A stretch of DNA of 64,000 nucleotides, from the NCBI RefSeq assembly GCF_000315365.1, contig NZ_CAOS01000013.1:124001-188000 (forward strand). The letters are read 5' to 3'. Of this stretch, positions 1-64,000 are shown in pieces (positions within the stretch are counted from its first letter, which is position 1; each line of letters starts with the position of its first letter). A model generated the notes under the pieces. It made no database searches, was not told the DNA's origin, and was given only the letters and a program-made list of their open reading frames with translations. The translations under genes and the position numbers were made by a program. The stretch comes from Desulforamulus hydrothermalis Lam5 = DSM 18033 (GTDB lineage: Bacteria; Bacillota; Desulfotomaculia; Desulfotomaculales; Desulfotomaculaceae).

Positions 1-232
1 TATGATCCCCTTTAGCTCCGGTCTACGCACCGACAGCACTATGATTCGCTCCGTTCGCCATTGATGTCGCCTCAAACGGGCCATCCTGGCCCGGTTCGGC
101 TGGCGCCCACGTCCTGTGGGCGCCACCCCAATGGCTCCTACGCTTATCAAGTGCTGTTACCGGTGCTTCGACAAGTCGCCGGCAGGGGATCATAAAACCA
201 CTTTTTTGTTATTACAGCTTTGTATGCATATT
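1..232 (-). repeat. Copy A of the dispersed terminator-associated element, cut by window start
   Basis: This non-coding copy lies in the minus orientation relative to the reference copy at 33292-33554. The inner inverted-repeat motif TATGATCCCC is at the window edge and GGGGATCATAAAACCAC lies near 186-202. Between them are the internal hairpin GGCGCCCAC/GTGGGCGCC and the CGGGCC/GGCCCG hairpin. The outer end on the right is degraded and the other end is outside the window. Short ORFs across it are shadows. Confidence 0.8.
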
Positions 233-285
233 GCACAGTGTTAACCAATGACTGCTTTCTTCGACATTAGTTTTGGAAATTTTTA

Positions 286-315
286 GCAGGAATTCCCGGA
301 GATAAAATAGAAAAT
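286..315 (+). promoter_or_regulatory. Sigma-H-like promoter of the spoIIA operon
   Basis: GCAGGAATT (286-294) fits the sigma-H -35 consensus RnAGGAwWW. It is followed by 12 nt and then ATAGAAAAT (307-315), which fits RnnGAATww. In Bacillus the spoIIA operon is driven by sigma-H, so the match is where family knowledge predicts it. It places the transcript start a few bases after 315, which argues against translation from the ATG at 314 and for the ATG at 356. Judged by eye only. Confidence 0.55.
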
Positions 316-355
316 GGCATGGCAGGGAATTTCTTGGGAAGGGGAGACTGTCGGG

Positions 356-694
356 ATGCATTTAGATATGGAATATCAACAGGAAACCTTGCTGGTTCGC
401 CTGGGAGGAGATTTAGACCTGGGTGTGGCCGATCAATTGCGTAAAACTTTAGATAATCAATTAGATGAAAAAAAAATAAAAAATTTAATTTTAAATTTAA
501 ACCGGGTAACCTTTATCGACAGTTCCGGTTTAGGGGTAATTTTAGGACGATACAAGCGTTTGGCTAATCAAGGAGGTAAAGTTATCCTGGTGGGGGCACA
601 ACCGCAGGTGAAAAGAATATTAGAGCTGTCCGGCCTGCTGCAGATTATGGAAGATTATCCTGACGAGCCCAAGGCATTGAGCAAGATTGTTTAA
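356..694 (+). CDS. spoIIAA: Anti-sigma F factor antagonist SpoIIAA
   Basis: A 112-residue STAS-domain protein. When dephosphorylated it binds the kinase SpoIIAB and frees sigma F in the forespore. The phospho-acceptor motif IDSSGLGVILGRYK is intact, with Ser57 as the expected phosphorylated residue. The start at 356 was chosen because AAGGGGAG (339-346) is well spaced and the N-terminus (MHLDMEY) then aligns with B. subtilis SpoIIAA; an in-frame ATG at 314 lies inside the putative sigma-H promoter. First gene of spoIIAA-spoIIAB-sigF; the stop at 694 is next to the spoIIAB ribosome binding site, which suggests coupled translation. Confidence 0.95.
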   Translation: MHLDMEYQQETLLVRLGGDLDLGVADQLRKTLDNQLDEKKIKNLILNLNRVTFIDSSGLGVILGRYKRLANQGGKVILVGAQPQVKRILELSGLLQIMEDYPDEPKALSKIV

Positions 695-707
695 AGGAGT
701 GGTGGCG

Positions 708-1154
708 GTGAAGATGCTTAACCGGTGTACCCTGGAGTTTGCCAGCCAACCGGAAAATGTGGCCTTTGCCCGGGTGGCTGTGGCAGCTTTTGCCTCGCAG
801 CTGGATTATACTTTGCCCGAATTAGAAGAAATAAAGGTAGCTGTTTCAGAAGCAGTGGGCAATGCAATTATTCATGGTTACCGCAATAAACCGGACGAAA
901 CGGTACAGGTAAAAGTTGTTATTTACAAAAGCGGCATTGAAATTCAGGTGGTGGATCAGGGCTGCGGCATTGCTGACATTGATTTGGCCATGCAGCCGGC
1001 TTACTCCAGCGACCCGGAACGAATGGGACTGGGCTTTGTTTTCATGCGTTCATTCAGTGATCGCCTGCAGGTGGTATCTGCGCCGGGTCAGGGGACCACA
1101 GTAATCATGTTTAAACACATCAAAATGCGCAAAGCCAAAGCCCGGGCAAATTAA
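708..1154 (+). CDS. spoIIAB: Anti-sigma F factor / serine kinase SpoIIAB
   Basis: A GHKL-type ATPase of 148 residues that holds sigma F inactive and phosphorylates SpoIIAA. Visible motifs are the N-box (SEAVGNAIIHGY), the G1 box (DQGCGI) and the G2 region (MGLGF). The GTG at 708 was chosen because AGGAG (695-699) lies 8 nt upstream and the product then starts VKMLNRCTLEF, like B. subtilis MKNEMHLEF; upstream in-frame codons are before or inside this site. Length matches the family. Middle gene of the spoIIA operon. Confidence 0.95.
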   Translation: MKMLNRCTLEFASQPENVAFARVAVAAFASQLDYTLPELEEIKVAVSEAVGNAIIHGYRNKPDETVQVKVVIYKSGIEIQVVDQGCGIADIDLAMQPAYSSDPERMGLGFVFMRSFSDRLQVVSAPGQGTTVIMFKHIKMRKAKARAN

Positions 1155-1172
1155 AACAAAGGCGGGCTGCCT

Positions 1173-1955
1173 ATGAGTTCAACCAGGTTACTGGAAATGA
1201 ATCTTCCCCGTTTTCCCCTGCTTAGCGACAAAGAGATGAGAAAACTGTTAAAAAAAGCTCAGGCCGGGGATACAGAAGCCAGGGAACGATTGGTAAACTG
1301 CAATTTAAAATTAGTTTTTAATTTAGTGCAGCGCTTTAATAATCGTGGTTACGAGCTGGAAGACCTGTTTCAAATCGGCTGTATCGGATTAATGAAGGCC
1401 ATAGACAAGTTTGATTTGTCCTATGATGTTAAATTTTCCACCTATGCGGTGCCTATGATTGTGGGTGAGATAAGACGCTTTCTACGGGATGACAGTCCGG
1501 TCAAGGTAAGCCGTTCCTTAAAGGAAACAGCCTATAAAATCCAGCAAACCAGGGATCGCCTGACAGCCAGACTGGGGCGTGAACCCTCCATCAATGAAAT
1601 TGCTGACGAGCTGGGGTTTGGCCGTGAAGAAGTTGTCAATGCTCTGGAAGCTGCCCAAACCCCCACTTCAATTTACGAAACGCTGCATCAAGATGACGGT
1701 GATCCCATTTATATTTTAGACCAGTTAAGCGGTGAGGCGGACGGTGACGCTCCCTGGCTGGAAAAATTGGCGGTTAAGCAACTGTTGATTGAACTGCCGG
1801 AAAGGGACAGGCAGATATTATTATGGAGATTTTTTGAGGATAAGACACAGTCTGAAGTAGCCCTCCGGCTGGGTCTTTCACAGGTACAGGTATCACGACT
1901 GGAACGCCAGGCCCTGAAAAAGTTAAAAGAATTAATACAACAAACCGGCAGCTGA
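1173..1955 (+). CDS. sigF: RNA polymerase sporulation sigma factor F
   Basis: A 260-residue sigma-70-family protein, the first forespore-specific sigma factor. Region 2 contains ELEDLFQIGCIGLMKAIDKF and the -10-recognition segment; region 3 (PSINEIADELG) and the region 4 helix-turn-helix (SEVALRLGLSQVQVSRLE) are complete. It is third in the spoIIA operon, 18 nt after spoIIAB, and is followed at once by an intrinsic terminator. Its targets in other Firmicutes include sigG, spoIIR and spoIIQ; none of these is in this window. Confidence 0.96.
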   Translation: MSSTRLLEMNLPRFPLLSDKEMRKLLKKAQAGDTEARERLVNCNLKLVFNLVQRFNNRGYELEDLFQIGCIGLMKAIDKFDLSYDVKFSTYAVPMIVGEIRRFLRDDSPVKVSRSLKETAYKIQQTRDRLTARLGREPSINEIADELGFGREEVVNALEAAQTPTSIYETLHQDDGDPIYILDQLSGEADGDAPWLEKLAVKQLLIELPERDRQILLWRFFEDKTQSEVALRLGLSQVQVSRLERQALKKLKELIQQTGS

Positions 1956-1983
1956 TTCGTTGGGGTAAGCTGCCGGTTTTTAT
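1942..1983 (+). terminator. Intrinsic terminator after sigF
   Basis: The 12-bp arms AAACCGGCAGCT (1942-1953) and AGCTGCCGGTTT (1968-1979) are followed by TTAT. The left arm overlaps the last codons of sigF. Confidence 0.85.
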
Positions 1984-1999
1984 TTGCCTGAAGGGAAAA

Positions 2000-2028
2000 G
2001 AATAAAATTAAGTGTTTAACACATAATA
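2000..2028 (+). promoter_or_regulatory. Sigma-G-like promoter of the spoVA operon
   Basis: GAATA (2000-2004), 17 nt, then CATAATA (2022-2028) matches the forespore sigma-G pattern GMATR-N17/18-CATNMTA. B. subtilis spoVA is sigma-G dependent, so this is where such a promoter is expected. Mobile-element copy B lies between this promoter and spoVAC and would therefore be part of the spoVA 5' leader. Confidence 0.55.
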
Positions 2029-2066
2029 CCTTTAAGTTTGCAATTTAAAATTAACAGGTGTCGCTA

Positions 2067-2298
2067 CAGCTTGTAGAAAAGGTGGTAAAACAAAATTGAG
2101 GTGGTTTTGTGGTCCCCTGCCAGCAATTTATCGAACAGCACTTGATGTGGCGAAACAGCCGTTGGGGTGGCGACGGCGGGAAGTGGGCGCCGGTCAAACC
2201 GGACAGGAGGGCCGGTTTGGATGGGAGCAAATCATTGTGCTGTCGGAGCATCGACCGGAGCCAAAGGGGATCATCATCCAGCGGTTGCAGGGACACCC
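2067..2298 (+). mobile_element. Copy B of the dispersed element, inserted in the spoVA leader
   Basis: A 232-bp diverged copy flanked by 16-nt direct repeats (2051-2066 and 2299-2314; one mismatch, core TTAACAGGTGTC). The left end CAGCTTGTAG and inner motif GGTGGTTTTGTGGTCCCCT resemble the consensus ends. The right part keeps GTGCTGTCGG and GGAGCCAAAGGGGATCAT. It is more diverged than copies F, I, J and L, so probably older. Unlike those, its target is not an obvious terminator. Short ORFs across it are not conserved between copies. Confidence 0.75.
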
Positions 2299-2332
2299 TT
2301 AACAGGTGTCCCTAAAACTATCACAGTAAGGG

Positions 2333-2806
2333 GTGGCGAAACAAACCATGAAATTCCCCCATCTCTTTGAAATGCAGCAAGAAATGTATAAAAAGCTGGT
2401 GCAGCAGGTTAAGCCTAAACCGCGGGTGGTGCAAAACGGGGTCATGGCTTTTTTGGCGGGAGGAGCCATTTGTGCCATGGGACAGCTGTTGTGTGATTTT
2501 TTTGCGGCACGGCAACTGCCGGCCCAGGATGCCGGTTTGGCCGCCACAGTAATATTGATCTTGCTGGCAGCTTTGTTAACGGGTGCGGGCATCTATAATG
2601 ACATTGCCAGGTATGCCGGCGCCGGGGTGATTGTTCCCATTACCGGCTTTGCTAACTCAATGGTAGCTCCGGCAATGGAGTTCCGCAGCGAAGGTATGGT
2701 TTTTGGGGTGGGGGCCAGGTTGTTTTCCATTGCCGGCCCGGTGCTGGTGTTTGGAATTGTCAGTGCCTGGCTGGTGGGTTTAATTGCGCTGGTATTTTCG
2801 CTCTAA
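2333..2806 (+). CDS. spoVAC: Stage V sporulation protein AC
   Basis: A 157-residue membrane protein of the SpoVA complex, which moves Ca-dipicolinate into the developing spore and releases it at germination. Three to four hydrophobic segments are visible, for example around residues 36-55, 68-90 and 130-155, with the family motif AGAGVIVPITGFANSM. The start is uncertain: GTG 2333 or ATG 2348 (MKFPHLFEM). First gene of spoVAC-AD-AEB-AEA-AF; the operon promoter appears to lie beyond the inserted element upstream. Confidence 0.93.
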   Translation: MAKQTMKFPHLFEMQQEMYKKLVQQVKPKPRVVQNGVMAFLAGGAICAMGQLLCDFFAARQLPAQDAGLAATVILILLAALLTGAGIYNDIARYAGAGVIVPITGFANSMVAPAMEFRSEGMVFGVGARLFSIAGPVLVFGIVSAWLVGLIALVFSL

Positions 2807-2858
2807 AAATACAGTTTAAGGGCGGTGTCATGACATAAAGGCAGGGAAAAAAGTTGGC

Positions 2859-3842
2859 TTGCAAACCGTGGCCTTCTGTAATCCCCCGGTTATCCTGGCT
2901 GCCGCCTGCATCGTGGGGCCCCGGGAGGGAGAGGGACCGCTGCAGGGTTTCTTTGATAAAGTTCTGGATGATATGTATTACGGTGAAAAAACCTGGGAGA
3001 AAGCGGAACAAAAGATACTGGAAGAAACCATGCGGCTGGCTTTGCAAAAGACCTCTTTAAAAACCGAGGATATTGATTTTATGCTGGCCGGAGACCTGAC
3101 CAACCAAATTATTGCAGCCAATTTTACGGCCAGAAATCTGGCCATACCCTTTCTGGGGCTTTACGGTGCCTGTGCCACCATGTATGAAGGGTTGGTTTTG
3201 GGCAGTGTGCTGATTGACGGGGGATTTGCCCGTTATGTGTTGGTAGGTGCTTCCAGTCATTATGCTACAGCTGAGCGGCAGTTTCGCTTTCCCACAGAGC
3301 AGGGCGTGCAAAAGCCCTTATCGGCCCAACAAACAGTTACCGGTGCCGGGGCGGTAGTTTTGGCAGCCCGGGGTCAAGGACCGCGCATTACTCATGCCAC
3401 GGTGGGCAAAGTAATGGATTTTGGCACAGGAGATGCCAGCGATATGGGGGCGGCCATGGCCCCGGCCGCCGCAGCGACCCTTTTGCAGCACTGTCAGGAT
3501 ACCGGGCGCCGGCCGGATGCTTATGATCTGATTGTCACCGGTGATCTGGGCCTATATGGCCGGGAACTGGTGATAAAACTGTTAGAGCAAAGAGAAATAA
3601 AGCTGCTTGACAACTATCAAGATTGCGGGGTGTTAATCTTTAACCGTGATACCTATGCCGGGGGCAGCGGTTGTGCTTGCTCCGCAGTGGTTACCTGCGG
3701 ATATATCCTGAACCGCATCAACCAGGGTGAAATAAAAAATTTTTTGGGTATCGGCACCGGCGCCCTGCTTTCAACTTGCAGCTGCCTGCAGGGAGAATCT
3801 ATTCCCGGCATTGGCCATGCTGTAGCCATAGAGGCGGGCTAA
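2859..3842 (+). CDS. spoVAD: Stage V sporulation protein AD
   Basis: A thiolase-fold protein of about 327 residues; SpoVAD binds dipicolinic acid in the SpoVA complex. Visible family segments include DIDFMLAGDLTNQ, GACATMYEGL and ATAERQFRFPTE. The TTG at 2859 is the first conventional start codon in the frame, with AGGCAGGG upstream. The frame is open further upstream and encodes KKVGLQTVAF, which resembles the usual SpoVAD N-terminus, so the true start may be a few codons earlier at a non-standard codon. Internal gene of the spoVA operon. Confidence 0.93.
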   Translation: MQTVAFCNPPVILAAACIVGPREGEGPLQGFFDKVLDDMYYGEKTWEKAEQKILEETMRLALQKTSLKTEDIDFMLAGDLTNQIIAANFTARNLAIPFLGLYGACATMYEGLVLGSVLIDGGFARYVLVGASSHYATAERQFRFPTEQGVQKPLSAQQTVTGAGAVVLAARGQGPRITHATVGKVMDFGTGDASDMGAAMAPAAAATLLQHCQDTGRRPDAYDLIVTGDLGLYGRELVIKLLEQREIKLLDNYQDCGVLIFNRDTYAGGSGCACSAVVTCGYILNRINQGEIKNFLGIGTGALLSTCSCLQGESIPGIGHAVAIEAG

Positions 3843-3854
3843 GGAGGGTTCTTC

Positions 3855-4208
3855 ATGTTGGTCAAGGCTTTTCTGGTGGGAGGTGTTATTTGTTTAATCG
3901 GGCAGTTGATCATGGATTTAACCAGCTATAAAGTTACGCCCGGGCATATTTTGGTTGGTTTTGTGACAGCCGGAGTCTTTCTCAGTGCCCTGGGACTTTA
4001 CCAGCCGCTGGTGGATTTTGCCGGAGCCGGTGCCACCGTACCTCTGACCGGGTTTGGACATTTACTGGCCCAGGGTGCCATAGAGGAAGCGCGTCGCACC
4101 GGCCTGGGGGGGGTTTTTCGGGGAGCCGTCAACGCTGCAGCGGGTGGCCTGACAGCGGCAGTGGTATTTGGTTACCTGGCGGCCCTGCTGTTCAGACCAA
4201 AGGGGTAG
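3855..4208 (+). CDS. spoVAEB: Stage V sporulation protein AEB
   Basis: A 117-residue protein that is almost entirely hydrophobic, the second small membrane component of the SpoVA channel. It is related to SpoVAC through the shared motif AGAGATVPLTGFGHLL. ATG start with AAGGAGG at 3841-3847. Follows spoVAD by 12 nt. Confidence 0.93.
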   Translation: MLVKAFLVGGVICLIGQLIMDLTSYKVTPGHILVGFVTAGVFLSALGLYQPLVDFAGAGATVPLTGFGHLLAQGAIEEARRTGLGGVFRGAVNAAAGGLTAAVVFGYLAALLFRPKG

Positions 4209-4217
4209 GTGTTAGCG

Positions 4218-4793
4218 GTGAACCAGAAAAGACATGTCATCCTGGTAACTGACGGTGATTTGGCGGCCCGCCGCGCCCTGGAAACGGCGGCCAAAAATAT
4301 CGGGGCCAGGTGTATTTCGATGTCTGCCGGCAATCCGACCCGCTTGAACGGGCAGCAGTTGCTTGAACTGATCAAGGCGGCTCCTCATGACCCGGTAATT
4401 GTAATGTTTGACGATAAAGGGGTAGCCGGCGAGGGGCAGGGGGAAAAAGCCCTGCTGGAGATTTATAACTGCCCGGATATTAATGTGCTGGGGGTGCTGG
4501 CTGTAGCATCTAATTCCCATTGTCATGAGGCGGCTCGGGTGGATGTTTCGGTCACCGCTGCCGGCGAGGTGGTGCAGGAGGCAGTGACCAAAGAAGGTAA
4601 AGCAACCCGGGGCAAAGAGCTGCAGGGAGATACGGTAGGAATCATTAACCGCCTGGCATTTCCTGTAGTGGTGGGTGTTGGGGATGTTGGCAAAATGCTT
4701 GGGGCGGACGACTATCATATGGGGGCGCCGGTAACCACCAAGGCTTTGCAGGAAATTATAAAAAGGAGTGGCTTTAAATGGCAGCAACCGTAA
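4218..4793 (+). CDS. spoVAEA: Stage V sporulation protein AEA
   Basis: A soluble protein of about 191 residues of the SpoVAEA type. It shows VILVTDGDLAARRALETAA, ISMSAGNPTRL, VIVMFDDKGVAGEGQGEKAL and VVVGVGDVGKM, all typical of the family. Its biochemical role is not established. The GTG at 4218 was chosen because the N-terminus then begins VNQKRHVILVTDG like Bacillus homologues; the GTG at 4209 is too close to any ribosome binding site. The 3' end overlaps spoVAF by 16 nt. Confidence 0.9.
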   Translation: MNQKRHVILVTDGDLAARRALETAAKNIGARCISMSAGNPTRLNGQQLLELIKAAPHDPVIVMFDDKGVAGEGQGEKALLEIYNCPDINVLGVLAVASNSHCHEAARVDVSVTAAGEVVQEAVTKEGKATRGKELQGDTVGIINRLAFPVVVGVGDVGKMLGADDYHMGAPVTTKALQEIIKRSGFKWQQP

Positions 4794-6304
4794 AAGAAGC
4801 ACCCAGAGTATCGGCTAATTTAGAGAGAAATATTGCCTACTTGAACAGCACCTTGGGTTACGGTAAAAGTTTTGACATTGTATTAAGGCGTTTTAATGTG
4901 GCCGGCAAAGAAATTGCCATGTATTTTGTTAACGGTTTTGTTAAAGATGATGTGATGGCATTAATTTTGCGCAACCTGGATGAACTAAAAAGAAGCGATG
5001 TTAGCCCTAACAGCTTGCAAAAACTGTTTAACGAGCACATCAATCACATCCAGGTGGAAGCGGTCGACGATTTGGAAAAGGTCATTGACCAGGTTTTAAG
5101 CGGTCCCCTGGCCCTGTTAATAGACGGTGAGGAACAGGCCTTAATTATTGATCTGCGGATATATCCTTCCCGTGCGCCCCAGGAACCGGATTTGGAAAAG
5201 GTGGTACGGGGGCCCAGAGACGGTTTTGTAGAAACTATTTTAATGAACACACTGCTTATCAGAAGGCGCCTGCGCGACCCCCGCCTGCGCAATGAAGTAA
5301 TGCAAGTGGGTACCCGGTCGAAAACAGACATTGTTATTTCTTACATTGAAGATATAGCTAACCCGGAACTGGTAAAAAAAGTAAAGGAAAATTTGCAAAA
5401 GGTTAAGATTGACGGTATACCCATGGCAGAAAAGGCCATTGAAGAATTAATCCAACCGGGTAGATTCGGCCATCTTTTTCCCAAGGTACGCTTTACCGAA
5501 CGGCCTGATGTGGCGGTGGCCCACTTGCTGGAAGGGAGAATTTTAGTGATGGTGGATACCTCCCCCAGCATGATTATTACTCCCTGTACCTTGTGGGATC
5601 ATCTGCAGGCGGCAGAGGAATACCGGCAAGGCCCGCCGGTGGGAGTATATATCCGCTGGGTACGTTATCTGGGGGTGCTGGCAGCTCTGTTTTTGTTGCC
5701 TTTATGGTTTTTATTTGCCGTCCAACCGGAATTGCTGCCTCCCTCTCTAAGATTTATCGGACCTAATGAACCGGGTAAAATACCCCTGATCGGCCAGTTT
5801 GTGACGGCGGAATTAGCCATCGATATGATCCGGCTGGCCACTGTACATACACCTTCGCCGCTGGCTACCTCAACAGGCATCATCGCGGCATTGCTGGTGG
5901 GTGATGTGGCCATCTCGGTGGGATTGTTTAATGCCGAAGTTGTAATGTATACTGCTATTGCTGCGGTGGCATCCTTTATGATTCCCAGCTACGAAATGAG
6001 TTGGGCCATCAGGATTGTCCGGTTGTTCCTCTTGCTGGCGGCCGCTGCTTTTAAGCTGCCGGGTTTAATTATCGCCACTCTGCTGGTGCTGGTCTACCTG
6101 GTTCGTACCAAATCCCTTGATGTTCCTTATATGTGGCCCTTATTCCCCTTTAATGCCAAAGAAATGCTGGCAGTTCTGGTGCGCACCCCGGTGGCTGTGA
6201 GAAACACCAGGCCGGCCGTTTTTCGCCCGCAGGATGTCATCAGGCAGGCAGCGCCGGCAGCCGCCCGTAAGCCTGAGGAAAAGCCAAAGGACCGAATAAA
6301 GTAA
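4778..6304 (+). CDS. spoVAF: Stage V sporulation protein AF (GerA-family)
   Basis: A 508-residue protein related to the GerA-type A-subunits of germinant receptors. It has a soluble N-terminal half followed by membrane helices from about residue 300. Family motifs include ILMNTLLIRRRLRDP, VMVDTSPSMIITPCTLWDHL and EMSWAIRIVRLFLLLAAA. In Bacillus spores SpoVAF modulates germination through nutrient receptors. ATG start with AAAGGAG inside spoVAEA. Last gene of the operon, followed by a terminator. Confidence 0.94.
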   Translation: MAATVKEAPRVSANLERNIAYLNSTLGYGKSFDIVLRRFNVAGKEIAMYFVNGFVKDDVMALILRNLDELKRSDVSPNSLQKLFNEHINHIQVEAVDDLEKVIDQVLSGPLALLIDGEEQALIIDLRIYPSRAPQEPDLEKVVRGPRDGFVETILMNTLLIRRRLRDPRLRNEVMQVGTRSKTDIVISYIEDIANPELVKKVKENLQKVKIDGIPMAEKAIEELIQPGRFGHLFPKVRFTERPDVAVAHLLEGRILVMVDTSPSMIITPCTLWDHLQAAEEYRQGPPVGVYIRWVRYLGVLAALFLLPLWFLFAVQPELLPPSLRFIGPNEPGKIPLIGQFVTAELAIDMIRLATVHTPSPLATSTGIIAALLVGDVAISVGLFNAEVVMYTAIAAVASFMIPSYEMSWAIRIVRLFLLLAAAAFKLPGLIIATLLVLVYLVRTKSLDVPYMWPLFPFNAKEMLAVLVRTPVAVRNTRPAVFRPQDVIRQAAPAAARKPEEKPKDRIK

Positions 6305-6332
6305 AGTTTCCGGCCGCAAGAGTTTAAAAGGC

Positions 6333-6376
6333 AATCATCCCGTCCCACTTTAATAGTGAAACGGGATGATTTTTTA
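6333..6376 (+). terminator. Intrinsic terminator of the spoVA operon
   Basis: The 11-bp arms AATCATCCCGT (6333-6343) and ACGGGATGATT (6361-6371), with an inner CACT/AGTG stem, are followed by TTTTT. A remnant of the dispersed element starts about 10 nt later. Confidence 0.85.
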
Positions 6377-6385
6377 TTGTTTTTG

Positions 6386-6490
6386 GGCAGCTCTTTTCGC
6401 TTTCAAGCGCTGTTGCCGGTAGTTCGACAAGATTGGCAGGGGCTCAAAAAACACCCCTGCGTTGTTATTTACACCTTTGTCTGCAGCCTG
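6386..6490 (-). repeat. Copy C of the dispersed element (half-element remnant)
   Basis: Only the segment corresponding to one end remains: TTTCGCTTTCAAGCGCTGTT, TTCGACAAG, GGCAGGGG and the outer end ACCTTTGTCTGCAGCCTG. It is clearly diverged. It lies directly behind the spoVA terminator, and no second copy of that hairpin is seen on its other side. Confidence 0.65.
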
Positions 6491-6510
6491 CTTATATTGG
6501 CATACAATTA

Positions 6511-7101
6511 TTATTTTATGCCGGTTATCTGTTGATAATCAGACGGGGTGTTGACGTTAAAGAAAATGCGATCCCAATTATACTCTGGGTGTTGTGCAAA
6601 ATCAAAATAATTTATGTTAACCCATTGATAAAATGATGTTATTTTTGGCTGTCCGTTTTGCAAGGATTTTTCCACCGCAGGCAAGCACTCTTTGCTGTAG
6701 GCTGCGTACAGCGGTTGCAGAAAAGCGCCCAGCCGGGGGACAACCCCTTGATAAGAGTGCAGCAGTTGAGTCAACTGCCAGGCCAGCCGGGGGTCAATAA
6801 AAGGCATATCACAGGCTGTAAAAAAAGCCCCGGCTGAGGAGATGTGAGTAAGGCCGCTGTGAATGCCAGCCAAGGGGCCCTGGTTGAGAAAAATATCACT
6901 ATAAACAGGCAAGCCAAAACGGGCATAAACTTGAGGTTGGTTGCTGATAATGATTACTTCTTTAAAATAAGGTGTCAGGCGGTCAATAATTATTTGCATA
7001 ATTGATTTGCCGTTTATCTGCAGCAGGGCTTTATTGGTTTGCATGCGGCGGCTGCTGCCGCCGGCCAGAATAACTGCGGCAAAGTTAGTTTGATCAGTCA
7101 C
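6511..7101 (-). CDS. mobA: Molybdenum cofactor guanylyltransferase MobA
   Basis: A 196-residue nucleotidyltransferase that attaches GMP to molybdopterin to make the bis-MGD cofactor. It has the GTP-binding signature AGGSSRRMQTNKALL near the N-terminus and TACDMPFIDP for metal binding. It is divergent from the adjacent formate dehydrogenase cluster, whose catalytic subunit needs this cofactor, so the pairing is functional. Length is normal. Confidence 0.92.
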   Translation of the reverse strand: MTDQTNFAAVILAGGSSRRMQTNKALLQINGKSIMQIIIDRLTPYFKEVIIISNQPQVYARFGLPVYSDIFLNQGPLAGIHSGLTHISSAGAFFTACDMPFIDPRLAWQLTQLLHSYQGVVPRLGAFLQPLYAAYSKECLPAVEKSLQNGQPKITSFYQWVNINYFDFAQHPEYNWDRIFFNVNTPSDYQQITGIK

Positions 7102-7530
7102 TGTTAATCACACTTTCTATAATATTTGCTTACCCATGCTTATTAGTTAACGACTTTAAATTGTGAAAAAAATCCGCAATGCCATAAAGATTGCGATTAA
7201 AGAAGAACTGGCCTGGCAGTAAAAATATTTTAACCCATATTATTGCTAACAGCATTTCCAGTATTTTTTAATTGTTCGGAAAATATATTATTATTATACT
7301 TGAACAATTTTTTTTTGCAAAGGCGGTGATGGATAAACCGGTCCCCTGATGTAAGACAGTTCCCGGACCCCGTGTTAAACGACAATAAGTTTATTAAATT
7401 TTCAGACAGCGTTTTATATTCATGTTGCCAAGCAGCATGTTTGTTGGCATAATGAATACAAGCATAACTTAATACAGGTTGCCGGATACAATCTGCCGGC
7501 AAAACCAAACACAACATAACAGAAAGGGGC
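7102..7530. other. AT-rich intergenic region between mobA and tatA
   Basis: About 430 nt separate the divergent mobA and tatA-fdh units and should hold both promoters. I see no convincing -35/-10 pair and no Moco-riboswitch consensus by eye. An inverted repeat TTGCCG/CGGCAA lies at about 7479-7502, shortly before the tatA ribosome binding site (AGAAAGGGG). The ORF across 7230-7517 (minus) has no family features and is not called. Confidence 0.6.
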
Positions 7531-7749
7531 GTGAACGTCTTCTTCGAGGGAATTTTTCAACCAACCCACTTGTTCCTTATTTTAATTGTGGTCTTGATTA
7601 TCTTCGGACCCGGCAAGCTGCCCGAGGTTGGTAAAGCCATGGGCAAAACAGTCAGTGAGTTCAGGCGGGCAACTTCGGCCAGCTTTGAACAAGAAGAGAA
7701 AAAAGAAAAAGAGAAGTCTGCCAAGGAAAAGGAAGAATCAGACAAATAA
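7531..7749 (+). CDS. tatA: Sec-independent translocase component TatA
   Basis: A 72-residue protein with one membrane helix (about residues 12-27) followed by the FGPGKLPEVGKAMGKTVSEF hinge and amphipathic helix and a charged Lys/Glu-rich tail, the standard TatA/TatE layout. GTG start with AGAAAGGGG upstream. It precedes the Tat-dependent fdhA, and tatC closes the cluster, so it probably serves export of this enzyme. Confidence 0.94.
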   Translation: MNVFFEGIFQPTHLFLILIVVLIIFGPGKLPEVGKAMGKTVSEFRRATSASFEQEEKKEKEKSAKEKEESDK

Positions 7750-7796
7750 CAACCCATATCAAAGAATCCCGGTAAAACCGAGGGGGTTAAGGTTAC

Positions 7797-10700
7797 ATGA
7801 GAAAAATAAGCAGGCGCGATTTTTTAAAAAATCTTGGGCTGGGGACGGCCGGGCTGAGCTTGGTGGCAAGCCCTGCCCTGGCTTCTGAGTCCCATGATAA
7901 AATCACGGGCGAGAAATTACCGGCCAAAATCAGAAAAGTTAAAGAAACCTATACAGTTTGCGCTTTTTGCGGCTGCGGCTGCGGTATTATCCTTTATACC
8001 AACAACGATAATAAAATTGTATACTGCGAAGGGGACCCGGATCACCCCATTAATGAAGGCACCATCTGCTCCAAGGGCAATGCCATTATTGATGCATATA
8101 ATACTGTTGAAAAGAAAGGCAACCGTGTCATCAACAAGCTGCGGGTGACCAAGCCGCTGTACCGGGCGCCCGGCAGCACCAAATGGGAAGAAAAAAGCTG
8201 GGACTGGGTTCTGGCAGAGGTTGCCAAGCGTGTTAAGGCTACCCGGGATGCCACATTTGAAGAAAAAGATGATAAAGGTGTAACAGTTAACCGGACCACC
8301 GCCATGGCTGCCTTGGGCAGCGCTTCATTGGACAACGAAGAAAACTACCTGCTGCATAAAATGTTCAGAGCGTGGGGGTTGTTAAATATAGACCACCACG
8401 CCCGTCTCTGACACTCCTCCACAGTAGCCGGTCTGGCTGCTTCTTTCGGACGGGGTGTAATGACCAACCATTTTATCGACTTTATCAATACTGACGTATT
8501 TTTAATGATTGGTTCCAACTCAGCGGAAAACCACCCGCAGTCCATGCGCTGGATTATGAAAGCCAGGGACAAGGGTGCCAAGTTAATTGTGGTGGATCCG
8601 CGCTTAACCAAATCTGCCGGCCTGGCTGACCTGTTTGTACGTCTGCGGCCCGGCACTGATATAGCGTTTATTAACGGAATGATTAATCATATAATTCAAA
8701 ATAATTTGTATTTTAAGGAATATGTTTTGCATTACACCAATGCCAGCTTCTTGATTAACCCGGAATATAAATTTGAAGACGGCGTTTTTTCCGGCTTAAC
8801 CGAAAAAGACGGCAAGAAAGTCTACGATACCAAAACCTGGCAGTACCAGACGGAGGGCGATCCGGCCAAGGACGGCCTGCGGGAAGAAGCGATTTTGAAG
8901 GATCCCACCCTGCAGGATCCTAACTGTGTATTTCAAATTCTCAAGCGTCATGTCAGCCGGTACGACCTAAAGACGGTTTCGGCCATCACCGGTACGCCGG
9001 AGGAAAATTTGCGGCAGGCTTATGATTTATTTGCCTCCACCGGCAAGCCGGACAGGGCGGGTAACGTAATTTACGCCATGGGCATTACCCAGCATACCCA
9101 TGGGTCCCAAAACTGCCGTGCTTTAGCCGTTTTGCAGTTGTTGCTGGGCAATATAGGCATTGCCGGCGGCGGTGTCAACGCCCAGCGGGGTGAATCCAAC
9201 GTTCAGGGTTCCACCGATATGGCCATGCTGCATCACCTGCTGCCCGGTTACAACCCGATGATTTATGCCAGCCGGCACAGCAAATTACAGGACTACCTGG
9301 ATAAGGACGTGCCGAAAACCGGCTACTGGTCCAACCGGGGCAAATTCTTAATCAGTATGTTAAAGGCCTGGTATGGCGATAAAGCCACGCCGGAAAATGA
9401 CTTTTGCTTTGACTGGCTGCCCAAACATGACGGCAAAAACCGCAGCCATATGGGTATTTTTGAACAAATGGATCAGGGCAAAATTAAGGGCTTGTTTGCC
9501 TGGGGCCAAAACCCCGCAGTAGGCGGCCCGTCTGCCGAACAATCCCGCAAAGCCATGGAGAAACTGGAGTGGCTGGTGGCGGTAGACTTATTCGAAACCG
9601 AAACAGCCGCTTTCTGGCACCGGCCGGGAGCCGATCCGACCAAAATCAAGACAGAGGTCTTCCTGCTGCCGGCTGCCATGTCATACGAAAAAGAAGGTAC
9701 GGTTACCAACAGCGGCCGCTGGTTGCAGTTCCGCTACAAAGCGGTGGATCCGCCGGGTGAAGCGAAAAGCGACCTATGGATTGCCGACCGGCTGTTTAAG
9801 GCTGTCAAAAAAGCATACCAGAGCGGCGGCAAGTTTCCTGAGCCCATGTTAAACATGGTTTGGAATTACGACCGGCCCGGCGAAGATGAACCCAATATTG
9901 AACAGGTGGCTGTCGAGATTAACGGCTACGATGTTAAAACCAAACAAGTGTTGCCTGGCTTTGCCAAGCTGCAAGATGACGGTTCCACCGCCTGCGGTTG
10001 CTGGATTCACAGCGGCTACTGGGCCTTGGACAAAGAAGCCGGTACGGTGGCTGCCAAGCGAAAATTGCTTAAAGATAAGTCCGGCTTGGGGCTGTACCCG
10101 CAGTTTTCCTTTGCCTGGCCTGCCAACCGCCGCATTGTTTATAACCGTTGTTCTGCCGACCCGGCCGGCAACCCCTGGAATGCCAAAAAGGCCTTGGTTA
10201 AATGGGATGCCTTGGCCGGCAAGTGGGTTACTGCCGATGTACCGGACTTTAAGGCGGCCGATCCGCCCAAGGATCCCGACGGCCAGCCGACGCCTGTACC
10301 ACCGGAGAAAACTGTACCTTTCCTGATGCAAGAGGAAGGCCGTGGCCGCCTGTTTGCGGTGAAGGGTGTGGTGGACGGCCCGTTGCCTGAACACTACGAA
10401 CCTATTGAGAGTCCGGTGCTAAACCTCCTGTCCAAGCAGCAAAATATGCCTTTGGCCACCCGGTTTAAGGGTGATTTCAGCAAACTGGCCGAAACCGCCA
10501 GTGAACAATACCCCTATGTGGCCACTACCCACAGGGTTATTGAACATTACCAGAGTGGTGCTGTCACCCGTAACTGCCCGACCTTAGCAGAAATTTCAGC
10601 TCACATGTTTGCCAATATTTCACCGACCCTGGCGCAAAAGATTGGCGTAAAAACCGGCGATGATGTGGTGATTGAAACCGCCCGGGGTCAAATCACCTGC

Positions 10701-10907
10701 AAAGTTGCTGTTTCCGGTGTCTGCTTGCCCCTTAAGGTCAACGGAAAAGAAGTTGAGATCGTTGGCATGCCCTGGTGTTTTGGTTATCAAGGCATTGCCA
10801 GGGGAGCTTCTGCCAATAGCCTGACGCCCTGTGTCGGTGACCCGAACACCAGTATACCGGAATACAAAGCTTTCTTGTGCAACATCAAGAAAGCCGGCAA
10901 ACAATAA
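7797..10907 (+). CDS. fdhA: Formate dehydrogenase catalytic subunit, selenocysteine-containing, Tat-exported
   Basis: A 1036-residue molybdopterin oxidoreductase read through an in-frame TGA at 8409-8411 as selenocysteine (residue 205, context HHARL-U-HSSTVAG). The same frame continues without interruption to 10907. The N-terminus has a twin-arginine signal (SRRDFLKNLG) ending near ALASES. A [4Fe-4S] site follows (CAFCGCGCG plus CSKG), then the bis-MGD domains and the C-terminal dinucleotide-binding domain (about residues 895-1030). It oxidises formate outside the membrane and passes electrons to FdhB. Annotation without Sec would split it into two false ORFs. Confidence 0.96.
8409..8441 (+). 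promoter_or_regulatory. Bacterial SECIS element with UGA Sec codon
   Basis: Just after the TGA, AGTAGCC (8423-8429) and GGCTGCT (8435-8441) form a 7-bp stem with one G-U pair, closing the loop GGTCT (8430-8434). This is the apical GGUCU loop recognised by SelB in E. coli fdhF. The distance from the UGA to the loop (about 20 nt) is as expected. Confidence 0.9.
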
Positions 10908-10935
10908 AAGAGCAGTGCTAATGGGGGTGTAAAAA

Positions 10936-11748
10936 GTGCCAAAAGGCGTTCTCGTTGATATAACCAGATGTATGGGCTGCAAGGCGTGCCAAGTGGCCTG
11001 CAAGCAGTGGAACGACCTGCCGTCAGGTGTTCCTGAATTTAAAGAAGGGCTTACCAGCCCGCCGGAAATGAACGGCTATACCTACACTACGGTACGCATC
11101 GAAGTGGTGGAAAAAGCAAATGATTACACCATGAGGTCTGCCAAGCGGCAGTGCATGCACTGCGAGCACCCGGCCTGCGCTTCGGCCTGCTTTGCTAAAG
11201 CACTGCAAAAAGACCCCAAGACAGGTGCGGTGGTCTACCATTCCCACCTCTGTGTGGGGTGCCGTTACTGCATGCTGGCTTGCCCCTTTGATATACCGAA
11301 ATACCAGTGGGATAAACAATTCCCCCTGGTTGCCAAATGCCAGTTTTGTTTTGATCCCAAGGGCAAATATGATCGTCTGGGGTATGGTTTGCAGCCGGCC
11401 TGCGTGGATACCTGCCCCACCGGCGCTTTGAAGTTCGGCGAGCGGGATGAACTGCTCAAAGAAGCCTGGCAGCGGATCAACAGCAACCCCAAATATATCA
11501 AACATGTCATGGGCGAAAAAGAAGCCGGCGGTACCTCGTGGCTGTATATCTCCGACGTACCCTTTGAAACCTTTGGCTTCCGTCGCAACCTGGGTACCAG
11601 GCCGTTGCCGGAGTACTCCCATAATTTCCTGAAATGGACACCTTTCATTGCCGTAGGCTGGGGTACTCTGCTGACTGTCTTGTACCACTATACCAAGCGC
11701 CGTCAACAGGTGGCTTCGGAAAGCGGCAAACAAGATGTTCATATGTAA
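10936..11748 (+). CDS. fdhB: Formate dehydrogenase iron-sulfur subunit
   Basis: A 270-residue electron-transfer subunit of the FdnH/HybA type with four ferredoxin-like cysteine clusters: CMGCKACQVAC, CMHCEHPACASAC, CVGCRYCMLACP and CQFC...CVDTCP. A C-terminal hydrophobic helix (about residues 230-250) would anchor it to the membrane. It connects FdhA to the membrane subunit encoded next. GTG start at 10936; 28 nt after fdhA. Confidence 0.93.
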   Translation: MPKGVLVDITRCMGCKACQVACKQWNDLPSGVPEFKEGLTSPPEMNGYTYTTVRIEVVEKANDYTMRSAKRQCMHCEHPACASACFAKALQKDPKTGAVVYHSHLCVGCRYCMLACPFDIPKYQWDKQFPLVAKCQFCFDPKGKYDRLGYGLQPACVDTCPTGALKFGERDELLKEAWQRINSNPKYIKHVMGEKEAGGTSWLYISDVPFETFGFRRNLGTRPLPEYSHNFLKWTPFIAVGWGTLLTVLYHYTKRRQQVASESGKQDVHM

Positions 11749-11793
11749 ACACTTGTTAAGAAAGTGTAATCAAAGGTGATTGGGGGGACAATT

Positions 11794-12960
11794 ATGTCGG
11801 AAAATAAAGGATTATTGAAGGAAATTGCCGAATATAAGTGGAGGTTCACCATGACCCCCACCCGCAAGATATTGCTCCTGCTGGCCGGCTTGGGTGTAGT
11901 GGTAATGGTTTACCGCCTGATTTTCGGCTTGGGAGCTGCTACCAACCTGAACGACCGTTGGCCCTGGGGCCTTTGGATTGGCTTTGACGTGCTGACCGGT
12001 GTGGCTCTGGCGGGGGGCGGTTACGGTACAGCCATTATTGTACATGTGCTGCACAGAAATAAATACCATGCAATTGCCCGCAGTGCTATGTTAACCTCTT
12101 TGCTGGGTTACCTGCTGGTAATGGCCGGGTTATTCATGGATATCGGCCAGTGGTTTAATTTCTGGCGTCCTTTTGTATCATGGGGTCATACCTCGGTATT
12201 GTTTGAAGTGTTCTGGTGCGTATCCTGCTATACCACCGTCCAACTGTTGGAATTTGGCGAAATCCTTACCGAAAAGGTGGGCACCAAGTACCACAACATG
12301 TTTAAAAAGGCTTTACCGGCCTTGCTGATTCTGGGAATCATTTTTCCCACCCTGCACCAGTCCTCGCTGGGCGGGTTATATCTGATCATGGTGGATAAAT
12401 TGTACCCGCTGTGGTGGTCACCCTATATCGGCTTGTTGTTTTTGATTTCTTCCTTCTTTGTGGGGCCTGCCATGACTTGCCTGGAAACCACTTTAGCCGG
12501 CCGGGCCTTTAACCACGAAGTGCCGATACCTGTACTGCGTGGCTTGGTTCGTATTTCCGCTTCCTTTATGGTGCTTTACCTGGCCATCAAGCTATACGAC
12601 CTGGCTGCCCGGGGTGTATTTGGTTTGATATTTAAGGGTAACCTGGAAGGCAATATGTTCCTGTTGGAAATTGTTTTGGGTGTGATTATTCCCATTATTA
12701 TTGCCTTCAGCAACACGGTCAATACCCGCCAGGGTCTGGTTGCCTTTGGCTTGCTGGTAAGCGGCGGCGTAATTTTAAACCGGATGAACGTGGTCTTTAC
12801 CGGTATGTCTGCGGCTCTGGGCGGCTGGTATTTCCCTTCAATTATGGAGTGGGCTGTAAGCATCGGTCTGGTGTCCATCGGCTGCCTGGCTTACTGCTTT
12901 ATTGCAGAAAACTTTAATATTCTGGAACATGAGGCAAACCACCACAGGGCAACTGCCTAA
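11794..12960 (+). CDS. NrfD/HybB-type membrane subunit of formate dehydrogenase
   Basis: A 388-residue polytopic membrane protein of the NrfD/PsrC/HybB family with about ten hydrophobic segments, for example WPWGLWIGFDVLTGVALAGG and the segment around LLGYLLVMAGLFMDIG. These subunits take electrons from the ferredoxin-like partner and reduce menaquinone. The ATG at 11794 is preferred over the GTG at 11776 because TGGGGGGA (11781-11788) is correctly spaced. It replaces the cytochrome b subunit of E. coli FdnI. Confidence 0.88.
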   Translation: MSENKGLLKEIAEYKWRFTMTPTRKILLLLAGLGVVVMVYRLIFGLGAATNLNDRWPWGLWIGFDVLTGVALAGGGYGTAIIVHVLHRNKYHAIARSAMLTSLLGYLLVMAGLFMDIGQWFNFWRPFVSWGHTSVLFEVFWCVSCYTTVQLLEFGEILTEKVGTKYHNMFKKALPALLILGIIFPTLHQSSLGGLYLIMVDKLYPLWWSPYIGLLFLISSFFVGPAMTCLETTLAGRAFNHEVPIPVLRGLVRISASFMVLYLAIKLYDLAARGVFGLIFKGNLEGNMFLLEIVLGVIIPIIIAFSNTVNTRQGLVAFGLLVSGGVILNRMNVVFTGMSAALGGWYFPSIMEWAVSIGLVSIGCLAYCFIAENFNILEHEANHHRATA

Positions 12961-12984
12961 ACCGCTCTTAAAGGAGATGCTTTA

Positions 12985-13797
12985 ATGGTAATCAAGGACA
13001 ATACCGAAAATCTGGCTAACTTTTATCTGGAAATTTTGGAACAGGAAGATGTTACCGAGGCATTAGAGTGGAAGGTGGTTTTGGAGCCTCAACAGATCAA
13101 GCAATGGGAAGCAGGTAATGCCGCTATAGCGGTGGCTCCACCGGTCTTTGACTGGGAGAAATTATTTAACCGTTTTATGGTTGTGGCCCGGTCCTGCCGG
13201 AAATGGCAGGCGGGCCCGCAGCCTGTTTCTGATCAATGCTTGCATAATTTAGAGAGTATGGCTGCAACGGCCAAGAGAGATTTTGCTGCCTCCCTGGTCA
13301 GGCCGGACGGTCAAAAGGCAAACTGGGCCCGGGAACTGGGCATGCCCTTGGATTTGTTAAATTTTCTTGCCCTGGTTGCCTGCCGACCCTTTTTAAAGTC
13401 TTATGGACAAGCGGTGCTGGCCCGGTTGCCGCTGCAAGACTGGCTGCACAGTCATTGCCCCGTTTGCGGCGATCTGCCTGCCATGGCCAAACTGGTGGGT
13501 CAGCAGGGACAACGCAAGCTCTACTGTGGCCGCTGCGAAACTGAATGGCGCTATAAGAGGATTGGGTGCCCCTATTGCAAGGAAGACAACGTTTCCCAGG
13601 CCTCGTTTATTACCCTGGAGGACGGTCAACAATACCGTATATACCTGTGTGAACGCTGTCAAACTTACCTAAAAACCGTAGATGAACGGGTGAGCGGGGA
13701 AGTGGATCTGTTTTGTGAGGATTTGGCCACTGTTGCATTAGATCGTATAGCCCGGGCGGAGGGATACCGGCGGGGCGACAGCAGACATCAGGTATAA
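12985..13797 (+). CDS. fdhE: Formate dehydrogenase accessory protein FdhE
   Basis: A 270-residue protein with the rubredoxin-like CxxC pairs of FdhE: CPVCGDLP, CGRCETEW, CPYCKEDN and CERCQTYL. FdhE is needed for maturation and export of respiratory formate dehydrogenases. 24 nt downstream of the membrane subunit and before tatC, consistent with a maturation role in this cluster. Confidence 0.92.
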   Translation: MVIKDNTENLANFYLEILEQEDVTEALEWKVVLEPQQIKQWEAGNAAIAVAPPVFDWEKLFNRFMVVARSCRKWQAGPQPVSDQCLHNLESMAATAKRDFAASLVRPDGQKANWARELGMPLDLLNFLALVACRPFLKSYGQAVLARLPLQDWLHSHCPVCGDLPAMAKLVGQQGQRKLYCGRCETEWRYKRIGCPYCKEDNVSQASFITLEDGQQYRIYLCERCQTYLKTVDERVSGEVDLFCEDLATVALDRIARAEGYRRGDSRHQV

Positions 13798-13833
13798 CAG
13801 GGGTTACTTGCAGAACAGAAGGGGGTATCTGTA

Positions 13834-14637
13834 TTGTTGGAAGATCAAGACCAGACGATGATGGAGCACCTGGAGGAACTCCGCCGGGTGCTAATCATCT
13901 CTTTAGCGGCAACCTTTATAATGGCATGTGTGTGTTGGTTTTTCAGCGACCGCATCCTGGAAATTATTCTTCAGCCGGTGCTGGCTACCGGCAATAAAAT
14001 GCATTACATAGGTATTATGGAAGCCCTGATGACCAAAATCAAACTGTCTTTTTTTATGGGTTTCCTGCTTGCCCTGCCGATCATCTTATGGCAGTTTTGG
14101 GCTTTTATCATGCCTGCCCTGCGTAAAATGGAAAGGGTATATTTCACCATATTTGTGGTGGTTTCTTATTTGTTTTTTATCGGTGGGATATTATTTGCTT
14201 TTTATTCAGTATTTAACATAGGGGTTAAGTTCCTGCTGCACTTTGGCGGCGAGGAGCTGTTGCCCATGCTGACCATAGGCAATTACATATCTTTTGCCAT
14301 GATGTTTATTTTGCCCTTTGGGGTGATTTTTGAACTGCCGCTGGCGGTATTTCTCTTAGCCCAGCTGGATATTATCAATTACCGGTGGATGGTGAAAAAA
14401 CGTAAAATGGCCATCCTTATTTCAGTAGTGGCAGGCGCCGTACTGGTTCCCTCACCGGATATTATTACTCCTTTAATGATGGCCACTCCCATGTATCTGC
14501 TGTTTGAACTGAGCGCTTCCATTGTAAAGCTGGTGGAATGGCTGAAAAGGCGCAAGTCTAAAAAGCAAGCTGCTGAGGAAGCACAGGAAGAATCAACGGA
14601 AGATAACGTTACCAGGCAAGCGGAGGGTAACGATTAA
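13834..14637 (+). CDS. tatC: Sec-independent translocase component TatC
   Basis: A 267-residue protein with six membrane helices and the cytoplasmic N-terminal motif HLEELRRVL. The conserved FWAFIMPAL and FGVIFELPLAVF segments are present. TTG start at 13834 (a second TTG follows). The C-terminal tail is Lys/Glu-rich. With tatA at the other end of the fdh operon it supplies a complete minimal TatAC system. Confidence 0.94.
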   Translation: MLEDQDQTMMEHLEELRRVLIISLAATFIMACVCWFFSDRILEIILQPVLATGNKMHYIGIMEALMTKIKLSFFMGFLLALPIILWQFWAFIMPALRKMERVYFTIFVVVSYLFFIGGILFAFYSVFNIGVKFLLHFGGEELLPMLTIGNYISFAMMFILPFGVIFELPLAVFLLAQLDIINYRWMVKKRKMAILISVVAGAVLVPSPDIITPLMMATPMYLLFELSASIVKLVEWLKRRKSKKQAAEEAQEESTEDNVTRQAEGND

Positions 14638-14660
14638 TTTAATATCCATATTTATTACAC

Positions 14661-14683
14661 AAAGGCCGGGACTACCGGCCTTT
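14661..14683 (+). terminator. Terminator hairpin, left duplicate flanking copy D
   Basis: AAAGGCCGG and CCGGCCTTT form the stem. The 23-nt sequence is repeated identically at 14808-14830 on the other side of the element. It is the terminator of the fdh-tat operon. Confidence 0.8.
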
Positions 14684-14807
14684 CAGACTGTAGACCAAGG
14701 AGACCAAGGTTGTAAAACAAAATGAGGTGGTTTTATGATCCCCTGTCGGTGCGTAGACCGGAGCCAAAGGGGATCATAAACCACCGATAATGTTTGGCGA
14801 CACTCTG
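14684..14807 (+). mobile_element. Copy D of the dispersed element, internally deleted
   Basis: A 124-bp copy with both outer ends (CAGACTGTAGACC and GGCGACACTCTG) and inner inverted repeats (GGTGGTTTTATGATCCCCT / AGGGGATCATAAACCACC) but no central hairpins. The junction is CTGTCGG, a heptamer present on both sides of the missing region in full copies, so a deletion between short direct repeats is likely. It is flanked by perfect 23-nt direct repeats. Confidence 0.85.
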
Positions 14808-14830
14808 AAAGGCCGGGACTACCGGCCTTT
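14808..14830 (+). terminator. Terminator hairpin, right duplicate flanking copy D
   Basis: Identical 23-nt duplicate of 14661-14683, formed as the target duplication around copy D. Confidence 0.75.
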
Positions 14831-15084
14831 CAGGTTTTGAGCAGCTGCAACAACAGCCGGCCTTTTGTGTCAATAAATTATACATGAAAAAAGCATGATA
14901 TTTTAAACTATGTCAAAAATCTAGACACATAATTTTGCAGGTATTTTTAAAAAAGTGTCGTAAATTAAAAGTACAAAAAATTGTTCAATTAGTGACACAT
15001 GTGTTTAGAAAGGGGGCTTGACACTTTAAACATAAATTTACCCGCGGTATTGATAAATTACTAATTAATGAGGGGGTATGACAG
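14831..15084 (+). other. Upstream region of the NSS transporter gene
   Basis: AT-rich, no gene. It contains the inverted repeats TGTC(N9)GACA (about 14911-14927) and the palindrome ACACATGTGT (about 14995-15004), followed by TTGACA (15018-15023) without a clear -10 at 17 nt. These may be operator sites for the transporter, but I cannot name the regulator. Confidence 0.4.
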
Positions 15085-16594
15085 TTGGGACAACGTGAAC
15101 AATGGGGCACCAGGTTTGGTTTTATTATGGCAGCCGTAGGGTCAGCCGTAGGGCTGGGCAATATTTGGCGGTTCCCTTACATGGCGGCTGATAACGGCGG
15201 CGGTATCTTTTTTCTCTGTTATCTTTTTGCTTTATTAACCGCAGGGATTCCTATAATGATTTTGGAGTTTGGTATCGGTCATAAGTTTCGGGGCGGGGCT
15301 CCGCTTACTTTGGCCCGTATGAACCGCAAGTGGGAATGGTTAGGTTGGTGGCAGATACTGGTATGTTTCTTTATTGCGGTGTATTACGTGGTGGTTATTG
15401 CCTGGGCCTTGTCTTATGTCGGTTTTTCCTTTACGCAGGCGTGGGGCGATGCGCCTAAAGACTTTTTCTTTGGCCAATACCTGAAACTTACCGGCGGTCC
15501 CTTCGAACTGGGCGGTCTTAATACCCAGATTTTAGTTCCGTTATTATTAGTTTGGTCCGTTGCGTTTATTTCCATTTACGCCGGTGTTAAGGCCGGTATC
15601 GAAAGGGTAGCCAAAATTTTAATTCCTGTCTTGTTTTTTATGGTTGTATTTATCACCGTCCGCGGCATAACCTTGCCCGGTGCTGCCGCAGGTTTAAACT
15701 TCTTGTTTGAGCCTGACTTTAGCCGGTTGTTGGATTACAACGTGTGGACAGCTGCTTACGGCCAGATTTTCTTTGATTTGAGTATCTTGCTTTGCTATTA
15801 TGATTACTTATGCCAGCTATTTGCCCAAGGATTCTGACGTAGTGAATAACGCCTTTACCACCTGCCTGACCAACTGCAGCTTTAGCCTGCTGGCCGGTAT
15901 GGCAGTGTTCAGCATTCTGGGGCATATGGCCTTCACCCAAGGCGTACCTGTAAAAGAAGTTGCCGGTGCCGGTGTTGGTCTGGCCTTCATTACCTTCCCG
16001 GCGGCCATCGGTACCCTTGGCAGTGCGGCACCCTTCTTTGGTGTGTTATTTTTCCTGGCGCTTACATTTGCCGGAATCACTTCATTAATTTCCATTAATG
16101 AGGCAGCAATTGCCGCCTTGATGGATAAATTTAACCTGGCCCGGAAACCGGCAACCATTTTTTACACCGGAACGGCAGCCGCCTGCAGTCTTTTGTTTGC
16201 CACCGGCGGCGGCTTATATATCCTGGACATTGTTGACCACTTTACCAATAACTTTGGCATTGTATTTGGCGGTTTGCTGGAGGTTCTGTTGATTGGCTGG
16301 TTATTTAACCTGCAATCCATTAAAGACCACATTAATCCCATCTCCGACTTTAAGGTTGGCAACTGGTGGTTGTTTTCCATAAAAGTTGTTACACCGCTGG
16401 TAGCCGGCTATACCGGCATCATGACCTTAATCAGCGATTTGAAAAAGCCCTATGAGGGTTACCCGCCCGAGGCTTTGTTCTGGATGGGTTGGTTTGTTTT
16501 AATTGTTATTACGGTGGGCGGCATGCTCATGGCCAAACTGAAGTGGCAAGGTGAGCAGTCACTGGTTAAAGGGGGCGTGACATATGACAGGTAG
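15085..16594 (+). pseudogene. Sodium:neurotransmitter (NSS/SNF) family transporter, frameshifted
   Basis: The first part (15085-about 15787) encodes helices 1-5 of an NSS symporter (AVGSAVGLGNIWRFPYMAA is the classic TM1 sodium/substrate site). The second frame (from about 15788) continues with MITYASYLPKDSDVVNNAF and the remaining helices to 16594. One extra base in the stretch at 15784-15793 disrupts the family pattern (S-x-GFGxMITYASY), inside TM6. Removing one base gives a continuous protein of about 502 residues. TTG start, AGGGGG 8 nt upstream. This could be a true pseudogene, a phase-variable site or a sequencing error. The overlapping small-subunit gene is intact. Confidence 0.85.
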
Positions 16595-16682
16595 CGCGGT
16601 CTTTATGATGGTTTTGGCAATGGTTCTACTGTGGGGCGGCGCCGGCTATTGCCTGGCCAACGCTTTAAAAAAGAAATTCTGA
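16584..16682 (+). CDS. MetS-like small subunit of the NSS transporter
   Basis: A 32-residue protein with one membrane helix (VFMMVLAMVLLWGGAGYCLA) and a basic C-terminus (NALKKKF). It begins 11 nt inside the 3' end of the NSS transporter, with GGGGGCGTGA as ribosome binding site. MetS-type small subunits sit in exactly this position next to NSS transporters (MetPS of Corynebacterium), so this is a probable partner and not a random ORF. Confidence 0.8.
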   Translation: MTGSAVFMMVLAMVLLWGGAGYCLANALKKKF

Positions 16683-16691
16683 TGGTTTTAA

Positions 16692-16726
16692 GAGGTCCTG
16701 CTTAAATACAGGGCCTCAGTTTTTTT
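16692..16726 (+). terminator. Intrinsic terminator after the NSS transporter unit
   Basis: GAGGTCCTG (16692-16700) pairs with CAGGGCCTC (16709-16717; one G-U), followed by a run of seven T. Confidence 0.88.
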
Positions 16727-16744
16727 GACAAGCTTTAAAAAAAT

Positions 16745-16895
16745 GCGGGTACTTTATGATTCCAAGTCGGTTGCATGTAACCTTTCGCACCTCAAGTGCT
16801 GCTGGCGGCGTTTGGGTAAGGCCGGCAGGGATCAAAAAAACAGCTCAACTGGCTGCCCAATCTTTTTCTACAGTCTGTTTGTCTTCATCAAGACA
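16745..16895 (-). repeat. Copy E of the dispersed element (degenerate)
   Basis: Weak but ordered similarity to the element in minus orientation: TTTATGAT near 16755, CACCTCAAGTGCTG near 16789, GGCAGGGATCA near 16826 and CTACAGTCTG at about 16869. The central hairpins are lost. It again lies directly behind a terminator (16692-16726). Confidence 0.5.
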
Positions 16896-16990
16896 ACTTG
16901 CTGGACTTAATAAAGTGTTTATTCACGGTGGAACTTTGTTTGTCAAAATAGTACAATAAGAAATGAATTTGATTGTAGGAGGATGGCTTG

Positions 16991-17476
16991 ATGAATTGCC
17001 AGTGTGATGACAAACAAAGAAAACTTGCCCACCTGCTGCAAAAGTATCAGGGCCGGCCGGGGGCACTGATTCCTGTGCTGCAGCAGGCTCAGGCCATCTA
17101 CGGTTTTCTTGCCCCGGATCTTTTACAAGAGATTTCTGCAGGCTTGCAAATACCGTTGTCCAGAGTTTATGGGGTGGCTACTTTTTATTCCCAGTTTCAT
17201 TTAAAACCAAGGGGGCGCAACATAATAAAAGTTTGCCAGGGCACAGCCTGCCACGTTCGGGGTGGTGGCAGAGTGCTGGAGGCGATAAAAGGATACCTGG
17301 GGGTAGAAGCCGGCGAAACCACCCAGGATTTAGGGTTTACCCTGGAAACCGTAGCTTGCTTAGGAGCCTGCGGCTTGGCGCCGGTGATGACGGTGAATAA
17401 AGCTACTGAGGGGCTGCTGACGCCGGATAAGGCGGTTAAAAAGATTGTTGAGTGCAAATCGGGGGGCTGCCTATGA
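16991..17476 (+). CDS. NuoE-like [2Fe-2S] subunit of NAD-linked formate dehydrogenase
   Basis: A 161-residue thioredoxin-like [2Fe-2S] protein of the NuoE/HndA/HymA family. The four ligands are in CQGTACHV and CLGACGLAP. ATG 16991 fits AGGAGG (16978-16983) better than the adjacent TTG 16988. Its stop overlaps the start of the next gene (ATGA), so the two are translationally coupled. In electron-bifurcating or NAD-dependent FDH and hydrogenase complexes this subunit sits beside the NuoF-like diaphorase. Confidence 0.92.
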   Translation: MNCQCDDKQRKLAHLLQKYQGRPGALIPVLQQAQAIYGFLAPDLLQEISAGLQIPLSRVYGVATFYSQFHLKPRGRNIIKVCQGTACHVRGGGRVLEAIKGYLGVEAGETTQDLGFTLETVACLGACGLAPVMTVNKATEGLLTPDKAVKKIVECKSGGCL

Positions 17477-19419
17477 AAACTTTAATGGACAACTGTTGTC
17501 CGGCGTGTACACATACACCCACTGCGCCTTGCAGCAGCTATATTGCTTGCCGCACGGCAGGCCCCCTTTGCCATAGCAATGACGAGTGCAAAACAAAGAT
17601 ACAGAACCACCTGCAACGGATCTTGGCACCGTCCGGCGGAACGGAACAGCAAATTCTAACCTGCGGTGGCACGGGTTGTCAGTCTGCCGGCTCGGCCCAA
17701 CTGGCCGCGGCCTTGCAGGAGGCCCTGGCGGAGACAGGAATGACAGCCGCCGTAACAGTAAAGATCACCGGCTGCCACGGCTTTTGCGAACAAGGACCTA
17801 TTGTGCATATTAAGCCGGCAGATATTTTTTATACCCGGGTAAAACCAACAGATGCCCGGGCTATTGTGCAGCACCTGGCCGACGGAAAAATATTGGAACG
17901 GCTGGTCTACCGGGATTCGACCGGGCGGCCATACCCCCGTATGGCTGAAATTCCTTTTTATGCCGGCCAGACTATGCTTTTGCTGTCACGGTGCGGTCAC
18001 ATCGATCCCGAGCAAATTGCTGACTATGTGGCAACGGGAGGTTACCGCAGTTTGACCAGGGTGTTGCAGCACATGACCCCTGAGCAGGTGATTGAAGAAA
18101 TAAGCCTGTCCGGGCTGCGGGGCAGAGGAGGGGCCGGTTTTCCCACCGGCAAGAAATGGCAGGCAGCCCGCCGGGCGGCAGGCGACATAAAATATATTAT
18201 TTGTAATGCCGATGAAGGGGATCCCGGTGCCTTTATGGATCGCTCGCTGCTGGAAGGGGACCCGCACGCGGTTTTGGAGGGTATGCTGATCGCCGGCTTT
18301 GCTACAGGTTCCCGGCAGGGGTATATTTATTGCCGGGCCGAATATCCCCTGGCCATCAAAAGATTGCGTATTGCCGTCCATCAGGCCAGGCAATGGGGGT
18401 TGCTGGGTTCAAACATATTGAATTCCGGTTTTTCCTTTGACATTGAACTTAAGGAAGGTGCCGGGGCCTTTGTCTGCGGCGAAGGCACTGCTTTGCAAGC
18501 CTCCATTGAAGGTTTGCGCGGCATGCCCCGGGTAAAACCGCCCCGTTCCACCGAAAAAGGCCTGTGGGATAAACCTACTGTTCTTAATAATGTAGAAACC
18601 CTGGCCAACGTGCCGCTGATAATACAACTGGGGGCGGCGGCTTATCGTCAACTGGGCACGGCACAATCACCCGGCACCAAAATATTTGCGTTAAGCGGGG
18701 CGCTGGCTAACCCTGGTTTGGTGGAAGTGCCGATGGGCAAAACACTGCGGCAAATTATCTTTGATATTGGCGGTGGCATCCGGGACGGCAAGTCTTTTAA
18801 GGCGGTACAACTGGGCGGACCTTCCGGCGGCTGTTTAACCGGCCAACATCTGGACCTGCCGGTAGATTTTGATTCTTTATCATCCCTGGGTGCCACCATC
18901 GGTTCCGGCGGCATGGTGGTAATGGCTGAGGATACCTGCATGGTTGACGTGGCACGTTTTTTTCTTGCTTTTACCCAGCAGGAGTCCTGCGGCAAATGTA
19001 CGCCCTGCCGGGAAGGCACCATGCGCATGCTGGAAATACTGGAGCGGATATGCCGTGGTGAGGCTGAGCCGGCAGATTTGGCTGATTTGGAGCGATTGTG
19101 CCGGGTGGTTAAAAGCACTTCCCTGTGTGGTCTGGGACAGGCCTGTGCCAACCCTGTATTATCTACCTTGCAGTATTTTCGAGCGGAATATATGGCGCAT
19201 ATCGTGGAAAAACGCTGTCCGGCCGGTGTATGCAGCAGCCTGGTACGCTATTCTATTGATGAAAAAATGTGCCGTGGCTGTGGTCTTTGCTTGAAAAGCT
19301 GTCCGGTTAATGCTGTCAAAGGTGAGCGGAAGCTGCCCCATGTTATTGACCAAAGCCGCTGTGTTAAATGCGGTACCTGCCTGAATTCATGCAAGTTTAA
19401 AGCAGTAGTTAAGGCCTGA
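17473..19419 (+). CDS. NuoF-like diaphorase subunit (FMN/NAD-binding, HndC/HymB type)
   Basis: A 648-residue protein. An N-terminal [2Fe-2S] thioredoxin-like domain (CGGTGC...GCHGFCEQGP) comes first. The NuoF domain follows with GLRGRGGAGFPTGKKW and the NADH/FMN site, an SLBB region, and the [4Fe-4S] motif CGKCTPCREG. The C-terminus has two ferredoxin clusters (CRGCGLCLKSCP, CVKCGTCLNSC). This domain order is that of the beta subunit of NAD-linked or bifurcating hydrogenases and formate dehydrogenases. Whether it bifurcates cannot be decided from sequence. Confidence 0.92.
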   Translation: MKTLMDNCCPACTHTPTAPCSSYIACRTAGPLCHSNDECKTKIQNHLQRILAPSGGTEQQILTCGGTGCQSAGSAQLAAALQEALAETGMTAAVTVKITGCHGFCEQGPIVHIKPADIFYTRVKPTDARAIVQHLADGKILERLVYRDSTGRPYPRMAEIPFYAGQTMLLLSRCGHIDPEQIADYVATGGYRSLTRVLQHMTPEQVIEEISLSGLRGRGGAGFPTGKKWQAARRAAGDIKYIICNADEGDPGAFMDRSLLEGDPHAVLEGMLIAGFATGSRQGYIYCRAEYPLAIKRLRIAVHQARQWGLLGSNILNSGFSFDIELKEGAGAFVCGEGTALQASIEGLRGMPRVKPPRSTEKGLWDKPTVLNNVETLANVPLIIQLGAAAYRQLGTAQSPGTKIFALSGALANPGLVEVPMGKTLRQIIFDIGGGIRDGKSFKAVQLGGPSGGCLTGQHLDLPVDFDSLSSLGATIGSGGMVVMAEDTCMVDVARFFLAFTQQESCGKCTPCREGTMRMLEILERICRGEAEPADLADLERLCRVVKSTSLCGLGQACANPVLSTLQYFRAEYMAHIVEKRCPAGVCSSLVRYSIDEKMCRGCGLCLKSCPVNAVKGERKLPHVIDQSRCVKCGTCLNSCKFKAVVKA

Positions 19420-19431
19420 GGAGGTATGCGG

Positions 19432-22116
19432 GTGTCTGATATCACATGTATGATTAATGATATAACCGTAACTGTTCCCAGGGGAACCAGCATCTTGGCA
19501 GCAGCCGGTATGCTGGGCATTGATATTCCCACCTTCTGTCACGACCCGGCCTTAAGCCGCTACGGCGGTTGCCGCATTTGTGTCGTGGAAGTGCAGGGCT
19601 GGCAACAGTTGCCGGCCTCCTGTGTGACAGAAGTTCGGCCGGGCATGGTCGTATATACCGAGTCGGCCAGGGTGTTGGAAGCAAGGCGAACCATATTGGA
19701 ACTTATGCTGGCCAACCACCCGTCTGATTGTTTAACCTGTGAAAAAAACGGAACCTGCCGTTTACAGGAGTATGCTTACCGCTATGGGGTAAAAAAGGGA
19801 GCCTGGCAGGGGGCCGCCCGTGCTTATGACATAGAAACAGACAACCCTTTTATCATACGGGATATGAATAAATGTATTCTTTGTGGTAAATGTGTAAGGG
19901 TTTGTTCTGAGGTGGTGGGCCGCAGTGTTATTGATTACAGTTACCGGGGCTTCCGGGTTAAGGTGGCCACACCTTTAGACCTTGGATTGTCAAAGGCGGG
20001 TTGTGTTTTTTGCGGTTCCTGTGTAGAAGTCTGCCCGGTAGGTGCTTTAACCGATAAACCCAGGGTAGGTCAAGGAAGACCCTGGGAATTGACACCTGTT
20101 ACCACCACCTGCCCGTACTGCGGAGTTGGCTGCCAGATTGACCTGTTGGTAAAAGATAACCGGGTAGTGGGGGCTAAGGCAGCGGGGCACGGCGTGAACG
20201 GACGCCACCTGTGCGTTAAAGGACGGTACGGGCATCAATTTATTCACCATCCGCAGCGCTTGACTGTGCCGCTGGTGAAAAAAAACGGGCGTTGGCAGGA
20301 AGTGAGCTGGCCTGAAGCTATCCGGAAAGTGGCTGAAGGTTTCCGGCAAATAAAACAACAATATGGCGGCCGGAGCATAGCGGTGCTGGCTTCTGCCCGC
20401 ATAACCAACGAAGAAAACTACCTGCTCAACAAGTTGGCCAGGCTGGTGCTGGGTACCAATCATATTGACCATTGTGCCCGTCTTTGCCATGCCCCCACGG
20501 TGGCGGGACTGGCAGCTGCCACAGGCAGCGGCGCAATGACTAATCCCATTAAAGATATTGCCGGGGCAGATCTGATTCTGGCCATTGGTACTAACACCAC
20601 CGAAACTCACCCGGTGCTTTCCTTATTTATCCGCCAAGCTATCCAAAGGGGAGCGGTATTGGTGGTGGTAGACCCCAGGAAAACCGAGCTGGCCAAACTG
20701 GCTGCCATTCACCTGCCCGTTAAGCCGGGCACAGATATTGTTTTATTCAACAGTATGATAAATGTAATTATTGAAGAAAACCTCTGGAACAAGCCGTTTG
20801 TCGAAGAACGCTGTGAGGGTTTGCCCGAACTGACAGCAGCCGTGCGGGATTATACCCCGGCCTACGCCCAGGAAGTAACGGGGATTGCGGCAGAAACCGT
20901 CAGGCAGGTGGCCCGGGCGTACGCTACCGCCGGCCGGGCTGCGATCCTATATACCATGGGACTGACCCAACATGTGACCGGAACGGACAACGTTTTGGCG
21001 GTTACTAACCTGGCCCTGCTGTGCGGCCAGATTGGCAGGGCATCTACCGGCATTAACCCCCTGCGCGGTCAAAACAATGTGCAGGGTGCCTGTGATATGG
21101 GGGCGTTGCCGCAGTACCTGCCCGGCTACCAACCCGTTTGGGAAGAAAGCTGTCGTGAAAAATTCAGCAAAGCCTGGGGCGGCCCGCTGCCCGCACAGCC
21201 GGGTATGACTGTCGGCGAGATGCTGCAGGCAGCCTGCCGGGGCGAGCTAAAAGCCATGTATATTGTTGGAGAAAACCCGGTTATTTCGGAAGCGGATGCC
21301 AATCATGCAACACAGGCCTTAAGCCAGCTTGATTTTTTGGTGGTGCAGGATATTTTTCTTACCGAAACGGCCCAAATGGCTGATGTGGTGCTACCGGCAG
21401 CCAGTTGGGCTGAAAAAGACGGTACCTTTACCAATACCGAGCGCCGGGTGCAGCGGGTCAGGCAGGCTATTCCGCCGGTGGGCAACAGCCAGGCAGACTG
21501 GCAGATCTTTTGTGCTCTGGCCGAGGCGCTGGGCAGGCCCATGAGGTACCGGCACCCCAGGGAAATATTTGATGAAATGGCTGCTTTAACACCTGCTTAT
21601 GCCGGAATTTCATATGATCGCCTGGTTAAAGAGGGAATTCAGTGGCCCTGTCCAACCCCGGATCACCCGGGCACCGGCATACTGCACCAGGAAAAATTTG
21701 TTCGCGGTAAAGGCAAATTCCATGCAGTAGCATACCGGCCGCCGGATGAACTGCCGGACCGGCAATATCCCTTGCTGTTAAACACCGGCCGGCGCTTGTT
21801 TCACTATCACACCGGCAGCATGACCCTGCGGACAGGCTTAAAGGATGTTTACCCTGTTGAATATTTAGATGTTAACAGCCAGGATGCCGGAGAAATGGGG
21901 CTGGCCCAGGGGGACCGGGTCAAAGTGATTTCCCGGCGGGGCGAAATAGTTATGCCAGTGCGGCTGACGGATGAGGTACCTAGAGGGATGGTGTTTGCGT
22001 CTTTTCATTTTCCTGACGCCGCCGTCAATAAGCTGACCAACGGGGCTCGCTGTCCCGGATCCCATACCCCGGAGTTAAAAGTGTGCGCAGTTAGGTTAGA
22101 GAAACTGGAGCAATAA
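19432..22116 (+). CDS. NAD-linked formate dehydrogenase catalytic subunit (Cys form) with NuoG-like N-terminus
   Basis: An 894-residue protein. A [2Fe-2S] ferredoxin domain (CxxxxGGCRICVVEV region) is followed by a His-Cys [4Fe-4S] site (HPSDCLTCEKNGTC), two [4Fe-4S] clusters (CILCGKCVRVC, CVFCGSCVEVCP) and the molybdopterin enzyme starting at CPYCGVGCQ. The active-site position is Cys352 (DHCARLCHAPTVAG), where the exported FdhA has selenocysteine. The GTG at 19432 is preferred because AGGAGG (19419-19424) is too close to the ATG at 19426. With the two genes upstream it would make a cytoplasmic formate:NAD oxidoreductase, possibly ferredoxin-linked. Confidence 0.92.
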   Translation: MSDITCMINDITVTVPRGTSILAAAGMLGIDIPTFCHDPALSRYGGCRICVVEVQGWQQLPASCVTEVRPGMVVYTESARVLEARRTILELMLANHPSDCLTCEKNGTCRLQEYAYRYGVKKGAWQGAARAYDIETDNPFIIRDMNKCILCGKCVRVCSEVVGRSVIDYSYRGFRVKVATPLDLGLSKAGCVFCGSCVEVCPVGALTDKPRVGQGRPWELTPVTTTCPYCGVGCQIDLLVKDNRVVGAKAAGHGVNGRHLCVKGRYGHQFIHHPQRLTVPLVKKNGRWQEVSWPEAIRKVAEGFRQIKQQYGGRSIAVLASARITNEENYLLNKLARLVLGTNHIDHCARLCHAPTVAGLAAATGSGAMTNPIKDIAGADLILAIGTNTTETHPVLSLFIRQAIQRGAVLVVVDPRKTELAKLAAIHLPVKPGTDIVLFNSMINVIIEENLWNKPFVEERCEGLPELTAAVRDYTPAYAQEVTGIAAETVRQVARAYATAGRAAILYTMGLTQHVTGTDNVLAVTNLALLCGQIGRASTGINPLRGQNNVQGACDMGALPQYLPGYQPVWEESCREKFSKAWGGPLPAQPGMTVGEMLQAACRGELKAMYIVGENPVISEADANHATQALSQLDFLVVQDIFLTETAQMADVVLPAASWAEKDGTFTNTERRVQRVRQAIPPVGNSQADWQIFCALAEALGRPMRYRHPREIFDEMAALTPAYAGISYDRLVKEGIQWPCPTPDHPGTGILHQEKFVRGKGKFHAVAYRPPDELPDRQYPLLLNTGRRLFHYHTGSMTLRTGLKDVYPVEYLDVNSQDAGEMGLAQGDRVKVISRRGEIVMPVRLTDEVPRGMVFASFHFPDAAVNKLTNGARCPGSHTPELKVCAVRLEKLEQ

Positions 22117-22120
22117 AGCA

Positions 22121-22144
22121 GACAGCCCCCTTCCGGGGGCTGTT
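22121..22144. terminator. Terminator hairpin, left duplicate flanking copy F
   Basis: GACAGCCCCC and GGGGGCTGTT arms around TTCC. It follows the fdh stop by 4 nt. Repeated at 22403-22425 with one C fewer. Confidence 0.8.
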
Positions 22145-22402
22145 CAGGCTGAAGACAAAGGATGTAACCAAGTGGTTTTATGATCCCCTGCCGGCGACTT
22201 GTCGAAGCACCGGCAACAGCACTAGATGAGCGAAAGGAGCCCTTGGGGTGGCGCCCACAGGATGTGGGCGCCAGCCGAACCGGGCCAGGAGGGGCCGTTT
22301 GAGGCGAACCCAAGGGCGACTGTAGCGAATCATAGTGCTGTCGGTGCGTAGACCGGAGCCAAAGGGGATCATAAACCACCGGCAATATTTGTCGACACTC
22401 TG
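22145..22402 (+). mobile_element. Copy F of the dispersed element (full length)
   Basis: A 258-bp copy with outer ends CAGGCTGAAGACAAA and TTTGTCGACACTCTG and inner repeats GTGGTTTTATGATCCCCT / AGGGGATCATAAACCAC. The nested arms CAGCAC/GTGCTG and CCCTTGGG/CCCAAGGG surround the hairpin GGCGCCCAC/GTGGGCGCC. It is flanked by 24/23-nt direct repeats, each a complete terminator. It sits between convergent genes (fdh and the chemoreceptor). Confidence 0.9.
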
Positions 22403-22427
22403 GACAGCCCCTTCCGGGGGCTGTTAT
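22403..22427. terminator. Terminator hairpin, right duplicate flanking copy F
   Basis: Second copy of the GACAGCCCC/GGGGCTGT hairpin followed by TATTTAAT. It abuts the stop codon of the minus-strand chemoreceptor and may serve it in the other direction. Confidence 0.75.
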
Positions 22428-24338
22428 TTAATACTTATATTTCTCTAATGACTGCTTCATTTCAACCGCCACCTGATTTAATTCGTCAGCTGAACCGGAT
22501 AATTCCTGTACGGTAGCGGTTTGCTCTTCAGTGTAGCCGGCAATGCTTTCTGCCGCTTCAGCGGTTTGCGTAACTGCCCGGGCAATCACGTTAATTTCTG
22601 TTTCAATTTGCCGGCTTTCCTGCTGAATTGCCTGGGCGGCGGTAACCAGGTCGGATACGCTGCCAGAGGCCATCTGAGCTTTAGTTAAAATATCTTCAAA
22701 GCATTGCACAACATTGTTGGTGTTGTTTTGATCTGAGGCCAGGTTAACCACTTTTTCAACATCACTTTTAATATCTTGTACCAGCCGGGCAATTTTAGTA
22801 GTTGCCTCGGCACACTGGCCGGCCAGTTTTCTTACTTCTTCCGCCACTACCGCAAATCCCTTGCCGGAGTCTCCTGCCCGGGCAGCTTCAATTGCCGCAT
22901 TAAGAGCCAGCAAGTTGGTTTGCTCAGCGATGGAACTGATGGTATCAACAATAGTGTTAATTTGATTTGTCTTGTTGTTTAAAGTGTCTATGGAAGAAGC
23001 CATCTCTTGCACCAGCTTGCGGCCGCTTTGGGCAGAGTAATAGGCCTGGTTGGAGGAATGCCGGCTGCCCGCCAACTCATCCTGGATGCGTAATAATTCA
23101 CTGTTTAACTTTGCGATAAAGCTGCTGATTTCATTAATTTTTTCCTTTTGCGCCTGGGTTGCTTCGGCAATACTCTGGATTTTGCCGGACAAATCACAGG
23201 CGGCGGCGGCCGAGTGTTCGGTTATTTCTTTAAACTTTTCAGAAGACGAGGCCAGCTTATCTGTATTTTGACTAAAGGATTGCAGCAATGCCCGCAGGTC
23301 TGCTGCTAATTTTTGAAAAGCGGTACCAAGTTCATCCGAACCTTTAATGTTTTGCGAGAAATCCCGTTCATTAACCAGCCTTATATAACCATAAATTGGC
23401 TTTAATATTTTACCGGTGACAAAGGAAGCGACAATAAACAACAACAGGGTGATTATGAGCAGTGCTTTCCAGGTATCTTGTTTTAGTTTGCCCGCCAGGG
23501 CATAAACTTCCGTAACCGGGCTAACGGCGGCAATAGACCAACCGTTGATGTTGGCCGGTTTATAATTAATAATCACTTCCCGGCCGTCCAGGGTTATTTC
23601 CTCCACACCGCTTTCCTGTTTTAACATGCGTTCAATAATTGTTTTACAGTGTTGATCAATATCGGGATTCTCCAGCATGTTAACTTGCAATAATTTGTTT
23701 GTATCCGGGTGGCCGATTAGATAGCCGTCTTTGTTTAGCATGAAAGTATAGCCGTTCTGTGAAACTTTTTTGGTGGTAATCCGCTCTGATATATATTCCA
23801 GGCGAATAAAACCAACCAAGACGCCGGCCTTTTGATTGCTGTTGAAAATGGGCACACCCAGCCCCACAATTTTTCTGCCGGTACTTTTAGAAAAGGTGGC
23901 ATCCGAGATAACAGGTTTACCGGTTTCCCAGGGAACTTTGAAATATTCCTTTTCGGCAATGCTTTTACCATGGTGATCCGAACCTTCGGAATGGGCAATT
24001 TCAATCCCCTGGGAATTACAAATCAAAAGGTGAGAATACTGGGGATTATCCTTAAGAAACCTTTGAAAAAAAGGCTCAGCCTGTGTGTAATCCATTGATT
24101 TTATGATAGGGTTTTGGGCCATCTCAATGATAATTCTTTGTTCAGCCGCTAAAATTTCATTTAAATTAGTGCTTAATAACTGTTGCGTTTGTATCTCGTA
24201 TTGCTGCTTCAGCACCTGTTCTGATTTTTTAATACTATAAAAAGAATAACAAATTAAAGGGACCAAGGTAATAACCAGGAAAGAAATGAATAGTTTTAGG
24301 CTAAGGCTTCCTTGCTTAAAACCGGTGCCCACCTTCAT
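22428..24338 (-). CDS. Methyl-accepting chemotaxis protein with periplasmic Cache sensor
   Basis: A 636-residue chemoreceptor. A cytoplasmic N-terminus and a first membrane helix ([20 protein letters not shown]) precede a double-Cache sensor domain of about 250 residues, a second helix ([20 protein letters not shown]), a HAMP-like linker and the signalling domain with hairpin tip [20 protein letters not shown]. The ATG at 24338 was chosen because AGGAGG lies about 10 nt upstream. The ligand is not predictable; many Cache domains bind small organic acids or amino acids. Confidence 0.93.
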
Positions 24339-24586
24339 GATCAGTAAACCTCCTCGCTGACAACTTGTCGCAAAAACGACATTATATGACATTTTACTAA
24401 TCTTTGGCAGGCGTCACTGTCACACATACGACAAATATATTACAGAAACTTAACACAAATGAAATATGAAACATAGTAGTCATCTGCATGAAACAAATTA
24501 TTCAGTTTAATTTAAAAGGGTCTGTCTCAACAGTCATTTCCTGTTTTGCAGCCCTGCTTACATGTCAAAATAACATGAAAAACAAA

Positions 24587-24625
24587 CATTCCGCCTCACT
24601 TTTGATCGTGAAGCGGAATGCTTTT
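24587..24625. terminator. Bidirectional terminator between chemoreceptor and hydrogenase
   Basis: CATTCCGCCTCAC (24587-24599) pairs with GTGAAGCGGAATG (24608-24620; one mismatch). CTTTTA follows on the plus strand and a T-rich stretch on the minus strand. It would end the minus-strand hydrogenase transcript. The region 24339-24586 has no gene and should hold the chemoreceptor promoter. Confidence 0.7.
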
Positions 24626-24647
24626 ATGTTTATTACCCTTTTGAGAC

Positions 24648-24762
24648 TGCTCCTCCGGATTGTGGACAAGCCTTGCCGGCGGTTTATCACCGTTCCGGTT
24701 TTCGCACCGCCGGCAGGGAATCATAAAACCACCGTAAACTTGTTTGTACAACTTTGTTGACA
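24648..24762 (-). repeat. Copy G of the dispersed element (rearranged remnant)
   Basis: The right-hand part matches the element in minus orientation: GCCGGCAGGGAATCATAAAACCACC (24709-24733) and the outer end ACAACTTTGTTGAC. The left part (TTGCCGGCGGTTTATCACCG) is rearranged. It lies close to the terminator at 24587-24620. Confidence 0.6.
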
Positions 24763-24789
24763 TTTTCGGTTTAATCCAAACTAGCTTAT

Positions 24790-26247
24790 TTACAACCCCC
24801 GCGCAATATAATCGGTGTGCAGTAATTGGTGTGCTTTGTCACTCATGGGAAAACCGAAAAACTCCTGATAAATCTTTTGGACTTCCTGGTTCTCGTAACT
24901 TAACCGCTTGCTTGAGGCGGCATCCAGGTTATATAAACCGGTGGCGCGGGCGGTACGGGCATTATCGGTGGTTTTGGGCTGACCGCCGCCACCCACACAA
25001 CCGCCGGGGCAAGCCATAAATTCGACAAAATGCCAGGAACCCTGGCCGGAACGGATTAGTTCCAAAACTTTTCGGGCATTTCCCAATCCCTGGCAGACGG
25101 CAACTTTGAGGTTGCCAAAACCGGGTATGTTAACAACTGCTTCCTTAATGCCGGTTAGTCCTCTGACCTCAGTAAAGTTAAGCAATTGATCCGGCGGCCG
25201 GGTATTGGTCAACAGGTAGAAGGCGGTGCGTACGGCTGCCTCCGTCACGCCGCCGCTGGAACCAAAGATTAGGCCGGCGCCGCTCTTTTCGCCGAAAATG
25301 GAATCGTACAGTGAGTCGCCCAGCTTGGTAAAATTAATATTTTTTTGCTTAATCATGCGGGCCAGTTCCCTGGTGGTCAGAGCAGCATCCATATCCTTAA
25401 TGCCCGGCTTGCCTGCCAGCAGACCGGCATCATTCATTTCAGGGCGCTGGCACTCAAACTTTTTGGCTGTGCAGGGCATGACAGAAACGGTGAAAATTTT
25501 AGCCGGGTCAATGCCTTTTTTCTGTGCGTAGTATGATTTTATAACAGCACCCAACATTTGTTGGGGAGATTTGCAGGTAGACATGTGGGGCAGCAGGTCG
25601 GGGTAAAAATGCTCACAAAATTTAACCCAACCGGGACTGCAGGAGGTAAATTGCGGTAGAGGTTTATTCAACTTGCCCGTAAGACGCTGCACCAATTCGG
25701 TGGCTTCTTCCATGACAGTTAAGTCCGCGGCAAAACCGGTGTCGAATACAGCAGCAAAGCCTAATTGTTTAAGGGCAGTTACCTGCTTTCCTTCCACCAC
25801 CGTGCCGGCTTTAAGACCGAATTCTTCTCCCAGCGAAACCCGGCTGGCCGGAGAGGTTTGTACTACCACATGCAGGTCATGGTTATTTAAGGCCTGCCAT
25901 ACCTTGGCGGTATCATCCCGTTCGGTGAGAGCGCTGTTGGTGCAACGCAAAACACATTGGCCGCAATTGGTACAGATAATTTTGCCGCCGCTGCTGTTGT
26001 AATAGCCTAAAACGGTTTGGCCTGTGCAGGCCCCCACACATTTGCCGCACCTTTTGCATTTACTTTCGTGCCAGACAATAGAAGGGTTATCAGCGGCCAC
26101 CGGTACTACTTTGAATGATCCCCATGCGAAACGGGGTTGGTAATTAATAACGCCCATGGTCAGGCTCGTGAGGCCGATTTTACCCATAATTTCCAGAAAC
26201 TTACGGCGAGAAATGTCCTTTTGCAGCAAACCGGATATTTTGTCCAT
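24790..26247 (-). CDS. hydA: Tat-exported [FeFe] hydrogenase
   Basis: A 485-residue [FeFe] hydrogenase with a twin-arginine signal (SRRKFLEIMG) near the N-terminus. Two [4Fe-4S] clusters follow (CKRCGKCVGAC, CTNCGQCVLRC), then the three H-cluster motifs (FTSCSPGWVKF, VMPCTAKKFE, ACPGGCVGGGGQP). The C-terminus (NQEVQKIYQEFFGFPMS) matches the small subunit that is a separate chain in Desulfovibrio enzymes, here fused. The ATG at 26247 fits GGGGAG better than the GTG at 26259. An exported enzyme of this type is usually an uptake hydrogenase; its electron acceptor is not encoded next to it. Confidence 0.93.
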   Translation of the reverse strand: MDKISGLLQKDISRRKFLEIMGKIGLTSLTMGVINYQPRFAWGSFKVVPVAADNPSIVWHESKCKRCGKCVGACTGQTVLGYYNSSGGKIICTNCGQCVLRCTNSALTERDDTAKVWQALNNHDLHVVVQTSPASRVSLGEEFGLKAGTVVEGKQVTALKQLGFAAVFDTGFAADLTVMEEATELVQRLTGKLNKPLPQFTSCSPGWVKFCEHFYPDLLPHMSTCKSPQQMLGAVIKSYYAQKKGIDPAKIFTVSVMPCTAKKFECQRPEMNDAGLLAGKPGIKDMDAALTTRELARMIKQKNINFTKLGDSLYDSIFGEKSGAGLIFGSSGGVTEAAVRTAFYLLTNTRPPDQLLNFTEVRGLTGIKEAVVNIPGFGNLKVAVCQGLGNARKVLELIRSGQGSWHFVEFMACPGGCVGGGGQPKTTDNARTARATGLYNLDAASSKRLSYENQEVQKIYQEFFGFPMSDKAHQLLHTDYIARGL

Positions 26248-26260
26248 AAAAACTGCCACT

Positions 26261-26299
26261 CCCCAGATATGATAATGATAATTATTATCATATCTGGGG
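26261..26299. promoter_or_regulatory. Perfect 16-bp palindrome with Fur-box core over the hydrogenase promoter
   Basis: The arms CCCCAGATATGATAAT and ATTATCATATCTGGGG are separated by 7 nt. The core GATAATGATAATTATTATC (26271-26289) differs from the E. coli Fur consensus at one of 19 positions. It covers the -10 box and presumed start of the hydrogenase transcript, and its distal arm runs into the GGGGAG ribosome binding site. Repression by a Fur-family protein is inferred. Confidence 0.8.
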
Positions 26300-26315
26300 A
26301 AATTATATTTGTCAA
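26287..26315 (-). promoter_or_regulatory. Sigma-A promoter of the hydrogenase gene
   Basis: On the minus strand, TTGACA (26315-26310) is followed by exactly 17 nt and then TATGAT (26292-26287), a near-consensus vegetative promoter. The -10 lies inside the palindromic operator. Confidence 0.8.
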
Positions 26316-26331
26316 CTAACTTAGAAAAATC

Positions 26332-26550
26332 TTATTGTCACTCCGGGAACCGACGGCACTATGATTCGCACCGGCCCTTGGGATTGCCTCAAACGCCCCC
26401 TTTTGGACCGGTCCGGCCGGCGCCCACATTATGCGGGCGCCCCCCAATGGCTCCTTTCGCTCATCAAGTACTGTTACCGGTGCTTCGACAAGTTGCCGAC
26501 AGGGGATCATAAAACACTCCCCTTGTTTTACAACCTTTGTCTACAGTCTG
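26332..26550 (-). repeat. Copy H of the dispersed element, one end lost
   Basis: The element in minus orientation from about CGACGGCACTATGATTCG to the outer end TTTGTCTACAGTCTG (26536-26550), with the central hairpin GGCGCCCAC...GCGGGCGCC partly diverged. The end facing the hydrogenase promoter is truncated. The outer end on the other side supplies the last codons and stop of the minus-strand gene 26541-26777. Confidence 0.8.
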
Positions 26551-26777
26551 CAAAACCCGATGGGATTTTTTTGCTTTTGCCCGGCTTTTAAGCGAGCTAA
26601 AATATATACTTCTTGCTGTTCGGCCTGGTTAAAATACATGCTGACAAAGAAATAGCCTTCTGCCAGCAACCGGTTGGCTTCTTCTATGCCAACCACCCTG
26701 GTTAATTCAGTAACGGTTTCCTCGCTTCCCACTGAAATGCCGGCCGGCCCGCCGGAACTGCAAGTATGGCAACTCAT
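26541..26777 (-). CDS. Small unknown protein with N-terminal CxxC, 3' end altered by the element
   Basis: A 78-residue protein starting MSCHTCSSGGPAG behind a strong AGGAGGGG site, so probably real. The middle (VTELTRVVGIEEANRLLAEG) looks like a compact helical domain; I do not recognise a family. The final codons and the TAG stop lie within the outer inverted repeat of element copy H, so the original C-terminus has probably been replaced. Oriented toward the hydrogenase gene and divergent from the activase cluster. Confidence 0.6.
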   Translation of the reverse strand: MSCHTCSSGGPAGISVGSEETVTELTRVVGIEEANRLLAEGYFFVSMYFNQAEQQEVYILARLKAGQKQKNPIGFCRL

Positions 26778-26905
26778 GGGCTCCCCTCCTGAGAATAAAG
26801 TTTTATTGCAAAAATATTATACCAAGTTTTTCCTGGTTAGAGCATAACCAGTAACAAATTTGCCAATACTAACAATGCATTTGTTTTTTATAAAGGAGGG
26901 GGAAT

Positions 26906-27886
26906 ATGCCTGTTCGAGTGGGGATTCCCAGGGCTTTACTTTATTATTATTATTTCCCTTTATGGAAAAGTTTTTTAGAAGGTTTAGGGGCTGAGGTGGT
27001 AGTTTCCGACCGCACCACTAAAGATATCTTAACCCGGGGAGTGCAGCATTGCGTAGATGAAGCCTGCCTGCCGGTTAAGTTGGCCTTTGGCCATGTACAG
27101 AATTTGCTGCACAAGGGAGTGGATTATATATTTCTGCCCCGCATGGTCAGTGTGGCCCGGCGGGAATATATCTGTCCCAAGTTTTTAGGGTTTCCGGACA
27201 TGGTTAAGCAAAATATCAGCGGCCTGCCCCCGGTGATAGATAATGTGATCAATCAGCACCGCAAGCCGGGGGATATTCATAAATTTATCCGGCAGGTGGG
27301 GGAGCTCCTGGGTAAAGGGCCCCTGCAGTCCTGGCTGGCTTATCAAAGAGCCAAGCCGGTTCACCAAAAATACTGCCGGCTGCTGGAACAAGGGTTGCTG
27401 CCGGAAGAAGCCATGTCAGTCATGGCCGGTAAAAAACCTCAACCGCACCAGGCAAACGGTGACCTGACAGTGGCCGTTATCGGTCACCCCTATAATATTT
27501 ATGATGCTTTTATCAGTATGAATCTGATCAATCGCTTAAGAAAGTCGGGTGCCCGGGTCTTAACGGCAGATAATCTGACCGAACATACGGTTAATCAGGG
27601 GGTGGCCAGGCTGCCCAAAAAACTGTTCTGGACCCTGTCCCGGCGCATGACCGGCGGAGCAATGGCTTACCACGACCAAGGTACGGTGGACGGCATAATT
27701 CATGTGGCTGCCTTTGCCTGCGGGCCGGACTCGATGACCGGCGAGCTGATAGAACGCTTTATTCGCAGGGAAGGAAAAATGCCCTTTATGAACATCAACC
27801 TGGACGAACATACCGGGGAAGCCGGTATTATCACCCGCTTGGAGGCCTTTTTAGACATGGTTCGCCGGAGGAGGACAGCCCTGTGA
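26906..27886 (+). CDS. Acyl-CoA dehydratase activase-related protein (COG3580/DUF2229 type)
   Basis: A 326-residue protein whose N-terminus (VGIPRALLYYYYFPLWKSFL) and cysteine segments (CVDEACLPVK, CPKFLG) are typical of the DUF2229-like part of large CoA-dehydratase activase-related proteins. It is first of three adjacent genes that in many Clostridia are fused into one chain. The DEHTGEAGIITRLEAF motif near the C-terminus recurs in the next protein, so the two are paralogous. Enzymatic role unknown. Confidence 0.82.
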   Translation: MPVRVGIPRALLYYYYFPLWKSFLEGLGAEVVVSDRTTKDILTRGVQHCVDEACLPVKLAFGHVQNLLHKGVDYIFLPRMVSVARREYICPKFLGFPDMVKQNISGLPPVIDNVINQHRKPGDIHKFIRQVGELLGKGPLQSWLAYQRAKPVHQKYCRLLEQGLLPEEAMSVMAGKKPQPHQANGDLTVAVIGHPYNIYDAFISMNLINRLRKSGARVLTADNLTEHTVNQGVARLPKKLFWTLSRRMTGGAMAYHDQGTVDGIIHVAAFACGPDSMTGELIERFIRREGKMPFMNINLDEHTGEAGIITRLEAFLDMVRRRRTAL

Positions 27887-28986
27887 AGGTAACCTTTCCG
27901 CATATGGGATATATGTATGTATCCTTAAAAGGAATGCTGGAATACCTGGATATCCAGGTGGTGGTGCCGCCGCCTTGCAGCAAGCGGACCTTGGACTTAG
28001 GAGTAAAACATGCCCCTGAGTTTGCCTGCCTGCCCTTAAAATTAAATATCGGCAACTTTATTGAGGCCAGGGAACTGGGGGCAGACACCATTATGATGGC
28101 CGGCGGTTGCGGTCCCTGCCGCTTTGGGTATTATGCCTATGTGGAGAATGAAATATTAAAAGACTTAGATATTCATTACAATCTGGTGGTTTTAGAACCG
28201 CCGGAAAAACATATCGGCGAACTGCTGGGGCGCATCCGTAAAATTACCGGCAACCGGCCCTGGCTTAAAGTAATTAATGCCATCCGCTTTGGTTATTTAA
28301 AAGCCAGGGCGGTGGATGAGATAGAACAAATGTCTTTTCGCCTGCGTCCCCGGGAACTTGTTCGTGGGGCGACCGACCGGGCGCTGCAGCAGGCAGTGGC
28401 AGAAATTGACCGGGCAAAGCAGCCGGCAGAAATCCCCCCGGCTCTTAACCGGGCTCGGGCCATTATGGAGCAAGTACCGGCAGATATGTGCCGGCCGGCT
28501 CTTAAAGTGGCCCTGGTGGGCGAAATATATACCCTGTTGGAACCGTTTTCTAATGTAAATATAGAAAGGCATCTGGGTTACCTGGGGGTTGAAGTGGAAC
28601 GTTCCATGATGCTCAGCCAGTGGATCAATGATCACTTGTTCATGGGATTAGTAAAAAATGTACCCAGCAGCGAAAGATTCAAGCAAGCAGCCCCGCCCTA
28701 TTTATGCCATTTTGTCGGGGGACACGGGGAGGAAACCGTAGGTGCGGCTGTCTGGTATGCCCGGCAGGGTTTTGACGGGGTTATTCAAGTCCTGCCCTTT
28801 ACTTGTATGCCGGAAATTGTGGCCCAGAGCATTCTGCCCAAGGTGAGCGGTGCAACCGGTTTGCCGGTAATGACTCTGATTATGGACGAACATTCCGGCG
28901 AAGCAGGCATGATAACCAGGCTGGAGGCGTTTATTGATTTACTTCATAAAAGGAAAGAACAATGGGGGGTATTGGCTTGCCGCTGA
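27883..28986 (+). CDS. Acyl-CoA dehydratase activase-related protein (COG3581 type)
   Basis: A 367-residue paralogue of the preceding gene. It has FACLPLKLNIGN, GGCGPCRFGYYAY, PFTCMPEIVAQ and MDEHSGEAGMITRLEAF. The cysteines in GGCGPC and FTCMPE could bind an iron-sulfur cluster, as in the beta subunit of 2-hydroxyacyl-CoA dehydratases. The GTG start overlaps the previous stop by 4 nt and the 3' end overlaps the next gene by 25 nt: a tightly coupled set. Confidence 0.82.
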   Translation: MKVTFPHMGYMYVSLKGMLEYLDIQVVVPPPCSKRTLDLGVKHAPEFACLPLKLNIGNFIEARELGADTIMMAGGCGPCRFGYYAYVENEILKDLDIHYNLVVLEPPEKHIGELLGRIRKITGNRPWLKVINAIRFGYLKARAVDEIEQMSFRLRPRELVRGATDRALQQAVAEIDRAKQPAEIPPALNRARAIMEQVPADMCRPALKVALVGEIYTLLEPFSNVNIERHLGYLGVEVERSMMLSQWINDHLFMGLVKNVPSSERFKQAAPPYLCHFVGGHGEETVGAAVWYARQGFDGVIQVLPFTCMPEIVAQSILPKVSGATGLPVMTLIMDEHSGEAGMITRLEAFIDLLHKRKEQWGVLACR

Positions 28987-29969
28987 AGTGTTATCTGGGT
29001 ATTGATGTAGGCTCTGTAAGCACTAATATAGTTTTAATGGACGAAAACACCAACGTTTTACAAAGTATGTACCTGCGCACTAACGGTCAACCGGTGGCGG
29101 CGGTACAGCGAGGCTTAAAACAAATCAGTGACAAACTGCCACCCCACACCGTCATCCGGGGAGTCGGCACTACCGGCAGTGGTCGGCAGCTAACGGGCAT
29201 CGTGGTGGGGGCGGATGCCGTAAAAAATGAAATAACTGCCCACGCGGTGGCCGCATCCCACCTGGTGCCGGGTGTTCAGACCGTGTTGGAAATCGGTGGA
29301 CAGGACAGTAAAATTATTATCCTGCGCAACGGCGTAGTTACGGATTTTGCCATGAATACCGTTTGTGCGGCAGGCACCGGAAGTTTCTTGGATCAACAGG
29401 CCAGCCGGCTGAATATTGCCATTGAAGAATTTGGCGATCTTGCTTTGCGGGGCAAAACCCCGGTGCGCATTGCCGGGCGTTGTGCGGTTTTTGCTGAATC
29501 TGACATGATTCATAAACAACAAATGGGTTTTAACCTGGAGGATATTTTAGCTGGGTTATGTGAAGCATTGGTGCGCAATTACCTTAATAATGTAGGCAAA
29601 GGCAAAGAAATTCTCGGGCCGGTGGTGTTCCAAGGCGGTGTTGCGGCCAATGCCGGCATGCGGCGAGCTTTTGAAAGGGCTATCGGTATGGAGGTGCATG
29701 TTCCCAAGTACTTTAATGTTATGGGAGCGGTAGGAGCGGCCCTTTTAGCCAGGGATGCCGTAGCCAGGGGGGGGCCAACCCGGTTTAAAGGTTTTGGGGT
29801 GGCTGACCTGGAGTATAGAGCAGGCAGCTTTGAATGCAGCGGCTGTCCTAATTTATGTGAAGTAATTGAAATGGCTGAAGCCGGTCAGGTTATTGCCCGC
29901 TGGGGCGATCGCTGCGGCAAATGGTCCAATGCCTTGGCTGCCGGTGCAGCCGCCGGTCACTGCAGCTGA
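28962..29969 (+). CDS. BcrAD/BadFG-family ATPase (2-hydroxyacyl-CoA dehydratase activase-like)
   Basis: A 335-residue ASKHA-fold ATPase. The phosphate-1 loop (YLGIDVGSVSTNIVLMDE), GGQDSKII, the cluster-binding region MNTVCAAGTGSFLDQQ and VFQGGVAANAGM are all present. In characterised systems the dimer holds one [4Fe-4S] cluster and drives an electron into a dehydratase with ATP. A C-terminal CSGCPNLCE segment is extra. No dehydratase subunits lie nearby, so the partner is probably one of the two upstream proteins. Confidence 0.87.
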   Translation: MGGIGLPLKCYLGIDVGSVSTNIVLMDENTNVLQSMYLRTNGQPVAAVQRGLKQISDKLPPHTVIRGVGTTGSGRQLTGIVVGADAVKNEITAHAVAASHLVPGVQTVLEIGGQDSKIIILRNGVVTDFAMNTVCAAGTGSFLDQQASRLNIAIEEFGDLALRGKTPVRIAGRCAVFAESDMIHKQQMGFNLEDILAGLCEALVRNYLNNVGKGKEILGPVVFQGGVAANAGMRRAFERAIGMEVHVPKYFNVMGAVGAALLARDAVARGGPTRFKGFGVADLEYRAGSFECSGCPNLCEVIEMAEAGQVIARWGDRCGKWSNALAAGAAAGHCS

Positions 29970-30033
29970 TTTTACGGAGGCTTCAATGGCCACTGAAGCC
30001 AATTATATTGCAGTTTATGCAAAACCGGAGTTA

Positions 30034-30055
30034 GATGCCCGATTAACGGGCATCC
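30034..30055 (+). terminator. Terminator hairpin, left duplicate flanking copy I
   Basis: GATGCCCG/CGGGCATC hairpin behind the activase operon. Repeated at 30321-30340 with one mismatch in the loop region. Confidence 0.75.
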
Positions 30056-30320
30056 CAGAGCGTCGACAAACGTTATCGGTGGTTTATGATCCCCTTTGGC
30101 TCCGGTCTACGCACCGACAGCACTATGATTCGCTACGGTCGCCCTTGGGGTCGCCTCAAACGGGCCATCCTGGCCCGGTTCGGCTGGCGCCCACGTCCTG
30201 TGGGCGCCCCCCCAAGGGCTCCTTTCGCTCATCAAGTGCTGTTACCGGTGCTTCGACAAGTCGCCGACAGGGGATCATAAAACCACCTTCCCTTGTTTTA
30301 CAACCTTTGTCTCCAGTCTG
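30056..30320 (-). mobile_element. Copy I of the dispersed element (full length)
   Basis: A 265-bp copy in minus orientation with outer ends CAGAGCGTCGACAAA and TTTGTCTCCAGTCTG and inner repeats GGTGGTTTATGATCCCCT / AGGGGATCATAAAACCACC. The nested pair CCCTTGGGG/CCCCAAGGG is fully complementary here. Flanked by direct repeats of about 20-22 nt, each a hairpin. Predicted proteins of about 64 residues across it are translations of the repeat and are not genes. Confidence 0.9.
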
Positions 30321-30344
30321 GATGCCCGTTTAACGGGCATTTTC
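30321..30344 (+). terminator. Terminator hairpin, right duplicate flanking copy I
   Basis: GATGCCCGTT/AACGGGCAT stem followed by TTTTC. Second copy of the activase-operon terminator. Confidence 0.8.
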
Positions 30345-30435
30345 ACATATCTTACGCAAGGGAGGAAAGCTGCTGTTTGACGTCGAAAAAGTCTTGGCAT
30401 AAGTTGCATAAAACCATAGTTAGGAGAATGGTTAC

Positions 30436-32598
30436 ATGTTAGGGGAAACCAACATTTACCGGCAAATAGCCGGTGAACTGGCTGTTAAAGAAAAACAGGT
30501 GGAGCAAACTGCCAAGCTGCTGGACGATGGCAACACCGTCCCTTTTATTGCCCGCTACCGGAAGGAAATGACCGGTGAACTGGATGAGGTGCAAATCCGG
30601 CAAATTGCCGAAAGGTTAACCTCCCTGCGCAATTTATACAAGCGTAAGGAGGAAGTAATTAACGCCATTGCCGAGCAAGGCAAGCTGACAGATGAACTGA
30701 AGGATAAAATTTTAACAGCAGCTACGGTTACGGCGGTAGAAGACCTGTATCAGCCTTACCGGCCCAAAAGAAAAACCCGGGCCGGGGTAGCCCGCGAGCG
30801 GGGGTTGGAACCGCTGGCACACTGGCTGCTGCAAGCTCCCGCCGCTGCCGACCCGTTACAACAAGCGGCGGCTTTTGTTAACCCGGAAGCCAAAGTTATT
30901 ACGCCCCAAGAAGCACTGCAGGGAGCCATGGATATTATTGCTGAAACTGTCACCGATGACCCGGCTGTCCGCGGCTGGGTGCGTGACTTTACGTTTCAGC
31001 GGGGGGAACTGGTTTGTCAGGTAAAAAACCAGGAGGCAGACCGGCGGGGGGTTTACCAAATGTACTACCGGCACCGGGAGCCGGTAAAACAGGTACCGCC
31101 CCACCGGGTACTGGCCATTAACCGGGGCGAGAAAGAAGATATTCTGAAAGTAAAAATAGAAATTGCAGAAGAACCGGTAATAGATAAAATATGCCGCCAA
31201 TGGGTGCCTGCTCATGGCGGTGCTGCCCGCCTGTTGCGGGAAGCTGTGCAGGACGGTTACCGGAGGTTGCTGGCGCCGGCTGTTGAGCGGGATATCCGCA
31301 ACCGGCTGACGGAAGCTGCTGAGGAACAGGCCATTAAAGTATTTGCCAAAAACTTGCGGCAGTTGCTGCTGCAGCCGCCGGTAAAAGATAAAACGGTTTT
31401 GGGTATAGACCCTGCCTACCGAACCGGTTGCAAGTGGGCAGTGGTAGATGCCACCGGTAAACTTTTGGATGTAGGTGTTATTTATCCCACGCCGCCCCAA
31501 AGCAAGGTGGCGGAGGCCGGCGAGACCGTCAGCCGTCTGGTGCAGCAATACGGCATTAATGTTATTGCCATCGGCAACGGTACTGCTTCCCGGGAAACAG
31601 AACAATTTGTAGCAGAACTTATCAGGCGGCAGGGCTGGTCACAGGTGCGCTATATTGTTGTCAATGAGGCAGGCGCCAGCGTCTACTCAGCTTCCGAACT
31701 GGCGGCCCGGGAATTCCCCGGGTTGGATGTGGCCCAGCGCAGTGCGGTTTCTATTGCCCGGCGGCTGCAGGATCCCCTGGCGGAACTGGTTAAAATTGAA
31801 CCCAGGTCGGTTGGTGTAGGTCAATACCAGCATGACGTAGCTGCCCGCAGGTTGGAAGAAAGCCTCGAAGGGGTAGTTGAATCGGTGGTCAACCTGGTGG
31901 GGGTTGATTTGAATACAGCCTCGGCTTCTCTCTTATCGTATGTTTCTGGGATTAACAGTGCCGTGGCGCAGCACATTGTCAAATTTAGAGAAGAAAACGG
32001 TAAATTTACAGAGCGAACCCAATTAAAAAAAGTGCCTCGCTTGGGACCCAAAGCCTTTGAGCAAAGCGTTGGCTTTTTGCGTATATTGGACGGGTCCAAC
32101 CCCCTTGACAGAACCGGTATCCATCCGGAGTCTTACCCTGTTGTCAAGAAGCTGCTGCAAGAAATAGGTTGTGATTTATCTGATCTGGGCAGCCCCCTGA
32201 TGAAAAACCGCCTGCAGCAGGTGGAGCCGGCAGACCTGGCAAGCCGGTTAGCTACCGGCATACCCACCCTGCGGGATATTATCGATGGTTTGCTGCGGCC
32301 GGGCAGAGATCCCCGGGAAGATTTGCCGGCCCCCCTGTTTCGCAGTGATATTTTAAAGATTGAAGACCTGTCACCCGGCATGGAACTACAGGGTACGGTG
32401 CGTAATGTGGTCGACTTCGGTGTTTTTGTGGATATTGGTTTAAAGGAAGATGGCTTGGTACACCGTTCTGAACTTACCGACCGCCGGTTTCGCCATCCGC
32501 TGGATGTTGTGGCAGTGGGTGATGTGGTAAAGGTAAGGGTACTTGCTGTGGATGCTGCCAGGGGAAGGGTTTCTCTGTCCATGAAAGGAATAAAGTAA
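30436..32598 (+). CDS. tex: RNA-binding protein Tex
   Basis: A 720-residue Tex/YdcI homologue: N-terminal helical Tex domain, a central YqgF-like RNase-H fold (VLGIDPAYRTGCKWAVVD), helix-hairpin-helix repeats (VGVDLNTASASLLSYVSGI) and a C-terminal S1 domain (GMELQGTVRNVVDFGVFVDI). Tex binds nucleic acid and is implicated in transcription and RNA processing. Start ATG 30436 with TAGGAGAA upstream. Transcribed alone. Confidence 0.95.
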   Translation: MLGETNIYRQIAGELAVKEKQVEQTAKLLDDGNTVPFIARYRKEMTGELDEVQIRQIAERLTSLRNLYKRKEEVINAIAEQGKLTDELKDKILTAATVTAVEDLYQPYRPKRKTRAGVARERGLEPLAHWLLQAPAAADPLQQAAAFVNPEAKVITPQEALQGAMDIIAETVTDDPAVRGWVRDFTFQRGELVCQVKNQEADRRGVYQMYYRHREPVKQVPPHRVLAINRGEKEDILKVKIEIAEEPVIDKICRQWVPAHGGAARLLREAVQDGYRRLLAPAVERDIRNRLTEAAEEQAIKVFAKNLRQLLLQPPVKDKTVLGIDPAYRTGCKWAVVDATGKLLDVGVIYPTPPQSKVAEAGETVSRLVQQYGINVIAIGNGTASRETEQFVAELIRRQGWSQVRYIVVNEAGASVYSASELAAREFPGLDVAQRSAVSIARRLQDPLAELVKIEPRSVGVGQYQHDVAARRLEESLEGVVESVVNLVGVDLNTASASLLSYVSGINSAVAQHIVKFREENGKFTERTQLKKVPRLGPKAFEQSVGFLRILDGSNPLDRTGIHPESYPVVKKLLQEIGCDLSDLGSPLMKNRLQQVEPADLASRLATGIPTLRDIIDGLLRPGRDPREDLPAPLFRSDILKIEDLSPGMELQGTVRNVVDFGVFVDIGLKEDGLVHRSELTDRRFRHPLDVVAVGDVVKVRVLAVDAARGRVSLSMKGIK

Positions 32599-32712
32599 CC
32601 TTTTAAAATGCAATTTATTTTACATAACAAATGTATTTAAATATAAGCGAAAATAATATATAATATAATCATTGATATAGTTCTGTTTGCCTTCAACAGA
32701 GAAGGGTAGGTC

Positions 32713-33015
32713 ATGGCAATGGTAGCGGACCGCAGGGAACTGTTATGGCGCATCGAGCGGGCAATGCTGTCTATGCAGGCATTAGGTTACAGCCCGGAGC
32801 AAATCGAAAAAATACTGCGGGATGTTTTTCGGTATCAACCACAGGGAGTTTATACCAATCAGCAATTGCTGCCCATGGTGCAGGACCTGGAAAAAAGGGT
32901 TCACCAGGCTAAACGGTGGATACTTTATTTAAACAGCGGCAGCTGCGGTTTAAGCCCCCTCCATAAGACAAACAGACAATCTACGGCACCGCAAATAGGT
33001 CAAGGCATCCAATAA
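32713..33015 (+). CDS. Small conserved-looking protein of unknown function
   Basis: A 100-residue protein with ATG start behind GAAGGGTAGG. An AT-rich promoter-like stretch (ATATATAATATAAT) lies upstream near 32657. The first 75 residues look folded and helical (LLWRIERAMLSMQALGYSPE, IEKILRDVFRYQ) and the tail is low-complexity. I do not recognise a family. 115 nt downstream of tex. Confidence 0.6.
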   Translation: MAMVADRRELLWRIERAMLSMQALGYSPEQIEKILRDVFRYQPQGVYTNQQLLPMVQDLEKRVHQAKRWILYLNSGSCGLSPLHKTNRQSTAPQIGQGIQ

Positions 33016-33097
33016 TTACCGCTTGAAGCAGGACTGTTTGTTGTATATAATGAGTTGTCTGATTGGTTAGTAGATTTATGTGGGAGGGGTTTGCATC

Positions 33098-33265
33098 ATG
33101 GCCGAAAACAGGGTTTACGATTATGTGTTGACTCCCGAAGAGCTGGAAGAAATTTGGGCTAAGTACGGTAAGCCCGGTGAAATTGCCCCGGGAACCAAGG
33201 CGACTAAAAAGCGTAATCATAGAAAAAATCAGCAAAACATTGCAGAATCCGATAAGACACGGTAA
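33098..33265 (+). CDS. Short unknown protein
   Basis: A 55-residue protein starting MAENRVYDYVLTPEELEEIW at ATG 33098, behind GGGAGGGG. The N-terminal half is acidic and structured in appearance, the C-terminal half basic (KATKKRNHRKNQQN). The good ribosome binding site and the terminator directly after the stop support a real gene. No function can be given. Confidence 0.6.
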   Translation: MAENRVYDYVLTPEELEEIWAKYGKPGEIAPGTKATKKRNHRKNQQNIAESDKTR

Positions 33266-33267
33266 AT

Positions 33268-33291
33268 TAACCTGCCTGTTAGGGCAGGTTT
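33268..33291 (+). terminator. Terminator hairpin, left duplicate flanking copy J
   Basis: AACCTGCC/GGCAGGTT hairpin 2 nt after the stop of the 55-residue gene. The 24-nt sequence is repeated exactly at 33555-33578. Confidence 0.85.
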
Positions 33292-33554
33292 CAGACTGTA
33301 GACAAAGGTGTAAAACAAAGTGAAGTGGTTTTATGATCCCCTGTCGGCGACTTGTCGAAGCACCGGTAACAGCACTTGATGAGCGAAAGGAGCCATTGGG
33401 GTGGCGCCCACAGGACGTGGGCGCCAGCCGAACCGGGCCAGGATGGCCCGTTTGAGGCGACCCCAAGGGCGACCGTAGCGAATCATAGTGCTGTCGGTGT
33501 GTAGACCGGAGCCAAAGGGGATCATAAGACACCGATATGTTTGTCGACATTCTG
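33292..33554 (+). mobile_element. Copy J of the dispersed element (reference full-length copy)
   Basis: A 263-bp copy exactly bounded by perfect 24-nt direct repeats. Outer inverted ends are CAGACTGTAGACAAA and TTTGTCGACATTCTG; the inner end is GTGGTTTTATGATCCCCT with GGGGATCAT opposite. Inside are ACAGCAC/GTGCTGT, TTGGGG/CCCCAA, then the hairpin TGGCGCCCAC/GTGGGCGCCA and CGGGCC/GGCCCG. No ORF is conserved between copies. Confidence 0.92.
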
Positions 33555-33582
33555 TAACCTGCCTGTTAGGGCAGGTTTTTTG
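33555..33582 (+). terminator. Terminator hairpin, right duplicate flanking copy J
   Basis: Second copy of the AACCTGCC/GGCAGGTT hairpin, followed by TTTTTTG. Confidence 0.88.
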
Positions 33583-33889
33583 TATCCGCCTGAAATTAAC
33601 TATGTTCATCCCTGTGGGATAAATTAATAATGAGCAATCTTTGCCGGGGAGATTAAATTCCACTGCAAGTATACAGCATTATAAAGCCGGGCAGCTTGAC
33701 CCTGTTTTTTGGCCTGTGCTATAATTTACGCAATACTGAAAGTCCTTAACTCACACGCTTTTTATCTTTGGCGGCCCAAGTAACCCTTGAGGCCGTTCAA
33801 TATTATCAGGTTATTTCCACTAAGTGGTATTGCCGGGCAGTGACAATTTTAACTATGGGCGGCGTAATATAGTTTGGGAGGAGAAATGC
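33583..33889 (+). other. Intergenic region upstream of lysA
   Basis: About 305 nt without a gene. I see no lysine-riboswitch or T-box consensus. TTGACC (33696) and a TATAAT-like CTATAATT near 33718 may form the lysA promoter. The region 33760-33880 would then be a leader with weak inverted repeats. Confidence 0.4.
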
Positions 33890-35230
33890 ATGAAACTACA
33901 GGGAACAATGCAAGTTAACCAGAAGAACCATTTAGAAATCGGCGGTTGCGACACGGTAGAACTGGCCAGGGAATTTGGCACTCCCCTATATGTAATTGAT
34001 GAAACCCTGTTCAGGCAAAACTGTCGTGCTTATTACCAGGCTTTTACCGAGTCCTACGGGGCCACAGTGATTTATGCCAGCAAAACCTTGTCTAATTTAG
34101 CTGTTTGCTCTATGGTTGAACAGGAAGGACTGGGGCTGGATGTGGTATCCGGCGGCGAATTATATACGGCAGCCAAAGCCCGCTTTCCCATGGAGCGCGT
34201 ATATTTTCACGGCAACAACAAGTCGCCGGAAGAATTGCGGATGGCTTTGGAATATAAAGTGGGTCGCATCGTGGTAGATAACCGGTATGAGCTGGAAACC
34301 TTAAATAATCTTGCCGGTGAGATGGGGGTAAAAGTAAACATTTTGCTGCGTCTCAGTCCCGGCGTTGAAGCTCACACTCACGAGTACATCAAAACCGGAC
34401 AGATTGATTCTAAGTTTGGCTTGGTCATTGAAAACGGTATGGCTATGGCAGGCGTCAAAAGAGCGCTGCAGTTGCCTCATGTACAGTTGACAGGTTTTCA
34501 CTGCCATATCGGCTCCCAAATCTTTGAACTGCAATCCTATGCCCATGCTGCAGAGGTTATGATGGGCTTTGTGCATAACGTTTACCGGGAGACCGGTTTT
34601 GTTGCAGAAGAATTAAATATGGGCGGCGGCCTGGGTATTTACTATTACCAGGGCGACCGGCCCCGCCCGGTGAAAGAATATGCAGATGTACTGATGACAG
34701 CTGTGAAAAATACAGCGGCCGCTTTGGATTTGCCTGTACCTAAGGTTATTGTTGAGCCAGGCAGGTCGATTGCCGGTCCGGCCGGTATTACCCTTTATAC
34801 TGTAGGTGCCATTAAAGATATTCCCGGCATCAGAAAATATGTGGCAGTGGACGGCGGTATGGGGGATAACCCCCGACCGGCCCTTTACCAGTCCAAGTAT
34901 GAAGCTTGTGTGGCCAACCGGATGCATGAACAGCCGGTGGAAAAGGTATCTATTGCCGGCAAATGTTGTGAATCGGGCGACATGTTAATCCGGGACATTG
35001 CCTTACCGTCCCTGCAACCGGGTGATATACTGGCGGTACTTGGCACCGGGGCTTATAATTACTCTATGTCTATGAATTATAACAGGCTGCCCCGTCCGGC
35101 CATGATCCTGGTAAATAACGGCAGGGCAGATTTAATTGTACGGCGGGAGGACTACTGTGATTTGATTCGCAATGACGTGATGCCTGACCGCCTGCGCAGC
35201 AACCTGGTTAAACTGGCATCTTCTCGCTGA
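33890..35230 (+). CDS. lysA: Diaminopimelate decarboxylase
   Basis: A 446-residue PLP-dependent enzyme (alanine-racemase fold) that makes lysine from meso-diaminopimelate. It shows the PLP-lysine motif VIYASKTLSN, the HxH region GFHCHIGSQI, the glycine-rich MGGGLGI, and the C-terminal GKCCESGDML and GAYNYSM motifs. The ATG at 33890 was chosen because GGGAGGAG is 5-8 nt upstream; an earlier in-frame GTG/ATG lies without a site. Monocistronic with a terminator. Confidence 0.95.
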   Translation: MKLQGTMQVNQKNHLEIGGCDTVELAREFGTPLYVIDETLFRQNCRAYYQAFTESYGATVIYASKTLSNLAVCSMVEQEGLGLDVVSGGELYTAAKARFPMERVYFHGNNKSPEELRMALEYKVGRIVVDNRYELETLNNLAGEMGVKVNILLRLSPGVEAHTHEYIKTGQIDSKFGLVIENGMAMAGVKRALQLPHVQLTGFHCHIGSQIFELQSYAHAAEVMMGFVHNVYRETGFVAEELNMGGGLGIYYYQGDRPRPVKEYADVLMTAVKNTAAALDLPVPKVIVEPGRSIAGPAGITLYTVGAIKDIPGIRKYVAVDGGMGDNPRPALYQSKYEACVANRMHEQPVEKVSIAGKCCESGDMLIRDIALPSLQPGDILAVLGTGAYNYSMSMNYNRLPRPAMILVNNGRADLIVRREDYCDLIRNDVMPDRLRSNLVKLASSR

Positions 35231-35261
35231 TTATAGCGCACCTGTAAATATTTAACCAATT

Positions 35262-35298
35262 ACCCTGGTCAAAGTATATAGCATGGCCAGGGTGTTTT
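35262..35298 (+). terminator. Intrinsic terminator after lysA
   Basis: ACCCTGGTC (35262-35270) pairs with GGCCAGGGT (35285-35293; one G-U), followed by GTTTT. Confidence 0.75.
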
Positions 35299-35474
35299 AC
35301 TTATACCCTGGATTTCACGGAAACGTTTCAAGTTGCCGCCAAGCCTGCTTGTGCCCCCCGGAAACCGACCGGGTTTGTGCCTTTTTGAGCAAGGCTTCTT
35401 TTCCGGGGCAATTATTATATGTTATAATTGTATGTATTTACATAAAGTAACATTTTTCTCAGGGGGTGTACTGG

Positions 35475-38168
35475 TTGGAGATTATCACCACGCACGTCAA
35501 CACAGATCTGGACGGTCTGGCCTCCATGGTGGCAGCCCAGAAACTTTATCCCGGCGCGGAACTGATTTTTCCCGGCAAATTATCCCGTAATGTTGAAGAA
35601 TTTCTTGCTCTGCACAAAGACACCCTCAAAAATGTGCGCAACATTAAAGATATTAACATTGAACATGTTAAGCGTCTGATTATGGTGGATACCAAAAGTC
35701 CGGGGCGGGTATCCAAGTTAAAAGAACTGTTTAACCGGCCCCAGGTGGAGGTGCACATTTACGACCATCATCCCCGGGCGGCGGGAGATGTTGAAGGCAA
35801 AGTTGAAGTGGTAGAGCCGGTAGGAGCGGCTACTACCCTTCTGATTGAACGGATTAGAGCCAAGGGGCTGGAAATTACTCCCCTGGAAGCTACCATCATG
35901 ATGCTGGGGATTTATGAAGATACCGGTTGTTTGGTTTTTACCAATACAACTCCCAGGGATATCCGGGCGGCGGCTTTTTTGTTGGAACAGGGAGCTAACC
36001 TGGCGGTAGTGGCAGACTTTTTAGGCCGCCCGCTGACCCAGGATCAAAAGGCACTGCTGAAAAAACTGCTGGTCAGTGCGGAACACCATCAAATTAACGG
36101 CACCAAAGTATTAATTGCCCGCGGCAATGTGGATGAATTTGTGGGGGGGCTGGCCTTGCTGACCCATAAATTGTCCGAAATTGAGCGGACTGACGCCGTT
36201 TTTGCAGTGGTTGAGATGGAGGACCGGGTTCACTTGGTGGGGCGTTGTGCTTTAAAAGAGGTAAACTGCAAGGAGGTTATGGAACAGTTTGGCGGCGGAG
36301 GGCACCCGGCAGCTGCTTCGGCCACCATCAAAGGGCAGTCGGTGGATGAAGTGGCGGAGCGGCTGTTGGAACTGATTCGCAACATGATCCAGCCGCCCCT
36401 GACAGTTAAAGATATTATGTCAAGCCCTGTTAAAATGGTTTTCCCTGAGACAACCATAGAGGAAGCCGGCAAAATAATGCTGCGTTATGGCCATACCGGT
36501 TTACCGGTGATTAAGGACGGTAAGTTGGTAGGGGTTATCTCGCGGCGGGATGTGGAAAAAGCAACTCATCACGGGCTGGGCCACGCGCCGGTTAAAGGTT
36601 ATATGACCGCCCATGTCATAACAGTGCATAAAGATATGAATATCCATGATGTACAGGATTTAATGATTGAAAAGGATATAGGCAGGTTGCCGGTGGTGGA
36701 GGGGGATCGGGTGATCGGCATCGTTTCCCGCACCGATGTGCTGCGCACCCTGCATGAAGGATATAAGGGGCGTTATAGTACCACCTACACTCAGAAGGCG
36801 GCCACCAAAACTGCCAATATTAAGCCGGATTTACAGCGTGTCTTGCCCGGCCGGATAATGAGCATCCTGATTAAAGCCGGGGAAGTGGCCGAAAGGATGG
36901 GTTACCAAGTATATGCCGTGGGCGGCCTGGTTAGAGATGTGTTGCTTAAGGTAGAAAACCTGGATGTGGATTTGGTGGTCGAAGGCAACGGCATTGAGCT
37001 GGCCGATCAACTGGCCCGGGAAATCGGTGGGCGGGTACGGTGCCATGAGAAATTTGGTACAGCGGAAATAATTTTTCCTGACGGTTACTGGGTAGACGTG
37101 GTAACTGCCCGGGTGGAGTATTACGAATACCCGGCTGCCCTGCCCCAGGTAGAACAGTCATCCCTTAAACACGACTTATACCGCCGGGATTTTACCATTA
37201 ATGCCATGGCGGTGGCTTTAAATCCTGACCGGTTCGGTGAATTGGTCGATTACTTTAACGGCAGAGAAGATTTGCAAATCGGTGCTGTCCGGGTGCTGCA
37301 CAACTTGAGTTTTATCGAGGACCCCACCCGCATACTGAGGGCAATCCGGTTTGAACAAAGATATGACATGGCCATTGAACCCCAGACCCTCCGGTTAATT
37401 AAAGAGGCTGTGCGGGAAAAAATCCTGGCCCGTCTCAGTACAGAGCGCATGTGGGGGGAACTTAAGAGCATCCTGGAAGAAGCGGACCCGGAGCATATGT
37501 TGGACCGCATGTGGGAGCTGGGGGTATGGGATTACCTGTTTCCGGAAATTACTTTCTGGGAAGTGCAGTATGTTATCAGTGAGATTCCGCAGGCCCTGAT
37601 GATTCTGCGCAACTGGGGCTGGACCGAACCGGCGGAAAAATGGCTGCCGTATTTCCTGGGCATCTTACACCTAACCACCCAGGAAACGGCTTACCAAATT
37701 TGCCAGCGCTATAACCTGGGACGCCGGCAGACCGATAAGGTATTGGATACCATTGCCTATGGCCGGGTTGCCTTAAAAAGGTTAGCAGTGGCGGAAGAAG
37801 TCCCCCTGTCGGAATTGACCAAAATTGTCCAGACCCTGCCCCGGGAGGCTTATCCTTTATTTTTGACTTTGTTGGAGGATAAAACTGCCATTCGCCGTTT
37901 CCGCATGGTAATGGAATCCGTGCATAAAAATAAACCCACTGTAAACGGGAAAGATATTAAGGAGATGGGTTATCAACCGGGTCCCATGTACCGCAAAGCC
38001 CTGGATGCCGTATGGCGGGCCAGATTGGACGGCTTAGTGCACACCCGGGAAGAAGAGCTGGCCTATGTCCAATCTTTCTTAGAACATCATCAGGCACCCA
38101 AAATGCAGCCCAAGCAAGCCAAGGCCAGGCACAACCGCCCGCAGCAAAGCAAACAGGCCCAAAGGTAA
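35475..38168 (+). CDS. DHH-CBS-poly(A) polymerase family tRNA nucleotidyltransferase
   Basis: An 897-residue fusion. The N-terminal DHH phosphoesterase domain (HVNTDLDGLASMVAA, YDHHPRAAGD, and the DHHA1-like GGGGHPAAA) is about 300 residues. Two CBS domains follow (about residues 315-435), then the nucleotidyltransferase core (YAVGGLVRDVLL, LDVDLVVEG, RRDFTINAMA) and RNA-binding region. The layout matches long A-adding or CCA-adding enzymes of Aquifex and Clostridia. TTG 35475 was chosen because AGGGGG (35461-35466) covers the alternative GTG. Confidence 0.9.
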   Translation: MEIITTHVNTDLDGLASMVAAQKLYPGAELIFPGKLSRNVEEFLALHKDTLKNVRNIKDINIEHVKRLIMVDTKSPGRVSKLKELFNRPQVEVHIYDHHPRAAGDVEGKVEVVEPVGAATTLLIERIRAKGLEITPLEATIMMLGIYEDTGCLVFTNTTPRDIRAAAFLLEQGANLAVVADFLGRPLTQDQKALLKKLLVSAEHHQINGTKVLIARGNVDEFVGGLALLTHKLSEIERTDAVFAVVEMEDRVHLVGRCALKEVNCKEVMEQFGGGGHPAAASATIKGQSVDEVAERLLELIRNMIQPPLTVKDIMSSPVKMVFPETTIEEAGKIMLRYGHTGLPVIKDGKLVGVISRRDVEKATHHGLGHAPVKGYMTAHVITVHKDMNIHDVQDLMIEKDIGRLPVVEGDRVIGIVSRTDVLRTLHEGYKGRYSTTYTQKAATKTANIKPDLQRVLPGRIMSILIKAGEVAERMGYQVYAVGGLVRDVLLKVENLDVDLVVEGNGIELADQLAREIGGRVRCHEKFGTAEIIFPDGYWVDVVTARVEYYEYPAALPQVEQSSLKHDLYRRDFTINAMAVALNPDRFGELVDYFNGREDLQIGAVRVLHNLSFIEDPTRILRAIRFEQRYDMAIEPQTLRLIKEAVREKILARLSTERMWGELKSILEEADPEHMLDRMWELGVWDYLFPEITFWEVQYVISEIPQALMILRNWGWTEPAEKWLPYFLGILHLTTQETAYQICQRYNLGRRQTDKVLDTIAYGRVALKRLAVAEEVPLSELTKIVQTLPREAYPLFLTLLEDKTAIRRFRMVMESVHKNKPTVNGKDIKEMGYQPGPMYRKALDAVWRARLDGLVHTREEELAYVQSFLEHHQAPKMQPKQAKARHNRPQQSKQAQR

Positions 38169-38182
38169 AGGGGGCTTAACAA

Positions 38183-38806
38183 ATGTTTGGTGTACCATCC
38201 ATAGAAGAAGTAATCTATAAATTATTATTAATCTTTTTTGCTTTACCCCTGCATGAATATGCCCACGGGCTGGTTGCTTATAAACTGGGGGATCCCACCG
38301 CCAAGTATGAAGGCAGGCTTACCTTAAATCCCTTTAAACACCTGGACCCGCTGGGAACCATCTTAATTTTCTTCGGCCCCATCGGCTGGGCCAAACCGGT
38401 TCCGGTCAACCCGTTTCATTTTGCCAACCGCAAAAAGGGCATGATGCTGGTTTCTCTGGCGGGGCCGGGTGCTAATTTTCTGCTGGCAGTTATAGGAGCG
38501 ATGCTGCTGGGGATCTTTTATCAATCACCTGTGCCGGCTTATATTTTTGAAAATTTTATGGTATTAAATGTCTGGCTGGCAGTTTTCAACTTGTTGCCCC
38601 TGCCACCCTTGGACGGTTCTAAAATTTTAGCCGGGCTTTTGCCGGGACGCCAGGCCTGGTTGTACGAATTAGAAAGATATGGTTTTGCCATTTTGTTTCT
38701 TTTAATATTTTTTGGTTTTTTAACACCTATATTAATATTTTTTGCCAAACCGGTAATTAAATTTTTGGTTGTGCTGGCAAATCTTGTGGCGGGGTTGCCA
38801 CTTTAA
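38183..38806 (+). CDS. Site-2 protease family (M50) membrane metalloprotease
   Basis: A 207-residue polytopic protein with the zinc motif HEYAH (residues 24-28) and the second metal motif NLLPLPPLDGSKIL. It belongs to the short, PDZ-less rhomboid-neighbour type common in Firmicutes. Substrate unknown. 14 nt downstream of the nucleotidyltransferase and 25 nt upstream of trpS. Confidence 0.9.
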   Translation: MFGVPSIEEVIYKLLLIFFALPLHEYAHGLVAYKLGDPTAKYEGRLTLNPFKHLDPLGTILIFFGPIGWAKPVPVNPFHFANRKKGMMLVSLAGPGANFLLAVIGAMLLGIFYQSPVPAYIFENFMVLNVWLAVFNLLPLPPLDGSKILAGLLPGRQAWLYELERYGFAILFLLIFFGFLTPILIFFAKPVIKFLVVLANLVAGLPL

Positions 38807-38831
38807 GATTAAGATAAAGGAGAATCTTGCT

Positions 38832-39824
38832 ATGACCAACAAAGGAACAATTTTAAGCGGCATGAGACCTACCGGTCGATTACATCTGGGTCACCAGAGT
38901 GTGCTTGACAACTGGGTTGATTTACAGGATCAATATAACTGCTTTTTTATGGTGGCTGACCTGCATGCCCTGACTACCGGCTGGGAAGAAGCCCGAGATA
39001 TTAACCGGAACACATTGGAGATGGTGGCTGACTGGCTGGCTTCCGGCCTGGATCCCGAAAAGAGTGCTATTTTTCGCCAGTCCAATGTTTTACAGCATGC
39101 CGAGTTGCATTTAATGCTTTCTATGGTAACTCCCTTATCTTGGTTGGAACGGGTGCCCACTTATAAGGACCAAATACAAAAGCTGGGAGAAATGGGCAAA
39201 GATATAAACACCTATGGCTTTCTCGGTTATCCCTTGCTGATGGCGGCTGACATTCTCCTTTACAAGGCCAATGCCGTACCGGTGGGCGAAGACCAGCTGC
39301 CTCACATTGAATTAACCCGGGAAGTGGCCCGGCGGTTTAATCACTTGTTTAAGCCGGTCTTCCCGGAACCCCAGGGTATTGTAAAGAAAGAAGTTGCTGT
39401 TTTGCCCGGCATCGACGGGGCTAAAATGAGCAAAAGCTACCACAACTACATTTCCATCGGGGCAGATCCGGAGGAAATTCAAAAGAATGTCAACCTGATG
39501 GTTACCGACCCGGCTCGCATTCGCAAAACCGACCCGGGCAATCCTGAGGTATGTGTGGTTCATAAATTCCATCGTATTTATAACCGTGAACTTTTAGAAA
39601 GTATTGAAGAAGCCTGCCGGGGCGGTCGTACCGGTTGCGTGGCTTGCAAGAAACAGCTGGCCGGTTCTTTGGAAAAACAAGCTGTGGCGGTGCGCGCACG
39701 CCGGCAGGAGATTTTGAGTAAGCCCAGCTATATTGAAGAAGTATTAAGGGCAGGGGAGGCCAAGGCCCGGCAGGTAGCCGGCCGGACCATGCAAGAAGTC
39801 AGAGAGGCCGTCTTCGGTAGCTAG
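38832..39824 (+). CDS. trpS: Tryptophanyl-tRNA synthetase
   Basis: A 330-residue class I aminoacyl-tRNA synthetase. The HIGH-type motif is RPTGRLHLGH and the KMSKS motif appears as GAKMSKSYHN. The ATG at 38832 lies behind AAAGGAGAA; the longer ORF upstream overlaps the M50 gene. No T-box leader is possible in the 25-nt gap, so expression probably depends on the upstream operon. Confidence 0.96.
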   Translation: MTNKGTILSGMRPTGRLHLGHQSVLDNWVDLQDQYNCFFMVADLHALTTGWEEARDINRNTLEMVADWLASGLDPEKSAIFRQSNVLQHAELHLMLSMVTPLSWLERVPTYKDQIQKLGEMGKDINTYGFLGYPLLMAADILLYKANAVPVGEDQLPHIELTREVARRFNHLFKPVFPEPQGIVKKEVAVLPGIDGAKMSKSYHNYISIGADPEEIQKNVNLMVTDPARIRKTDPGNPEVCVVHKFHRIYNRELLESIEEACRGGRTGCVACKKQLAGSLEKQAVAVRARRQEILSKPSYIEEVLRAGEAKARQVAGRTMQEVREAVFGS

Positions 39825-39893
39825 ATATAGGCTCCGCCGTTAACCGCAGTGCAAACAAGACCACAGAGTTAAATTAAGGCGGGGGATGGTTAA

Positions 39894-40646
39894 TTGTCTT
39901 ACCAGGTGAAACTGGCCACCTTTGAAGGACCCTTGGACTTACTGCTGCACTTGATAGATAAAGAGCAAATAAACATTTATGATATTCCGATTGCCCAAAT
40001 CACTTCCCAATACCTTTCATATTTACAGCAGATGCAGGCCTTGGATATAGATGTAGCCAGCGAATTTTTGGTTATGGCTGCCACCCTGGTGTCCATTAAG
40101 GCGAGGATGCTGTTGCCCCGCTCGCCCGGAGATCAGGAACTGCAGCCGGCAGAACCTGATCCACGGGAAGAATTAGTGCAGCGCCTTTTAGAGTACCGCA
40201 AGTTTAAGGAAGTGGCTGCTTACCTAAAGGAAAGAGAAAGCAAAACCGGCAAAACATATACCAGAAATAATTCCGCCGAGTTGTATCAGCACTTAATAAA
40301 ACCCCGCGACCCGCTGGGGGGTGTCACCCTGGAGATGCTGCTGCACTCCCTGCAGCAGGTGCTCCGGCGGGCGGCTGCCGGTTTTACATTGCCCGAAGCA
40401 ATAACCCGAGAGGAAATCCAGGTACCCGAAAAGATGCGCCAGTTAATGGCCAGGCTTCTTTTATATCCCCAGGGGTTGTTGTTTTCCCACCTGTTTGCCG
40501 AAAAAACAACTCTGTCAGATATTGTGGTAACCTTTTTAGCCGTCTTGGAGCTGTTAAAAACAGGCCAGATTGAGGCCCGCCAGTGTGACACCTTTGGGGA
40601 AATAACCATCCTGCGACGAACTCAGGCGATAACTGGGGAGGGATAG
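39894..40646 (+). CDS. scpA: Segregation and condensation protein A
   Basis: A 250-residue kleisin that joins ScpB and SMC in chromosome condensation. The N-terminal signature VKLATFEGPLDLLLHLIDKE is clear and the C-terminal winged helix (residues about 180-245) ends DTFGEITILRR. TTG start behind GGGGGA. It is followed by scpB with a 2-nt gap. Confidence 0.95.
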   Translation: MSYQVKLATFEGPLDLLLHLIDKEQINIYDIPIAQITSQYLSYLQQMQALDIDVASEFLVMAATLVSIKARMLLPRSPGDQELQPAEPDPREELVQRLLEYRKFKEVAAYLKERESKTGKTYTRNNSAELYQHLIKPRDPLGGVTLEMLLHSLQQVLRRAAAGFTLPEAITREEIQVPEKMRQLMARLLLYPQGLLFSHLFAEKTTLSDIVVTFLAVLELLKTGQIEARQCDTFGEITILRRTQAITGEG

Positions 40647-40648
40647 TT

Positions 40649-41197
40649 TTGGCTGTATTGTTTAAAGAGCAGACCAAAGCAGCTCTGGAGGCCTTACTGT
40701 TTGTAGCCGGTGAGCCCCTTTCGGTGCAAACCTTGGCTCGCATAGCGGAATTAGATGCGACGGATGCCCTGGAACTGTTGCGGGAACTGGCCCGGGATTA
40801 TGACACCAGGCCCGGCGGGCTGAAGATAATTGAGGCGGCAGATACCTGGCAAATGTGTACCCGACCGGAATATGCCTCTTATATTGAAAGGCTTTACAGA
40901 AAAAGCGGCACCGGTTTGTCCCGAGCGGCAGTGGAAACGCTGGCGATTATTGCCTATCGGCAGCCGATCACCAAAACAGAGATCGAATTGATTCGGGGTG
41001 TCAAGGTGGATTCACCCATCAGCACCCTGCTGGAACGCAACTTAATCGAGGAAAAAGGCCGGCGCGAAGGACCCGGCCGGCCGGTTCTTTACGGTACCAC
41101 GGTGGATTTTTTAAAGTACTTTGGTTTAAAATCGTTAGCCGACCTTCCTCCTTTAGAGGATTTTTTGGTAGAAAACGCAGAGCAATGTGAAATCTAA
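40649..41197 (+). CDS. scpB: Segregation and condensation protein B
   Basis: A 182-residue two-winged-helix protein of the SMC-ScpAB complex. Typical segments are ALEALLFVAGEPLSVQTLA, SRAAVETLAIIAYRQPITK and the GRPVLYGTT segment near the C-terminus. TTG start directly after scpA. A strong terminator follows. Confidence 0.95.
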   Translation: MAVLFKEQTKAALEALLFVAGEPLSVQTLARIAELDATDALELLRELARDYDTRPGGLKIIEAADTWQMCTRPEYASYIERLYRKSGTGLSRAAVETLAIIAYRQPITKTEIELIRGVKVDSPISTLLERNLIEEKGRREGPGRPVLYGTTVDFLKYFGLKSLADLPPLEDFLVENAEQCEI

Positions 41198-41233
41198 GGT
41201 GTAGCAAGAATAATCTTGCTACACCTTTGTTTT
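41195..41233 (+). terminator. Intrinsic terminator after scpAB
   Basis: AAGGTGTAGCAAGA pairs with TCTTGCTACACCTTT (41214-41228), followed by GTTTTT. Confidence 0.9.
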
Positions 41234-41316
41234 TATAAGCAATGCGCATATTTCTCCAGAAATTGCTAAAAATAATGTTAAATTTGTACTTGTTCTTAAA
41301 ACAAGGAGGAATTGCC

Positions 41317-42165
41317 ATGCGTAAATTTTTATGGTTGTTTTGCCTGAGCTTGCTGATTGCACTGCCCCTGGGCTGTGCCCCGGCCAAAAAACCCGCGCCG
41401 GCCCCACAACCCAAAACCATTGTGGTACCTGATGTTTCCCGGATTACTTTTGAAACTATGGATTACGACAAGGCTCCCGAAATTGTAAAGGCTCTGGCAA
41501 ATACCTTGCGGGATAAGCATTTTGCCGTCTGGACATCGGTTAACGGCAGGAATTATGTGCTTGTCAGCCAACAAAACCTGCCGGCAGGCAGAGCGATAAA
41601 AATTGCAGAGATTGAACGGCGCTTGCCGGCCAATGATTTTGACTGGATAAATGTCAAATTAAAATATCTGTCAACTGCACCAAGCGGGCCAAAAGCAGAT
41701 ACCGAAAAGCCTCTGGTGGCATCATTTACCATGGACAGGCCGGTTAAAGCTTTGGGGTTTGAGATAGAACGGGAAGCTGCGCCTCCCGGTTTACCGGTCC
41801 CTGCCGTACCTGTTGCGCCTAAAGAAAAGAACACCGCAGACAAAGGTTTAAGATTAGACAGCCCGGCGCCGGGGGAACAGGTTAAAAGTCCCCTGCAGGT
41901 CTCCGGCACGGCTGCCGGGGTGGCAGGACAAGTGAGAATTAGAATAAAAAATGCTGCCGGCGTAACCCTGGCAGAAAAACCGGTAGCAATTCAAGGCGGT
42001 AAATTTACTGCTACCATGGGTTTTAGCTCCCCTGCCGAACGGGAACGCGGCAGTGTGGAAGCCTTTGTGACCGGCGATGAGGGAGTAGAAAAAGATACTG
42101 TGTCGGTGCCGGTGGTACTGCTGCCTGCTGCGGCCGGCGAAACTGAATCGATCGGTGCCCCGTGA
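41317..42165 (+). CDS. Lipoprotein with Gmad2-like immunoglobulin domain
   Basis: A 282-residue predicted lipoprotein: signal peptide with lipobox ALPLGC, Cys20 being the lipidated residue. A Pro/Ala-rich linker and a middle domain of about 110 residues precede a C-terminal beta-sandwich (LDSPAPGEQVKSPLQVSGTA), which resembles the Gmad2 domain of spore germination and sporulation lipoproteins. ATG behind AAGGAGG. A role in the spore or cell envelope is inferred only from this domain. Confidence 0.75.
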   Translation: MRKFLWLFCLSLLIALPLGCAPAKKPAPAPQPKTIVVPDVSRITFETMDYDKAPEIVKALANTLRDKHFAVWTSVNGRNYVLVSQQNLPAGRAIKIAEIERRLPANDFDWINVKLKYLSTAPSGPKADTEKPLVASFTMDRPVKALGFEIEREAAPPGLPVPAVPVAPKEKNTADKGLRLDSPAPGEQVKSPLQVSGTAAGVAGQVRIRIKNAAGVTLAEKPVAIQGGKFTATMGFSSPAERERGSVEAFVTGDEGVEKDTVSVPVVLLPAAAGETESIGAP

Positions 42166-42222
42166 GCAAACACTTAAGCAAAAAATGAGCAAAGCCCGAT
42201 AGTAAAGAGAGGTGACCAAAGT

Positions 42223-42930
42223 CTGTTAATAATTTTTTGCTTAGTAACTGCTGTAACCTTACCGGCTTTGGTCTTCCTTTCTTATATTAAAGTTCGCTTT
42301 CAGTATTTTCGCTTGCATGAAGATGATACCGTCAGTATAGAATTTTTTCTTTGGGGCGTTTTTCATCACAGGATAGAAATTCCGGTGTTGATGCTGCGGC
42401 AAAAAATGGCCGGTTTTTCTTTGATTAGCCGAACCGAACTGGAAACCGGTCAAGGGGACCCGGGAGAAATTATGAGCCGGGAAAACCAAATCACCATAAC
42501 CGGTGTGCAGCAGTTGTTGGACAAACTGCGTAAGTGGCTGCTCTGGTTGCAGGTTGTTCAAGAGGATGTCGATTTTTTTTTAAGACATCTGGTGCTGGAG
42601 AAATTTTACTGGCGAATCAGCTTTGGTACGACGGATGCGGCGGCTACCGGCATGCTGGCCGGTCTGGCCTGGAGTTTTGCAGGCCTTGTCACAGCTTTGT
42701 TTTATCACAAAATTGCACCCGGCAGGGTACAGCCGGTTATTAAGGTTGAGCCTGATTTTAAAAAAGCCGGCTTTGCCACATCGGCTGACTGCATATTTAA
42801 AATTAGGATTGGCTATATTATGGTTACGGGTCTGAAAATTTTGAAGAAAAAGGCAAACAAACAGGGGGTGAATTTTCTTGGCAGAACATCCCATAGAAGG
42901 TCTCATGAAAACTGCCATGGAAAGTATTAA
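42223..42930 (+). CDS. DUF2953 domain membrane protein
   Basis: Hydrophobic N-terminal helix (LVTAVTLPALVFLSYI) followed by a basic/aromatic domain and the C-terminal FKIRIGYIMVTGLKILKK typical of DUF2953 proteins, which lie beside ytfJ in many spore formers. The start is uncertain. CTG 42223, seven bases after AGGTGA, would include the whole helix; TTG 42268 would cut it. The 3' end overlaps ytfJ by 53 nt. Function unknown, sporulation-linked by context. Confidence 0.75.
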   Translation: MLIIFCLVTAVTLPALVFLSYIKVRFQYFRLHEDDTVSIEFFLWGVFHHRIEIPVLMLRQKMAGFSLISRTELETGQGDPGEIMSRENQITITGVQQLLDKLRKWLLWLQVVQEDVDFFLRHLVLEKFYWRISFGTTDAAATGMLAGLAWSFAGLVTALFYHKIAPGRVQPVIKVEPDFKKAGFATSADCIFKIRIGYIMVTGLKILKKKANKQGVNFLGRTSHRRSHENCHGKY

Positions 42931-43306
42931 AGAAATGGTGGATGTCAATACGGTGGTGGGAGATCCTGTAGAAACACCGGACGGCAGTGTTATTATACCT
43001 GTTTCCAGGGTTGCCTGCGGCTTTGCCGCCGGGGGGGGCGAATATGCCGTGGGAACCGGCAGCAAAAATCAGGGGGAATCCTCCGGGGCACCCTTTGGCG
43101 GCGGCAGTGGCGCGGGAGTATCAGTACAGCCCATGGGTTTTTTGGTGGTTGGCAACGGGCAAATTCGCCTGCTGCCGGTGGATGACAGCCACGCCTTGTT
43201 TGACCGGCTGATTGATACGGCACCGCAGATGTTGAATCAAATACAAAGCATGTTTAACAAAAGTAAAAATACCGCAGAAACCGGAGCAAAACAGCCGATT
43301 GTCTAG
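42878..43306 (+). CDS. ytfJ: Sporulation protein YtfJ (GerW family)
   Basis: A 142-residue protein with the GerW/YtfJ core: IPVSRVACGFAAGGGEY, GGGSGAGVSVQPMGFLVV and a C-terminal helix. In Bacillus it is a spore protein needed for normal germination. TTG start behind AGGGGGTGA. It is coupled to the DUF2953 gene by overlap, the usual pairing, and followed by a terminator. Confidence 0.94.
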   Translation: MAEHPIEGLMKTAMESIKEMVDVNTVVGDPVETPDGSVIIPVSRVACGFAAGGGEYAVGTGSKNQGESSGAPFGGGSGAGVSVQPMGFLVVGNGQIRLLPVDDSHALFDRLIDTAPQMLNQIQSMFNKSKNTAETGAKQPIV

Positions 43307-43315
43307 GGCATTGGA

Positions 43316-43342
43316 AAAAAGTGGGGTAACCCACTTTTTATT
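43316..43342 (+). terminator. Intrinsic terminator after ytfJ
   Basis: AAAAGTGGG and CCCACTTTT arms around a short GTAA loop, followed by T-rich sequence. Confidence 0.8.
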
Positions 43343-43417
43343 TTGTCTTTTTTAAAGGGATATAGTAGTTGATGTCGAAACAACAATTGTCTTTTCATTA
43401 GAACGGAGGTAATTATT

Positions 43418-45163
43418 TTGATTGATCGGTTAATATCCGTTCCCCACCTCAACCAATCCCAATTATTGGCAAGGTGGCAAAAATTTATTAAAGGAGAGCC
43501 TATAGAATCACAAGACATCTTTGAGGAGACATATAAGGGTTGGCAGCGCTGCCTGGCCAGGGGCATTAACCCGTTTAAAATTAACATAAAGTGTTTATCC
43601 GAGGCCGAACTTCAGTACAGAAAAGTAAACTTGCATGAAATAAGCTGTCTCCTGGAGCCGCATCTGCAAACCATAATCCGGGCGGTAAGCACACACAGTG
43701 ATCACTACTATATTGCAGTGGCGGATCACGAAGGCTATGTTATGGAGGTGTTCAGCGACAAGGCATCGGCGGCCGGCTTGTGCAATATGCCAATGTACCC
43801 GGGAGTGTGTTTTGCGGAGGAATATGCAGGCAACAACGGGATAGGTTCTGTATTGGCTGTGGGCAAACCTTTAGCTGTTATCGGTGCGGAACATTATTTA
43901 GCCATTTTTCACAAGTGGTCCTGCGTCGGGGCTCCGGTTTTGGACGATGACGGCAGGGTGCGGGCTGTCATCGAGGTAAGCACGCCCTGTGGTTCGGAAA
44001 GTCCTTATACATTTAGTTTAACAGTGGCGGCAGCCAAGGCAGTAGAAGCTGCCCTTAAACAAATTCAAATGGCCAGGCAGTTGCAGGAGTCAAAAAAAAT
44101 CCTCAGGCAATTGATGCAACAACGGGATATTATTTTTAATGCCATGTCCCAGGGAGTGGTGATATTAAACAAAGACGGCATTGTTACCTTTTTTAACAAA
44201 GCGGCAGAGAAAATTTGGAACCTGCCGGCCAGTGAAATCGGGGGCAGAAGTTTTGAATGTCTGAGGCAGGGCCGCTGCCGCCGACCGGAACCTTTGCTGC
44301 TGCAAACCATCCGTGAAGCCAGGCCCTTTACCAACATTGAGTGCAAATGCCGCAATGACCAGCACGATAAATTTTTGCTGGTAAATACCAGCCTGTTAAG
44401 AGATGAAAACGATGCGGTAGCCGGTGCCATCGGCATTTATACCGATGTTACCGATCTGCGCCGTCAGGAAGCCCGCATTAAGGAACAGGAAAAACTGGCC
44501 GTAGTGGGTCAGATGGCTGCCGGCATGGCCCATGAAATACGCAACCCCCTTGCTTCTGTGCGTGGTTTTGCTCAACTGATGAGTGAAAAAATTGGAAAAG
44601 TAAACAGCACCTTTAAAGAATATATGGAAATAATGATTCAAGAGATTGATCAGGCAGATAACTTTATTAACAACTTTCTCCAGCTGGCCAGACCCAAGGC
44701 ACCTTCCATGCAGCGGTGTTCGTTGAATGAACTTATTACCAGTTTTGTCCATATTTTTGAATCCCAGGCATTTATCCAGGGAGTTAAAGTAGAAACTGAT
44801 TTGCAGAAAGACCTGCCTTTGATTACCATTGATAAGGATCAAATTAAACAAGTGCTGCTTAATTTATGTCAAAATGCCCTGCAAGCCCTGGAGCGGCAGG
44901 GGAGGATTTTGCTGGTAACCAGATACCATCAGGCAGAAAAAGAAGTATGCCTGTCAGTAATTGACAACGGACCGGGTATACCGCCGGAAAACCTGGATAA
45001 ACTGGGGACGCCCTTTTTTACGACCAAGGATAAGGGCACCGGCTTGGGGTTGTCGATTTCTTACACCATTGTTGACAGCCACCGGGGACGCATTGAAGTG
45101 GACAGTCAACCGGGCCGGGGAACTTGTTTCTCTGTCTACCTGCCGGTGGACGAACAGTTCTAA
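43418..45163 (+). CDS. Sensor histidine kinase with GAF and PAS domains
   Basis: A 581-residue soluble kinase. The N-terminal 215 residues resemble the GAF sensor region of AcoR-type regulators (GVCFAEEYAGNNGIGSVLA). A PAS domain follows (about 235-355), then a HisKA domain with phospho-accepting His in AAGMAHEIRNPLASVRGF and the ATPase domain (N-box QVLLNLCQNALQAL, DNGPGI, GTGLGLSI). No membrane helices and no adjacent response regulator. Such orphan kinases often feed the Spo0A pathway in spore formers; that is inference. TTG start with AACGGAGG. Confidence 0.9.
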   Translation: MIDRLISVPHLNQSQLLARWQKFIKGEPIESQDIFEETYKGWQRCLARGINPFKINIKCLSEAELQYRKVNLHEISCLLEPHLQTIIRAVSTHSDHYYIAVADHEGYVMEVFSDKASAAGLCNMPMYPGVCFAEEYAGNNGIGSVLAVGKPLAVIGAEHYLAIFHKWSCVGAPVLDDDGRVRAVIEVSTPCGSESPYTFSLTVAAAKAVEAALKQIQMARQLQESKKILRQLMQQRDIIFNAMSQGVVILNKDGIVTFFNKAAEKIWNLPASEIGGRSFECLRQGRCRRPEPLLLQTIREARPFTNIECKCRNDQHDKFLLVNTSLLRDENDAVAGAIGIYTDVTDLRRQEARIKEQEKLAVVGQMAAGMAHEIRNPLASVRGFAQLMSEKIGKVNSTFKEYMEIMIQEIDQADNFINNFLQLARPKAPSMQRCSLNELITSFVHIFESQAFIQGVKVETDLQKDLPLITIDKDQIKQVLLNLCQNALQALERQGRILLVTRYHQAEKEVCLSVIDNGPGIPPENLDKLGTPFFTTKDKGTGLGLSISYTIVDSHRGRIEVDSQPGRGTCFSVYLPVDEQF

Positions 45164-45213
45164 TTAATTTCTGCCCCTCATAAGATCTGGTAGGAGGACA
45201 AGGGGGGGAGAAC

Positions 45214-45801
45214 ATGGTCAACTATGTATGGCTGGGGATGATGGTTTTTGGTGTTCTGGTGGCCGCTGCCCAGGGCCGCATTGAAGTAGTTACCAGGGCT
45301 GCTCTGGAGGGAGCCCAGGTGGCCGTCAAAACATCTCTCAGCTTGATTGCTATTATAACCTTTTGGCTGGGCATGATGAAACTGGCGGAGGCAGCCGGCT
45401 TGGTAAGGGGGCTGGCCCGGCTGGTAAGGCCCCTGACGGGTTTTTTATTTCCCAGCGTACCTAAAGACCACCCGGCCATGGGTGCCATCGTCATGAATCT
45501 CAGTGCTAACATTTTGGGGCTGGGGAATGCTGCCACACCCATGGGGCTGATTGCCATGCAAGAGCTGCAAAAATTAAACCGGGGCCGGTCCACCGCTTCC
45601 GAAGCCATGTGCACTTTCTTAGCCCTCAATACCGGGTGCGTTACCCTTATACCCACAACCATTATTGGCATCAGGGTTTTTTACGGCAGCAGCAACCCTA
45701 CTGAAATAGTGGGCACCACCATTTTTGCCACCCTGTGCGGCATGACGGTAGCTGTTTTAGCGGACAGGATTCTGCGCAAGCTGTACCGGAACAGGTGGTG
45801 A
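45214..45801 (+). CDS. spmA: Spore maturation protein A
   Basis: A 195-residue membrane protein of the nucleoside-transporter-like SpmA family, with ITFWLGMMKLAEAAGL, MGAIVMNLSANILGLGNAAT and LNTGCVTLIPTTIIGIR. SpmA and SpmB are needed for full core dehydration of Bacillus spores. ATG start behind GGGGGG. 7 nt before spmB. Confidence 0.94.
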   Translation: MVNYVWLGMMVFGVLVAAAQGRIEVVTRAALEGAQVAVKTSLSLIAIITFWLGMMKLAEAAGLVRGLARLVRPLTGFLFPSVPKDHPAMGAIVMNLSANILGLGNAATPMGLIAMQELQKLNRGRSTASEAMCTFLALNTGCVTLIPTTIIGIRVFYGSSNPTEIVGTTIFATLCGMTVAVLADRILRKLYRNRW

Positions 45802-45808
45802 GAGATCG

Positions 45809-46339
45809 TTGTATGAAGTCATCAACCAAATTTCTCGCTGGGCCGTTCCGGTTATTCTGCTGCTGGTGCCCTTGGCAGCCTTTATAAGAAAAGTACCGGT
45901 ATTTGAAACATTTGTTGAGGGGGCGGAGGACGGGTTTGCCACTGCCGTTAAGACCATTCCTTATTTAACTGCTATGCTGGTGGCAGTGAGTGTGTTCCGA
46001 GCTTCCGGGGCCATGGAACTGTTGGCTGCCTGGCTGGCGCCTGTTTTAACGGTCAGCGGCCTGCCGGCGGACATCCTGCCCCATGCTTTGATGCGGCCGC
46101 TGTCAGGAGGTGCCGCCCTGGGCATTGCCACTGAAGTCATAAAAACCCACGGTCCTGACAGCTTTGTGGGGCGGCTGGTTTCTACCATGCAGGGCAGCAG
46201 CGATACTACCTTTTATATTCTTACCCTGTATTTCGGTTCGGTAGGTGTTCGCAAATACCGCTACGCAGTGGCATCCGGCCTGGCAGCGGACTTTACCACG
46301 TTGTTGGCATCTGTTTTCATTTGCAAGCTGATGTTTTAG
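45809..46339 (+). CDS. spmB: Spore maturation protein B
   Basis: A 176-residue membrane protein paired with SpmA. It has FVEGAEDGFATAVKTIPYL, LMRPLSGGAALGIATEV and MQGSSDTTFYILTLYFGSVG. TTG start. Forms a two-gene unit with spmA; rluB follows after 67 nt. Confidence 0.94.
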   Translation: MYEVINQISRWAVPVILLLVPLAAFIRKVPVFETFVEGAEDGFATAVKTIPYLTAMLVAVSVFRASGAMELLAAWLAPVLTVSGLPADILPHALMRPLSGGAALGIATEVIKTHGPDSFVGRLVSTMQGSSDTTFYILTLYFGSVGVRKYRYAVASGLAADFTTLLASVFICKLMF

Positions 46340-46406
46340 TTCTGACCGGCTCGGGAAAGCTATCCCTGACTAAATTTAACTATAGATAAGAAGGGACATG
46401 ACACAT

Positions 46407-47213
46407 ATGGAAGAAAGACTGCAAAAGGTATTGGCCAGAGCGGGAGTGGCTTCCCGGCGTCAGGCCGAGGAGCTGATTACCGGCGGTAAGGTGACAGTAA
46501 ACGGCAAGGTGGTCACCCAACTGGGTACCAAGGTTAATGCCGAAAAAGATAAAATTTTAGTTAATGGCAAACTGCTGCCGCCACCGGAAAAAAAGGTATA
46601 TTTTCTGTTGCACAAACCCCGGGGCTATGTTACCACCCTCAGCGATGAGCGGGGGCGTAAAACCGTTTTGGATTTGTTGCCGGATGTAGAAGAACGGGTC
46701 TATCCTGTGGGACGCTTGGATTATGATTCAGAGGGTTTGCTGCTGTTGACCAATGACGGAGAACTGGCCTACGCCCTGACTCACCCCCGGCACCAAGTGA
46801 AAAAAACTTACCTGGTACGGGTTGCCGGGGTGCCGGAACCGGAAAAGCTGCAGGCCATGGCCCGGGGACTGCAGCTGGCGGACGGGCTGACAGCACCTGC
46901 TGATGTAAAGCTGGTAGATATCCTAAACGGCCGGGCGCTGCTAAAAATCAGCATTCACGAGGGGCGCAACCGTCAGGTCAGGCGCATGTGCGAGCATATC
47001 GGATACCCGGTACTCCGGCTGCGCCGGGTTTGCATCGGCCCGTTGCAGCTGAAAGATTTAAAGCCGGGTCAGTACCGGCCTTTAACCCGGCAGGAGGTTA
47101 AAGAATTAAGGCAACTGGCAGGCTTAACCGTGCCTGAAGCAAAAGTAAAAGCTAAACAGGTTGCCGGACGGCCGGCGGCCCCGCGGAGGCCGCAGGCAAA
47201 AAATAAAAGGTAA
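46407..47213 (+). CDS. rluB: Ribosomal pseudouridine synthase RluB family
   Basis: A 268-residue enzyme with an N-terminal S4 domain (RLQKVLARAGVASRRQAEEL) and the RsuA/RluB catalytic motif YPVGRLDYDSEGLLLLTNDG, containing the catalytic Asp. The C-terminal tail is basic. It modifies large-subunit (or small-subunit) rRNA. The ATG at 46407 fits GAAGGGA better than the ATG at 46398. spmAB-rluB is a common gene order in Clostridia. Confidence 0.93.
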   Translation: MEERLQKVLARAGVASRRQAEELITGGKVTVNGKVVTQLGTKVNAEKDKILVNGKLLPPPEKKVYFLLHKPRGYVTTLSDERGRKTVLDLLPDVEERVYPVGRLDYDSEGLLLLTNDGELAYALTHPRHQVKKTYLVRVAGVPEPEKLQAMARGLQLADGLTAPADVKLVDILNGRALLKISIHEGRNRQVRRMCEHIGYPVLRLRRVCIGPLQLKDLKPGQYRPLTRQEVKELRQLAGLTVPEAKVKAKQVAGRPAAPRRPQAKNKR

Positions 47214-47231
47214 GCTGCAACAGCATAAATT

Positions 47232-47279
47232 ATCCCCCCTCAGGGCAATAATGTAATGACATCTTGCCAGAGGGGGGTT
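47232..47279 (+). promoter_or_regulatory. Hairpin that buries the ribosome binding site of the zinc-ribbon gene
   Basis: CCCCCCTC (47234-47241) pairs perfectly with GAGGGGGG (47270-47277), extended by GGCAA/TTGCC. The right arm is the ribosome binding site of the gene starting at 47285. There is no T-run, so it is a poor intrinsic terminator for rluB. It may control translation, or both roles may overlap. Confidence 0.6.
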
Positions 47280-47284
47280 ATTTA

Positions 47285-47524
47285 ATGCCTTACTGTAATG
47301 TTTGCGGCAATTGGGAAAGTTTGGCCAGCTCGCGGTTTCCTCCTGCCGCAGATACGGCTAACGGGCCGTCGTACGGTTTGCTGGGCAATTTTAATGAAGA
47401 AGGCTGCTTGCTCACTATGGAGTGTCAGGGGGCAAGTTTGGACGATGCCCAGGAAGCCTATGAACAACCGCAAATATACTTTGATACCTGTCCTTTTTGC
47501 GGCTCCCGGGACATCAGTTGGTAA
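47285..47524 (+). CDS. Small zinc-ribbon protein
   Basis: A 79-residue protein with two CxxC pairs, CNVCG at the N-terminus and CPFCG near the C-terminus, expected to bind one zinc. The central part (GLLGNFNEEGCLLTMECQGA) is not recognised. ATG 47285 lies just after the GAGGGGGG site, which is inside a hairpin. No function can be assigned. Confidence 0.7.
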   Translation: MPYCNVCGNWESLASSRFPPAADTANGPSYGLLGNFNEEGCLLTMECQGASLDDAQEAYEQPQIYFDTCPFCGSRDISW

Positions 47525-47591
47525 TCCTTAGCAGGATTTTGCCTCGCCTGAATCGAATGATTGAGAGGAAGTTTGGCGAGGAGGGTTTCCT

Positions 47592-48050
47592 TTGAACATA
47601 CAAAACGAAGATTTGCTGCATCGGCCCCTCAGGGTGAAGGTTCGCATGGATTTTAAAGGCGTCGGGAAACCGGGACGTTTTTTATTCGGGGGAAAACCCA
47701 GCGACAAAGCTGCTGAGGATTTGCGGGAACAGCAGGTGGCTGTTTTTCGCAATGTGCCAATTCAGGGTATCCAGGTGGAAGATATAGATATGAGTGCGGA
47801 AGTTTATACTGTGGTGGATGAAGTCTCAAACCACGAAGTGGCTTATGCCCCGGTGACTTTGCAACTGCGGGCGGAAACACTGGAAGACGTGGTGAGGTTT
47901 ATTGCCCGGGATGATTTTCGCAAGATAGAAATCATTGACCCGCCTAACCTGGCCCTTACCAAATATGATGTGGAAAGACTGTTGTTCAGGGTAGCCGAAG
48001 AAATGAGAATATATCGTGCTTTGTTAGAAAGAAAATATAACAGCCGATAA
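47592..48050 (+). CDS. Conserved-looking protein of unknown function
   Basis: A 152-residue protein, TTG start behind GAGGAGGG. The composition is that of a soluble alpha/beta protein. A segment KPGRFLFGGKPSDKAAEDLR near the N-terminus and a helical C-terminus (YDVERLLFRVAEEMRIYRAL) stand out. I do not recognise a family. Lies between the zinc-ribbon gene and a membrane-anchored protein, same strand. Confidence 0.65.
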   Translation: MNIQNEDLLHRPLRVKVRMDFKGVGKPGRFLFGGKPSDKAAEDLREQQVAVFRNVPIQGIQVEDIDMSAEVYTVVDEVSNHEVAYAPVTLQLRAETLEDVVRFIARDDFRKIEIIDPPNLALTKYDVERLLFRVAEEMRIYRALLERKYNSR

Positions 48051-48105
48051 CCCCACATAAAATAAATTGCCGCCGCATATACAATAATTGGTAGGAGGCG
48101 GTGGT

Positions 48106-48570
48106 ATGCAAGTAAAAAATAAACTGCGGTACAGCGCTAAAGCAGTTTCCCGTTACCTGTTAATGCCGGTTGCTATACCCGTTGTTATTTTACTGTATTA
48201 TCATATATGTTTAGCACCGTTCCCTGCTGACCGGCTGATCAACCAGGTGGGGTCGGATGCCCAGACAGTAATGCAGCCGGCTGCAGTGGCGGAGCATGTG
48301 TTAATCTTGCAACTAATAAATTTTTCCACTCTGCCCAAGGCGAAGGTGCTGGTTAACGGCCAGGTGAAGGGAGATTTCAGCCACCCCTATGTAACCGTTG
48401 CCGTCTGCCAGGGAGATTGTGTGGAGGTTGATACTACCTTTTATGATCATTTAGTCACCATAAAGGTGCTGGACAGCACCAGGCAGGTTATGTCACCTGC
48501 CAAAGGAGCGGAATTTACCGGGCGAAAAACGGTAATTGCACTGGGGCATGTGAAGCTGGCCGGCAGGTAG
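48106..48570 (+). CDS. Membrane-anchored protein of unknown function
   Basis: A 154-residue protein with one N-terminal membrane helix (LLMPVAIPVVILLYYHICLA) and an extracytoplasmic domain rich in beta strands (AKVLVNGQVKGDFSHPYVTV, VEVDTTFYDHLVTIKVL). The ATG at 48106 lies behind TAGGAGG. Not recognised; the fold looks like a small surface beta domain. Confidence 0.65.
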   Translation: MQVKNKLRYSAKAVSRYLLMPVAIPVVILLYYHICLAPFPADRLINQVGSDAQTVMQPAAVAEHVLILQLINFSTLPKAKVLVNGQVKGDFSHPYVTVAVCQGDCVEVDTTFYDHLVTIKVLDSTRQVMSPAKGAEFTGRKTVIALGHVKLAGR

Positions 48571-48577
48571 CGGGACG

Positions 48578-48606
48578 TTGCATTTGCCCACAAGCTGTAA
48601 TATAAT
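48578..48606 (+). promoter_or_regulatory. Sigma-A promoter of the hutP-family gene
   Basis: TTGCAT (48578-48583), 17 nt, TATAAT (48601-48606). The -10 is perfect and the -35 has four of six consensus bases. It gives a leader of about 60 nt before the hutP-like start at 48675, with a terminator-like hairpin inside it. Confidence 0.7.
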
Positions 48607-48639
48607 CTAGGCAACCCACAGGGGAATAAGGCTGTTTAT

Positions 48640-48662
48640 ACACCTGAGGGTGTTATTTTTTT
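48640..48662 (+). terminator. Terminator-like hairpin in the hutP-family leader
   Basis: ACACC (48640-48644), loop TGAG, GGTGT (48649-48653), then TATTTTTTT. It lies between the promoter and the start codon at 48675. The stem is short. ACACC could instead pair with GGTGT at 48666-48670, over the ribosome binding site. An attenuator controlled by the encoded HutP-like protein is possible. Confidence 0.5.
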
Positions 48663-48674
48663 GGGGGTGTTTGT

Positions 48675-49097
48675 TTGGTTTATCAAGGAAGCAGGAAGAT
48701 AGCCAGGGTTGCTATTGAAATGGCCATGACAGAAAGCCGTGAGCAGGAGAAAGAATATAAAATGAAATTTCTCAATGAAGGCATTCGCACTGCTGCGGTG
48801 GATTATGGCGGTGATTTTATCTCTTCTGTTAACCGTATCATTGAACGGGCGGTGGTGGCGGCCAAAAGAGAAGGGGTTATTAAAGAAATCCATGCGGACG
48901 AAGGTGCCGTGGCGGGTGCCACCAGAGAAGCTCTTTCGATGATTATGCCCAAGGCGGTAGGTTTAAATGTCGGGGGCAAAATCGGCATTGCCCGGCAGGC
49001 TGACCATATCAGTGTGGCTGTATTTTTTGGTGTCGGCCTGCTGCATCTTGATGAAGTGGCCATTGGCTTAGGTCACCGGGCTGTTTCAAGCGATTAA
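48675..49097 (+). CDS. HutP family RNA-binding antiterminator-like protein
   Basis: A 140-residue HutP-family protein. The N-terminus (SRKIARVAIEMAM), the C-terminal VAVFFGVGLLHLDEVAIG and GLGHRAVS match the family. B. subtilis HutP binds Mg and histidine through His73, His77 and His138; His73 and His134 here could be equivalents, while position 77 is not His. HutP opens a terminator upstream of the hut operon; no hut genes are nearby. TTG start behind GGGGGTG. Confidence 0.85.
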   Translation: MVYQGSRKIARVAIEMAMTESREQEKEYKMKFLNEGIRTAAVDYGGDFISSVNRIIERAVVAAKREGVIKEIHADEGAVAGATREALSMIMPKAVGLNVGGKIGIARQADHISVAVFFGVGLLHLDEVAIGLGHRAVSSD

Positions 49098-49113
49098 CAA
49101 GGAGGTTGGCAGG

Positions 49114-49482
49114 ATGGCTGGTTTTGTCAGGGGCATCAGAGGAGCCGTTACGGTAGAACGGAACGTGAGCCAGGAAATTATTGAAGCAACCCAGGAACTC
49201 ATAAAGGCCATTGTTGAGCGCAATCAAATAACCGTTGAGGATATTGGCAGTATATTTTTCACAGTAACGCCTGATTTAAACAGCGAATTTCCCGCCAAAG
49301 CAGTAAGGGCCATGGGCTGGCATTATGTACCTTTACTGTGTGCCCAGGAAATAAACGTAGCCGGCTCTTTACCCCGCTGCATCAGGGTGCTGGTGCATGT
49401 AAATACCGGTAAGTCACAGCAAGAAATGGTCCATGTGTACCTGCGGGAAGCAGCTCATCTTAGACCGGATCTTATTAAATAA
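49114..49482 (+). CDS. aroH: Chorismate mutase, AroH type
   Basis: A 122-residue monofunctional chorismate mutase of the B. subtilis AroH fold. It shows GFVRGIRGAVTVERN at the N-terminus, the central DIGSIFFTVTPDLNSEFPAK, and PRCIRVLVHV, which includes an active-site Arg. It makes prephenate, the substrate of TyrA encoded at 53488. ATG behind AAGGAGG. 16 nt after the hutP-like gene. Confidence 0.94.
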   Translation: MAGFVRGIRGAVTVERNVSQEIIEATQELIKAIVERNQITVEDIGSIFFTVTPDLNSEFPAKAVRAMGWHYVPLLCAQEINVAGSLPRCIRVLVHVNTGKSQQEMVHVYLREAAHLRPDLIK

Positions 49483-49489
49483 AAAGCAG

Positions 49490-49522
49490 CAGGCCGGGGG
49501 CGGTCTTACCCCCGGCCTGTTG
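49490..49522. terminator. Bidirectional terminator between aroH and the YjcZ-like gene
   Basis: CAGGCCGGGGG (49490-49500) and CCCCCGGCCTG (49509-49519) form an 11-bp stem. On the minus strand it is followed by CTGCTTTTTATTT, a good terminator for the YjcZ-like gene; the plus-strand side has fewer T. Confidence 0.8.
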
Positions 49523-49527
49523 GCATG

Positions 49528-49638
49528 CTATTTCTCTACGTTATGTCCATAGAAACCCGGGCTGAAGAACAACAAAATAAGAATTAAGAACAGAATAAAG
49601 GAGAAATTGCTGCCATAACCGCCGTAGCCGTATCCCAT
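49528..49638 (-). CDS. YjcZ-like small sporulation protein
   Basis: A 36-residue protein: Gly/Tyr-rich start (MGYGYGGYGSN) and one hydrophobic helix (FSFILFLILILLFF), followed by SPGFYGHNVEK. This is the layout of the YjcZ family of tiny sporulation proteins in Bacilli and Clostridia. AAGGAGG lies 7 nt before the ATG. A close paralogue follows upstream at 49729-49830. Function unknown, membrane or coat location inferred. Confidence 0.82.
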   Translation of the reverse strand: MGYGYGGYGSNFSFILFLILILLFFSPGFYGHNVEK

Positions 49639-49728
49639 AATATGACCTCCTTGCGTCTTTTGTTTTCCCCACTCCATATTATGGCAATAAATTTGCGAAT
49701 GTTACTATGTTGAGACCGTTGTTAAGCA

Positions 49729-49830
49729 TTATTTTTCAACATTGTAGCCGTAGAACCCCTGGCCGAAGAGTAACAGGATGAGAATCAGGAATACGATAAA
49801 ACTCCAGTTACCATAACCATAGCCGCTCAT
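49729..49830 (-). CDS. YjcZ-like small sporulation protein, second copy
   Basis: A 33-residue paralogue of the neighbouring gene: MSGYGYGNW start, helix WSFIVFLILILLLF, tail GQGFYGYNVEK. The ribosome binding site GGGAGGC precedes the ATG. The two share the hydrophobic core and the ending NVEK, which suggests tandem duplication with divergence of the Gly/Tyr part. Confidence 0.8.
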   Translation of the reverse strand: MSGYGYGNWSFIVFLILILLLFGQGFYGYNVEK

Positions 49831-50021
49831 CGTAACGCCTCCCTTAATAGTTTTTGGGTTGCTACCCTGCTAACATAATAAGAAAATGCCTGCAAAAATG
49901 TTACACTCCGGGGCATAATTCTTAACAAATGATAAGATTTATCTTTTGACAGCCAGCTGAGCAGGAAAGACACCAAAAACAGCGAAAATATATGGCAAGA
50001 CCAGACACGGAGGGTTAAACC

Positions 50022-50849
50022 TTGTCTTCAGATAGATTAGTGAGCAGAAAGAACCGGCAAGCGGATACGGTCGTTAAGGTAGGCCCGGCTGCCTTTGGCG
50101 GCGGCAATTTTTCTGTGGTGGCGGGTCCCTGTGCGGTAGAAAACCGGGATGAACTGATCCAGTTGGCCTTGCAATTAAAGGCAAGCGGGGTGCAGATGCT
50201 GCGGGGAGGGGTATTTAAGCCGCGCACATCCCCCTATTCCTTCCAGGGCCTGGGCCGGGAGGGCCTGCAATTCCTGGCCGAGGCCAGGGCAGCAGCCCGG
50301 CTGCCGGTGGTTACAGAGGTGCTGGATGTGCGGGATTTAGACCTGGTGCTGCAGTATGCAGATATGATTCAAATTGGCAGCCGTAACATGCAAAACTTCG
50401 GACTGCTGCGAGAAGTGGGCCGGGTAAAGCATCCGGTCTTGCTGAAAAGAGGTTTGTCCGCCACAATTGAAGAATGGTTGCTGGCGGCGGAGTATATCCT
50501 GGCAGAAGGAAACCATCAGGTGGTATTATGTGAAAGGGGTATCCGCACCTTTGAAACCGCCACCCGCAACACCCTTGACATCAGTGCCATCCCCCTGGTG
50601 AAACAGCTGAGCCACCTGCCGGTGATGGCAGACCCCAGCCATGCTACCGGCAGAAGGGATTTGGTTGTGCCGGTGGCCAGGGCGGCAGTGCTGGCGGGGG
50701 CGGACGGTTTGCTGCTGGAAGTTCACCCGGCGCCGGAAAGGGCCCTTTCAGACGGGGCACAGTCTTTACAGCCGCAGCAGTTGGCCTCATTTATGAATGG
50801 TTTGCCCTACTTGCTGCAGGCCAGAGAAAAATGTCAGGCTGCAATATAA
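50022..50849 (+). CDS. aroF: 3-deoxy-7-phosphoheptulonate synthase, short form
   Basis: A 275-residue type I-beta DAHP synthase, the first step of aromatic biosynthesis. Motifs: [46 protein letters not shown] and MADPSHATG. It lacks the N-terminal ferredoxin-like domain found in the second DAHP synthase at 52435; only about 30 unrelated residues precede the barrel. TTG start behind ACGGAGGG. It may be insensitive to the feedback control acting on its longer paralogue; this is inference. Confidence 0.92.
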   Translation: MSSDRLVSRKNRQADTVVKVGPAAFGGGNFSVVAGPCAVENRDELIQLALQLKASGVQMLRGGVFKPRTSPYSFQGLGREGLQFLAEARAAARLPVVTEVLDVRDLDLVLQYADMIQIGSRNMQNFGLLREVGRVKHPVLLKRGLSATIEEWLLAAEYILAEGNHQVVLCERGIRTFETATRNTLDISAIPLVKQLSHLPVMADPSHATGRRDLVVPVARAAVLAGADGLLLEVHPAPERALSDGAQSLQPQQLASFMNGLPYLLQAREKCQAAI

Positions 50850-50903
50850 CCTCTTGGTCAACCGTTGATCAACACCGCTTTGTACATTGTTGAGCCAATA
50901 AAG

Positions 50904-50930
50904 AGCCGGCACCCACGGTGCCGGCTGTTT
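50904..50930. terminator. Terminator between convergent aroF and aminotransferase genes
   Basis: AGCCGGCACC (50904-50913) and GGTGCCGGCT (50917-50926), three-base loop, followed by GTTTAA. It lies between two convergent genes. Confidence 0.75.
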
Positions 50931-50935
50931 AACTG

Positions 50936-52126
50936 TTATGACGGCATACCCAGCTCCCGGGCCAGGGCTGTCCAGGCGGGCAGGGACCGTTTAATTATTT
51001 CCATGTCAATGCAGTAGGCCAGCCGGAAGTAGCCCGGTGCACCAAAGCCGCCGCCGGGAACGACCAGTATATTATGCTTGAGTGCTTGGCGGCAAAACTC
51101 AATGTCATCCGGCAGGGGGGATTTGGGGAACAGATAAAAGGCCCCTTGGGGTTGCACCATCTGAAAGCCGAGAGAAGTCAGGTGATGATAAAGCAGGTCT
51201 CGCTTGGCCTGGTACTCGGCAACATCCACTGATACTCGCTGCAAGCCGGTTACCAAACGCTGCATCAGAGCGGGTGCGTTGACAAACCCCAGGGTGCGGT
51301 TGCAAAACACCAGACCTTCCACCAGTGTATCCGCACCCTCAATGCGCGGGCTGACAGCAATATAACCGATGCGTTCCCCGGGTAAAGCCAAGTCCTTACT
51401 GTGAGAAGTAACCATTACGGCGTTGGTAATGTATTTAAAAACCGAAGGCACCTGAACCCCGTCGTAAACGATTTTGGCATAGGGCTCGTCCGAAATCACA
51501 AAAATCTCCCGTCCGGTTTCCCGGGACTTTTCTTCAACCAGCTGTCCCAGTTGAGCCAGCACTGCCGCCGGGTAGACAACGCCGGTGGGATTATTGGGCG
51601 AGTTAATAATAACGGCCCTGGTTTTGTCAGTGATGGCGGCCCGCAGGGCGGGTAAGTCAGGCAGGAAATCCGCACCGGCGGGTACTACCTTGAGGACGCC
51701 GCCGTGATTATCCACATAAAATCCGTATTCTACGAAATAGGGCGAAATGGCAATTACTTCTTCGCCCGGGTTTAAGATGGCTTTAAACACCACGTTCAAA
51801 CCGCCGCCCGCTCCCACGGTCATAACGATATGCCGGGCCGCAAAGGGCAATCCGGATTGTTCGGCCAATACTTCAGCTACCGCAGAACGGGTTTCCGGGT
51901 AGCCGGCATTGCTCATATAACGGTGCATACCCGGTTCCGGGTGAAGGGCCAATTTTTTCAATTCCTCACGAAACTGCGGCGGCGGTTCCACCGATGGGTT
52001 GCCCAGGGTAAAGTCAAACACCTGATCAGCCCCGTGAATTTTTCTCAAACGATCCCCTTCCTCAAACATTTTGCGAATCCAGGAGGCCCGGTTTAAAAAA
52101 GAAGCCACTTTATCTGACAGTACCAT
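50936..52126 (-). CDS. PLP-dependent aminotransferase (class I/II, AspC family)
   Basis: A 396-residue fold-type I aminotransferase. It shows TVGAGGGLNVVFKAIL, INSPNNPTGVVYP, VISDEPYAKIVYDG and the PLP-lysine motif SHSKDLALPGERIGYI. Location among aro genes suggests a role in phenylalanine/tyrosine or aspartate transamination; specificity cannot be read from sequence. The ATG at 52126 was chosen because AAAGGAG would overlap the GTG at 52138. Confidence 0.9.
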   Translation of the reverse strand: MVLSDKVASFLNRASWIRKMFEEGDRLRKIHGADQVFDFTLGNPSVEPPPQFREELKKLALHPEPGMHRYMSNAGYPETRSAVAEVLAEQSGLPFAARHIVMTVGAGGGLNVVFKAILNPGEEVIAISPYFVEYGFYVDNHGGVLKVVPAGADFLPDLPALRAAITDKTRAVIINSPNNPTGVVYPAAVLAQLGQLVEEKSRETGREIFVISDEPYAKIVYDGVQVPSVFKYITNAVMVTSHSKDLALPGERIGYIAVSPRIEGADTLVEGLVFCNRTLGFVNAPALMQRLVTGLQRVSVDVAEYQAKRDLLYHHLTSLGFQMVQPQGAFYLFPKSPLPDDIEFCRQALKHNILVVPGGGFGAPGYFRLAYCIDMEIIKRSLPAWTALARELGMPS

Positions 52127-52227
52127 TTTGTATACCACTCCTTTCGGCCGCTTGGCCGTTTGTCAACACCATTAAAAAGTAAAGTTATCAAAAGCATACC
52201 ATTAAGTGACATTTTTTTTCAAGAGAA

Positions 52228-52256
52228 TTGCCAGGTTTCCTCATAAATGATAAGAT
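52228..52256 (+). promoter_or_regulatory. Sigma-A-like promoter of the aro operon
   Basis: TTGCCA (52228-52233), 17 nt, TAAGAT (52251-52256). It would give a leader of about 170 nt before aroF at 52435, containing a tiny ORF and a terminator. Confidence 0.5.
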
Positions 52257-52308
52257 AAAGTTTGTAGAACGGTATTTTCCATGAAGGACGGTAGAACGGT
52301 TAGGAGGG

Positions 52309-52326
52309 ATGGTTATGTCAAATTGA
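52309..52326 (+). other. Possible five-codon leader ORF
   Basis: ATG GTT ATG TCA AAT TGA (MVMSN) follows TAGGAGGG closely, and an ATG at 52315 is better spaced. It ends 9 nt before the leader hairpin. It has no Trp, Phe or Tyr codons, so it is not a classical attenuation peptide. It may be only a chance ORF. Confidence 0.25.
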
Positions 52327-52335
52327 TGTCGCCGG

Positions 52336-52361
52336 CACTCTTAATTAAGGAGTGTTTTTTT
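52336..52361 (+). terminator. Intrinsic terminator inside the aro leader
   Basis: CACTCTT (52336-52342) pairs with AGGAGTG-side bases (52348-52354), followed by seven T (52355-52361). It lies between a promoter-like sequence and aroF, so it could act as an attenuator of the aro-tyrA-aroA operon. No T-box consensus was seen. Confidence 0.65.
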
Positions 52362-52434
52362 ATTATTTGCCAGGTCAGGTTATATTAAGGACGGCAGTGC
52401 CCTGTACAAATAAGGGGCGGAAGGAGGAGTTGCC

Positions 52435-53448
52435 ATGATTGTAGTAATGAGCCGGCAGGTGCCGGAAGATAATATTGAGGCGGTGTTGGACCGATTAAAA
52501 AAGGCCGGGTTTCAGATACATCTTTCCCGGGGGGTAGAGCGCACCATTATCGGGGCCATTGGCGATAAAACCCGCATGGGCGATTTAGCCCTGGAAGCTA
52601 TGCCCGGGGTGGAAAGTGTGGTACCGATACTGCAACCCTATAAACTGGCCAGCCGGGCTTTTAAGGAACAAGATACAGTGGTTAAAGTGGGCGATCTGGC
52701 CATAGGGGGCCAGCATATACATGTAATGGCCGGTCCCTGTGCAGTTGAAAGCAGGGAACAGCTTTTAGAGGCCGCTGCCCTGGTTAAAGCTGCCGGGGCT
52801 ACCCTGCTGCGAGGCGGGGCCTTTAAGCCGCGCACATCGCCTTATTCTTTTCAGGGTTTAGAAGAAAAGGGGTTACAATATTTAGCTGAAGCCAGGGAAA
52901 AAACCGGGCTGAAGATTGTCACCGAAGTCATGGATGCCGGCACGCTGCCCATGGTGGCCGAATATGCCGATATTTTGCAAATTGGCACCAGAAACATGCA
53001 AAATTTCTTTCTGTTGCGTGAAGTAGCCCGGGTGGATAAACCGGTTCTGCTGAAGCGGGGCGCCTCGGCCACCGTTGAGGAATGGTTGATGGCGGCGGAA
53101 TACATTATGGCAGGCGGCAACTACAACGTGATATTATGCGAGCGGGGAATTCGAACCTTTGAAAATTTTACCCGCAATACCTTGGATTTGTCGGCGGTGC
53201 CGGTGGTGAAGCATTTATCCCACCTGCCTGTAATTGTTGATCCCAGCCATGCCATCGGCAAATGGCGCTTTGTTCCGCCCATGGCAGTAGCAGCGGTGGC
53301 AGCCGGGGCTGACGGCTTACTGATTGAGGTTCACCCTAACCCTTCCGAAGCTCTGTGTGACGGACCGCAATCCCTGACACCGGAAAACTTTCAAACTTTA
53401 ATGAAGGATGTGCGGCGGGTGGCAGAGGCGATGGGAAGAAGTCTGTAG
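52435..53448 (+). CDS. aroF: 3-deoxy-7-phosphoheptulonate synthase with regulatory N-terminal domain
   Basis: A 337-residue DAHP synthase. The first about 70 residues ([20 protein letters not shown]) are the ferredoxin-like domain that mediates feedback control in Thermotoga-type enzymes. The barrel has [37 protein letters not shown] and [10 protein letters not shown]. It is strongly similar to the short form at 50022. ATG behind AAGGAGGAG. First gene of aroF-tyrA-aroA. Confidence 0.95.
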
Positions 53449-53487
53449 CAGCGTTTTCCTTATCCATTATGTGCAGGAGGTAATTGT

Positions 53488-54381
53488 TTGTTTAAAAAGG
53501 TTGTCATAGCCGGCGTTGGCTTGATCGGCGGTTCCCTGGGCCTGGCCTTAACCAGAAAAAAATTGGCCCGGGAAGTGGTAGGAGTTGATCCGGACCTGGA
53601 AAACCTTAAGCTGGCTGTTTGCATGGGGGCGGTGGGGCGAGCCGGTACCCTGTCTGAGGAGTTGCCCACCGCAGACCTGTTGATCCTGGCCACTCCCATC
53701 GGGGTTACCTTGGGCGTGCTGGAAATGGCAAGGCCATATTTAGCGCCGGGTACCATAGTTACCGATGTAGGCAGTGTTAAGGGCAGGCTGGTGGAACGGG
53801 CCGAGGCCATGCTGCCCTCCCGGGTATATTTTGTCGGGGGTCACCCGATGGCCGGACGGGAACTGGCAGGGGTGGCGGGAGCCCGGGAGGATCTTTTTAC
53901 AGGAGCTGCCTATGTTTTAACCCCTACGGCATCAACCAACCCGGCAGCCCTGCACGTGCTGCGCCAATTAGTGCAGGCGCTGGGAGCCATACCCCTTGAG
54001 TTGTCCTGCCGGCAGCACGACCGGGCGGTTGCTCTCATCAGCCACTTGCCTCATTTACTGGCAGCCACCCTGGTGAACACGGCGGCCGGGGAAGCTGACT
54101 GTGAACTGCTGTTAAAATTAGCGGCCGGCGGGTTCCGGGATACCACCCGCATTGCTGCCGGCAACCCTGCCATGTGGCGGGATATTCTGCTGACCAACCG
54201 GGACATGGTTTTACAAGCGGTAAAAAATTTTCGGCAGCAATTAACAACTGTTGAACAAGCCATTCGTGCTTTTGAACGGGAGGAACTGGTACAAAAGCTG
54301 GCAGCAGCCAGAGAGATCAGACAAAACCTGCCCGAAAACAGAAAGCATGTGCTGGCTGAACTACATGAAAACGAGGGTTAG
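53488..54381 (+). CDS. tyrA: Prephenate dehydrogenase
   Basis: A 297-residue NAD(P)-dependent enzyme converting prephenate to hydroxyphenylpyruvate. It has the Rossmann motif VIAGVGLIGGSLGLAL, TDVGSVKGRLVE and GGHPMAGRELAG with the catalytic His region, and an all-helical C-terminal domain (HDRAVALISHLPHLLAATL). There is no ACT domain. TTG start behind GGAGG. One base separates its stop from the aroA start. Confidence 0.94.
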   Translation: MFKKVVIAGVGLIGGSLGLALTRKKLAREVVGVDPDLENLKLAVCMGAVGRAGTLSEELPTADLLILATPIGVTLGVLEMARPYLAPGTIVTDVGSVKGRLVERAEAMLPSRVYFVGGHPMAGRELAGVAGAREDLFTGAAYVLTPTASTNPAALHVLRQLVQALGAIPLELSCRQHDRAVALISHLPHLLAATLVNTAAGEADCELLLKLAAGGFRDTTRIAAGNPAMWRDILLTNRDMVLQAVKNFRQQLTTVEQAIRAFEREELVQKLAAAREIRQNLPENRKHVLAELHENEG

Positions 54382-54382
54382 T

Positions 54383-55672
54383 ATGGAACTAGTCATCAAT
54401 CCGGTTCACAAACTCCAGGGAACACTGGCTGTTCCCGGCGACAAATCCATATCGCACCGGGCGGTTATGCTGGGCGCCTTGGCCCAGGGTATTACTGAAA
54501 TAGATAATTTTCTGATGGGTGAAGACTGCCTGGCAACTGTTCAATGCTTTAAGGCCCTGGGTGTCAACATAGAGGGTCCTGTGGCCGGCAAACTCAGGAT
54601 TTACGGGGTGGGTCTGCATGGCTTGCGGGAACCGGCAGAGGTACTGGACGCAGGAAATTCCGGCACCACCACCCGCTTACTGATGGGCATTTTGGCCGGG
54701 CAGCCTTTCTGCAGCGTGCTTACCGGCGACCAATCCCTGCGGGGACGCCCGATGGCCCGAGTAACCGCTCCCCTGACAGAGATGGGGGCAGTTTTTCTGG
54801 GACGGCAGCGTAATAACCTGTTGCCGATGGCGGTCAGGGGCGGGCGGCTACAACCACTGCACTATCAATCGCCGGTGGCCAGCGCTCAAGTGAAATCCGC
54901 CATACTTCTGGCAGGTTTGTATGCCGCCGGGGAAACTTCGGTTACCGAACCCAGCCGCTCCCGTGACCATACTGAACGTATGCTGCAGGCTTTTGGTGCG
55001 GCTGTAAAGGTAACCGGCAATACCGTAACCCTGCAGGGCTTACCCCGGTTAACAGGACAACAGATAACCGTACCCGGTGATATTTCTTCCGCCGCTTTTT
55101 TACTGGTGGCGGCAGCTATTCGGCCGGGGTCCCGGGTTCGCTTGACGGGAGTGGGGATTAACCCCACCAGAGACGGCCTGCTGCAAGTCCTTAAACAAAT
55201 GGGGGCAAATGCAGAGATTATTAACGAGCGACAGCAGGGCGGCGAACCGGTGGCGGATATCATTATCACCGGCAGTAAGCTGCAAGGCACCCGAATTGCG
55301 GGTTCACTGATTCCCCGGCTGATTGATGAGATACCCGTCCTGGCGGTGGCGGCCGCTTACGCCGAAGGACTTACAGAAATACGGGATGCCGCTGAGCTTA
55401 AAGTAAAAGAAAGTAACCGCATTGCCACAGTGGCGGGCGAACTTAGAAAATTCGGGGCAGATATTGAGGAGCTGCCGGACGGCCTGCTGATCCGGGGGGG
55501 CCGGCCCCTTACCGGTACCACCTGTGAAAGTTACGGAGATCACCGGATTGCCATGGCGATGGCGGTGGCAGGTTTGGGCGCCAGAGGTCAGACTGTTATT
55601 CGGGGGGCCCAATGTATTCCGGTGAGTTTTCCTGGTTTCAGTGATGCCTTAAAATTGCTTTCTGTCCAATAA
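54383..55672 (+). CDS. aroA: 5-enolpyruvylshikimate-3-phosphate synthase
   Basis: A 429-residue EPSP synthase of the shikimate pathway. It has the phosphate-binding VPGDKSISHRAVMLGAL, the DAGNSGTTTRLLMGIL motif and the C-terminal SYGDHRIAMAMAVAG. The DAGNSGTTTR variant and overall sequence resemble the class II-like enzymes of Firmicutes. ATG 54383 lies one base after the tyrA stop; the longer ORF overlapping tyrA is not used. Confidence 0.95.
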   Translation: MELVINPVHKLQGTLAVPGDKSISHRAVMLGALAQGITEIDNFLMGEDCLATVQCFKALGVNIEGPVAGKLRIYGVGLHGLREPAEVLDAGNSGTTTRLLMGILAGQPFCSVLTGDQSLRGRPMARVTAPLTEMGAVFLGRQRNNLLPMAVRGGRLQPLHYQSPVASAQVKSAILLAGLYAAGETSVTEPSRSRDHTERMLQAFGAAVKVTGNTVTLQGLPRLTGQQITVPGDISSAAFLLVAAAIRPGSRVRLTGVGINPTRDGLLQVLKQMGANAEIINERQQGGEPVADIIITGSKLQGTRIAGSLIPRLIDEIPVLAVAAAYAEGLTEIRDAAELKVKESNRIATVAGELRKFGADIEELPDGLLIRGGRPLTGTTCESYGDHRIAMAMAVAGLGARGQTVIRGAQCIPVSFPGFSDALKLLSVQ

Positions 55673-55675
55673 TTC

Positions 55676-55757
55676 AGTCGCTCAGCAAGTGCTGTGACAG
55701 GTGTTGTGACAAGTTGCCGGCCGGGTGATCATAAACCACCGGCAAGGTTGGTTAACT
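55676..55757 (-). repeat. Copy K of the dispersed element (remnant)
   Basis: A short remnant in minus orientation: CGCTCAGCAAGTGCTGT, TGTGACAAGTTGCCGG and TGATCATAAACCACCGGCAA. The outer end and the central hairpins are missing. It lies between aroA and its probable terminator. Confidence 0.65.
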
Positions 55758-55761
55758 TTTT

Positions 55762-55793
55762 GGCTGATAGAACCTTCTCTGTCAGCTTTTTTA
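55762..55793 (+). terminator. Probable terminator after aroA
   Basis: GGCTGATAGAA pairs imperfectly with TTCTCTGTCAGC, followed by six T. It closes the aroF-tyrA-aroA unit behind element remnant K. Confidence 0.65.
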
Positions 55794-55944
55794 TTTTCTC
55801 TCGTATCGTCAAAGGCCTTTAGTGGTTAAGCTAATTTCTAGGAATAGCTGCCTAAGTTTTATGGAAAAAAAGGAATTTTCAGCTGAATGTCGAAAAAATT
55901 AAATGCTGTTGCAGCTTAGCCCATTATTTTGGAGGTAGCACCGA

Positions 55945-56613
55945 TTGTCACAAAGAGTCTGTATAGCCATTGACGGGCCGGCCGGTGCAGGCAAAAGCAC
56001 GGTTGCCAAACTGGTAGCCCACAGGTTGGGATTATTATATATTGATACCGGTGCCATGTACCGGGCAGTTACCCTGAAGGCTTTGCGACGGGGAGTAGAC
56101 CTGAACGATGCCGCTGCCTTAACTGAGTTGGCCAGGGCAACCAATATTCAGCTAATTCCCGGCGTGCGGCAAACAGTATTGCTGGACGGTGAGGATGTTA
56201 CGGAAGCCATCCGCTCCCCTGAGGTTACCCGTTGTGTTTCTGTGGTGGCGGGAGTGGCAGGCGTAAGGGAGATTTTGGTTGACCGGCAGCGCCAAATGGC
56301 CGGTGAGACGGATGTAATTATGGATGGCAGGGATATTGGAACAGTGGTATTGCCTCATGCTACAGCCAAATTTTTTCTCACCGCTTCGGCAGAAGAAAGG
56401 GCCCGTCGGCGTGCCAAAGAAATGGCCGAGAAAGGTTATACCGTGGATATAACCGGTTTGATCAAGGAGATCCAGGAAAGAGATTACCGGGACAGTCACC
56501 GCAAGGTATCGCCGCTGGTACCTGCTGCTGACGCCGTTATCCTGGACAGTTCCGGCATGACCGTTGATGAAGTGGTTAACCGCATTATTTCCTGGCTTGA
56601 GAAGAATCAATAG
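55945..56613 (+). CDS. cmk: Cytidylate kinase
   Basis: A 222-residue CMP/dCMP kinase with the P-loop IDGPAGAGKSTVAKLVA, IDTGAMYRAVTL, MDGRDIGTVVLP and the KFFLTASAEERARRR lid region. TTG start behind GGAGGT. Begins a unit cmk-plsC-ispH/rpsA. Confidence 0.95.
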   Translation: MSQRVCIAIDGPAGAGKSTVAKLVAHRLGLLYIDTGAMYRAVTLKALRRGVDLNDAAALTELARATNIQLIPGVRQTVLLDGEDVTEAIRSPEVTRCVSVVAGVAGVREILVDRQRQMAGETDVIMDGRDIGTVVLPHATAKFFLTASAEERARRRAKEMAEKGYTVDITGLIKEIQERDYRDSHRKVSPLVPAADAVILDSSGMTVDEVVNRIISWLEKNQ

Positions 56614-56622
56614 GAGGATACC

Positions 56623-57201
56623 ATGCTTTATACAGTTCTCCGGGTGATTATCCGCTGGTTGTTGCTGGTGTGGCGCCGCTGGCAGGTAAAGGGAACAGAA
56701 CATATACCTGCCGGCGGCGGCGTTGTGGTAGTGGCCAATCATGTCAGCAATCTGGACCCGGTGGTTTTAGGATGTGCTCTGACCCGGCGTATTCACTTTA
56801 TGGCCAAGGTACAGTTATTTAAAGTACCTGTTTTGTCTACCGTTATTACCATGCTGGGTGCATTTCCGGTTAACCGTGATAAAACAGACCGCCATGCTGT
56901 TCGCAGGGCCCTGGAGCTTTTGCAGGGCGGCCATATGGTAGGAATCTTTCCGGAAGGAACCAGAAGTAAAACCGGTGACTTACAAAAGCCACACATTGGA
57001 GCAGCCATGCTGGCGGTTAAAGCGGATGTGCCGATTCTGCCGGTTTCTTTACAGGGCACCCGCGGTATATTTAATAAAATTACGGTAAACATTGGCGAAC
57101 CCATCTACCTGCCGGAACTGTGGCGCGGTAAGCCCGGCAAAGCGGAACTGGAGGAGCTTAGCCAACAATTAATGGACAGAATTAAAAATTTAATGAAATA
57201 A
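56623..57201 (+). CDS. plsC: 1-acyl-glycerol-3-phosphate acyltransferase (PlsC family)
   Basis: A 192-residue acyltransferase with the catalytic NHVSNLDPVVLG (HX4D motif) and the substrate motif FPEGTRSKTG. It makes phosphatidic acid in membrane lipid synthesis. ATG behind AGGAGG, 9 nt after cmk. cmk-plsC-ispH is a standard Clostridia order. Confidence 0.93.
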   Translation: MLYTVLRVIIRWLLLVWRRWQVKGTEHIPAGGGVVVVANHVSNLDPVVLGCALTRRIHFMAKVQLFKVPVLSTVITMLGAFPVNRDKTDRHAVRRALELLQGGHMVGIFPEGTRSKTGDLQKPHIGAAMLAVKADVPILPVSLQGTRGIFNKITVNIGEPIYLPELWRGKPGKAELEELSQQLMDRIKNLMK

Positions 57202-57227
57202 CGGGTAATTTAATAAAAGGACAGAGG

Positions 57228-59255
57228 GTGGTCTTTATTGAGGTGTTATTGGCCAACAAGGCCGGATTTTGCTATGGTGTAAAGCGCGCCATTGAAATGG
57301 CTTTGCAGGCTGCCAGGGTAAAAAAAGCAAACATTTATACCTTGGGGCCGTTAATTCATAACCCACAAGTGGTGCAAGATTTGGCCAGGCAGGGGGTAAA
57401 AGAAATAAATGACCTGGCTGAAGTGACAGAAGGCAGCATCATTATCCGATCCCATGGGGTGGGCCCGCAAATTTTTCAGCAAGCCGGAGAAAAAGGCCTG
57501 GAAATAATTGATGCAACTTGTCCCTTTGTGGCAAGAGCCCAAAGGGCGGCTCATGCTATGGCCGAGCAGGGCTTGCCTGTTTTCATCCTGGGAGACCCGG
57601 GTCATCCCGAGGTGCAAGGTATTCTGGGCTGGGCCATGGGTATGGGTGTGGTAATAGAAAATGCTGATCAATTAAGTCGGGTGGATCACCCTAAGGTAGG
57701 GGTCGTGGCACAGACGACGCAGCCTTTGGCTAATTACCTGAAATTGGTTGAAGCGCTTGAAAAACAAGGAGTAGAAGTGGATGCACGCAACACCATTTGC
57801 CATGCGACCGGAGAACGCCAGCGCGCTGCCCTGGAACTGGCTCAAAAAGTGGATGTTATGGTTGTGGTGGGCGGCAAAAACAGTGCCAATACCAAAAAAC
57901 TAGCCAGGATTTGTCAGGAAACCGGGACTCCCACCTATCATGTTGAATCTGCGCAGGAGCTGCGGGAAGAGTGGTTTTACGGCCATCGAATTCTCGGCCT
58001 GACAGCGGGTGCTTCAACACCTGACGCAATTATAGAGGAGGTTAAAAGAAGGATGAAGGATCTGGACCAGATGACCAACGGCGAAGAAGGAATGAACGAA
58101 GCAATGGAAGTTAAATCTCCCCAACCCGGGGAATTAGTCAAAGGCGTAGTTGTTCAAGTTGGCATGGATGAAGTAATGGTAGACATTGGCGCCAAGTCCG
58201 AGGGTGTAATTCCTCGGAAGGAGCTGGCTTTTTATGGTATAGATCCCCAGGAGGTTGTAAAAGTCGGGGATGAAATAGAGTGCGTTGTCATTAAAGCCGA
58301 GGACAATGAAGGGAAAATTATCCTTTCCAAAGAACGGGCTGACGCCGAAAAGGCCTGGGGCGGCCTGGAAGAGGCTTTGGAAAAAGGCACCGTGATTAAA
58401 GGTGTAGTCCGGGAGGTTGTTAAAGGCGGCTTGCTGGTAGATGTTGGCATAAGAGCTTTCTTACCGGCTTCCCTGGTGGAACGTGGTTATGTAGAAGACT
58501 TATCCAAATACCTCAATCAGGAAATTGAAGTACGTGTCATTGAGCTGAACAAACACCGTAAAAAAGTGGTTGTTTCCCGTAAATCTGTTTTAGAAGAACA
58601 GCATGCCCGCCGGCGGGAAGAACTGCTGGCCTCCCTCCAGGAAGGCCAGGTTGTCAAAGGGACAGTACGACGTCTTACCAACTTTGGTGCTTTTGTAGAT
58701 TTGGGCGGCTTAGACGGTTTGCTGCATATTTCAGAAATGAGCTGGCACCGGGTTAACCATCCCCAGGAAGTGGTAAAAGCCGGTGATGAGCTGGAAGTAA
58801 TGGTATTGAAGGTAGATCGGGAGAACGAAAAAATTTCTCTCGGTCTCAAACAAGTTTTACCCAACCCCTGGGATAACATTGAAGAAAAATATCCTGTCGG
58901 CAGCGTGGTGCCTGCCAAAGTGGTTCGCCTGGCTCCCTTTGGCGCTTTTGTACAATTAGAACCCGGGGTTGAGGGGCTGGTACACATTTCTCACTTAGCT
59001 GCCCAGCATGTGGAAAAGCCGGAGGATGTGGTAAACGAGGGCGATGAGGTTAACGTTAAGGTGCTTAATGTTGACCCGGCTGAAAAACGCATCCGCCTTT
59101 CCATTCGTGAAGTAAGCGGTGAAGGACGGTCTGCCCGGGAATCCCGCCAGCGCAAACAGGAAGAGCCGGCTCCCCAGCCCCAGGCAATTGAAAGCCCTGA
59201 GGAAAGGGTTACTCTGGGCGATGTATTTGGCGACATGTTTAAAGAAGATAAGTAA
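57228..59255 (+). CDS. ispH-rpsA: IspH-ribosomal protein S1 fusion
   Basis: A 675-residue two-part protein. Residues about 1-285 are 4-hydroxy-3-methylbut-2-enyl diphosphate reductase with the three cluster cysteines in AGFCYGV, DATCPFV and NTICHATG; it is the last step of the MEP isoprenoid pathway. Residues about 300-645 contain four S1 RNA-binding repeats (for example VKGTVRRLTNFGAFVDLGGL). Such fusions are known in Clostridia. The GTG at 57228 follows AAAAGGA; the IspH homology starts five codons later, at a sequence reading ATT GAG GTG. Confidence 0.94.
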   Translation: MVFIEVLLANKAGFCYGVKRAIEMALQAARVKKANIYTLGPLIHNPQVVQDLARQGVKEINDLAEVTEGSIIIRSHGVGPQIFQQAGEKGLEIIDATCPFVARAQRAAHAMAEQGLPVFILGDPGHPEVQGILGWAMGMGVVIENADQLSRVDHPKVGVVAQTTQPLANYLKLVEALEKQGVEVDARNTICHATGERQRAALELAQKVDVMVVVGGKNSANTKKLARICQETGTPTYHVESAQELREEWFYGHRILGLTAGASTPDAIIEEVKRRMKDLDQMTNGEEGMNEAMEVKSPQPGELVKGVVVQVGMDEVMVDIGAKSEGVIPRKELAFYGIDPQEVVKVGDEIECVVIKAEDNEGKIILSKERADAEKAWGGLEEALEKGTVIKGVVREVVKGGLLVDVGIRAFLPASLVERGYVEDLSKYLNQEIEVRVIELNKHRKKVVVSRKSVLEEQHARRREELLASLQEGQVVKGTVRRLTNFGAFVDLGGLDGLLHISEMSWHRVNHPQEVVKAGDELEVMVLKVDRENEKISLGLKQVLPNPWDNIEEKYPVGSVVPAKVVRLAPFGAFVQLEPGVEGLVHISHLAAQHVEKPEDVVNEGDEVNVKVLNVDPAEKRIRLSIREVSGEGRSARESRQRKQEEPAPQPQAIESPEERVTLGDVFGDMFKEDK

Positions 59256-59265
59256 ATACCCTATT

Positions 59266-59293
59266 ATGCGGCTGCCTTATAGGCAGCCGCTTT
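59266..59293 (+). terminator. Terminator hairpin, left duplicate flanking copy L
   Basis: GCGGCTGCC/GGCAGCCGC hairpin followed by TTT, 10 nt after the ispH-rpsA stop. Repeated at 59556-59583 with one mismatch. Confidence 0.85.
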
Positions 59294-59555
59294 AGAGTGT
59301 CGACAAAGGTTGTAAAACAAAGTGAGGTGGTTTTATGATCCCCTGCCGGCGACTTGTCGAAGCACCGGTAACAGCACTTGATGAGCGAAGGAGCCATTGG
59401 GCTGGCGCCCACAGGACGTGGGCGCCAGCCGAACCGGGCCAGGAGGGCCCGTTTGAGGCGACCCCAAGGGCGAACGGAGCGAATCATAGTGCTGTCGGTG
59501 CGTAGACCGGAGCCAAAGGGGATCATAAACCACCGATAATGTTTGTCTACAATCT
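59294..59555 (+). mobile_element. Copy L of the dispersed element (full length)
   Basis: A 262-bp copy with ends AGAGTGTCGACAAA and TTTGTCTACAATCT, inner repeats GGTGGTTTTATGATCCCCT / AGGGGATCATAAACCACC, and an intact hairpin TGGCGCCCAC/GTGGGCGCCA. It is very similar to copy J 26 kb away. Flanked by 28-nt direct repeats, each the ispH-rpsA terminator. Confidence 0.92.
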
Positions 59556-59587
59556 ATGCGGCTGTCTTATAGGCAGCCGCTTTTAAT
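59556..59587 (+). terminator. Terminator hairpin, right duplicate flanking copy L
   Basis: GCGGCTGTC/GGCAGCCGC hairpin followed by TTTTAATTTT. One substitution relative to the left copy leaves a G-U pair. Confidence 0.85.
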
Positions 59588-59748
59588 TTTCTGCCGCAGT
59601 GCAAACACAACCGGATTACCTGCTGTGTTTGGCAAATCGCGGTATTTTTTTCGATTGTTCGGCAGTCTGCCGGCAGCTGCCGGTATATTTTAACCGTCGG
59701 CGGGAACCCTATTTTTAGATATGAATTTTATCAAAGGAGGCAGGTTTA

Positions 59749-60534
59749 ATGGAGCGGTTTCCCTTGGGACTTATTGTTTTAATTGTTGTATCCTTGCTCA
59801 TCTTTTTTGGGGTTGCCCAGCGGGCCCTGGACCGCATGAGACTGTCAGACAAAGGAGCACTGGTGGTAATATTGGCTCTTATTGTAGGCAGTTTTGTTGA
59901 TATTCCCATACCGGGCATGCCGGTACCCCTGGAAATTAATTTGGGCGGTGCTTTGGTGCCGGTGGGCCTGGCCGTCTATCTGCTGGCCAAAGCAGGTACC
60001 GGCAAAGAAGTGGCGCGGGCTTTAATTGCTGCCGCCCTGACAGCACTGGTTATCTGGTTTGTTGGTACCCGGTTGATGAGCGGTTTACCGGAACCGGCCG
60101 GCCGGTTTGGATTTTTAGATACACTTTATTTGTACCCCATTGTTGCCGCATTAATTGCCTATATTGCCGGACGCTCCCGGCGAAGTGCCTTTATCGGTGC
60201 CACCCTGGGGGTTTTACTGGCTGATATGGCCAATTATTTTTATCTGGTTCGCAATAATGCCACCAATGCCTTAAAAAGCATCGGCGGTGCCGGAGCTTTT
60301 GACTCTATTGTTATTTCCGGTATTTTGGCCATCCTGTTGGCAGATCTGATTGGAGAAACCAGGGAAAGATTACAGGGCGGCCCTGCTTCGGCAGGAAAAC
60401 CGGATGCCCTGCTGGCAGGTCTCAGGAAACCGGAGTTTGGCCGCCCGGCAAGAGATGACAAACATCGGGATAAAACAAATGATACAGCTCGCAGGGAATC
60501 TGCCAGGAAGGAGGTTGACCGTCTTGAAGACTAA
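59749..60534 (+). CDS. DUF1614 membrane protein
   Basis: A 261-residue protein with about seven hydrophobic segments and a charged C-terminal tail of about 45 residues. The segment GSFVDIPIPGMPVPLEINLG and later LYPIVAALIAYIAGRS fit the DUF1614 family. Function unknown. Its 3' end overlaps the start of spoIIP by 11 nt, so it is probably expressed with it during sporulation. ATG behind AAAGGAGG. Confidence 0.85.
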   Translation: MERFPLGLIVLIVVSLLIFFGVAQRALDRMRLSDKGALVVILALIVGSFVDIPIPGMPVPLEINLGGALVPVGLAVYLLAKAGTGKEVARALIAAALTALVIWFVGTRLMSGLPEPAGRFGFLDTLYLYPIVAALIAYIAGRSRRSAFIGATLGVLLADMANYFYLVRNNATNALKSIGGAGAFDSIVISGILAILLADLIGETRERLQGGPASAGKPDALLAGLRKPEFGRPARDDKHRDKTNDTARRESARKEVDRLED

Positions 60535-61804
60535 AAAATTTATTTTAGTACTAAGCCTTTTACTAATGTTTTCAGGTATTGGCATAATTGGTTGGCTGGG
60601 TTTGTCACAAACAGTTCTGCCGGCCTGGCAGCCTGCTTCATTAATGTTTAATGACGGTGTGGATCACTTGGTTGGCCAGGCAGTGGATATCGTGGATGAT
60701 CAGGGAAAAGTGATCAGCCGGGCCTGCCGGGTAAATGTGGGGGACGAGATTATCAATGCCAAGGGGAATCACTACCGGGTGATTAAGGTAGACCGACATA
60801 AAGCGGTGGTTAAGTCCCTTGGGCAGGACAAACAATTTCTGGCCTGGCAGGAATTCTATACGGATGAGCGGCTGGCTATGGCTGCTGCTAACCCTAAGGG
60901 CGGCACGGTAGGAATTTATCATACCCACAGTGATGAAGCCTATGTGCCCAGTGACGGCAAAGAGAGCATTCCATTTAAAGGCGGTATTTATGATGTGGGG
61001 AAAAGTTTGGTAAGCCGGCTAAAGCAAAAAAGTGCAACCAGGGTGGTGTATGACCAAACCCCCCACGACCCCCATGATAATGCAGCTTACCAGCGATCCC
61101 GCCGTACCGCCATGAAGTTAATGAAACAAAACCCGATAGCCATTATTGATGTGCACCGGGACGGTATTCCGGACGCCGGTTATTATAAAGCCAATGTATC
61201 GGGCAATCAGGTCAGCCAGCTGCGTCTGGTGGTGGGGCGGCAGAATCCCAACATGGAAGCAAATAAAGATTTTGCCCGGCGGATGATGGCTTACGCCAAT
61301 AAAGTGCATCCCAACATTGTCAAAGAAATTTTTATGGCCAAGGGCAATTACAACCAAGATTTAATGCCAACAGCTATTCTTATTGAAGCCGGTACCCACA
61401 CCAACACCAAAGGAGAAGCTGAGCGAGGGGTAGCTTTGTTTGCTGACGCCATCCCTACGGTATTAGGCATTGAAGGCGGCCCGCAAACCCGCAATGTTCC
61501 CGGCGGCGGCCTTACTCAGCCCGGTGCCGGCGGGGCAGGCGGCTGGCGGGCGGTGGGTTGGATATTAGGGATAACCCTGCTGCTGGGCGGCGGGTTCCTG
61601 CTGATCAGTGCCGGCAGCCTGAAGGGAGTAGGCAACCGTTTGGCAGGTTTAGGAAAGGAATTTACCAATTACCTGGGGCCCCTGGTCGTTAAGAAACCTC
61701 AGCCCCAAAAACATAAAACCAAAGCAAAAGCAGGCCGCACGGTTTATGACGAGCTGGCCGACCGGGCCTCTGTTGATCGGCGGGATGACGTGACAGAAGA
61801 CTAA
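60524..61804 (+). CDS. spoIIP: Stage II sporulation protein P
   Basis: A 426-residue peptidoglycan amidase/endopeptidase that acts with SpoIID in septal thinning and engulfment. N-terminal membrane anchor (FILVLSLLLMFSGIGIIGWL), zinc-site motif GIYHTHSDEAYVPSDG, IDVHRDGIPDAGYY and ILIEAGTHTN. Unlike the Bacillus protein it also has a second hydrophobic segment near the C-terminus (about residues 345-370). TTG start fits GGAAGGAGG 9 nt upstream; the longer ORF overlaps DUF1614. Confidence 0.93.
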   Translation: MKTKKFILVLSLLLMFSGIGIIGWLGLSQTVLPAWQPASLMFNDGVDHLVGQAVDIVDDQGKVISRACRVNVGDEIINAKGNHYRVIKVDRHKAVVKSLGQDKQFLAWQEFYTDERLAMAAANPKGGTVGIYHTHSDEAYVPSDGKESIPFKGGIYDVGKSLVSRLKQKSATRVVYDQTPHDPHDNAAYQRSRRTAMKLMKQNPIAIIDVHRDGIPDAGYYKANVSGNQVSQLRLVVGRQNPNMEANKDFARRMMAYANKVHPNIVKEIFMAKGNYNQDLMPTAILIEAGTHTNTKGEAERGVALFADAIPTVLGIEGGPQTRNVPGGGLTQPGAGGAGGWRAVGWILGITLLLGGGFLLISAGSLKGVGNRLAGLGKEFTNYLGPLVVKKPQPQKHKTKAKAGRTVYDELADRASVDRRDDVTED

Positions 61805-61824
61805 TGAGCTGCCTTAAGATCTTG

Positions 61825-61857
61825 ACTGCCGCCTTCAACCGGGAGGCGGCAGTTTTA
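61825..61857 (+). terminator. Intrinsic terminator after spoIIP
   Basis: ACTGCCGCC (61825-61833) and GGCGGCAGT (61845-61853), followed by TTTTA. Confidence 0.85.
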
Positions 61858-61910
61858 TAATCACGATGCAACCGATAAAGCAGCCAGATTAAGCGCATGG
61901 AGGTAATCGG

Positions 61911-62801
61911 ATGGAAAAGTACCTGGCGGTGGTAATAAGCGGGATTTCAGCCGGCTTTTTAACCCGGGTGGTATTATTGCGGGTAGATTACCGGCAGTAT
62001 CCCGGTTACCCCCATGGTTTTGTGACCCACCTTTCTCTAGGCTTCATTGCAGCGGCTCTGGGGGCCATCGCTGTGCCGGCGCTGTTAAAACCGGATTACG
62101 CGGCGTTTACCTTTCTGGCCCTGGCAGCCCAGCAATTCCGAGAAATTCGCAGCATGGAAAGGCAAACCTTGGAAAGCCTTGAAGAAAGCGAATTGGTGCA
62201 ACGGGGGAAAGATTACATTGAAGGAATTGCCCGTACCTTTGAAGCGCGCAACTATCTGGTGATGGCCACTGCCTTTCTTACCTCCCTGATAACTCAGTTT
62301 TTAGGCTGGCTGCCCGGTGCGGCCGGCGGTTTGGTGCTGGTTTTACTTAGTTTGCTTTTTAAATCAGGCCAAACCATCGGTGATATTTGCGACGTGGTGC
62401 CGGCTAAATTGCACTTTAAGGATACCATTTTGCATGTGGACCATATTAATATTATGTCGGTAGGATTAAAAGACAGCCGTCGCAAGATTTTACAGGAGGG
62501 CCTGGGGGTGATTATTAAGCCCAAAAATGATGATGCCCGGGCCACCATCCATGATATAGGGCAGCGGTTAGCCATTGCTCACACAGCCGCCACCATTATG
62601 GGTACAAAAAAAGATGTGGATTTGCCCGAGTTTACTCCTATGCTCCGCAAAGATCCGGATACCGGACAGGTCGGTTTTTATATTGTTCCCAACGAACCTG
62701 ACATGAAGGCGCTTATTGAAGCGGTAAAAAAAGCCCCGGTACTGGAAAGTGCATCCACCCGGCCGTTGAAAGCCAAAGCAGGACGGTACGCTGCCGATTA
62801 A
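61911..62801 (+). CDS. YIEGIA family membrane protein
   Basis: A 296-residue protein with the family signature DYIEGIARTFEARNYLVM, several N-terminal hydrophobic segments and a soluble C-terminal region (residues about 175-290). The family is uncharacterised and restricted to spore formers as far as I know; position next to spoIIP fits. ATG behind GGAGGT. 22 nt before its small partner gene. Confidence 0.85.
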   Translation: MEKYLAVVISGISAGFLTRVVLLRVDYRQYPGYPHGFVTHLSLGFIAAALGAIAVPALLKPDYAAFTFLALAAQQFREIRSMERQTLESLEESELVQRGKDYIEGIARTFEARNYLVMATAFLTSLITQFLGWLPGAAGGLVLVLLSLLFKSGQTIGDICDVVPAKLHFKDTILHVDHINIMSVGLKDSRRKILQEGLGVIIKPKNDDARATIHDIGQRLAIAHTAATIMGTKKDVDLPEFTPMLRKDPDTGQVGFYIVPNEPDMKALIEAVKKAPVLESASTRPLKAKAGRYAAD

Positions 62802-62823
62802 TTGCCGGGAGGGAGGTGATGGT

Positions 62824-63006
62824 ATGTCCAAGGGAACCATTATGGCAGCTGTTACTGTCAACCCGGATAACATCACGGGGGATTTGCCGATTGTGATTGC
62901 CAGGGATGAAGAAGAACGGGAAAAGCTGGCCCGTCATTTGGCCAATGTGTTGCAAAGCACCGTACATGACCTGGGAAACGGGACATACCTGATTGTCCAG
63001 CACTAA
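62824..63006 (+). CDS. Small partner of the YIEGIA protein (capping subunit type)
   Basis: A 60-residue soluble protein (AAVTVNPDNITGDLPIVIAR, HDLGNGTYLIVQH). A protein of this size directly after the YIEGIA gene is annotated in relatives as a capping-complex subunit; I rely on position and general resemblance. ATG behind GGGAGGGAGG. Confidence 0.7.
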   Translation: MSKGTIMAAVTVNPDNITGDLPIVIARDEEEREKLARHLANVLQSTVHDLGNGTYLIVQH

Positions 63007-63069
63007 AAACTTGACTATGACTGGCAGATGGTGGATAATTGATGCAGTACGTCCACAGGGAGATTTTAT

Positions 63070-64000
63070 ATGAACAACAAAGGATTATTAATTACAGGTG
63101 TCGATAAAGACAGCATTGCCGATCAACTAGGTATTCAGCCGGGGGACAGGTTGCTGTCTGTCAACGGTCGGCCGGTGCGGGACATATTGGATTATCGTTT
63201 CCTTTGTGCCGCGGAAGAACTGGTGGCCAGGGTGGTAACCGGGGCAGGCGAAGAATGGGAAATTGATATTGAAAAGGATTATGAAGAAGATTTGGGGTTG
63301 GATTTTGGTGAGCATTCCTTTGGGCCCATCAGGCGCTGCCGAAATCGCTGCCTCTTTTGCTTTGTAGACCAGATGGCGCCGGGGATGCGTGAAACCCTTT
63401 ATATTAAAGACGATGATTATCGTCTTTCTTTTTGGCAGGGCAATTTTGTCACCCTGACCAATGTGGCTGAAACAGAACTGCAAAGAATCATTGAGCAAAG
63501 GCTGGGGCCGTTATATATCTCGGTTCATACCACCAACCCGGACTTGCGCCGGCGTATGTTAAACAACCGTCACGCCGGCAAAATTATGGATCAACTGCGC
63601 AGGTTGGCGGCTGCCGGTATAGAAATGCAGACCCAGGTGGTGCTTTGTCCGGGCATCAATGATGGCCCTGAACTGGAGAGAACCATTCAAGATTTGGCCG
63701 GGCTGTGGCCGGAAGTACACTCGCTGGCGGTAGTGCCGGTGGGGATTACCCGGTACCGGGAGGGGCTTTATGAATTAAGGCCCTTTAGCCAGGAGGAAGC
63801 TGCAGCTGTGGTGGCACTGATAGAAAACTACCAGCGCAGCTTTTTAGCCCGTTGGGATTATCCCTTTGTTTTTGCCTCGGACGAATTTTATGTAATAGCA
63901 GGAAAACCAATCCCTCCCACCGAAAATTATGGTGATTTTCCCCAAACCGAAAACGGCGTCGGACTGGCTCGGCTGTTTTTAGACCAGTGGGAACAGGTGC
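63070..64000 (+). CDS. DUF512 radical-SAM protein with N-terminal PDZ (partial)
   Basis: The first 310 residues are visible; the gene runs off the window with no stop. Residues about 5-75 form a PDZ-like domain (ITGVDKDSIADQLGIQPGDR). A cysteine motif CRNRCLFCFVDQ follows, then the central region and DUF512 (VPVGITRYREGLYELRPF). In relatives this gene precedes der (EngA). Function unknown; the cysteines suggest an iron-sulfur radical enzyme. ATG at 63070; there is only a weak ribosome binding site (CAGGGAGA). Confidence 0.88.
   Translation, partial: MNNKGLLITGVDKDSIADQLGIQPGDRLLSVNGRPVRDILDYRFLCAAEELVARVVTGAGEEWEIDIEKDYEEDLGLDFGEHSFGPIRRCRNRCLFCFVDQMAPGMRETLYIKDDDYRLSFWQGNFVTLTNVAETELQRIIEQRLGPLYISVHTTNPDLRRRMLNNRHAGKIMDQLRRLAAAGIEMQTQVVLCPGINDGPELERTIQDLAGLWPEVHSLAVVPVGITRYREGLYELRPFSQEEAAAVVALIENYQRSFLARWDYPFVFASDEFYVIAGKPIPPTENYGDFPQTENGVGLARLFLDQWEQV

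Follow-up and report, generated by a model that had tools for sequence, protein, structure and literature searches.

IS1272 and TnSha1 of Staphylococcus use hairpin targets of unrelated sequence, many of which are transcription terminators; IS1272 takes the place of the hairpin that it targets, without any duplication, and RNA-seq has confirmed that its targets include terminators (PMC5678879, PMC4923244). In a hypothetical pathway b, joining at the 5′ foot would duplicate the whole stem-loop (PMC5678879). Palindromic targets are known for members of the IS1182 family. Its mechanisms are varied: a target may or may not be duplicated or deleted, and sites are selected by sequence or by structure (PMC12056078). 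For ISPse1, repeats of 4 bp are listed (PMC3281130).

Here we analyze a family of short repeats in a 64,000-nucleotide stretch of DNA (the window) from a Desulforamulus genome (G000; 2.69 Mb in 16 contigs, rated 99.9% complete), hereafter the host genome. We consider it very probable that these repeats are IS1182-derived MITEs that were moved by a transposase acting in trans and that duplicate whole hairpins, mostly at terminators and at low cost. The family shares with IS1272 and TnSha1 an IS1182-family transposase and hairpin targets, but the transposases are only ~25% identical, and where IS1272 deletes the hairpin the host-genome family duplicates it whole; the two are mirror images, and comparing them could show what decides between copying and deleting a hairpin. 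ISPse1, ISCfr1 and a Pseudoalteromonas IS1182 element belong to the same transposase family, yet the transposases of the latter two are about 26–28% identical, the Pseudoalteromonas copy shows a 4-bp TACC repeat, and ISCfr1 sits at a palindrome center without hairpin duplication. This last arrangement, at CGGCCGA / TCGGCCG on Citrobacter and Salmonella plasmids, is a third target behavior within the IS1182 family. DDE transposases mostly make a short target duplication of fixed length. The ISEfa7-type IS1182 elements of Enterococcus plasmids have transposases 52–54% identical, CAGACTGTAGACAA ends and duplicated hairpins but are autonomous; a report of hairpin duplication by these elements was not found in the open-licence literature.

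Like bacterial MITEs and other small repeats such as RUP, BOX, ERIC and Chunjie (PMC10969869), the copies are short, numerous, extragenic and geneless and have inverted ends; that review does not mention IS1182, and a term search of it returned no passage on terminator-hairpin duplication. IS elements that target REP palindromes likewise use palindromic extragenic sites, but REPs are repeated sequence families, whereas the targets in the host genome share shape only (PMC1525189). The kind of element is known; its target behavior, duplication of a whole hairpin, is unusual and, within the open-licence literature searched, undescribed, an earlier demonstration not having been found there and the outcome having been drawn only as a hypothetical pathway.

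Copies in the window

The original prediction listed twelve copies (A to L), and all of them are real: a repeat search recovers the family members in the window, with A, B, C, E, G, H and K truncated or decayed. The ends are common to the family and no copy holds a transposase gene, in agreement with the shared inverted ends and lack of a conserved ORF described at the outset. At D, F, I, J and L the local hairpin is seen on both sides, as had been proposed. The predicted repeat lengths are exact at J, where direct reading places the same 24-nt TAACCTGCCTGTTAGGGCAGGTTT at 33268–33291 and 33555–33578 around the element at 33292–33554, but at some sites the two repeats differ by one to a few bases (24/23 nt at F, one mismatch at I). 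The features, in window coordinates, are as follows.

33268–33291, + strand: J, left copy of the target hairpin, 24 nt, its T-tract severed by the element; no terminator call
33292–33554, + strand: J, MITE with IS1182-type ends CAGACTGTAGACAAA / TTTGTCGACATTCTG
33353–33507, + strand: J, interior match to TwoAYGGAY (RF01731), 58 bits, gathering score 43
33555–33578, + strand: J, right copy of the target hairpin, with T-tract; predicted functional terminator
14661–14683, + strand: D, left hairpin copy, AAAGGCCGGGACTACCGGCCTTT
14684–14807, + strand: D, MITE of 124 bp with an internal deletion, both ends kept
14808–14830, + strand: D, right hairpin copy
22121–22144, + strand: F, left hairpin copy, GACAGCCCCCTTCCGGGGGCTGTT
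22145–22402, + strand: F, MITE of 258 bp, RF01731 core at 22200–22354
22403–22425, + strand: F, right hairpin copy, one C shorter than the left
30034–30053, + strand: I, left hairpin copy, GATGCCCGATTAACGGGCAT
30056–30320, − strand: I, MITE of 265 bp in reverse orientation, RF01731 core at 30104–30258 (−)
30321–30340, + strand: I, right hairpin copy, with one mismatch to the left
59266–59293, + strand: L, left hairpin copy, 28 nt
59294–59555, + strand: L, MITE, RF01731 core at 59355–59508; ends uncertain by 1–2 nt
59556–59583, + strand: L, right hairpin copy, one mismatch to the left
1–232, − strand: A, partial copy at the window edge, RF01731 core at 20–173 (−)
2067–2298, + strand: B, decayed copy, right hairpin AGGGACACCCTTAACAGGTGTCCCT overlapping the element end
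6386–6490, − strand: C, truncated copy with one recognizable end
16745–16895, strand not given: E, decayed copy
24648–24762, strand not given: G, short decayed copy
26332–26550, − strand: H, one end intact (26536–26550), the other decayed
55676–55757, strand not given: K, fragment

A transposase partner from the IS1182 family

A transposase gene flanked by the same ends, sought as the original prediction had suggested, is found in Desulforamulus putei (G001) and in two further congeneric genomes, G008 and G004, and belongs to the IS1182 family. The D. putei element (1604 bp) and the G008 elements (1607 bp, five full transposase copies) have the same ends as the MITEs, of a CAGACTGTNGACAAA type common to the insertion sequences of both genomes and the repeats of the host genome, and in each a single long ORF of ~490 aa lies between terminal inverted repeats; G004 contains three transposase copies (54–55% identical). 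The five insertions in G008 and three in G004 sit between identical hairpins of 21–34 nt. The transposases score 456 and 447 bits against the NCBIfam IS1182 model NF033551 (cut-off 270) and match Pfam PF13751, PF05598 and PF01609 (DDE_Tnp_1_6, DUF772 and DDE_Tnp_1). An early hint at an IS1549/IS1634-type element fails: the IS1634 family model gives 22.6 and 23.9 bits, below its cut-off of 100. Neither IS1202 nor a group II intron is a likely match for a DDE transposase of the IS1182 family with target duplication, and both were rejected.

The repeats are best explained as MITEs, non-autonomous forms derived from an insertion sequence of the IS1182 family whose terminal repeats are of the CAGAnTGTnGACAAA type: they lack a transposase gene, occur in high copy number, are flanked by a target duplication and measure ~42–280 bp. 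Derivatives of 42, 57 and ~110 bp retain both ends and the duplicated hairpin, so the size of the element seems to matter little and the two ends alone may suffice, these small forms having either moved as such or shrunk in place. The matching transposase occurs in the three congeneric genomes but not in the host, which seems to have lost it; the search of the host genome for an IS1182 transposase returned best matches of ~25% identity (E 3e-4). Because the gene is missing, the host copies are best described as an orphaned MITE family, unless an assembly gap hides the gene, and its absence limits current mobility, not descent. Another MITE family, found in D. putei, shares the IS1182-type ends but has an unrelated interior; direct repeats flank two of its four recorded loci, and one of these repeats is a hairpin of ~21 bp.

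Flanking hairpins in the host genome

The family numbers ~100 copies in the host genome, and elements resembling J occur at least 40 times at 91–100% identity among the matches listed; these and the following host counts cover copies fetched by search and by stretches and are not a complete census. The end motif CAGANTGTNGACAAA, allowing at most one mismatch, has 168 matches, versus 5 for the reversed control. In nearly all of the first 30 full copies a hairpin adjoins each side, identical or nearly so within a locus and different between loci. Direct repeats and terminator association, which the original prediction had wished to see verified at other genomic copies, are both present. A flanking direct repeat scores 9 or more in 61 of 64 end-to-end copies (median score 19), a level reached by only 7 of 600 flank pairs drawn from different copies; the remaining three copies have no clear duplication. 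The repeats are 10–31 nt long (median 23), and their mean folding energy is ~−13 kcal/mol, versus −2.7 for local controls.

Terminator-like tails, defined as a T-rich stretch after the right hairpin copy or an A-rich stretch before the left one, accompany 53 of the 61 sites, versus 12% of control positions. Convergent neighboring genes are found at 18 of the 33 scorable loci, tandem ones at 14 and divergent ones at a single locus; 32 of the 33 have a gene whose end faces the element, and the median distance from stop codon to element is 35 nt. Together, tails, gene orientation and short stop-codon distance indicate that the targets are mainly intrinsic terminators; eight of the 61 have neither T- nor A-tail, and a terminator as such is therefore not required.

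The two hairpin copies differ at 32 of 822 stem positions versus 21 of 271 loop positions in pairs of equal length, and 17 of the 32 stem differences retain pairing through G-U. This uncontrolled contrast between stem and loop is suggestive of purifying selection on both copies, for which we make no claim; an impression by eye of compensatory stem changes was not borne out by the count in equal-length pairs. At one place in the host genome (contig C10, 83900–86600), a segment of ~718 bp with a 114-bp element is apparently repeated in tandem.

Breadth across Firmicutes

A scan of bacterial genomes yields 80 loci for related transposases, most of them spread over many genera of Firmicutes. Of 68 relatives in other Firmicutes analyzed by script, at least 33 have the element between direct repeats of a whole hairpin (for example, AGGCGGTCCCTATAGGGGATCGCCT and AAAGATCGGGCCGAAGCCCGATCTTT), which is often preceded by an A-tract and followed by a T-tract; some targets have no T-tract. 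About 13 further relatives have complete hairpins that differ between left and right, as do most copies in the congeneric genome G007, where a parallel family has CAGCCTGTTGAAAAA / CTCGACAATCTG ends. Nine left-over hairpin halves in G007 match a half at another copy, which points to flanks having been swapped among copies, whether through recombination or because the draft genome was misassembled. Copies in Thermoanaerobacter wiegelii were set aside, their ends being disrupted by other sequence.

Whole-hairpin duplication looks like the rule of one IS1182 clade with CAGACTGT-type ends. On balance, we favor the broader view that this Firmicute clade picks targets by hairpin shape alone, that the stem sets the duplication length and the entered terminator is regenerated, and that MITEs as small as two ends colonized the gene 3′ ends of a genome lacking the enzyme.

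Target recognition and the cost of insertion

We posit that a DDE transposase, supplied in trans and now absent from the host genome, would join the two 3′ ends of the element to the 5′ feet of the target, a short hairpin or a cruciform, with one junction on each strand. Gap repair would then copy the whole hairpin, giving a duplication whose length is set by the stem (~16–35 bp) and is not fixed. The targets have no evident common sequence and the duplication length follows the stem, which suggests that hairpin structure itself is recognized. With the duplication equal to the target hairpin, the chemistry would be tied to DNA structure, and cruciform sensing by the transposase becomes a testable question.

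Two other accounts of target choice deserve weight. It is conceivable, though in our judgment unlikely, that what the transposase recognizes is a symmetric duplex, its half-sites contacted by a dimer without any extruded hairpin, and that flexible spacing accounts for the variable length. The targets are near-perfect palindromes, A-rich at the left foot and T-rich at the right, and could be bound in this way, but a motif is not evident, a span of 16–35 bp would be hard for a rigid dimer, and stem plus loop fits the duplication in nearly all cases. Less likely still, insertion could be coupled to transcription termination, through a paused polymerase or an R-loop rather than the hairpin itself. 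The tails at 53/61 targets and the genes ending toward the element at 32/33 loci are what such coupling would produce, yet it leaves the 8/61 tailless targets and the Firmicute targets without T-tracts to be explained, and IS1272, a distant relative, also uses intragenic hairpins (PMC5678879).

Recognition of the hairpin remains the reading that we prefer. Perfect short hairpins outside genes are mostly intrinsic terminators, so most insertions would land in terminators. Termination should be preserved overall after insertion, because the duplicated hairpin leaves an outer copy with its own tail: in each direction the outer hairpin would retain its T-tract, transcription would still stop, and the cost of insertion would be low, which would permit an increase in copy number. 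A rebuilt terminator would thus be a simple reason for high copy number in a compact genome. The proposal that both sides keep intact termination is valid when each direction is taken overall but not for every single hairpin; at J only the right hairpin scores as a terminator, the upstream copy having lost its T-tract.

The element interior

The window contains five RF01731 matches (51.6–62.9 bits, gathering threshold 43), which form the middle of full-length, ~260-bp copies and occur in both orientations. TwoAYGGAY was listed among probable RNAs and judged unlikely to be cis-regulatory (Weinberg et al. 2010; PMC2864571), whereas Rfam types the family as a cis-regulatory RNA. Here the cores match it above its gathering score, and it is the interior of a transposable element. 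That TwoAYGGAY is a functional cis-regulatory or 3′-UTR RNA under selection at each site, with the mobile-element signal secondary, strikes us as quite improbable. Two facts favor this idea: the Rfam assignment, and the occurrence of RF01731 in 27 of 113 genomes from the order, where it sometimes has other arms and no IS1182 ends. Against it, the core has no preferred orientation to the terminator in the host genome (23 copies sense, 31 antisense and 8 undecided), as a passenger would be expected to behave, many copies with deleted cores keep both ends, and the sites are otherwise unrelated. At least some catalogued TwoAYGGAY members form the inside of a transposon, which calls for care when RNAs are discovered by covariation.

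Three further observations concern this core. The J core (33410–33470) and other RF01731 cores contain two hairpins with GGA loops, CACAGGACGTG and CCAGGATGG, which resemble CsrA-binding loops. In genome G046, TwoAYGGAY lies inside a different, nearly identical repeat of ~500 bp with terminator-like hairpins at its borders and without IS1182-type ends. At five loci in G005 and G008, TwoAYGGAY cores have GGGTATGGTGTTATCC / GGATAACACCATACCC arms in most copies, and CAGACTG ends and hairpin duplication were not seen there.

Origin of the duplicated hairpin

The loci orthologous to J and I in D. putei are element-free and carry one terminator hairpin each, the hairpin at I being the same TGCCCG...CGGGCA; those orthologous to D, L and B are also element-free with one hairpin each, which at L differs in sequence. 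These comparisons are between species (~80% identical) and not with a sister strain. Near-identical empty sites were obtained for autonomous relatives inserted in Enterococcus plasmids and in a Streptococcus phage: four queries of 280 bases, each joining the flanks around one hairpin copy, match records over 280/280 bases at 99.6–100% identity, with a single hairpin. A whole-hairpin direct repeat flanks the insertion at 7/7 distinct plasmid and phage sites. The palindrome of a nested G008 insertion is absent from the corresponding G003 locus, which therefore does not bear on the question.

Since unoccupied sites carry a single hairpin, the duplication is made at insertion and the repeat derives from the target. 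The empty sites thus bear out the claim that the repeat comes from the target and not the element, and two pre-existing terminator copies, which would have spoken against it, were not found there; the original reading of a miniature, terminator-duplicating element with a target-derived repeat is largely supported. Stem-loop replacement of the IS1272 type is rejected, for a hairpin stands on both sides in 61/64 copies and empty sites carry one. That the element carries the hairpin, or that each site already had two terminators, is almost certainly wrong despite the sites with two different hairpins, because the hairpin differs from site to site and single-hairpin empty sites occur at nine loci (five interspecies, four near-identical).

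One orthologous terminator holds a 57-bp element in the host genome (contig C13, 64099–64155) and a 265-bp element of opposite orientation in D. putei (G001, contig C37, 137710–137974), so that either this hairpin was entered twice independently, or one insertion was inherited and has since flipped and shrunk.

What the first reader, a model, noticed from the sequence alone, without database searches (positions are those of the whole stretch)
33292..33554. The element has nested complementary segments along its whole length, suggesting a folded RNA
Going inward from both ends of copy J: outer ends pair, then TATGATCCCC/GGGGATCAT, then ACAGCAC/GTGCTGT, then TTGGGG/CCCCAA, then the hairpins TGGCGCCCAC/GTGGGCGCCA and CGGGCC/GGCCCG. 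A transposition-only MITE needs only its ends; conservation of ordered internal pairs across copies F, I, J and L suggests selection on structure. In copies F and I the inner pair is CCCTTGGG/CCCAAGGG, while J and L have ATTGGGG opposite CCCCAAG, so some variation exists to test covariation. Transcription through the left terminator would yield the RNA.
Basis: partly seen in the sequence, partly recalled or inferred. Interest (0 to 1): 0.7.

Follow-up and report, generated by a model that had tools for sequence, protein, structure and literature searches.

The report
Terminator-hopping mobile structured RNA element
A small mobile DNA element carries a known type of folded RNA and inserts next to the "stop transcription" hairpins of bacterial genes, duplicating the whole hairpin each time, so it spreads widely without an obvious break in those stop signals.

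Summary
The nested pairing in copy J is real (z = -10.5) and the strand-specific RNA reading is right at family level: the core is Rfam TwoAYGGAY (RF01731), and 30 diverged relatives covary strongly, with G-U far above A-C mismatches. But the repeat is a MITE. Copy J ends in CAGACTGTAGACAAA/CAGAATGTCGACAAA inverted repeats. Among copies in this genome with both ends and flanks, 65 of 72 are bordered by a direct duplication of a locus-specific stem-loop, usually an intrinsic-terminator hairpin (mispaired control 59 of 5112). At J, relatives have one terminator and no element. The same inverted repeats and hairpin duplications bound a ~1.6 kb IS1182-family insertion sequence in relatives; its close transposase is absent here. 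RNA-less ~112-bp derivatives also carry duplicated hairpins, so the RNA is not needed for movement. Copy-specific mutations show no preference for unpaired sites or for keeping pairs, so individual copies look neutral; variants shared between copies avoid paired sites. Best reading: an IS1182-driven, terminator-targeting MITE carrying a TwoAYGGAY RNA with two CsrA-type GGA loops. CsrA binding is unproven.

The parts
33292..33554 (+). Copy J: 263-bp MITE, ends CAGACTGTAGACAAA ... TTTGTCGACATTCTG (inverted repeat)
33353..33507 (+). TwoAYGGAY RNA core (RF01731), 58.0 bits; the outer stem TTTTATGATCCCC/GGGGATCATAA extends beyond the Rfam model
33402..33426 (+). Hairpin 1 of the RNA, loop with GGA (CsrA-type motif)
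33434..33450 (+). Hairpin 2 of the RNA, loop with GGA
33268..33291 (+). Left copy of the duplicated terminator hairpin (TAACCTGCCTGTTAGGGCAGGTTT), without its own long T-run
33555..33578 (+). Right copy of the same hairpin, followed by the T-run (intact intrinsic terminator)
   Evidence: empty orthologous site with a single terminator
33098..33265 (+). Conserved small ORF (55 aa) whose terminator was the target; the ortholog in G005 ends in one terminator and has no element
1..223 (-). Copy at the window edge (right end outside the window); RNA core 20-173
2067..2303 (+). Degenerate copy; flank duplication below threshold (8.5)
14684..14807 (+). RNA-less short derivative with its own duplicated hairpin (23 nt, perfect)
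22145..22402 (+). Copy F with RNA core 22200-22354 and duplicated hairpin
26349..26550 (-). Copy lacking its right end
30056..30320 (-). Copy I with RNA core 30104-30258 and duplicated hairpin
59293..59556 (+). Copy L with RNA core 59355-59508 and duplicated hairpin (26 nt)
6390..6490 (-). Left-end fragment
16781..16877 (-). Left-end fragment
24708..24757 (-). Left-end fragment
55678..55739 (-). Internal fragment

Best explanation
The element is a ~263-bp MITE mobilised in trans by an IS1182-family DDE transposase. SHOWN: the mobilising family and the MITE share ~15-bp ends; both sit between two direct copies of a stem-loop whose sequence differs from locus to locus; in G000 that stem-loop is usually a gene's intrinsic-terminator hairpin; one orthologous empty site has a single terminator; the cargo is a TwoAYGGAY RNA with strong family-level covariation. 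INFERRED: the transposase recognises the stem-loop (as a cruciform or on single-stranded DNA) and joins the element's ends at the two feet of the hairpin on opposite strands. Gap repair then duplicates the whole hairpin, so duplication length follows hairpin length rather than being fixed. Because the copy beside the T-run (or A-run, for insertions in the other orientation) remains a terminator, insertion is nearly harmless, which would explain the high copy number. The RNA is made only where upstream transcription reads through the left hairpin, giving gene-[hairpin]-[TwoAYGGAY]-[terminator]. Its two GGA-loop hairpins could bind CsrA (one csrA gene is present), but most individual copies look like neutral passengers.
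For: RNA family. Covariation 0.626 vs shuffled 0.214 +/- 0.013 (0 of 500) and at most 0.121 when slid. G-U vs A-C 43:10 cells, 25:7 distinct. Flank duplication 65 of 72, control 59 of 5112, median 22 nt. Empty site at J in two relatives (L122, L127). Autonomous IS with same ends, 5 loci in G003 all with duplicated palindromes. Transposase NF033551 IS1182, 446 and 456 bits vs cut-off 270. Same behaviour in G007 (2 of 2 looked at, of 3 loci) and in Peribacillus and Cetobacterium plasmids (2 of 4 plasmid copies looked at). RNA-less derivatives with duplicated hairpins (7 of the 8 copies under 150 bp). Divergent gene pairs, which lack terminators, hold only 3 of 66 copies. TIR-bearing TwoAYGGAY copies with duplicated hairpins in another family (G094).
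Against: No transposase close to the partner is in this genome, so mobilisation is inferred from relatives. Beyond the ~15-bp ends the MITE and the IS are not similar, so an unknown related IS could be the true partner. 7 of 72 copies show no duplication. In G002 most of the 20 copies examined (of 36) have different left and right hairpins; I read this as recombination or misassembly but did not prove it. Transcription, cruciform recognition and CsrA binding are untested.
Confidence: 0.85

Rival explanations
1. A host-selected, dispersed regulatory RNA: the copies act as CsrA sponges or cis-acting 3'-UTR elements and are maintained because the RNA is useful at many loci.
For: TwoAYGGAY covaries and keeps GGA in both loops (29 of 30 and 27 of 30 homologues; AGGA in 60 of 62 first loops). 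csrA is found in 22 of 27 TwoAYGGAY genomes against 40 of 86 others (Fisher p 0.0017, counts, test). Variants shared between copies avoid paired sites. Rfam places it in the Csr-Rsm clan.
Against: Copy-specific mutations are indifferent to pairing. Orientation relative to co-directional genes is 24 sense vs 16 antisense, p 0.27. RNA-less copies persist. 5 of 27 TwoAYGGAY genomes have no csrA hit, including one 95% complete (G023). The csrA association ignores phylogeny.
Confidence: 0.2
2. Retrotransposition or group IIC-intron-like insertion after terminators.
For: Group IIC introns also insert next to terminator hairpins (recalled, not from a call).
Against: Inverted-repeat ends, an autonomous DDE-transposase partner with the same ends, duplication of the target hairpin, and no orientation rule. 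No group II intron match in the window at Rfam gathering scores.
Confidence: 0.03
3. The internal inverted repeats are a DNA feature needed for transposition (for example cruciform extrusion), not an RNA.
For: The whole element is one long imperfect inverted repeat.
Against: The 111-146 bp derivatives without the core also have duplicated hairpins (7 of 8). G-U is preferred over A-C 43:10 across species, which is strand-specific. The RNA also exists outside these ends (L065, L068, L072-L074, L189).
Confidence: 0.07

Closest known systems
TwoAYGGAY RNA (Rfam RF01731)
   Same: Covariance-model match above gathering score, two GGA-loop hairpins on a multi-stem core
   Different: Known as an RNA motif of unknown function (table entry in PMC2864571 seen). 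Here it is cargo of a MITE present in over 50 copies; loops in copy J are one nucleotide shorter than AYGGAY.
IS1182-family insertion sequences; IS1272 and TnSha1 of staphylococci (PMC5678879 and PMC4923244, passages read)
   Same: Stem-loop and terminator targeting, no sequence consensus, same transposase family
   Different: IS1272 and TnSha1 delete or replace the stem-loop and make no duplication. Here the whole stem-loop is duplicated, the outcome drawn as pathway b in the model of PMC5678879.
E. coli RrA/RrB/RrF sRNAs between dual rrn terminators, binding CsrA in vitro (PMC8144298, abstract and outline seen)
   Same: [quoted passage not shown] proposed CsrA ligand
   Different: That paper describes rRNA-operon sRNAs, not a mobile element; sequence relatedness was not tested here. 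CsrA binding is shown there, only predicted here.
Bacterial MITEs with RNA or terminator properties (BOX, RUP, SPRITE; Coxiella QMITEs; review PMC10969869, passages read)
   Same: Short non-autonomous repeats that can form structured transcripts
   Different: None of the passages read describes an Rfam RNA as cargo or hairpin-length target duplication.

Membership tests
TwoAYGGAY RNA (RF01731) | Covariance-model score at or above the curated gathering score (43 bits) | tested here: met
   5 matches in the window, 51.6-62.9 bits; 55 in the genome at E <= 0.001, all over the cut-off
TwoAYGGAY RNA (RF01731) | Conserved secondary structure supported by covariation with relatives | tested here: met
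   29 of 31 pairs with both-side changes in 30 sequences; score 0.626 vs shuffled 0.214
TwoAYGGAY RNA (RF01731) | Two terminal loops of the form AYGGAY | tested here: inconclusive
   GGA is kept, but copy J loops read A-GGAC and A-GGAU, one base short; the Rfam model aligns this as a deletion and many relatives share it
MITE of an IS1182-family element | Terminal inverted repeats shared with an autonomous IS1182-family IS | tested here: met
   about 15 bp; no similarity seen beyond them
MITE of an IS1182-family element | Autonomous partner in the same genome | tested here: not met
   Only relatives at 21-25% identity, with other inverted repeats; close partners are in congeners G003 and G005. 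A MITE can outlive its partner, so I treat this as a limit on the claim of current mobility.
MITE of an IS1182-family element | Stem-loop target with duplication, as for the partner IS | tested here: met
   65 of 72 MITE copies; 9 of 11 autonomous copies looked at
Csr/Rsm-type CsrA-binding RNA | GGA motifs presented in hairpin loops | tested here: met
   29 of 30 and 27 of 30 homologues
Csr/Rsm-type CsrA-binding RNA | csrA present in the host | tested here: met
   One gene in this genome; 22 of 27 TwoAYGGAY genomes in the order
Csr/Rsm-type CsrA-binding RNA | Physical binding and titration of CsrA | not testable with these tools
   Needs gel shift or CLIP
Group IIC intron | Intron RNA domains or reverse transcriptase | tested here: not met
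   No such Rfam match in the window at gathering scores; partner is a DDE transposase

The most novel reading that the evidence does not exclude
A conserved CsrA-ligand RNA family has become a travelling 3'-UTR module. An IS1182-type transposase whose target duplication is measured foot to foot on a hairpin writes it between duplicated terminators of dozens of genes, adding roughly 100 or more potential CsrA sites. TwoAYGGAY also appears to have been picked up by other carriers in other clostridial families (G035/G036), so the RNA itself may favour repeated capture.
Probability: 0.2. Interest if true: 0.85.

Novelty: new variant of a known kind. Interest (0 to 1): 0.62.

Why it matters
It links two loose ends. 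TwoAYGGAY, an orphan Rfam RNA, turns out to be spread as MITE cargo in at least two families of the order. A subfamily of IS1182 elements shows in natural copies the 'duplicate the whole stem-loop' outcome that had been drawn as one pathway of a structure-dependent transposition model. The dozens of natural insertions, with an empty site, make target recognition and the RNA's role directly testable.

Tried and rejected
IS1182 transposases of this genome as mobiliser: L062 and L063 rejected, inverted repeats differ (GAGCCAATTGCAAAATT type). Other Rfam families in the element: only sub-threshold chance matches. Within-genome covariation: 20 both-changed paired cells (17 distinct) vs shuffle mean 7.7, maximum 16, but 11 of the 17 lie in the terminal repeats (model positions 1-21 with 245-265), so it is not evidence for the RNA core. 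Sense-orientation selection: 24 vs 16, not significant; the gene calls were a simple open-frame rule and mis-assigned J's small upstream gene. The element in phage records: no match. One search stopped with an error on a copy without flank; it was rerun as with 1 flankless copy and 1 duplicate skipped, and 18 one-ended groups dropped. Nine of 62 divergent copies were dropped before the singleton test (53 used). Extra variability at the ends may partly be misalignment.

Full report
1. Observation. Folded as RNA the copy gives -136.9 kcal/mol against -83.7 +/- 5.1 for 200 shuffles. The example of variation is not covariation: F and I have GCCCTTGGGG, J and L have GCCATTGGGG or GCCATTGGGC, while the facing arm is CCCAAGGGC in all four, so J and L carry a mismatch.

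2. RNA identity. Rfam's TwoAYGGAY model (RF01731, clan CL00106) matches five copies in the window, J with 58.0 bits against a gathering score of 43. [quoted passage not shown] A motif paper proposed that TwoAYGGAY binds CsrA (PMC4333381, passages read); the discovery paper lists it as probable RNA, probably not cis-regulatory (table passage). The genome holds 55 matches at E <= 0.001.

3. Family-level covariation. I aligned 30 cores from G000 and relatives across the order, a hand-chosen set from the fetched loci. RNAalifold gives 31 pairs, 29 with both-side compensatory changes. Counting: 91.6% of cells paired, covariation score 0.626, shuffled 0.214 +/- 0.013 with 0 of 500 reaching it, slid controls at most 0.121. 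The tool warns that shuffles ignore relatedness and that a structure derived from the same alignment is favoured. G-U outnumbers A-C 43 to 10 cells (p 5.6e-6) and 25 to 7 distinct pair-types (p 0.002), so the constraint acts on this strand, as RNA.

4. What the repeat is. I fetched about 3 kb around the places found by the RNA and DNA searches, then part of the further inverted-repeat places (one search lists 64 and one search counts 154 in this genome). Nearly all of the 59 copies first laid out showed a stem-loop on the left repeated on the right, with a different stem-loop from locus to locus. Scored objectively, 65 of 72 copies with both ends and flanks have a flank duplication (score >= 9) against 59 of 5112 mispaired flanks. 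Duplications have a median of 22 nt, range 9-29 by this scoring, and most fold as one hairpin. The seven exceptions are window 2067, L012 (second copy), L043, L101, L104, L119 and L147. Among 65 copies, a T-rich tail only on the right occurs in 22, an A-rich lead only on the left in 17, both in 10, neither in 16.

5. Empty site. In D. putei (G005, L122) and in G007 (L127) the ortholog of the small gene upstream of J ends in a single terminator hairpin and there is no element. In this genome the hairpin stands on both sides of J (33268-33291 and 33555-33578). G005 is named through an exact core match on NZ_FQUY01000003.1, Desulforamulus putei DSM 12395, whose 176,135-base contig has the length of G005:C37. 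The window's own genome is in the same genus by handle; its species name was not obtained.

6. Partner. Pairs of the end motif ~1607 bp apart occur at five places in G003, and at the ends of the first 1606 bases of contigs C17 and C28 of G005. All five G003 loci are flanked by duplicated palindromes of about 21-27 nt. They encode a 498-515-aa frame with DUF772 and DDE_Tnp_1_6 domains that passes NCBIfam IS1182 (446 and 456 bits, cut-off 270). G007 copies at 54-55% identity (2 looked at, of 3) and plasmid relatives in Peribacillus (1 of 2) and Cetobacterium (1 of 1) show the same duplication; Arthrobacter (0 of 1) does not. In all, 9 of 11 copies looked at. This genome has only two distant IS1182 relatives, with other ends. 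G005 also carries other ~174-183 bp elements with the same ends.

7. RNA not needed for movement. Eight copies of 111-146 bp lack most or all of the RNA core; seven have duplicated hairpins of their own. Several share the same internal junction, so the short form itself spread.

8. Selection on copies. In 62 full-length copies, variation per site-copy is 1.9% at G-C-paired core sites, 3.3% at A-T-paired, 6.7% at unpaired core sites and 11.3% at the ends. This alone would suggest constraint. Restricted to variants seen in one copy (53 copies), paired sites have 56 in 152 and unpaired 18 in 56 (p 0.69); G-U-keeping vs A-C-breaking is 13 vs 15. Variants shared by two or more copies are rarer at paired sites (22 in 152 vs 20 in 56, p 0.0015; an approximate test on variant counts). 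So structure may be held in the propagating lineage, not at each locus. Orientation to co-directional neighbours is 24 sense, 16 antisense; 23 convergent and 3 divergent pairs among 66.

9. Wider distribution. csrA is found in 22 of these 27 against 40 of 86 others, not corrected for phylogeny. In G094, another family, six of ten copies looked at (L163, L183, L186, L188, L190, L192) have the same end type and matching hairpins; L189 and L191 have neither; L185 and L187 are incomplete. G035/G036 carry TwoAYGGAY in units with other ends. In G002, 20 of 36 copies were examined: most have unlike hairpins, but the same hairpin recurs left of one copy and right of another, and L085 and L095 keep a matching pair.

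10. Literature. Searches on TwoAYGGAY, IS1182 with terminators, palindromes or duplications, IS1272, MITEs with terminators and CsrA with mobile elements listed no paper that I recognised as describing TwoAYGGAY as mobile or IS1182 duplication of whole hairpins. The library lacks most subscription papers. From recall only: IS catalogues give a wide direct-repeat range for IS1182, so duplication as such may be on record there.

11. Mechanism. PMC5678879 (passages) models IS1272 as replacing stem-loops and notes that joining at the 5' feet would duplicate the whole stem-loop. These elements show that second outcome. Shown: the duplications, the shared ends, the transposase family, one empty orthologous site. 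Inferred: cruciform recognition, trans-mobilisation, read-through transcription, CsrA binding.

Noticed in passing
L062 (G000:C6, around 4.7-7.9 kb): An IS1182-like IS sits inside a CRISPR-like array (at least 19 repeats, GTTTCAATTCCTTATAGGTAGGCTAATAAC) in this genome.
   Followed up: partly
L165, L169, L197-L213 (G035/G036): TwoAYGGAY copies in another family lie in longer repeats with different ends, near terminator-like hairpins: possibly a second, unrelated carrier of the same RNA.
   Followed up: partly
L164, L184, L214-L219 (G069): At least 22 TwoAYGGAY matches in this genome; those looked at have long GC-rich outer arms and no IS1182-type ends: another multi-copy form.
   Followed up: partly
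L039 1486-1750 flanks: The two copies of the duplicated hairpin differ by a compensated change (GGCC..GGCC to GGTC..GACC) in the copy next to the T-run, as if terminator function is still selected there.
   Followed up: no
L113 (G000:C10:83600-85800): A short RNA-less copy and its neighbourhood are tandemly duplicated (718 bp apart).
   Followed up: no
L081-L100 (G002): Left and right terminator hairpins are swapped between copies, which suggests recombination between MITEs or repeat misassembly.
   Followed up: partly
window 57228-59255: LytB domain fused to several S1 domains in one 675-aa frame (Pfam).
   Followed up: no
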